From Verrucomicrobiota bacterium (GTDB lineage Bacteria > Verrucomicrobiota > Verrucomicrobiia > Chthoniobacterales > UBA6821): DNA of 19,442 bases. Below the pieces are notes generated by a model that did not search any database, had not been told where the DNA came from, and worked only from the letters and a program-made list of their open reading frames with translations. Shown piece by piece: positions 1 through 19,442 of this stretch. Made by a program: the position numbers and the translations under genes. Location: NCBI GenBank assembly GCA_016871655.1, contig VHCR01000004.1, positions 1-19,442 of the forward strand, read 5' to 3'. Position 1 is the stretch's first letter, and each line of letters begins with the position of its first letter.

Positions 1-635
1 AGCCTCAAGGCTTCCAACGTCCACAACAACAACATCGGCGAAATCACCACAGCAATTTTTGTATAACTCAACGCCATCGCACTCGCCGCTAACCCAAGTC
101 CCACCATCTCGCGCAGTGATTCCTCTTCCGACAACACGAAAATCCCTCGCAAGATCAGCGGCATAAAAACAAAACAGAGCGTCACACTGAAGTGCTCATA
201 AAAGGCCATCGCCACCGTAATCGACGGCATCATCATGTAGGCTAGAGCCGCCACCGCCGCCTGCGTCTCATCCCGCGTCAAACGACGCACAAAGAAAAAC
301 ATTGTCACGCCGCTGGCGGCCCAAGAAACAATCGTGACCAGTTTAAAAGCTGCAAGCCCTCCAATCAAAGGTTCAAAAATAGTGATAAATAAATTGGAAA
401 TTAAAATAATCCATGCAGCAACCTGCTGAATCACCAAATTACCTCCCAAAAGAAAATGCGGACTCCACCCTGAAAAAGATCCATGCCTAATATCCCACAA
501 CCTTCCCGTGTCACCAAAGGCTTCTTCAGCCGAAGGTGCTTGGAAAAGCCACGCCACTGCAACAATAAAAAGAAAGAGAGTACCGACTCCAAAAAGAAGT
601 TTCGTTAGAAATGAATGATCATGGTTTTTCAACAT
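1..635 (-). CDS. Multi-pass membrane protein, N-terminal part (runs off left edge)
   Basis: I read this frame by hand from the ATG at 635 to base 3 without a stop, about 211 residues, so the 3' part of the gene lies outside the window. It begins MLKNHDHSFLTKLLFG, followed at once by a hydrophobic helix. A soluble loop with SAEEAFGDTGRLWDIRHG and a Gly/Leu-rich stretch come next, then several more hydrophobic helices. This layout (one TM, an extracytoplasmic loop, then dense TM segments) resembles polyprenyl-phosphate-sugar-using GT-C glycosyltransferases and YfhO-like membrane proteins. It lies downstream of the lipid-linked-sugar glycosyltransferase, which supports a role in polysaccharide assembly. 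Family assignment is inference; membrane topology is seen directly. The Shine-Dalgarno is weak (GAG near -15). Confidence 0.72.
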   Translation of the reverse strand, partial: MLKNHDHSFLTKLLFGVGTLFLFIVAVAWLFQAPSAEEAFGDTGRLWDIRHGSFSGWSPHFLLGGNLVIQQVAAWIILISNLFITIFEPLIGGLAAFKLVTIVSWAASGVTMFFFVRRLTRDETQAAVAALAYMMMPSITVAMAFYEHFSVTLCFVFMPLILRGIFVLSEEESLREMVGLGLAASAMALSYTKIAVVISPMLLLWTLEALR

Positions 636-716
636 ACGATTTAAAAATTGCTCAACTCTTTTTAGAAAAAGAGAAGTGATTTTGAATAAGCTCAATTCGT
701 GAGTGTATTCTAAACT

Positions 717-740
717 CTTCAACCCTTCAACTCTTCAACG
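717..740. repeat. Three perfect 8-bp tandem units CTTCAAC(C/T/G)
   Basis: The plus strand reads cttcaacc, cttcaact, cttcaacg in direct succession; the minus strand reads GTTGAAG-type units. The tract lies just beyond a long hairpin that abuts the stop codon of the glycosyltransferase gene. A similar TTCAAC-rich tract sits in the same relative position after rfbF (13841-13865). Confidence 0.7.
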
Positions 741-780
741 TAATTGTTCCACTTCTTCTCCAGAAGAAGTGGAGCAATTA
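741..780 (-). terminator. 19-bp hairpin directly after the glycosyltransferase stop codon
   Basis: Bases 741-759 and 762-780 are complementary at 18 of 19 positions around a 2-base centre. The arm ends touch the TAG stop codon at 781-783 with no gap. No U-tract follows on the minus strand, so it is not a textbook intrinsic terminator. It could end transcription, protect the mRNA 3' end, or be a repeat insertion. The single non-Watson-Crick position is G-U if the plus strand is transcribed and C-A on the minus strand. Confidence 0.5.
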
Positions 781-1710
781 CTAAAAGTTGATGCGCTCTT
801 TTTCTACCACCAAAGGCCTATTGAGCACTTGCGTGTAAATAGCGCCGATGTATTCCCCAAGAATTCCAATAAAGAAAAGTTGGACTGAGGCAAAAAAGAA
901 AAGCCCAATGATCAATGGCGCTGTTCCAAAAGGAACCTTCGCCCAAAAAAGAAGTTTATAAATTAAATATCCGATGGCTACACAAAAACTGAGTAAGCTC
1001 ATGATAAAGCCAGCCATGGCAGCAAGGCGCAAAGGAATTTTTGTATAGTTGGTCATTCCTAACATCGCAATGTCATAAAGTGTGTAGAAATTATTTTTAG
1101 TGATTCCTTTTTTTCTCAATGGCTGCTTGTAAGGAATCTCAACAATCGGCAAACCAATTTCTGAAATCATTCCTCGGAAATAGGGGTAGGAATCATGCAT
1201 GTCGCGACAACAGTCAATGATCTGACGATCATAAAGACCAAAGCCGGTAAAATTTTGAATCGTCTTGACGTTGGCTAAGCGATCAAAAACGGCATAACAG
1301 AGACGCCTCATGTTAAAAAGCAAGGCTCTTTCTTCACTCGAATTTTTAACACAAACAGCAGCCTTAGCTCCCTCTTCCCATTTTGCAATCATCTCCGGAA
1401 TCATTTCTGGAGGCTCTTGGAGATCGGAAGCCAAATAAATCACAGCATCACCTTGAGCTTGCATCATCCCATGATAAGGAGATCGAATGTGACCAAAATT
1501 TCTAGCATTTAAAATCACTTTTAATTTTGGATTTTCCTGAGCTAATTTTTTGAGCAACTCTTGAGTCCCATCAATCGAACCATTATCAATGATGATTTGC
1601 TCATAATCATACTGAGAACATTGCCTCATCGCTGCAGCAACACGATCAACGAGATATTCAATATTACCCACCTCATTGTAGCAACCGGAAACAATGCTAA
1701 TGAGTTTCAT
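781..1710 (-). CDS. GtrB/ArnC/DPM1-like polyprenyl-phosphate glycosyltransferase (GT2)
   Basis: This is a 309-residue family-2 glycosyltransferase, probably moving a sugar from a nucleotide donor to undecaprenyl phosphate on the cytoplasmic face. The N-terminal GT-A fold shows SIVSGCYNE (residues 5-13), DNGSIDGT (42-49), NARNFGH (68-74) and the metal/donor motif SDLQEPPE (95-102), close to the DLQDPPE of GtrB and ArnC. Two C-terminal transmembrane helices lie at about 228-254 and 263-290, the usual DPM1/GtrB layout and length. It starts 2 bp after the stop of the NeuB-like gene, so the two are probably co-transcribed. The next gene is a multi-pass membrane protein, consistent with a lipid-linked donor being flipped or used as in O-antigen modification systems. 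The sugar transferred cannot be read from sequence. Confidence 0.88.
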   Translation of the reverse strand: MKLISIVSGCYNEVGNIEYLVDRVAAAMRQCSQYDYEQIIIDNGSIDGTQELLKKLAQENPKLKVILNARNFGHIRSPYHGMMQAQGDAVIYLASDLQEPPEMIPEMIAKWEEGAKAAVCVKNSSEERALLFNMRRLCYAVFDRLANVKTIQNFTGFGLYDRQIIDCCRDMHDSYPYFRGMISEIGLPIVEIPYKQPLRKKGITKNNFYTLYDIAMLGMTNYTKIPLRLAAMAGFIMSLLSFCVAIGYLIYKLLFWAKVPFGTAPLIIGLFFFASVQLFFIGILGEYIGAIYTQVLNRPLVVEKERINF

Positions 1711-1712
1711 AA

Positions 1713-2801
1713 TTACAAACCTCTTGAATAAATAACTTCTCTAAAATGCGAACCGGTAATATGTGGTAAATCGATATGATCGATAGAAATCATTTGATCT
1801 TTGATGCATTCTTTTGTGATGCGATGTCCATATTTTCCAAGCATCAATTCGCGACAAGAGATTTGTCCTTTTTGTAAAGGAATGGCCATATAAATATCTT
1901 CTTCTGTTAATAAATCGCCTGCCTTGAGGTCTCTTTTTGCATAGACGCCGCGAATATAAGAATCCAAATAATTAGTTTCTTTTTCAAGAGGCACCTTGCG
2001 AGCACTGCTCGAGGTTCCACAAAATTCCACTGTCTTATGAAAAGCTCGAAACCAAGTATCTATTTGGTCGGGCAATGAAGAATAAGAAGCAACATTAAAG
2101 CCATCGGAATTAATATCAATGTGTCGTTCAAACGTTCTTGCTCCTTTTGCATAGGCAATAGCAATTGATGTATGCCAATCTTTATACTCGTGAGAGGAGT
2201 ATCCTATCGTATGTCCTGGATAACGATTTTTTAAAAAATCTATTTGCCCCAATTCAGCCTCTGAATCTTCATGGGGATAAGCTGCAACACAATGATTGAT
2301 CGCCAATGGAATATTACGATTTTCAAAAAACAAAACGACATCATCCATGTCTTTGAGAGGAGTTCCCCCAAAAGAAATAATGCACGGTTTTTTTGTGGCT
2401 GCAATTTTTTCTAACAACATCCAATCATTAGAATCAGCGCTGGCAATCTTAATAATAGGCAAATCAAACTCCACACACCAATCTACTGAACTCTCATCAA
2501 AAGGAGTCGCCATTGGAATACAACCACTCTTAGTAATTGCCTTGATGAGAATGGCGTATTCTTCTTTAGAAAGACGACTGCTTTGTAAACGATTAATATA
2601 ACGAATTTCTAAACGTTCACGAAAGTCTTGATGAATGAAATTATGAACATCTCGAAACTGAAGTTTAATAGCAGCTCGAATATTATTACATCGAACAATA
2701 CGACTGTGTTCTTTAATAATTTGCAATCCTCGATCCAAATTCCCTTGATGATTATTGGTCATCTCAAGAACAAATAAATTTTCAAAAACATCACGATTCA
2801 T
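1713..2801 (-). CDS. Divergent NeuB-family sugar-acid synthase with C-terminal SAF domain
   Basis: This 362-residue protein has the NeuB TIM-barrel condensing domain followed by an antifreeze-like SAF domain (about 280-345). Family marks are EMTNNHQGN (13-21, matching the usual AEIGxNHxG), KLQF (46-49), TPFD (99-102), KIASAD (118-123), NHC (169-171), GYSSHE (200-205) and ERHID (225-229). NeuB enzymes condense phosphoenolpyruvate with an N-acyl amino sugar to give sialic-acid-like nonulosonates. Here the usual KHFTLD...DH stretch reads ERHIDINSDGFNV, so a standard hexosamine substrate is doubtful. No CMP-sugar synthetase (NeuA) lies in the window. It sits in the operon after the cyclase, with an 82-bp gap, and 2 bp before the glycosyltransferase. 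Membership of the NeuB/SAF family is confident; substrate and product are unknown. Confidence 0.85.
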   Translation of the reverse strand: MNRDVFENLFVLEMTNNHQGNLDRGLQIIKEHSRIVRCNNIRAAIKLQFRDVHNFIHQDFRERLEIRYINRLQSSRLSKEEYAILIKAITKSGCIPMATPFDESSVDWCVEFDLPIIKIASADSNDWMLLEKIAATKKPCIISFGGTPLKDMDDVVLFFENRNIPLAINHCVAAYPHEDSEAELGQIDFLKNRYPGHTIGYSSHEYKDWHTSIAIAYAKGARTFERHIDINSDGFNVASYSSLPDQIDTWFRAFHKTVEFCGTSSSARKVPLEKETNYLDSYIRGVYAKRDLKAGDLLTEEDIYMAIPLQKGQISCRELMLGKYGHRITKECIKDQMISIDHIDLPHITGSHFREVIYSRGL

Positions 2802-2883
2802 AAATGGTTTTTACTTGCATGTCACTTTTTAGTTTCTATCACAAGCGACAAAAAACGTTTGTTAAGTAAGAGCGTTGTGCAGG

Positions 2884-3969
2884 TTAATGCCAAGAAAAAA
2901 TATTTTCTAGGTTAAAATAGTCTTGCACGACTGATTCCAACTCACGATCCAGTGGCGTTGGAACAATATCTACATGACCTGGTTGTTTGAGAAGAATGAG
3001 TGCAACGTTGCCTCCTGTAGCTTTTTTATCTTTTTTCATACCATTGATCAACTCAGCTGCAGAGCAAGATTGCGAAAGATCACTTTGAAAATGAACCTTG
3101 ATGAAATCATGAATCATGCGATAGCACTCTTCCGATAAAAATCCTTTTCTCATCGAAACATAATTGGCGATATCAACTCCCCAAGCGACAGCAAGACCGT
3201 GAGGAACGGCGTGGTTCGTAATTGCTTCGAGGGAATGGCAAAAAGTGTGGCCATAGTTGAGGATACGCCTCAAATCAGCTTCGTACTCGTCTTCTTCAAT
3301 GATTCTTTTTTTAATTTCGAGACTCTTTTGAATAAATTCTAAAATTCTTTTATTTCTAAAACCATGAGCTGTGATTTCTTTTTTTAAAATCTCAAAAGAA
3401 TTTTCTCCATCGATTAAAAATAATTTTAAAATTTCCCCATATCCTGAACGAAGATCATAATCGGACAAGGTCGATAAAAATTGTTCACCAACCAACACTC
3501 GCGAAGGGGATTGGAAAAATCCCAATTGATTTTTAAAAGCATTCAAATTAATCCCGCACTTCGCTCCAATACAGCTGTCAGCCATGCTCAACAAGGTTGT
3601 AGGAACATATATCCAAGAAACTCCACGGTGATAAATGTGCGCCGCAAAGGTTGCTATATCCTGAATCACGCCACCACCGATAGCCACGATCGTGGCATTC
3701 TTGACCGCCTTTTCTTGTTGTAAAAAATTTAGAAGCCGTTCTATGCCAGCCAATGTTTTTTCACTTTCTAAAGCTGGTGCAAAATGAATGGGAAATTTTT
3801 TTAAGGATGAAAAAAATTTTGGATACAATTCATAAACAGTTGGGTCAACGATGAGAAAACAATCTGCTAATAAATTTAATTCTTCAGCAAGAGCGTCCAG
3901 TGAAGAAAAAAAATCAACATTATAATTCCCCTGCCCTGAATGAATACAGAGTTGTTGTTTTACTGACAT
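2884..3969 (-). CDS. 3-dehydroquinate-synthase-like sugar-phosphate cyclase
   Basis: This 361-residue AroB-superfamily enzyme needs NAD and a divalent metal. Visible marks are GGGVIQD (98-104), YHRGVSW (113-119), VPTTLLSMADSCIGAKCGIN (122-141) and GYGEILK (176-182). LNYGHTFCHSLEAI (237-250), PHGLAVAWG (256-264) and KKDKKATGG (312-320) complete the set. The probable metal ligands E179, H241 and H257 are in the AroB positions. It differs from housekeeping AroB in several blocks, for example GYGEILKLF rather than AEVIKYG and HGLAVAWG rather than HGEAVAIG. The start overlaps the SDR stop by 10 bp, so it is translated within the ThDP-SDR-cyclase operon. Placement among sugar genes suggests a dedicated cyclitol or modified-sugar step, but true shikimate-pathway AroB cannot be excluded from one window. 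Confidence 0.82.
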   Translation of the reverse strand: MSVKQQLCIHSGQGNYNVDFFSSLDALAEELNLLADCFLIVDPTVYELYPKFFSSLKKFPIHFAPALESEKTLAGIERLLNFLQQEKAVKNATIVAIGGGVIQDIATFAAHIYHRGVSWIYVPTTLLSMADSCIGAKCGINLNAFKNQLGFFQSPSRVLVGEQFLSTLSDYDLRSGYGEILKLFLIDGENSFEILKKEITAHGFRNKRILEFIQKSLEIKKRIIEEDEYEADLRRILNYGHTFCHSLEAITNHAVPHGLAVAWGVDIANYVSMRKGFLSEECYRMIHDFIKVHFQSDLSQSCSAAELINGMKKDKKATGGNVALILLKQPGHVDIVPTPLDRELESVVQDYFNLENIFSWH

Positions 3970-4643
3970 AGATAACCTCCATCGATGGGGACAGCAGCGC
4001 CGGTAATAAATGTATTTTTTTCTGAGCCCAAGAAATAGACGAGCTCCGCAACCTCTTCGGGTTGACCAAGACGCCTCATCGGCACAGAATCAATCATTGA
4101 TTCAATCACTTTTGGCGTGTTATTTTGGTAAGTCAAATCAGTAGCAATAAATCCAGGAGCAACCATGTTGACCAAAACGCCATGAGGAGCAAGTTCTATG
4201 GCTACACTTCTCATCATGCCTAAAAGGCCACCCTTTGTTGCTGCGTAACTGGTGCGACCAGCTCGACTGACAAAGGCTGCAATAGAACCAATGTTGACAA
4301 TACGTCCCCATTGACGTTGAGCCATCGCAGCACCAAAAGCTTTCATCAACTGCAACGGCGCTGTTAAATTAATTTGTAACATTCGCAACCAAACGTCCTC
4401 TTCTATTTCCTCCAAAGGCGCCACAATATTTTCTGCTGCATTGTTGATCAGGACATCAATGGAATCGCATTGATGTTGCTCGGTCCATTGAGCAAGACTC
4501 TCTGGCTTGCTTAAATCAAGCTGACTTCGTGTTGGTGCAATGATATACCACCCTGCACGACGATAGCGTTCAGCAATAGCAGCTCCAATGCCACGACTAG
4601 CGCCTGTGATTAAAACGGTACGATTCACAGAATGGTTTTTCAT
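3960..4643 (-). CDS. Short-chain dehydrogenase/reductase (SDR, FabG-like)
   Basis: This is a 227-residue classical SDR. The Rossmann motif TGASRGIGAAIA is at residues 14-25 and NNAA at 67-70. The catalytic Ser-Tyr-Lys set is about S120, Y133 and K137 (YAATK), and the C-terminal tail GAAVPIDGGYL is typical. It reduces a ketone or oxidises an alcohol with NAD(P)H; the substrate is unknown. Its ATG overlaps the stop of the ThDP enzyme by 4 bp (ATGA) and its own stop overlaps the cyclase start by 10 bp, so all three are probably translationally coupled and act in one pathway. By analogy with YerF, the reductase acting after the ThDP enzyme YerE in yersiniose synthesis, it may reduce the keto product of the preceding enzyme. 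That role is inference. Confidence 0.87.
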   Translation of the reverse strand: MKNHSVNRTVLITGASRGIGAAIAERYRRAGWYIIAPTRSQLDLSKPESLAQWTEQHQCDSIDVLINNAAENIVAPLEEIEEDVWLRMLQINLTAPLQLMKAFGAAMAQRQWGRIVNIGSIAAFVSRAGRTSYAATKGGLLGMMRSVAIELAPHGVLVNMVAPGFIATDLTYQNNTPKVIESMIDSVPMRRLGQPEEVAELVYFLGSEKNTFITGAAVPIDGGYLCQ

Positions 4644-6439
4644 GAATGTAAGAATCTATTTTTCTCTAATTCTTCGCGAGACAAAAATGGAGCCATATCT
4701 TCAAGATTTGCGGTCACCATTGTTCCATCTTCTAACTTGCGTGAGGAAAGTTTTGGTTCAAAGGCTTGATCTAAATTTAAAACAACTTCGGTGATGCTTG
4801 CGCGAGGATGAGCAAGCGCCTCTGCAATAATTTTAGGAACAGAAGCATGATCTTCTACTCGTTGATAACTCATTTCAAATGCTGCTGCTACTTTTTTAAA
4901 ATCAGGAAAACTGAGCCCAGATTCAGTTCCGCATCCAACAATATTATCTGCGAAAAAATTCCCCTGAGTTTGCCGAATCGAATGATAACCACGATTATTT
5001 AAAATAAAAATTTTTACTGGCAACTTGTGATGCACGATCGTCTGAAGTTCTTGGAGATTCATCATGATGCTCCCATCTCCTGCTAAACAAATGAGACGCT
5101 TACGATCTGGAAGAGCGATTCCAGCACCAATTGCTGCTGGCAAATCATATCCCATCGACGCACAACCTGAATTGTGAAAAAGACGTTGACCGTTTTTAAT
5201 GATGGCAGCTTGGAAGGCAATCACACAGGCTGTTCCATCACCACAAGCGATGACCTCATGAGACTCGAGCTGCTGAAAAAGTTGCTTCATAAAGTAGTAA
5301 GGGTTCACATTGTTGTGATCTTCCTTCATTTTTGAAGTCACTGGAGGATAAAACTCGAGCCTTTCTCGGCACCAGTCAAGCCACTGCTCGTGATGAGGTT
5401 TCCACCGCTGCGATGCTTCCAACAATAATGGCAAGGCCTCGCGTAAGTCTGCATGAACGGGCACATCGATTTTCAATGTTGGCTTTTTTAATTCCGCTGT
5501 ATCAATGTCGATCATGGCGATTCGCGCTTGTTTCGCAAAATTTTCCCAATTGTAAGAAATCAATCTGATATTGAGGCGACACCCTAGCACCAAGACAAAG
5601 TCAGCATTCTGAACGGTAAAATTTCCAGCTCGATTGCCAACGGATCCAGGACGCCCAGCATAACAAGGATGATCATCTGGAAGAAGATCATTAGAATTCC
5701 ACGCTGTTACGACAGGAATTTTCAAATGCTCAATCAATTTTAAAAAATTGTCATACTGTCCTGATAAACGAATTCCAGTTCCAGCGTAGATGACAGGTGC
5801 TTTGGCGATTGAAAGCTGTTCAATAATATTCCCAATAACTTTCCTCAGATTTTTTGTTTCAAATGTTATTTGGTCTTCCTTCGGATCATAACCTTCAAGT
5901 TCCTCAATATTAATCAAGGCCCCTTGGACATTGATCGGCACATCCAGCCAGACCGGACCAGGACGCCCATAGGAAGCTAAATGCAAAGCACGTTCTAAGT
6001 GATATCGAATCGTTTTTGGATCTTGAATGACGACTCCATATTTTGTAATTCCTTGCACCATCTGCACGATATCAACTTCTTGATCGCCAAGTTGTCGCAG
6101 TGGCAAATTTGTAGAACGAACAAGCGTTTCCCATTTTGCTTGTCCGGAAATAACAATCATTCCCATCGAATCCACATAAGCTCCAAAAACTCCATTAATC
6201 GTATTAATCGCACCAGGACCCGCTGTCACATTCACAGCAGCTAAGCGATTCGTGAGACGAAAATAACTCTCTGCCGCCATTGCACACGCTTGCTCGTGAT
6301 GGCAACAGGTGATTTTCATTTTTTGAGAACGCCCAAAAGCATCATTGAGATGCATCGCAGCTCCTCCGGTCACCATGAAAACATCTTTGATCCCATGCTC
6401 CGTTAATTTTCGAACAATGTAGTCAGCGACTCGTATCAT
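4640..6439 (-). CDS. Thiamine-diphosphate-dependent enzyme, acetolactate-synthase-like
   Basis: This 599-residue protein has the three domains of the acetohydroxyacid-synthase/pyruvate-oxidase family. The N-terminal Pyr domain carries the catalytic glutamate in CCHHEQACAMAAESY (E49). The middle domain has PVIYAGTGIR, and the C-terminal PP domain has the GDG(454-456)...NN(481-482) ThDP/Mg motif. The C-terminus (KLSSRKLEDG...PFLSREEL) resembles ThDP enzymes of polysaccharide loci rather than ilvB. It heads an operon with an SDR, a cyclase and a NeuB homologue. No regulatory subunit gene (IlvN/IlvH) is near, arguing against branched-chain amino acid synthesis. One precedent is YerE, which adds an acetyl-derived two-carbon branch from pyruvate to CDP-4-keto-3,6-dideoxyglucose; RfbF/G/H in this window would make that acceptor. 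Fold and cofactor are confident; the reaction is inferred. Confidence 0.88.
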   Translation of the reverse strand: MIRVADYIVRKLTEHGIKDVFMVTGGAAMHLNDAFGRSQKMKITCCHHEQACAMAAESYFRLTNRLAAVNVTAGPGAINTINGVFGAYVDSMGMIVISGQAKWETLVRSTNLPLRQLGDQEVDIVQMVQGITKYGVVIQDPKTIRYHLERALHLASYGRPGPVWLDVPINVQGALINIEELEGYDPKEDQITFETKNLRKVIGNIIEQLSIAKAPVIYAGTGIRLSGQYDNFLKLIEHLKIPVVTAWNSNDLLPDDHPCYAGRPGSVGNRAGNFTVQNADFVLVLGCRLNIRLISYNWENFAKQARIAMIDIDTAELKKPTLKIDVPVHADLREALPLLLEASQRWKPHHEQWLDWCRERLEFYPPVTSKMKEDHNNVNPYYFMKQLFQQLESHEVIACGDGTACVIAFQAAIIKNGQRLFHNSGCASMGYDLPAAIGAGIALPDRKRLICLAGDGSIMMNLQELQTIVHHKLPVKIFILNNRGYHSIRQTQGNFFADNIVGCGTESGLSFPDFKKVAAAFEMSYQRVEDHASVPKIIAEALAHPRASITEVVLNLDQAFEPKLSSRKLEDGTMVTANLEDMAPFLSREELEKNRFLHS

Positions 6440-6469
6440 TGGTTTAAAAGAATAAAGGCTTCATCGTCC

Positions 6470-6475
6470 ATTATA
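6470..6475 (-). promoter_or_regulatory. TATAAT -10 box for the ThDP-SDR-cyclase operon
   Basis: On the minus strand a perfect TATAAT lies about 30 bp upstream of the ATG at 6439, in the only sizeable gap upstream of this operon. No good -35 sits at 16-18 bp (the sequence there is AT-rich, ATATTA). It lies back to back with a plus-strand promoter candidate at 6500-6529. Confidence 0.45.
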
Positions 6476-6499
6476 ACTTTTTTGAGTCAATCTAATATT

Positions 6500-6529
6500 T
6501 TGACATCTTGCTGAAAAAGGACCTATCTT
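6500..6529 (+). promoter_or_regulatory. Sigma-70-type promoter facing the methyltransferase
   Basis: The plus strand carries TTGACA at 6500-6505, an 18-bp spacer, and TATCTT at 6524-6529. Transcription would start near 6536, about 36 bases before the ATG at 6572. That ATG opens a frame running through an AG repeat toward the methyltransferase. This supports an originally functional gene start at 6572. Confidence 0.5.
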
Positions 6530-6620
6530 TGGCCTGCTGACTTTTGAATTCGCTTTTCAACGATCCATTTCATGAAAAAAACTTCTGAAACTACAACAAC
6601 TAGCTACCCAACTTACAAGC

Positions 6621-6642
6621 AGAGAGAGAGAAAGAGAGAGAG
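6621..6642 (+). repeat. Dinucleotide tract (AG)5 AA (AG)5 at the 5' end of the methyltransferase gene
   Basis: Twenty-two bases of AG repeat interrupted by one AA lie between the ATG at 6572 and the methyltransferase reading frame, which is out of phase with that ATG. Adding one AG unit, or removing two, would join the ATG frame to the frame that encodes VCPCCNHQ and the rest of the enzyme. Such tracts are typical slipped-strand switches, but one genome copy cannot show variation. Confidence 0.65.
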
Positions 6643-6701
6643 TTGCTATAGTATGTCCATGCTGCAACCACCAAATTCTCAAAAAATCTCCAGCAATACT
6701 A

Positions 6702-7442
6702 ATGCCTTTTGTTGCTCATCGGGCTTTAGGTCATGCACCGATAAAAATCGATGAAACATGGGGACTAAAAACTGTTCCAATAGGAATAGCCTACACATTA
6801 TGCCATTCAACCTTTTGTTCAAATTGCAGTTTTCTTTTTTTAGATATGCGGTTTTCAGAAAGAGAGCTCTCATCACTCTACGAGGGATATCGAGAGAAAG
6901 AATACACCAAGTTGAGAGAACACTATGAACCCGGTTATAAAAATCGGAATGACATACTAACTGGAGGAGTGACCTACCTACCTCAAATAGAAGAATTTCT
7001 CACACCTTTTCTCACTTTTCCCATTAAAACACTAGACTGGGGAGGAGATACTGGTAGAAACACCCCCTTTAAAACCAAAAACTCCCTATTGCACATTTAT
7101 GAAATCAACAACAAGCAACCGATTCAAGGTGCCAAGGTCGTCGATAAAAAAATTATTTTAAAAACCAGTTACGATCTTATTGTCTGCAGCAACGTCTTGG
7201 AGCACGTTCCCTACCCCTCGGACTTACTTCTAGAAATCAAAGAAGCCATGAACCCCGAGACAATCTTATATCTTGAAGTTCCTTTTGAAGAAATCATGCA
7301 GCACGCCAATGGAGATAAAAATCTTCACTTAAAAAAACGCCACTGGCACGAACATATCAATTTCTATTCAGAAGAATCCCTCCGTCGATTGGTTGCGAAT
7401 TGTGGTTTTGATGTTATTGCCCTAAATAACTTAAACGCTTGA
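6702..7442 (+). CDS. Class I SAM-dependent methyltransferase with N-terminal zinc-ribbon; probably disrupted or phase-off
   Basis: The listed ORF (246 residues) is a fragment of a longer gene. In the same frame upstream, bases 6651-6674 read VCPCCNHQ, a zinc-binding CxxC knuckle that pairs with CHSTFCSNC inside the ORF. No ATG, GTG or TTG lies between that knuckle and the upstream stop at 6573. The conserved stretch LDMRFSERELSSLYEGYREKEY follows, then the Rossmann SAM domain (TLDWGGDTGRNTPF, DLIVCSNVLEHVPYPSDLL, LYLEVPFE). The TGA at 7440 cuts the frame early: 17 more in-frame codons (GGANTSYLFQIACKLSR) run to a TAA ending at 7496, three bases from the convergent epimerase gene. The original gene was probably about 6572-7496 and methylated a sugar or its lipid-linked form. 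Being on the plus strand, it is not part of the neighbouring operons. Confidence 0.7.
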   Translation: MPFVAHRALGHAPIKIDETWGLKTVPIGIAYTLCHSTFCSNCSFLFLDMRFSERELSSLYEGYREKEYTKLREHYEPGYKNRNDILTGGVTYLPQIEEFLTPFLTFPIKTLDWGGDTGRNTPFKTKNSLLHIYEINNKQPIQGAKVVDKKIILKTSYDLIVCSNVLEHVPYPSDLLLEIKEAMNPETILYLEVPFEEIMQHANGDKNLHLKKRHWHEHINFYSEESLRRLVANCGFDVIALNNLNA

Positions 7443-7496
7443 GGAGGAGCTAATACATCCTACCTTTTTCAAATCGCCTGCAAGCTGTCTCGCTAA
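7443..7496 (+). other. In-frame C-terminal tail of the methyltransferase beyond a TGA
   Basis: After the TGA at 7440-7442 the same frame encodes GGANTSYLFQIACKLSR and a TAA at 7494-7496. The tail reads like the last strand and helix of the methyltransferase fold. It fits exactly into the space before the convergent gene, whose stop begins at 7500. This points to a nonsense change in a formerly longer gene. Confidence 0.6.
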
Positions 7497-7499
7497 ATT

Positions 7500-8528
7500 T
7501 TATTTTAGCCAATCAAAATATCTCCTCACTCCCTCTTCAAGCGTCACCAGCTCTTTCAATCCCAACTCTTCCTGCGCGCGCTTCGTGCTAGGAACATAAA
7601 ATGAAGTTTTGCCGCCGATGCCAATTTGGATTTTTTGTTGAGGGTCCAAAGTTTCACGCACGAGCTCGGCGAGTGCTTTGATGCTGATGCTTCGCTCTGA
7701 GCCCACGTTGTAGGGGCGACACGGTTCACCTTGAAATAAAATCGTCCAGAGCCAGATCATCAGGTCGGCAGCATAGAGGTAGGAGCGCTCAGAGCCACCG
7801 TCACTTTTGATAACAATCGGTTTTTTTTCTAAGGCGTCGCGCAAAAAATTCCCGATCGCAAAATGAGCATCAAGCGGCAGGTGTGGTCCGACAAAGGCGA
7901 AACAGCGCGCAATCGTCGTTTCGAGCGAATGGTTCTCATGATAAATTCGGCATAATAATTCAGCGAGACGTTTTCCTTCGCCATATGCAGAGCCAGCTTT
8001 CATAGGATCGGGAGCAGTTTGATCTTCTTCCGAAAAATAATATTGCGCTGATGGCGCCTCACCATAAATGGCACCGGAGCTGACAAAAAGAAATCGTTTT
8101 GCTTCACAGGCCACTCCAAAGTCAAGCGCTCGCCGCGTTCCGCGCGTGATAGTTTCCAACATTTCCAATGGCGGAACGGGCGCACTGGAAGTTGTTCCTG
8201 CATGAATGATGTGAGAAAATTTTTCTTTTGGAAAAATAAAATCTCGGACATCGCCAGCATGCATTTTGATTGCTGGACTTTTAACGATGTGAGGCGCTTT
8301 TGCCGCAAAAGCAGCAGGATCACGACTGAGCCCTACGAGTTCTGCTCCTAAATCCAATTGCTCATTCGCATGCAAAAAAGTTTCCAACAACCACATTCCA
8401 AAAAAACCAGTCGCTCCCGTCACAAAAATCCGACCTCCGCGAAGCTGCTCCCAGAGTGGCTTCGTGTACATTAAGACATGCTCAAGATCTTCTTGAGGAA
8501 GTGTCTTTGAAATTTTATTTTTACTCAT
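7500..8528 (-). CDS. NAD(P)-dependent nucleotide-sugar epimerase/reductase (extended SDR)
   Basis: A 342-residue extended SDR with the Rossmann motif GATGFFG (38-44), SSGAIYGE (150-157), the Tyr/Lys pair in AYGEGKRLAE (Y182, K186), and a C-terminal substrate domain containing YNVGSERSISI. The ATG at 8528 is preferred; the frame extends to a TTG at 8582, but that part overlaps the toxin gene. The stop of toxin A (8521-8523) lies just inside this start, giving an 8-bp overlap and probable translational coupling. Members of this group act on NDP-deoxysugars as 4-reductases, epimerases or dehydratases. With rfbF/G/H nearby, it may reduce CDP-4-keto-3,6-dideoxyglucose, as CDP-abequose or CDP-paratose synthases do. 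It is not close enough by eye to name as either. Confidence 0.85.
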   Translation of the reverse strand: MSKNKISKTLPQEDLEHVLMYTKPLWEQLRGGRIFVTGATGFFGMWLLETFLHANEQLDLGAELVGLSRDPAAFAAKAPHIVKSPAIKMHAGDVRDFIFPKEKFSHIIHAGTTSSAPVPPLEMLETITRGTRRALDFGVACEAKRFLFVSSGAIYGEAPSAQYYFSEEDQTAPDPMKAGSAYGEGKRLAELLCRIYHENHSLETTIARCFAFVGPHLPLDAHFAIGNFLRDALEKKPIVIKSDGGSERSYLYAADLMIWLWTILFQGEPCRPYNVGSERSISIKALAELVRETLDPQQKIQIGIGGKTSFYVPSTKRAQEELGLKELVTLEEGVRRYFDWLK

Positions 8529-8829
8529 AAGGTAGAATATTTGGAGTTCCTCGAGCCGTATGCCAATACCGAAGAACTTCAATTTTTTTGTTCAACAAAT
8601 CAACGTAATAAATCACTCTATAATTTTTTACAATGATCTCTCGTATGGCATGATGATTAAACTCAGGAACAACTCGACCTATTTCGGGATGCCTGCCAAG
8701 TATTTTTGTCTTCGCACGAAGCAGTGATACAAAACGCTGCGCAATAAAAACAGAATCACGGGCAATATATCGCTGAATCTCTCTAAGATCATGTCGAGAC
8801 CCAGGAGTAACGGCTACTTGGAAAACCAT
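8521..8829 (-). CDS. ParE/RelE-superfamily toxin (TA module A)
   Basis: A 102-residue basic protein. Family marks are RHDLREIQRYIARDS near the N-terminus, KTKILGRHPEIGRVVPEF in the middle, and AIREIIVKNYRVIYYV...IEVLRYWHTARG at the C-terminus. The conserved R-E-x3-x2-NYR-IY core is typical of ParE-type toxins, which act on gyrase or, in RelE relatives, on translating mRNA. The start overlaps the antitoxin stop by 16 bp, the usual antitoxin-first order. It resembles toxins B and C of this window but is the most divergent and has a short extra C-terminal tail (NILPYE). It overlaps the start of the epimerase gene by 8 bp, so read-through transcription would serve both. Confidence 0.87.
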   Translation of the reverse strand: MVFQVAVTPGSRHDLREIQRYIARDSVFIAQRFVSLLRAKTKILGRHPEIGRVVPEFNHHAIREIIVKNYRVIYYVDLLNKKIEVLRYWHTARGTPNILPYE

Positions 8830-9011
8830 GAATCAATCTCTTTTTCAAACTCCTCAAAAGGAATAGATTCTCCTCGCTTAACGGAAGCCAGCGCCTCTTC
8901 GATTGCTGCTTTGAGCTCCACATCATAGGGAATAGAATCGAAAGCAAGATCTTCGCAAGCAGGTTCTGCTAAATCGAAGCTCGAAAGATGTGGTGGTTGT
9001 TGCATCATCAT
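8814..9011 (-). CDS. Antitoxin of TA module A
   Basis: A 65-residue acidic protein beginning MMMQQPPH. Its C-terminal helix ASVKRGESIPFEEFEKEIDSW matches the SIKRGE...E...SW region shared by antitoxins B and C, which likely wraps the toxin. No ribbon-helix-helix or other DNA-binding domain is obvious, so autoregulation is uncertain. The 16-bp overlap with the toxin is the same as in the other two modules. Three consecutive ATGs (9003-9011) start the frame, with no Shine-Dalgarno visible upstream. Confidence 0.82.
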   Translation of the reverse strand: MMMQQPPHLSSFDLAEPACEDLAFDSIPYDVELKAAIEEALASVKRGESIPFEEFEKEIDSWFSK

Positions 9012-9017
9012 GAAGAA

Positions 9018-9046
9018 GCGTTAACAGATCGAATATCCATCGTCAA
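9018..9046 (-). promoter_or_regulatory. Promoter of TA module A, start-proximal
   Basis: On the minus strand: TTGACG (9041-9046), 17-bp spacer, TAACGC (9018-9023), 6 bases, then ATGATGATG. The same geometry recurs at modules B and C. The spacing puts the predicted transcription start at or next to the first ATG, suggesting leaderless mRNA. The spacer holds a GATC-centred near-palindrome that could be an operator. Confidence 0.55.
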
Positions 9047-9128
9047 GAAGGAAAAGAAATAATTCGTTCATGTTTTTAATGTTAGATTGAATTTCACACT
9101 GCTGACGATAGCTTTTTTCACCATTCCT

Positions 9129-9938
9129 ATGAAAATGCTTTCACTCTTTAAAATTTGTCTTTGCTTTGTTGTTCTCTCTGCCCTGCTCGTTAAAGCGGAA
9201 GATCCTTCATCTTTACATCAGCCGACTTCTTCCAGCGATCAACTTAACCTGACCCCTTATTTTCTCGATATCGCTTCATTGGAAATCACCAAAGTCCTCC
9301 CTCCTCTACCAGGCGCTGAACTCTCTGAAAAAAATAGCGATACTCCTAAGCAATGTCTAACCCCAGAGGAAGATCTTTTTCTACAAGAGTGCGCCATGGC
9401 AACAGCAACTCAAGCAGACAAAGATTATGCGATGAGCATCATTGAAGATAGTGTCTTTGACTACTCCGATGTTCTTGGTTCCAATTTTACCGCTGAAAAT
9501 TTTCCGGTGACAAAAGTTTTTTTTGATAAAATCCGCAATGACGTCATCATCGCCTGCACGACGGCAAAAAATATTTTCCAAGGACCACGTCCTCCAAGTT
9601 GGACCAAGATGACCCCTCACGACCAAGATGTTGGTTATACCTATCCGAGCGGCCATAGCACGAGAGCGTTTTTATGCGCTGCATTACTAAGTCAGTTTTT
9701 TCAGTCATACAAAGAGCCTCTTCTAGAGCAGGCCAAAAGAGCAGCATGGAGCCGAGTTATTATCGGTCGTCATTATCCTAGCGAAGTCTATGCTGGAAAA
9801 ATCTATGCTGATTATCTTCTTTCTCAATTTTTAGAAAACAAAGATTTTCAAAAAGAATGGGCAGCCGTTCAAGAGGAGTGGAGGGAAAAAAGTTTTTTCT
9901 TACCACAGGTCAATTGCGGCTCTAATGTCATCCTGTAA
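9129..9938 (+). CDS. Secreted PAP2/class A non-specific acid phosphatase
   Basis: A 269-residue protein from the ATG at 9129, which gives a clear signal peptide (MKMLSLFKICLCFVVLSALL, cleavage near VKAED). The frame also extends upstream to a TTG at 9087, which I consider less likely. The PAP2 motifs are in order: K147-x6-RP (KNIFQGPRP), PSGH at 173-176 (YPSGHST), and SRx5H (SRVIIGRH, H215). The final motif position is Glu (HYPSE, E219) where the family normally has Asp. The enzyme would remove phosphate from small or lipid-linked phosphates in the periplasm. It is alone on the plus strand and its last 39 bp overlap the convergent CHAD gene. A role in recycling polyprenyl pyrophosphate or scavenging phosphate is possible, not shown. 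Confidence 0.85.
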   Translation: MKMLSLFKICLCFVVLSALLVKAEDPSSLHQPTSSSDQLNLTPYFLDIASLEITKVLPPLPGAELSEKNSDTPKQCLTPEEDLFLQECAMATATQADKDYAMSIIEDSVFDYSDVLGSNFTAENFPVTKVFFDKIRNDVIIACTTAKNIFQGPRPPSWTKMTPHDQDVGYTYPSGHSTRAFLCAALLSQFFQSYKEPLLEQAKRAAWSRVIIGRHYPSEVYAGKIYADYLLSQFLENKDFQKEWAAVQEEWREKSFFLPQVNCGSNVIL

Positions 9939-10877
9939 CTTTTGAAAAACAGCAGGAGTAAAATTCTCAAAAAAATCTTGGTGGGATTGCTGAAGTAGCT
10001 CTCCGCACTTGAGTAGAAGGGTTTGAAAGAAAGCAGCATCAGCACCAGTGGAACTATTTAATTTCTGCTCAATTCTTTGTTCTAAATTAAAAAGATCATG
10101 AATTCTTCCCAGCGTGCTCTGCAGCAAAACTAATTGAGGATAAATTGTCGAGTAGCTCTCAGGAGAAAAAACATCTTCTAATAATTCAACCATGTAGTGC
10201 AATTTTTTGATGCGAATCCGAAAACGGTGAAGCTCCACAAAAGAAGTTTCTTCATCCGGCAACGAGATAAAAGTCTGTGTCAAACAAAGTGATAATTTTT
10301 GTTTTGCTAGCTCTTGGAAAGAAGGCTCGCTTCCTTTTTCCGCAGGCCAGGCCACTTGCGCTAACATCTGCTCTACCTTATTTTTAAAAAGATCATTTTT
10401 TTGAAAACCTTCTAGAAGCGCTAATAAAGGTTGTTGAAGATCATTCCTCTCTATCTTGAAATCACCGAAGGGATAGCTCTCACAACCAAGTTCATTCATC
10501 AAAATTTGATAAGCGACATCGTCATCTCGTATTTCATCAGTTACAATTCTCAATTGAGTTAGCTGCTCTCTCACCCATTGAGCTTCCTGCTGGGGTAAAA
10601 GATCGCTATAAAGCGTGAGGGCAGCAAAGGACCTTCTTAATGCAAGACGCAAATCAAAAAGTGCCGCTGCATCATCTTCAGGATTTGCTGCGATCAAGGC
10701 CATTGAAGAAATAATTTGTTCTAATGGGGCTCTAAGGGAGGTGGTAGCTCTCAGAGCAAGTACTCCAGGGATTGCTTTTGCTGAAGCAGCATTCTCTGGA
10801 GGATCAATTGCAAGCAGACTTGGGATCTGCAGAAAAAAAGAAGAAGCCACCAACAAAGAGAATAAAAATGATTTCAT
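9900..10877 (-). CDS. CHAD-domain protein with signal peptide
   Basis: A 325-residue protein from the ATG at 10877 (a TTG two codons earlier is less likely). It starts with a signal peptide (MKSFLFSLLVASSFFLQIPSLLA). The rest is alpha-helical with the two halves of a CHAD domain: DLRLALRRSFAALTLYSDLL, and ELHRFRIRIKKLHYMVELLEDVF, which keeps the conserved His and basic residues. The first half has Leu where CHAD usually has His. CHAD domains bind polyphosphate and are normally cytoplasmic, so an exported form is unusual. The start lies 17 bp after the rfbH stop, so it is probably co-transcribed with rfbH. The end overlaps the convergent phosphatase gene by 39 bp. A link between polyphosphate binding and the neighbouring secreted phosphatase is speculative. 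Confidence 0.8.
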   Translation of the reverse strand: MKSFLFSLLVASSFFLQIPSLLAIDPPENAASAKAIPGVLALRATTSLRAPLEQIISSMALIAANPEDDAAALFDLRLALRRSFAALTLYSDLLPQQEAQWVREQLTQLRIVTDEIRDDDVAYQILMNELGCESYPFGDFKIERNDLQQPLLALLEGFQKNDLFKNKVEQMLAQVAWPAEKGSEPSFQELAKQKLSLCLTQTFISLPDEETSFVELHRFRIRIKKLHYMVELLEDVFSPESYSTIYPQLVLLQSTLGRIHDLFNLEQRIEQKLNSSTGADAAFFQTLLLKCGELLQQSHQDFFENFTPAVFQKLQDDIRAAIDLW

Positions 10878-10894
10878 ATGCAAAAGGTAAATTA

Positions 10895-12391
10895 CTATTT
10901 TTTATTTTTAATGAAAGTCCTAATAGTTTCTATTTCATACTCCAACATCGCTTGCGTTAGCCCTGGATAAGTCCCAAGAAAAAAAGCACTACTCATGATT
11001 TCATCAGCTCCAGAGAGGCTTCCTACGACGCGCAGCGCGTGAGGGCGATCTTTTTTCAACTGCACAAATGCTGGCTGCCGCAAGAGATTGCCTCCAAAAA
11101 ACATTCGCGTCCCAATTTTTTTCTCTTCGAGATAACGCGCGAGATCCGTGTGAGAAAAGGGTGCTGTTGATTTCACGCGCAACATAAATCCAAACCACGA
11201 GCAGTTACTCCGATGTCCAGAGTCATCCCAACTGAACGTACCATCTTGATTCCAGCTGGTCGCATGAGTCGGCAAAGAAAATTCAAAAAAATCTTCCAAG
11301 TCTGCTAATCCTGCACGCAAGATCTCCCAGTTTTTTTTCCGAGCCTCAATAAAAGATGGCAACTTCTTGAGCTGCTCACGTCCAATAGCAGCTTGAGGGT
11401 CGAGTGGCTTCAAGTTGTACCCAAAATGACTGTAAATATATTTGTGATCATATCCCTTGGGCAACTCTCCCAACTGCCAGCCAAAACGTTTGTTGCAGGT
11501 ATTATCCTTGCCGGAAGCACACCAGCAATCGCGCCCCCAGTCGCGAAAGCTCTCTGCATAAGACTTGAGCGGCGGACGTGAAATGATATTAACCGCTCCT
11601 CCCTCCCCCATCGTGAGATGATGCGGCGGATAAAATGATTGCGTAGAAAGATCCCCCCACGTTCCAGTATAACGCGTAATATTTTTTCCATCGCTAGGAA
11701 TTCCAGGAGAATTTTCGGTGATGCCCAATTTTTTAGCACGCTCGAGCGGCATCGAGTAGGTAGAACCAAGCGAGTCACAATTATCTTCGATCAGCCAAAG
11801 TCCGTGACGTCGACAAAATTCTAAAACCATGCCTAAGTCAAAAGGATTTCCAAGTGCATGAGCCATCATCACGGCTTTTGTTTTTCCTTCACAAAACGCT
11901 TCCTCTAACAATGCAACATTCATATTTCCAGTCGCAGGATTGTTGTCGAGAAAAACAGGAATCGCTCCACATTGAATGATCGGTGTCACCGTTGTTGGAA
12001 AACCAGCCGCGACAGTGATCACCTCATCTCCAGGCTGCAAACGCTGATGGGAAGGGAGTTTGTGGGTGGTCAACGCTGAGAGCGCGATCAAATTTGCTGA
12101 AGAACCTGAATTCACCAAAAGCGTATGTTTGACACCAAGAAAAGCTGCCAACTCTTTTTCAAAGGCTGCTCCTTGCTCTCCCAACGTCAGCCAAAAATCA
12201 AGCGTGCTTCCCACCGCTGCCTCTACTTCATCAGTATCAAAGACGCGACCCGCATAGGAAATCATCGTTTCACCAGGAATAAAATCAGCTTCTTTTTTTG
12301 AAGCTGGTAAATTCGCTTGATGCATGAGCGAAGAGTATTCTCGCGTGAGACGAAGGATTTCTTTTTTCAATTCAGCAGGAGTTTTGTTCAT
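10895..12391 (-). CDS. rfbH: CDP-4-keto-6-deoxy-D-glucose 3-dehydrase (E1/RfbH/DdhC)
   Basis: A 498-residue PMP-dependent [2Fe-2S] enzyme that removes the 3-hydroxyl from CDP-4-keto-6-deoxyglucose, together with a reductase (E3) not found here. Marks are the NSGSSANL cofactor site, PGDEVITVAAGFPTTV, and SFYPPHHLTMGEGG, where His (about 258) replaces the usual PLP lysine as in E1. The iron-sulfur cysteines are in RDCWCASGKDNTCNKRF (about 289, 291, 299). The ATG at 12391 is chosen; the frame extends 27 codons upstream to a TTG, but that part is encoded by the CACAAAG repeat. The protein is longer than classic DdhC (about 437), partly through an insert around residues 213-240 (PLERAKKLGITENSPG). 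It lies downstream of rfbG and rfbF. Confidence 0.93.
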   Translation of the reverse strand: MNKTPAELKKEILRLTREYSSLMHQANLPASKKEADFIPGETMISYAGRVFDTDEVEAAVGSTLDFWLTLGEQGAAFEKELAAFLGVKHTLLVNSGSSANLIALSALTTHKLPSHQRLQPGDEVITVAAGFPTTVTPIIQCGAIPVFLDNNPATGNMNVALLEEAFCEGKTKAVMMAHALGNPFDLGMVLEFCRRHGLWLIEDNCDSLGSTYSMPLERAKKLGITENSPGIPSDGKNITRYTGTWGDLSTQSFYPPHHLTMGEGGAVNIISRPPLKSYAESFRDWGRDCWCASGKDNTCNKRFGWQLGELPKGYDHKYIYSHFGYNLKPLDPQAAIGREQLKKLPSFIEARKKNWEILRAGLADLEDFFEFSLPTHATSWNQDGTFSWDDSGHRSNCSWFGFMLRVKSTAPFSHTDLARYLEEKKIGTRMFFGGNLLRQPAFVQLKKDRPHALRVVGSLSGADEIMSSAFFLGTYPGLTQAMLEYEIETIRTFIKNKK

Positions 12392-12427
12392 AAAATTTGT
12401 TACTACCAATGTAGTCCAATCAGAAAG

Positions 12428-12486
12428 AAATTCACCACAAAGATCACAAATGCCGCTAAAGCGGCAACACAAAGATCACAAAAAAA
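12428..12486 (+). repeat. CACAAAG-family structured repeat, copy 1
   Basis: The plus strand reads AAATTCACCACAAAGATCAC, a hairpin GCCGCT-AA-AGCGGC (12452-12465), then ACACAAAGATCACAAAAA. An inverted copy lies at 12603-12660. This copy lies upstream of the rfbH start codon and creates a spurious N-terminal extension of that frame. Confidence 0.75.
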
Positions 12487-12580
12487 ATTTTAGGCTTTGA
12501 AAATGAGAAGCACAGATAAAATTGAGAACTTGAAAAGTTGTGATTACGAACATTTGAAAGAAAACAGCTATTTTTAACAC

Positions 12581-13738
12581 TTAGATTTTTTCTATAGAAA
12601 AAATCTTTTTGTGTTCTTTGTGTGTGGCGTAGCCACTTTGTGTTCTTTGTGGTGAATTTCTGACCTCTTCTGCGTCCGCTTCATAAGCCGCAATCTGTTT
12701 CCGGGTTGTGGCCAGTGCGCTCTTCGGATCTTCATGGTAAGCACGATACCATTCAACAGTCCGCTCGATTGTTTTTTCAAAATTCCAAACAGGGTGCCAT
12801 CCTAAAACTTCTCTCGCTTTTTTAATCGAAAGATTGAGATGTCGGGCTTCATGCGGTGCAGTTGGATCACTCACATCCTTCCAAGAACCTGACCAGTGTT
12901 TTAAAACTTCACTCACCACATCGATAACAGAATAATTTTCTTTTGGATCAGGTCCAAAATTAAAGGCTCCGGCTAGTTCGCGATCTTTATGTAATTTAGC
13001 TCCCAACATTAAGTAGCCGCAAAGTGGCTCCAGAACATGCTGCCAAGGCCTTACTGAAGAAGGATTACGAACAAGGATTGGCTTGTTTTTTTCTAAAGCA
13101 CGAATTGCATCTGGAACAATCCGATCATCGGCCCAATCTCCTCCACCAATCACATTGCCGGCACGAGCTGTAGCTACATGAACAGTAGAAGTATTGAAGA
13201 AGTAAGAACGTCGATAAGCGGCTGTTGCAATTTCAGCCATCGCCTTGCTGGAGCTGTAAGGATCATGGCCTCCCAAGGGGTGTTCTTCATGATAGGCCGT
13301 CTGATCTTCAAGATTTTCATAACACTTGTCAGTCGTGACCATGACAGCAGCAATGCGTTTGGAAGAAATTTTCTGCAACTCACGCATCACTTCGAGCACA
13401 TGCAACGTCCCCATTACATTGGTTTCATAAGTTTCTATCGGCTCTTGGTACCCATAGCGAACCAACGGTTGAGCCGCTAAATGAAAAACGAAATCGGGCT
13501 CGAATGAGATGATTGATTTTTGCAACTGCTCAAAATTTCGCACGTCCCCAACTTCATGATTCAATCGTAAAGCAAGATTCAATTGATTAAAAAGAGCAGG
13601 AGTCGTCGCTGGTTCCAAAGCGTAACTATGGACCTCTGCACCAAGCTGCAAGAGCCATTCCGCTAGCCATGCACCTTTGAAACCGGTGTGGCCAGAGAGC
13701 CACACTCTCTTGTTTTTATAAACGGTAGAAAAATTCAT
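12581..13738 (-). CDS. rfbG: CDP-glucose 4,6-dehydratase (RfbG/DdhB), C-terminus recoded by a repeat
   Basis: A 385-residue extended SDR that turns CDP-glucose into CDP-4-keto-6-deoxyglucose. Marks: LSGHTGFKGAW at the N-terminus, HLAAQPLVRYGYQEP, TTDKCYEN, and the catalytic Tyr/Lys pair in DPYSSSKAMAE, followed by ARAGNVIGGGDWA and VRPWQHVLEPL, both diagnostic for this enzyme. The start is the ATG at 13738, not the in-frame GTG at 13765. The last 26 or so residues (NSPQRTQSGYATHKEHKK...) are read through an inverted CACAAAG repeat and a palindrome, so they are not native enzyme sequence. The core domain is complete, so the enzyme is probably active. It follows rfbF after a 158-bp gap and precedes rfbH. 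Confidence 0.94.
   Translation of the reverse strand: MNFSTVYKNKRVWLSGHTGFKGAWLAEWLLQLGAEVHSYALEPATTPALFNQLNLALRLNHEVGDVRNFEQLQKSIISFEPDFVFHLAAQPLVRYGYQEPIETYETNVMGTLHVLEVMRELQKISSKRIAAVMVTTDKCYENLEDQTAYHEEHPLGGHDPYSSSKAMAEIATAAYRRSYFFNTSTVHVATARAGNVIGGGDWADDRIVPDAIRALEKNKPILVRNPSSVRPWQHVLEPLCGYLMLGAKLHKDRELAGAFNFGPDPKENYSVIDVVSEVLKHWSGSWKDVSDPTAPHEARHLNLSIKKAREVLGWHPVWNFEKTIERTVEWYRAYHEDPKSALATTRKQIAAYEADAEEVRNSPQRTQSGYATHKEHKKIFSIEKI
12583..12606. other. 24-bp perfect palindrome at the 3' end of rfbG
   Basis: Bases 12583-12606 equal their own reverse complement (arms agattttttcta / tagaaaaaatct). The palindrome covers the stop codon and the last codons of rfbG. It could form a hairpin or cruciform, and it lies at the inner edge of the inverted repeat copy at 12603-12660. 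Confidence 0.7.
12603..12660 (-). repeat. CACAAAG-family structured repeat, copy 2 (inverted, inside rfbG 3' end)
   Basis: The minus strand reads AAATTCACCACAAAGAACAC, a different hairpin GTGGC-TAC-GCCAC, then ACACAAAGAACACAAAAA. Outside the hairpin it matches copy 1 except for single T/A changes and a few bases next to the hairpin. It encodes the terminal residues of RfbG. Confidence 0.75.
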
Positions 13739-13793
13739 AGCAGAACTAACTTTCAAAAAGATCACATAAATTAAAGTGTCGTGTCGTTGTTGA

Positions 13794-13865
13794 GGTTTAA
13801 GGTTTAAGTTTAAGAAAAAAATTTTCTACCGATGATTTTCTTCAACTTCAACTTTCAACTTCAAC
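13794..13865. repeat. Low-complexity tract: GGTTTAA units and four TTCAAC units
   Basis: The tract has ggtttaaggtttaagtttaag at its left end and TTCAAC at 13841, 13847, 13854 and 13860. It fills the gap between rfbG and the hairpin after rfbF, and parallels the CTTCAAC tract at 717-740. Confidence 0.6.
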
Positions 13866-13866
13866 T

Positions 13867-13896
13867 CATCTCAATTTTGCTTTGAAAATTGAGATG
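13867..13896 (-). terminator. 12-bp perfect hairpin directly after the rfbF stop codon
   Basis: Arms catctcaatttt (13867-13878) and aaaattgagatg (13885-13896) pair perfectly around a 6-base loop. The hairpin touches the rfbF TAA stop (13897-13899) without a gap. GTTGAA-type units follow on the minus strand rather than a U-tract. It may be a weak terminator or an mRNA-stabilising end within the rfbF-rfbG interval. Confidence 0.5.
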
Positions 13897-14664
13897 TTAC
13901 CAAACTTTCCACGGAGCTTCCCCCCTCCTCCAAAGGTCCTCGAGCAATTGTCTGTCACGCAAGCTATCCATCGGCTGCCAAAAGCCACGATGCTGATAAG
14001 CGTTCAATTCTTTTTCTTGCGCTAGTTGCTGGAGTGGCTCTCGTTCCCAAATCATTTGATCATGCTTGATGTAATCCAACACGCTAGGTTCTAAAACAAA
14101 AAATCCTCCGTTAATCCAACCTCCATCTCCCTCTGGCTTTTCAATAAAGTGAGTGACGCTATTATTTTCAAGGTGCAAGGCCCCGAAGCGCCCGGGAGGC
14201 TGAACAGCGGTCATGGTAGCTTTGCACTTTGAATGCCGATGCGTTTCTAAAACTTTTGGAATGTCAACATCGCCAACTCCGTCACCATACGTCATGCAAA
14301 ATATTTCGTTGTCGAGATAACGAGCCACTTTTTTTAACCGCCCTCCGGTCATCGTCTCCTCGCCAGTATCAACAATCGTCACCTTCCATGGCTCCGCATA
14401 ACGCTCATGAACCTCCATGCTATTTTCCTTCATGTCGAACGTCACATCAGACATGTGGAGAAAATAATTCGCAAAATATTCTTTGATCAGGTACCCCTTG
14501 TAGCCGGCACAGACGATGAAATCGTGGATGCCATGAGCAGAATAAATTTTCATCACGTGCCACAGAATCGGCTTTCCACCTATTTCTACCATCGGTTTTG
14601 GTTTAAGCACGGTTTCTTCGCTAATGCGCGTTCCGAGGCCACCTGCTAGAATGACACATTTCAT
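13897..14664 (-). CDS. rfbF: Glucose-1-phosphate cytidylyltransferase (RfbF/DdhA)
   Basis: A 255-residue nucleotidyltransferase making CDP-glucose from CTP and glucose 1-phosphate, the first step of the CDP-dideoxysugar route. The N-terminal [18 protein letters not shown] and [20 protein letters not shown] are near-consensus for Rfb[44 protein letters not shown] and the C-terminal [15 protein letters not shown] complete the family pattern. Length equals the usual 255-260. It lies 73 bp after toxin B, so it may receive transcripts from the TA promoter; the gap contains a 12-codon remnant resembling the end of the ABC exporter. rfbG and rfbH follow in order. Confidence 0.95.
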
Positions 14665-14696
14665 CCGGTCAGCTTAGCACCTTGCTATCGAGATGA

Positions 14697-14740
14697 TCAA
14701 TCTTCAATCGAAGAATCTTGCTGCTCTTGCTGCATTTTCA
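14697..14740 (-). repeat. Apparent duplicate of the ABC-exporter gene tail, downstream of TA module B
   Basis: The minus strand reads GAAA then ATG and encodes MQQEQQDSSIED with a TGA stop. The ABC exporter on the other side of TA module B ends KMQQEEKSVDGD with a TGA, also preceded by GGAAA. About 15 of the first 17 bases match. The TA module therefore appears flanked by direct repeats of a gene end. Confidence 0.5.
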
Positions 14741-15034
14741 AATCTCAGGAACCCCTCTGGCTGCATGCCAGTAGCGAAGGATTTCAATGCTTCGTGCAAG
14801 CTCATTAACTTCGTAGATTATTCGATAATTTCCAACAATGATTTCTCTAATACAAGAATGACGAAAATCAGGCACTATTTGCCCCATCCAAGGATGCGTA
14901 GAAAGCTTCTCTGTCTTTATCGTCAGCAAGGTAGCAAAGCGCTCTGCTGCTAAAGGTGAATCGAGAGAAATATAACCAATGATATCTCGAAGATCTGAAC
15001 GAGCTTCAGAAGCAAAAGTTACCTGATAATCCAT
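14738..15034 (-). CDS. ParE/RelE-superfamily toxin (TA module B)
   Basis: A 98-residue toxin with the ParE-type core: RSDLRDIIGYISLDS, KTEKLSTHPWMGQIVPDF, and CIREIIVGNYRIIYEVNEL...IEILRYWHAARGVPEI. By hand alignment it is identical to toxin C at about 63 of 98 positions and less similar to toxin A. The start overlaps the antitoxin stop by 16 bp, as in the other modules. It lies between the ABC exporter and rfbF, on the same strand as both. Activity is expected since the core residues are intact; whether the target is gyrase or mRNA is unknown. Confidence 0.9.
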   Translation of the reverse strand: MDYQVTFASEARSDLRDIIGYISLDSPLAAERFATLLTIKTEKLSTHPWMGQIVPDFRHSCIREIIVGNYRIIYEVNELARSIEILRYWHAARGVPEI

Positions 15035-15225
15035 GAAGGAATTTCTTTTTTAATTTCTTCGAGAGTATAAACCTCACCACGTTTAATCGACTCTCTCGCT
15101 TGCTGTACAGCCGCAATAAATTTCCTCTGGTAGTCCGCCGCATCGATAGAATCATCTTCGCAAGGCTGTCTGACAGAAATTCGTTTTTTCATTGTTTTTG
15201 TTGTTTCGAGCTCAGTCATCATCAT
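15019..15225 (-). CDS. Antitoxin of TA module B
   Basis: A 68-residue protein beginning MMMTELET, with blocks QPCEDDSIDAADYQRKF and AVQQARESIKRGE that are identical in antitoxin C. The C-terminal part EEIKKEIPSW is the probable toxin-binding helix. By hand count 48 of 68 residues match antitoxin C. There is no obvious DNA-binding fold. Three tandem ATGs form the start, 6 bases after the -10 box, with no Shine-Dalgarno. Confidence 0.86.
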   Translation of the reverse strand: MMMTELETTKTMKKRISVRQPCEDDSIDAADYQRKFIAAVQQARESIKRGEVYTLEEIKKEIPSWIIR

Positions 15226-15231
15226 GCAACT

Positions 15232-15260
15232 GTCCTAACAGATCTTTTGAACTGCGTCAA
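15232..15260 (-). promoter_or_regulatory. Promoter of TA module B, -35 overlapping the ABC exporter stop codon
   Basis: On the minus strand: TTGACG (15255-15260), 17-bp spacer, TAGGAC (15232-15237), 6 bases, ATGATGATG. The TGA stop of the ABC gene (15257-15259) lies inside the -35 hexamer. The spacer contains the palindrome AGATCT, a possible operator core. Confidence 0.5.
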
Positions 15261-17035
15261 TCTCCATCAACAGATTTTTCCTCCTGCTGCATTTTCCAGA
15301 GCGTTGCGAAATGATTTCCTTTTTCTAGGAGATTTTGAATCGTTCCATCTTCGACAATATTTCCTTGGTGAAAAACTAAAATGCGATCCATGGCTGCCAG
15401 CGTTGAGAGACGGTGAGCAATCACAATAGTCGTCCTTCCTTGCATTAACCTTTGCAATCCTTCTTGGATTTTTTTCTCGGTCAAAGAATCGAGTGAAGAA
15501 GTCGCTTCATCAAGAATGAGAATCGGTGCATTCTTCAACAAGGCTCGTGCGATAGCAATCCGCTGACGCTGTCCTCCTGAAAGCTTGACACCACGTTCCC
15601 CAACCAGCGTTTCATATTTCTCAGAAAGCTGCTCGATAAATTCGTGGCAGTGCGCTTGTCGAGATGCCTCCAGAACCTCTTCATCAGAGGCTTCCAAGCG
15701 ACCATAGCGAATATTTTCCATCAAGGTGCGATGAAAAAGGAGCGGCTCTTGCGGAATAACAGCGATATTTTCATGTAATGATTGCTGCGTGATATCTGCG
15801 ATGGATTGCTCATCGATCAAAATTTTTCCATTTTGCAAATCATACAATCTCAAAATGAGATTCATGAACGTTGTCTTCCCTGCTCCTGACAAACCGACGA
15901 GCCCAACTTTCTCTCCAGCATGAATTGTAACGTTGAGGTTTTCAAAAACAGGTTCTTGCTGATAAGAAAAGATGACGTGATCAAACTTAATTTCACCTCG
16001 TTGAACTTTTAAGGGAACTGCATTCGCAGCGTCGATGATATCTTGAGGTTTTTGTACTAATGCTAATGCAGCATTGATTGCTGCTACCCGTGTTGTAAGA
16101 AGTGACATTTGGAAACTCACAAACCACATCCACCCCGCAAGAAAAGAGGCTTGCATCATCACTTGCACAAAATCTCCAAGCGTGACGGAATGCTCTTTCC
16201 ATCCAAGAATTAAAAGCGCTAGGAGTCCAAAAAACATGCAAAGCATATTTAAGCTAAATAAAATACACCGCCGTTGCCAAATCCCTTGAGATCGAATGGA
16301 CTTATCCATTTCATCTTGTTGAAATTGCTCAAGATAATCTCTCTCGTACTTTTCTCGCGCAAAAAGTTTAACGCTTTGAATATTGGTAATCGTATCAACA
16401 ATTTTTCCAGAAAGTCGTGTGACAGCGTCTGAGTGCTCCTCTAAAGGCCGACGACTCTTTTTAATGGCATAAAAAGTGATTCCAACATGAATGAGAAACC
16501 ATGCTAAAAAAATGAATGCAAATAAAAAATGCCCCTTTGCAACGGTCACAAGAACAACGATTACCTCGATGGAGGCTATCACGATTTCAAAGCAAAAAGA
16601 TCTCATGATGAGTTCTGTATTCATCGGAACATCTGAAATTTTCCCTGCAATCGCGCCGGAAAAATGTGTCGCAAAATAAGACGCTGAGTGAGTTTGAACA
16701 TACTCAAAGAGTGCCATTCGCATCCCTGCACGCAATCGTGGAATAAAATGGTTCATGGTAAACCCTTGAACTCTCAAGAGGATTTCAGCTGTCAGCATTA
16801 ATCCCATAAACAGGAAAACCAGACGACGAGCGGCAAGCCAAGCTAAGGAAAAATTAGGTTGAGCTGCAAAAGTATCAATGATTTTTTTTAAGAAAAAAGG
16901 AAAGAGCGCATTACTGCAGGCCCAAACTATCGAAGCCGCAACAATAAATGTAAACTTCACCCACTGTCGGCGGATGAAATAAACAAGAAATGAAAAAGTT
17001 GTTTTAGGAAGATTCATAAAAGGCATGCTCTCCAT
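15257..17035 (-). CDS. MsbA-type ABC exporter, fused TMD-NBD
   Basis: A 592-residue half-transporter expected to work as a homodimer in the inner membrane. The N-terminal half has about six transmembrane helices (roughly residues 20-310). The ATPase half has Walker A GLSGAGKTT (381-389), the Q-loop IPQEPLLF (Q429), signature LSGGQ (485-489), Walker B ILILDE (505-510), D-loop SLD and the switch His (H541, AHRLS). All catalytic residues are present. ATGs at 17035, 17026 and 17017 are possible; GGAGAG lies about 10 bases before the last, which may be the true start (MNLPKTTFSF). Substrate is unknown; lipid A-core, lipid-linked sugar or drug export all fit. The C-terminus ends SVDGD with its stop inside the TA module B promoter. 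Confidence 0.92.
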   Translation of the reverse strand: MESMPFMNLPKTTFSFLVYFIRRQWVKFTFIVAASIVWACSNALFPFFLKKIIDTFAAQPNFSLAWLAARRLVFLFMGLMLTAEILLRVQGFTMNHFIPRLRAGMRMALFEYVQTHSASYFATHFSGAIAGKISDVPMNTELIMRSFCFEIVIASIEVIVVLVTVAKGHFLFAFIFLAWFLIHVGITFYAIKKSRRPLEEHSDAVTRLSGKIVDTITNIQSVKLFAREKYERDYLEQFQQDEMDKSIRSQGIWQRRCILFSLNMLCMFFGLLALLILGWKEHSVTLGDFVQVMMQASFLAGWMWFVSFQMSLLTTRVAAINAALALVQKPQDIIDAANAVPLKVQRGEIKFDHVIFSYQQEPVFENLNVTIHAGEKVGLVGLSGAGKTTFMNLILRLYDLQNGKILIDEQSIADITQQSLHENIAVIPQEPLLFHRTLMENIRYGRLEASDEEVLEASRQAHCHEFIEQLSEKYETLVGERGVKLSGGQRQRIAIARALLKNAPILILDEATSSLDSLTEKKIQEGLQRLMQGRTTIVIAHRLSTLAAMDRILVFHQGNIVEDGTIQNLLEKGNHFATLWKMQQEEKSVDGD

Positions 17036-17060
17036 GAATGGACAAGCAGAAAAAAACGTT

Positions 17061-17096
17061 GAAGAAAAAACGAAAAAGCAGACGAATGCTTTTTCG
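17061..17096 (-). terminator. Intrinsic terminator between the HAD phosphatase and ABC exporter genes
   Basis: On the minus strand a perfect 10-bp stem CGAAAAAGCA / TGCTTTTTCG (17071-17080 and 17087-17096) with a 6-base loop is followed directly by TTTTTTC. This is a standard Rho-independent layout. It lies about 115 bp past the HAD stop, so the intervening bases form a long 3' UTR containing a second small inverted repeat (GCGTGT/ACACGC, 17124-17142). Confidence 0.72.
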
Positions 17097-17210
17097 CGAA
17101 CGAAGTGAGCAAGAAGCTACAGAGCGTGTGTGAGCAACACGCAGCAATAAAAAAATTGCACGAAAATTAGATTTTCATTTCAACGGAAGAAAAAATCAGA
17201 GATCAATTAG

Positions 17211-17888
17211 TTATGCTCGTTTGATTCCAAAGTCAACAATTTTCCAATGATTTTTTAAAGCATGCTCATGAAGTTGAGCGTCAGGATTCACAATGATTGG
17301 TTCATCCACAAGAGAAAGAAGAGGGATGTCGTTGTGAGAATCACTATAAAATAGAATCTTTTTGTAATCTTCTCTTGATCGCCCTTGCTGCTGAAACCAT
17401 TGCTGGAGTCGCGTCACTTTCCCTTCACGATAGGAAGGAACTCCACAAAAACGTCCCGTCAAATTTCCCGCTTCATCATATTCTTCTTGCGAGGCAATTA
17501 AATGAGGGATGCCTAAGAGTTCCGCAATTGGGACCGTGAGAAAAGAGTTCGTCGCTGTAATTAAAATTAATTCATCACCTCGTTTTTGATGCTTACGAAT
17601 GGCCTCCCAGCCAGCTTTGACAAGCAGAGGCCGAATTCGTTCTTCAATAAATTCTTTGCGCCACTGATGAAATTTCGAAAGCGGATGCAGCTTCAAAATA
17701 GCAATTTGGTATTCTAGCAGTGCTCCAATATCTAATGCTCCTCGTCGGTAACTCGCATCAAAAACAGCCATTGCTTTTTGATACTCTTCGAAGCTAATAA
17801 TCCCGCGATCAGCCAAATAACACCCCCACTCACTTTGAGTGTCACCATTGAGTAAAGTGTGATCGAGATCAAAGAGAATGAGGTTCAT
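17211..17888 (-). CDS. HAD-superfamily phosphatase (subclass IB, SerB-like)
   Basis: A 225-residue hydrolase from the ATG at 17888; an in-frame TTG at 17900 would overlap the toxin stop and is less likely. Motif I is LFDLDHTLLNGD with nucleophile D7 and acid/base D9. Motif II is ITATNSF, and motif IV is FYSDSHNDIPLL. The helical cap between motifs I and II and the overall length match HAD-IB phosphatases such as SerB relatives. The substrate is a phosphomonoester, unspecified. The start lies 8 bp after the stop of toxin C, so both are likely on the same transcript. A terminator follows at 17061-17096, which separates it from the ABC exporter. Confidence 0.88.
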   Translation of the reverse strand: MNLILFDLDHTLLNGDTQSEWGCYLADRGIISFEEYQKAMAVFDASYRRGALDIGALLEYQIAILKLHPLSKFHQWRKEFIEERIRPLLVKAGWEAIRKHQKRGDELILITATNSFLTVPIAELLGIPHLIASQEEYDEAGNLTGRFCGVPSYREGKVTRLQQWFQQQGRSREDYKKILFYSDSHNDIPLLSLVDEPIIVNPDAQLHEHALKNHWKIVDFGIKRA

Positions 17889-17896
17889 GATTGTTC

Positions 17897-18193
17897 TCAA
17901 ATTTCAGGAACGCCTCGAGCTCCGTGCCAGTAGCGAAGGATTTCAATCCTTTTTTCAAGTTCATTAACTTCGTAGATCACTCGATAATTTCCAACAATAA
18001 TTTCTCTAACACACGGATGGCAAAAATCGGAGACCATACGCCCCATCCAAGGCTGACGCGCAAGCATTTTTGTTTTTGAAAAGAGAAACCGTCCAAACCT
18101 TTCTGCTGCTTGTGAAGAATCTAGCGAAATATAACGTCTGATTTCTTTAAGGTCTCTCTGGGCTTCAGGACCATCAATCACTCGAAAGTCCAT
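17897..18193 (-). CDS. ParE/RelE-superfamily toxin (TA module C)
   Basis: A 98-residue toxin closest to toxin B, sharing the block VREIIVGNYRVIYEVNEL and the C-terminal IEILRYWHGARGVPEI. The N-terminal RDLKEIRRYISLDS and the PWMGRMVSDF region complete the ParE pattern. The start overlaps the antitoxin stop by 16 bp. The stop lies 8 bp before the HAD phosphatase ATG, so the module is inserted directly in front of a metabolic gene, as are modules A and B. Confidence 0.9.
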   Translation of the reverse strand: MDFRVIDGPEAQRDLKEIRRYISLDSSQAAERFGRFLFSKTKMLARQPWMGRMVSDFCHPCVREIIVGNYRVIYEVNELEKRIEILRYWHGARGVPEI

Positions 18194-18384
18194 GAAAAAT
18201 ATTCGCGCTCGAGTTCTTCATGAGTAATAAACTCACCTCGTTTAATGGACTCTCTCGCTTGCTGCACCGCCGTAACGAATTTTCTCTGATAGTCCGCGGC
18301 ATCGATAGAATCATCTTCGCAAGGCTGCCCCACTCGAAAACGAGTTCCTATTGTTTTTCTTGTTTCTAGCTCAGTCATCATCAT
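18178..18384 (-). CDS. Antitoxin of TA module C
   Basis: A 68-residue protein beginning MMMTELET and sharing QPCEDDSIDAADYQRKF and AVQQARESIKRGE exactly with antitoxin B. The divergent C-terminus (EELEREYFSW) faces the divergent parts of toxin C, which is consistent with pair-specific recognition. Three tandem ATGs start the frame, without a Shine-Dalgarno. Confidence 0.86.
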   Translation of the reverse strand: MMMTELETRKTIGTRFRVGQPCEDDSIDAADYQRKFVTAVQQARESIKRGEFITHEELEREYFSWTFE

Positions 18385-18390
18385 GCAGAC

Positions 18391-18419
18391 GTGTTACACG
18401 ATCGAACTAAAAATGTCAA
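18391..18419 (-). promoter_or_regulatory. Promoter of TA module C, -35 overlapping the lipoprotein stop codon
   Basis: On the minus strand: consensus TTGACA (18414-18419), 17-bp spacer, TAACAC (18391-18396), 6 bases, ATGATGATG. The TGA of the lipoprotein gene (18416-18418) lies inside the -35 box. The spacer contains CGATCG and the -10 region is a near-palindrome GTGTAACAC, both candidate operator sites. Confidence 0.6.
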
Positions 18420-18616
18420 TCTCCATTCACAGAGGCCGTCTTCTTTTCAGAAAGAAGCTTCATCGGATGCTCTGATGGGGTCAGAGCTTGCTGGCCATTA
18501 AGCTGATGTTGATTCTGTTCATATCCAGGAATAGTCTGGGAAGCAGGATGGCGATCGCAGGCAACGCCCAAAAAAAGCAACAACGCTGCAAAGAAAAAAA
18601 GGAAAAGTCGTTTCAT
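18416..18616 (-). CDS. Small lipoprotein
   Basis: A 66-residue protein from the ATG at 18616. The signal sequence MKRLFLFFFAALLLFLGVAC ends in a clear lipobox (LGVAC), so the mature protein would be about 47 residues, lipidated at Cys20. The mature part is polar, Gln/Pro/Ser-rich and probably unstructured (QNQHQLNGQQALTPSEHP), with no recognised domain. It lies 70 bp after rpsP. It ends TASVNGD with the stop inside the TA module C promoter, much like the ABC exporter end SVDGD; the last codons may have been supplied by the TA insertion. Function unknown. Confidence 0.75.
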   Translation of the reverse strand: MKRLFLFFFAALLLFLGVACDRHPASQTIPGYEQNQHQLNGQQALTPSEHPMKLLSEKKTASVNGD

Positions 18617-18647
18617 AGAAAAAATTAAAACCAATTTCTTCGAAAAA

Positions 18648-18682
18648 TTCTTTGCGTCCTTTGTATTCTTTATGGCTAATTC
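18648..18682 (-). repeat. Degenerate CACAAAG-family repeat
   Basis: The minus strand reads AGCCATAAAGAATACAAAGG followed by ACGCAAAGAA, a decayed relative of the CCACAAAGAACACAAAG repeats beside rfbG and rfbH. It lies between rpsP and the lipoprotein gene and lacks the central hairpin. Confidence 0.5.
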
Positions 18683-18686
18683 TTTT

Positions 18687-18938
18687 TTATTTCTCAGCTT
18701 TTTTGCGAGCCTTAGTAATAAAGCTCTTCACTGTCTGAGAAGGTTGTGCTCCAACGCTCAGCCAATATTCAGCGCGCTCCAAGTCGATAGAAAAATTGTC
18801 GCCTTTTTTCTTCGGATCATAATGTCCGATGAGTTCAATAAATTTGCCATCACGTGGGCTGCGTTGGTCTGCTACAGTGACGCGATAAAAAGGATGATTA
18901 CGTGCTCCTTCGCGACGAAGTCTAATTGCTACTGCCAT
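18687..18938 (-). CDS. rpsP: 30S ribosomal protein S16
   Basis: An 83-residue protein that matches S16 from end to end: [41 protein letters not shown], and [18 protein letters not shown]. Length is typical (about 80-90). It binds 16S rRNA and is needed for assembly of the small subunit. It follows ffh, the conserved ffh-rpsP order. The usual next genes (rimM, trmD) are not found downstream within the window, so synteny breaks here. Confidence 0.97.
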
Positions 18939-18949
18939 GGGAATCGATA

Positions 18950-19022
18950 ATGTTAAGAGATAGAAGATGGTAGATAGGAGATAGGAAAGACAATTTTTCT
19001 CTCTTCCACCTACTACCTCCCA
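18950..19022. repeat. Low-complexity spacer between ffh and rpsP
   Basis: The plus strand contains TAGAAGATGGTAGATAGGAG and ATAGGAAAGA, then CTTCCACCTACTACCTCCCA near the ffh stop: imperfect units of TAGATAGGAG/CTACTACC type. The unit sequence differs from the TTCAAC and CACAAAG tracts but the setting is the same, a gene end followed by short imperfect repeats. The last ffh codons (GSGR) fall within it. Confidence 0.5.
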
Positions 19023-19442
19023 CTACCAAAGTAGTGAGACGGTATATTAGAACCTTTTTTTCCGAATTGGGCCAGCATTTTTTTCATTTGCCCCATGTTT
19101 TTTGTCATTTTCTTGAGTTGCTGGAAACGAAGAAGGAGGTTGTTGACCTCGGTCACTGTTGTTCCACTACCTCGCGCAACTCGCTGACGGCGGCGCGCAT
19201 TCAGGATTTCAGGACGTTTCCGCTCTTGAGGTGTCATCGAAAAAATAATCGCTTCAACTTGAGTGAGTTCTTTTCCATTGAGAACGTTCGCAGGAAGGTT
19301 GGCTCCACCAGGCAGCATGCCAAGCAGATTTTCCAAAGGCCCCATTCGCTTAATCATTTTGAATTGCATTAAAAAGTCATTCAAATCTAACGAGGATGTT
19401 TTTAATTTTTTCTCCAGCTGCATCATCTCATCCATCTCCACA
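19013..19442 (-). CDS. ffh: Signal recognition particle protein Ffh, C-terminal M domain (partial)
   Basis: About 143 codons of the 3' end; the gene continues past the right edge, so the first Met in the window is internal. The M domain is clear: [26 protein letters not shown] with the methionine-rich signal-sequence groove, then [33 protein letters not shown], the SRP RNA-binding helix-turn-helix with the SGT loop. A terminal Met/Lys-rich helix ([18 protein letters not shown]) follows. Ffh binds signal peptides and 4.5S RNA in the cytoplasm. It is the first gene of the ffh-rpsP pair. Confidence 0.96.

Follow-up and report, generated by a model that had tools for sequence, protein, structure and literature searches.

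A predicted C4-branched sugar pathway in a Verrucomicrobiota bacterium that joins a YerE-like carboligase to NeuB-like and AroB-like enzymes

What sugar might a bacterium build when a ThDP enzyme, an SDR, an AroB relative and a NeuB relative are encoded side by side? Is this a pathway of its own, or part of something larger? The question is posed by the window studied here, a stretch of 19,442 nucleotides on contig VHCR01000004.1 of a Verrucomicrobiota assembly (GCA_016871655.1). On its minus strand, a YerE/JanthE-like ThDP-dependent carboligase (positions 4640-6439; Pfam TPP_enzyme_N/M/C) is followed by a FabG-type SDR (3960-4643; PF13561, adh_short_C2, 160 bits), a putative AroB-like sugar-phosphate phospholyase/cyclase resembling TIGR04425 (2884-3969; DHQ_synthase and DHQS_C), a NeuB-like PEP-condensing synthase (1713-2801) and a GtrB/PgfS-like GT2 (781-1710; PF00535, with PgfS as best NCBIfam match at 173.6 bits, below its cut-off). 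The ThDP and SDR ORFs overlap by 4 bp and the SDR and AroB-like ORFs by 10 bp; gaps of 82 bp and 2 bp precede and follow the NeuB gene. Order, overlaps and gaps are as a first-pass annotation had described them, with coordinates that agree. Its statement that the catalytic motifs are intact also stands: the ThDP protein has the canonical GDG, the translated SDR has TGASRGIG and YxxxK, the barrel histidines of NeuB are kept, and the AroB-like residues are conserved.

The answer that we consider somewhat probable, reading from the sequence, is that the product of the cluster is a CDP-activated 3,6-dideoxyhexose with a long, remodelled branch at C4, which is then handed to a lipid carrier. Three minus-strand genes within the window, 4-8 kb from the operon, all score above curated NCBIfam cut-offs: rfbH, for CDP-4-keto-6-deoxyglucose 3-dehydrase (10895-12472; NF011936, 642 bits against 423), whose true start probably lies inside the TTG-started ORF; rfbG, for CDP-glucose 4,6-dehydratase (12581-13765; TIGR02622, 467 against 278); and rfbF, for glucose-1-phosphate cytidylyltransferase (13897-14664; TIGR02623, 465 against 300). 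The reactions of RfbF, RfbG and RfbH that lead to CDP-4-keto-3,6-dideoxyglucose are established, and the three enzymes should supply this compound, the acceptor of YerE- and ErwE-type ThDP enzymes. An extended SDR of the epimerase/dehydratase family (7500-8582, minus strand; PF01370, 116.8 bits) is a candidate for reducing the ketone of the branch; since its ORF runs at the 5′ side into a ParE-like gene, translation probably starts further inside. Between it and the operon, on the plus strand, lies a methyltransferase-type ORF (6702-7442; PF13489, 66 bits), a possible tailoring enzyme whose membership of the cluster is unsure.

Compared against PDB sequences only, the ThDP protein matches JanthE, a YerE-like lyase from Janthinobacterium (PDB 8rph), over nearly its full length with 396 bits, where the second-best sequence reaches 216, and its closeness to YerE is thus judged through this closest solved relative. 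JanthE differs in having CDG in place of GDG, and its physiological substrates are described in PMC12188165 as not identified. A review (PMC12247030) gives CDP-4-keto-3,6-dideoxyglucose as the substrate of both YerE and ErwE and notes that ErwE favours longer donors with functional groups, for instance 4-hydroxy-2-oxo acids; it counts more than 200 predicted YerE-like enzymes, with the sugar structure unknown for the vast majority, and its searched text contains neither the word AroB nor the word NeuB. The yersiniose A and erwiniose pathways share with the present cluster rfbF/G/H-type genes and a ThDP carboligase of the same subclass, but here a NeuB-type donor supply is predicted and an AroB-like/SDR pair is added. 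By analogy with YerE, the ThDP protein is predicted to form a tertiary alcohol from an acyl anion and a ketone; together with the rfb genes around related loci, this suggests that C4 of CDP-4-keto-3,6-dideoxyglucose would receive from it the acyl unit left when a 2-keto acid is decarboxylated.

How constant is this set of genes? ThDP, SDR and AroB-like genes occur together in 25 loci, the window among them, which span at least eight phyla; the co-occurrence in other genomes that the first-pass annotation had proposed as a check is thus beyond chance. The four genes are not, however, the unit that it took them for. The base pathway is best read as rfbFGH, ThDP, GT2 and extended SDR; a NeuB or aldolase gene comes on top of it, and then the SDR/AroB-like pair. 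In a profile search, all three rfb genes were present in 27 of the 37 ThDP loci without an AroB-like gene; in the fetched stretches of the 25 loci with one, at least one rfb gene scored above 150 bits in 18 and all three did in six, and contig ends may account for some of the absences. The GT2, a predicted polyprenyl-phosphate transferase for the finished sugar, was found with the same model in 17/25 and 29/37 loci, respectively, and the extended SDR family in 12/25 and 23/37.

Nor is NeuB the fixed member that it had seemed, as two unrelated aldolase families can replace it, one of them in the identical slot in three loci. Over the 62 ThDP loci, models of the three donor-enzyme families matched NeuB in 14, HpcH in 16 and HMGL in 9; in 23 loci there was no match to these three models, other aldolase families lying outside the count. 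Because the three are exchangeable, with exactly one in 39 of the 62 loci and two in none, the most likely role of the window NeuB is to supply the ThDP enzyme with its donor, a 3-deoxy-2-keto acid. In 20,000 shuffles the mean was 6.95 doubles and zero was never reached; these loci themselves supplied the members for the family models, and they are neither a random nor an independent sample. Among PDB entries, HpaI/YfaU pyruvate aldolases are the closest to the HpcH set, by fold and, weakly, by sequence, and the aldolase part of the HMGL set best matches the NCBIfam 4-hydroxy-2-oxovalerate aldolase, below its cut-off; from all three sets one product class, 3-deoxy-2-keto acids, is expected. 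In the order ThDP-SDR-AroBL-X, the last slot holds NeuB in the window, L038, L059 and L163, and HpcH in L039, L164 and L168. In 7 of 12 loci HpcH does not follow AroB-like but separates ThDP from SDR, and all seven loci with HMGL and AroB-like genes are from Bacillota (the HMGL of L041 is a fragment). The AroB-like tree requires four label changes for NeuB and six for HpcH (three and five forced by starred branches), so the exchange was repeated.

The NeuB protein itself belongs to its family by PF03102 (123.6 bits against a gathering cut-off of 22.1) and to neither equivalog, with 110.3 bits for NeuB_NnaB (cut-off 399.65) and 110.9 for PseI (340.25). Its closest PDB chain, 3g8r (216 bits), is a NeuB/SpsE-like synthase with the same barrel. 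N. meningitidis NeuB has an RPG arginine motif in its SAF domain; in the window NeuB, by eye in alignments, the SAF region is degenerate, the arginine replaced and the motif absent. If the ThDP enzyme uses the product of this enzyme as its donor, the carboxylate of that product is lost as CO2, and the final sugar need not be acidic. An earlier suggestion of a carbocyclic or branched acidic unit is therefore retained in part: an unusual branched, possibly carbocyclic sugar near a polyprenyl-phosphate-type glycosyltransferase agrees with the data, and acidity is not implied.

The AroB-like protein has TIGR04425 (P_lya_rel_AroB) as its best NCBIfam match, at 348.7 bits below the cut-off of 400 (a relative in L048 reaches 446.8), and scores 265 bits against aroB (TIGR01357), below the cut-off of 305. 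By the test that the first-pass annotation had set, a sole copy that groups with housekeeping AroB would have told against the idea; neither is the case, since the genome encodes a second, housekeeping-type AroB on another contig and the AroB-like clade stands apart from 17 housekeeping-type AroB proteins with 100/100 support. Another AroB-family match is present in 14 of the 15 searched genomes that carry an AroB-like gene. The AlphaFold model (pLDDT 92.7) has DHQ synthases as nearest PDB folds, the fold also of 2-deoxy-scyllo-inosose synthase and ValA. In alignments, 21 charged or amide positions are common to the 40 AroB-like and 17 housekeeping proteins; among the AroB-like rows, 17 are kept in 40/40, three in 39/40 and one in 36/40. 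With its fold and its NAD, metal and catalytic residues, the protein falls within the sugar phosphate cyclase superfamily, and is predicted to be a phospholyase/cyclase distinct from housekeeping AroB. It differs from the known cyclases and from TIGR04425 in its sub-threshold score and in its coupling to a ThDP branching enzyme.

Of 40 AroB-like loci, 31 have an SDR gene on the same strand no more than 900 bp from the AroB-like one, and the FabG-type SDR is predicted to reduce the ketone that the AroB-like enzyme leaves. A donor enzyme accompanies 24/25 ThDP loci with AroB-like against 15/37 without (p 7.7e-6), and the SDR/AroB-like pair is an optional add-on to ThDP clusters that have a donor enzyme. 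An FGGY kinase occurs only with AroB-like (8/25 against 0/37), which fits a need to put a phosphate in place. Fourteen of the 40 AroB-like loci match neither ThDP nor the donor models; because four of these have a SIS (GmhA-like) isomerase (L052, L195, L198, L199) and three a CMP-type cytidylyltransferase (L052, L055, L195), the pair can use another substrate too.

How would these parts work together? Beside the CDP-4-keto-3,6-dideoxyglucose from the Rfb enzymes, NeuB would join phosphoenolpyruvate to an aldose or aldose phosphate, giving a 3-deoxy-2-keto acid; related clusters would use a pyruvate aldolase of HpcH/HpaI or HMGL type for this step. The ThDP enzyme, judging from family and context, would decarboxylate this acid and transfer the acyl unit to the C4 ketone, leaving a tertiary alcohol with a branch C(=O)-CH2-CHOH-.... 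The AroB-like enzyme, with its complete DHQ-synthase active site, and the SDR would then remodel the branch: its terminal phosphate would be eliminated, and ring closure or a terminal deoxy end would follow. On a six-carbon branch, the enolate could, by the chemistry of DHQ synthase, close the ring at the ketone of the branch, placing a cyclohexane on C4. The SDR would reduce the remaining ketone, the extended SDR would perhaps finish the sugar, and the GtrB-like GT2 would pass it to polyprenyl phosphate. The ThDP and rfb framework and the donor role of NeuB are the best supported of these steps, the action of the AroB-like pair after ThDP is less sure, and ring closure least so. It counts against this order that we know of no earlier case of an AroB fold acting on a bulky CDP-sugar. 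Only tentatively do we propose that the AroB-like enzyme turns the ThDP-attached side chain of a nucleotide sugar into a carbocycle; 3,6-dideoxyhexoses with a quinate-like ring at C4 would be a widespread, undescribed class of surface sugars, with NeuB, HpcH-type and HMGL-type enzymes as interchangeable donor makers.

Does the ring close at all? After phosphate elimination the enol could become a methyl ketone, which the SDR would reduce to a linear, terminally deoxygenated, caryophyllose-like branch. Enzymes of the DHQ-synthase family follow elimination with an aldol closure, and the checked residues are kept, which makes this outcome rather unlikely, although the frequent SDR partner would suit it. 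Caryophyllose and caryose, from P. caryophylli LPS (caryophyllose also from M. marinum), are, compared by sugar structure, C4-branched 3,6-dideoxy sugars like the predicted product. Caryophyllose has a 1,3,4,5-tetrahydroxyhexyl branch on C4 (PMC5706390), which fits a 3-deoxy-2-keto acid donor, and its C6′ methyl and C5′ hydroxyl (PMC5706390, PMC9026286) favour the linear form. Against it, caryose, carbocyclic according to PMC9026286, shows that ring-bearing sugars of this kind exist, and "quinate" is absent from the main text, as distinct from the full gene lists, of two M. marinum LOS papers (PMC13354803, PMC4703794). The caryose ring joins C4 and C8 and, by its name, has no ring CH2, so that its formation would take more than DHQ-synthase chemistry.

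Or, does the pair act earlier, converting a sugar phosphate into a special aldehyde acceptor for NeuB or the aldolase? The donor enzyme in nearly every AroB-like ThDP locus, the SIS isomerases beside several ThDP-less pairs and the degenerate-SAF NeuB type, found in AroB-like loci only, would agree with this. L047 and L052 also carry the pair with an HpcH/HpaI-type aldolase of another kind (by Pfam in L047, by clustering with it in L052) and no ThDP gene, which fits action before the aldolase. We nevertheless judge it improbable. L167 and L168 are 86% identical in ThDP, 91% in HpcH and 91% in GT2, and SDR and AroB-like genes lie between ThDP and HpcH only in L168; because the closely related L167 cluster lacks the pair, it looks dispensable for the aldolase, although a copy elsewhere in the L167 genome is possible. 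The two loci differ by more than the pair, since the fetched 15.5 kb of L167 has no rfb gene or extended SDR, unlike L168. HpcH proteins from clusters with (12) and without (4) AroB-like also intermix on their tree, and many donor enzymes occur in ThDP loci without it. It is very unlikely that NeuB is a chance neighbour whose product, a common nonulosonic acid of sialic, pseudaminic or legionaminic type, goes into another glycan: its place in PF03102 would allow this, but it falls far short of both equivalog cut-offs (PseI, NnaB), has a replacement in the SAF arginine region and, as the sole NeuB match of the genome (assembly 86.7% complete), occupies the slot of the aldolase in L039, L164 and L168, as does the 72% identical NeuB of L163. 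Hardly credible is a spare shikimate enzyme, which the complete DHQ-synthase active site and fold would permit, given the separate clade, the low aroB score, the second copy and the further AroB-family matches in the other genomes.

The first-pass annotation knew of no named pathway with all four enzymes, and a literature search, with several key papers beyond its reach, found this combination described together nowhere. We read the cluster as a form of C-branched sugar synthesis in which the NeuB and AroB-like/SDR modules are new additions. On this reading a NeuB homologue would have a task other than the synthesis of sialic-type acids, YerE-like enzymes would gain candidates for the natural makers of their donors, and family TIGR04425, whose NCBIfam function is only putative, would gain a context. 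It also offers a rule for uncharacterised glycan clusters: rfbFGH, ThDP and GT2 would form the base, a NeuB or aldolase gene would set the branch, and the SDR and AroB-like pair would remodel it. If ring closure is true, these bacteria would have an enzymatic route to carbocyclic branched sugars.

The five genes of the operon lie on the minus strand of the window, and their order, overlaps and gaps are as the first-pass annotation described them: the ThDP enzyme (4640-6439), the SDR (3960-4643), the AroB-like protein (2884-3969), the NeuB-like protein (1713-2801) and a GtrB-like GT2 (781-1710), with Pfam and NCBIfam agreeing on the family names. The interpretation placed on them, a possibly novel carbocyclic or branched acidic glycan unit, is supported in part. 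Its operon frame was too narrow, as it missed rfbF (13897-14664), rfbG (12581-13765) and rfbH (10895-12472), all minus strand, above curated cut-offs and 4-8 kb upstream of the operon on its own strand, together with an extended SDR (7500-8582) between these genes and the operon. The product of RfbF, RfbG and RfbH is CDP-4-keto-3,6-dideoxyglucose.

Other features surround these genes. Three related minus-strand genes of ~100 aa (8521-8829, 14738-15034 and 17897-18193) form one sequence cluster scattered round the sugar genes, and the one at 8521-8829 matches the ParE toxin family PF05016. A CT-rich simple-sequence tract (~6621-6642, minus strand), lying ~180-200 bp ahead of the start of the ThDP gene, may be prone to length variation. 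Following GT2 at the edge of the window, a partial ORF (3-629, minus strand) with no Pfam match looks by eye like a membrane protein and is a candidate partner of GT2.

In the PDB, the ThDP enzyme comes closest to JanthE (8rph), a YerE-like enzyme (PMC12247030), with 396 bits across residues 2-593 and the next sequence at 216 bits; JanthE has a CDG motif where the window protein has GDG. The substrate to which YerE and ErwE attach an acyl unit is CDP-4-keto-3,6-dideoxyglucose; the donors preferred by ErwE are longer and functionalised, 4-hydroxy-2-oxo acids for example (PMC12247030). ThDP matches at E 1e-80 occur in 67/288 genomes of the phylum, the window genome included, and loci were examined from 40 of the other 66 matching genomes. 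Among the 37 of these loci that lack an AroB-like gene, all three rfb genes are found in 27, GT2 in 29, and the full set of rfbF, rfbG, rfbH, GT2 and extended SDR in 18. Such neighbours around related ThDP genes place the window enzyme in a known kind of pathway, that of C4-branched 3,6-dideoxy sugars. A plasmid search with the ThDP protein returned 11 records (best identity 32.5%, the annotated ones acetolactate synthase). A phage search gave no match.

Which enzyme, then, makes the donor? Clustering of the neighbours revealed two families besides NeuB, one HpcH/HpaI-like and one HMGL-like. PF03328 (HpcH/HpaI) matches 14/14 HpcH members scanned, and 14 of the 16 proteins were aligned; the nearest PDB sequences are, weakly, the YfaU and HpaI aldolases (best E 2.6e-4), and by fold the nearest 14 structures are all class II pyruvate aldolases, though the TM of ~0.5 is modest. 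For the HMGL-like family, the best NCBIfam match is 4-hydroxy-2-oxovalerate aldolase, below its cut-off. For each of the three families, 3-deoxy-2-keto acids are the known or expected products. Among 62 ThDP loci, 14 have NeuB, 16 HpcH and 9 HMGL; exactly one donor gene is present in 39, two in 0, and none of these three families in 23. In 20,000 shuffles, which ignore kinship, the mean was 6.95 doubles and zero was never reached; at a 4-kb radius (33 single, 0 double, 29 none), zero doubles arose in 17/20,000. The ThDP count leaves out locus L087 and sets aside the NeuB of L161 and L147 as canonical, their SAF motif being intact; before the latter step it stood at 40 single, 0 double and 23 none of 63.

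NeuB and HpcH also share a place. The position after ThDP, SDR and AroB-like is held by NeuB in four loci and by HpcH in three; another seven HpcH loci have the aldolase between ThDP and SDR, and the seven AroB-like loci with HMGL are every one from Bacillota. On the AroB-like tree the window stands beside Eremiobacterota and other HpcH loci (96/85), and six label changes are needed for HpcH and four for NeuB, so that the exchange of NeuB and HpcH took place more than once. Three forms of NeuB occur at these loci: with a degenerate SAF part (the window and five others, all with an AroB-like gene); with a C-terminal cupin-type tail, an unusual architecture found near the ThDP gene in L150, L153 and L155-157 (assigned by Pfam in L150 and from the tails in the others); and short, without SAF (L152, L154, L158, L159). 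As one of three mutually exclusive alternatives, the window NeuB is taken to be the enzyme that probably supplies the ThDP donor. The other role considered, supplying the AroB-like enzyme with its substrate as DAHP synthase does for DHQ synthase, was rejected: donor enzymes occur without AroB-like genes, and a keto acid cyclised on its C2 ketone would no longer be a ThDP donor.

The AroB-like protein belongs to a family apart from housekeeping AroB. The first-pass annotation had named, as the case against its own proposal, a sole AroB grouping with the housekeeping enzyme; the window genome carries another AroB, on contig C47, and when 40 AroB-like proteins are placed in one tree with 17 housekeeping ones, the two sets separate at 100/100. 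Two profile models part the sets with no overlap (score difference ≥163 bits versus ≤0), and another AroB-family match is present in 14/15 genomes with an AroB-like gene. Within the same genus, four genomes (G001, G002, G004, G005) have AroB matches at the housekeeping level only and G003 has none. The family is rare: counting the starting genomes, it occurs in 5/387 genomes of its own phylum and in 1/247, 5/349, 1/348, 4/146 and 7/148 of five other groups. The structure model has the DHQ-synthase fold (pLDDT 92.7). With all 40 AroB-like rows taken together, 21 charged or amide positions are common to both sets; position 133 is a clade marker, Cys in 40/40 AroB-like proteins and Ser in 16/17 housekeeping ones. 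A plasmid search gave 54 records, with a best identity of 34.7% among the 20 listed and the annotated ones mostly aroB; an AroB homologue on a Streptomyces plasmid adjoins a DAHP synthase gene and was left out as a cyclase reference.

Of 567 confirmed stretches in a scan of genome contigs, the best 80 were retained; from the loci counted, L219 and L215 were dropped as the same records as L037 and L051, and L062 for equal scores with both AroB models. ThDP and SDR accompany AroB-like in 25/40 loci, window included, from at least eight phyla by record names (Nitrospirota, Verrucomicrobiota, Vulcanimicrobiota (Eremiobacterota), Acidobacteriota, Pseudomonadota, Bacillota, Cyanobacteriota and Elusimicrobiota), in a sample chosen by matches, with profile models built from these same loci and contig ends hiding neighbours. 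An SDR on the same strand lies within 900 bp of the AroB-like gene in 31/40. One further locus, L053, has NeuB at a contig end.

Several comparisons point to the AroB-like and SDR pair as an add-on. A donor enzyme is found in 24/25 loci with AroB-like and ThDP (the one locus without it, L034, lies on a contig of 7.6 kb) versus 15/37 ThDP loci without AroB-like (p 7.7e-6). The best natural experiment, though not a clean one, is offered by two related loci (ThDP 86%, HpcH 91% and GT2 91% identical): the pair lies between ThDP and HpcH in L168 and is absent from that place in L167. L168 also has rfbH, rfbF and the extended SDR, none of which is in the examined stretch of L167, whose genome is 83% complete and may hold the pair elsewhere. 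On the HpcH tree, clusters with the pair (12) and without it (4) are intermixed. Between the window and L163, NeuB is 72% and ThDP 68% identical but AroB-like only 34%, which indicates that the pair also travels as a module.

What might the pair do? If the donor were a seven-carbon 3-deoxy-2-ulosonate (phosphate), the ThDP step would leave on C4 the branch C(=O)-CH2-CHOH-CHOH-CHOH-CH2OP, that is, DAHP with a sugar in place of the carboxyl, and DHQ-synthase chemistry would then form a cyclohexane ring by attack on the ketone of the branch. An FGGY kinase, in 8/25 AroB-like clusters versus 0/37 without (p 3e-4; six of the eight from Bacillota), fits a requirement for adding the phosphate which is lost in an AroB-type elimination. 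HAD phosphatase genes occur both with and without AroB-like, and in one ThDP cluster without it an HMGL aldolase fused to a HAD phosphatase-like domain (L165:10660-12942, minus strand) suggests phosphorylated aldehydes as substrates there. Bradyrhizose has by its structure no ring CH2, which phosphate elimination would leave, and was rejected as the direct product. Caryose is proof that dideoxy sugars branched at C4 can be carbocyclic; it too was set aside as the direct product, since its name in PMC9026286 implies no such CH2. Alternatively, the branch may stay linear: elimination would give a methyl ketone and SDR reduction the branch of caryophyllose, a 3,6-dideoxy-4-C-[1,3,4,5-tetrahydroxyhexyl]-hexose (PMC5706390).

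Against the pair acting on the ThDP product stand the 14/40 AroB-like loci with neither ThDP nor a match of the three donor models, some with a SIS isomerase (GmhA-like; L052, L195, L198, L199), a CMP-type cytidylyltransferase (L052, L055, L195) or an HpcH/HpaI-type aldolase missed by the HpcH model (L047, L052); in L216 and L217 AroB-like adjoins a YjeF-type gene (NAD(P)H-hydrate repair), and in L218 one gene separates the two. Such varied neighbourhoods imply more than one setting for the family, and the pair may also act before the aldolase step. Six of these loci (L047, L052, the Pelagibacter-type L055, L195, L198, L199) hold SDR and AroB-like pairs, with neighbours varying among SIS isomerase, cytidylyltransferase, HpcH aldolase and 2-hydroxyacid dehydrogenase; they possibly represent a second pathway, of cyclitol or heptose type.

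The literature searched contained no mention of TIGR04425 and no paper combining the pathway's enzymes. The searched text of the YerE review names neither AroB nor NeuB (PMC12247030); a prior mention is possible in the in silico list of >200 YerE-like enzymes that it cites and in the papers on ErwE, JanthE and sugar-phosphate cyclases, which lay outside that search. Collectively, the data point to the window cluster as a variant route to C-branched sugars, strongly modular in its gene content and with a putative cyclisation step.
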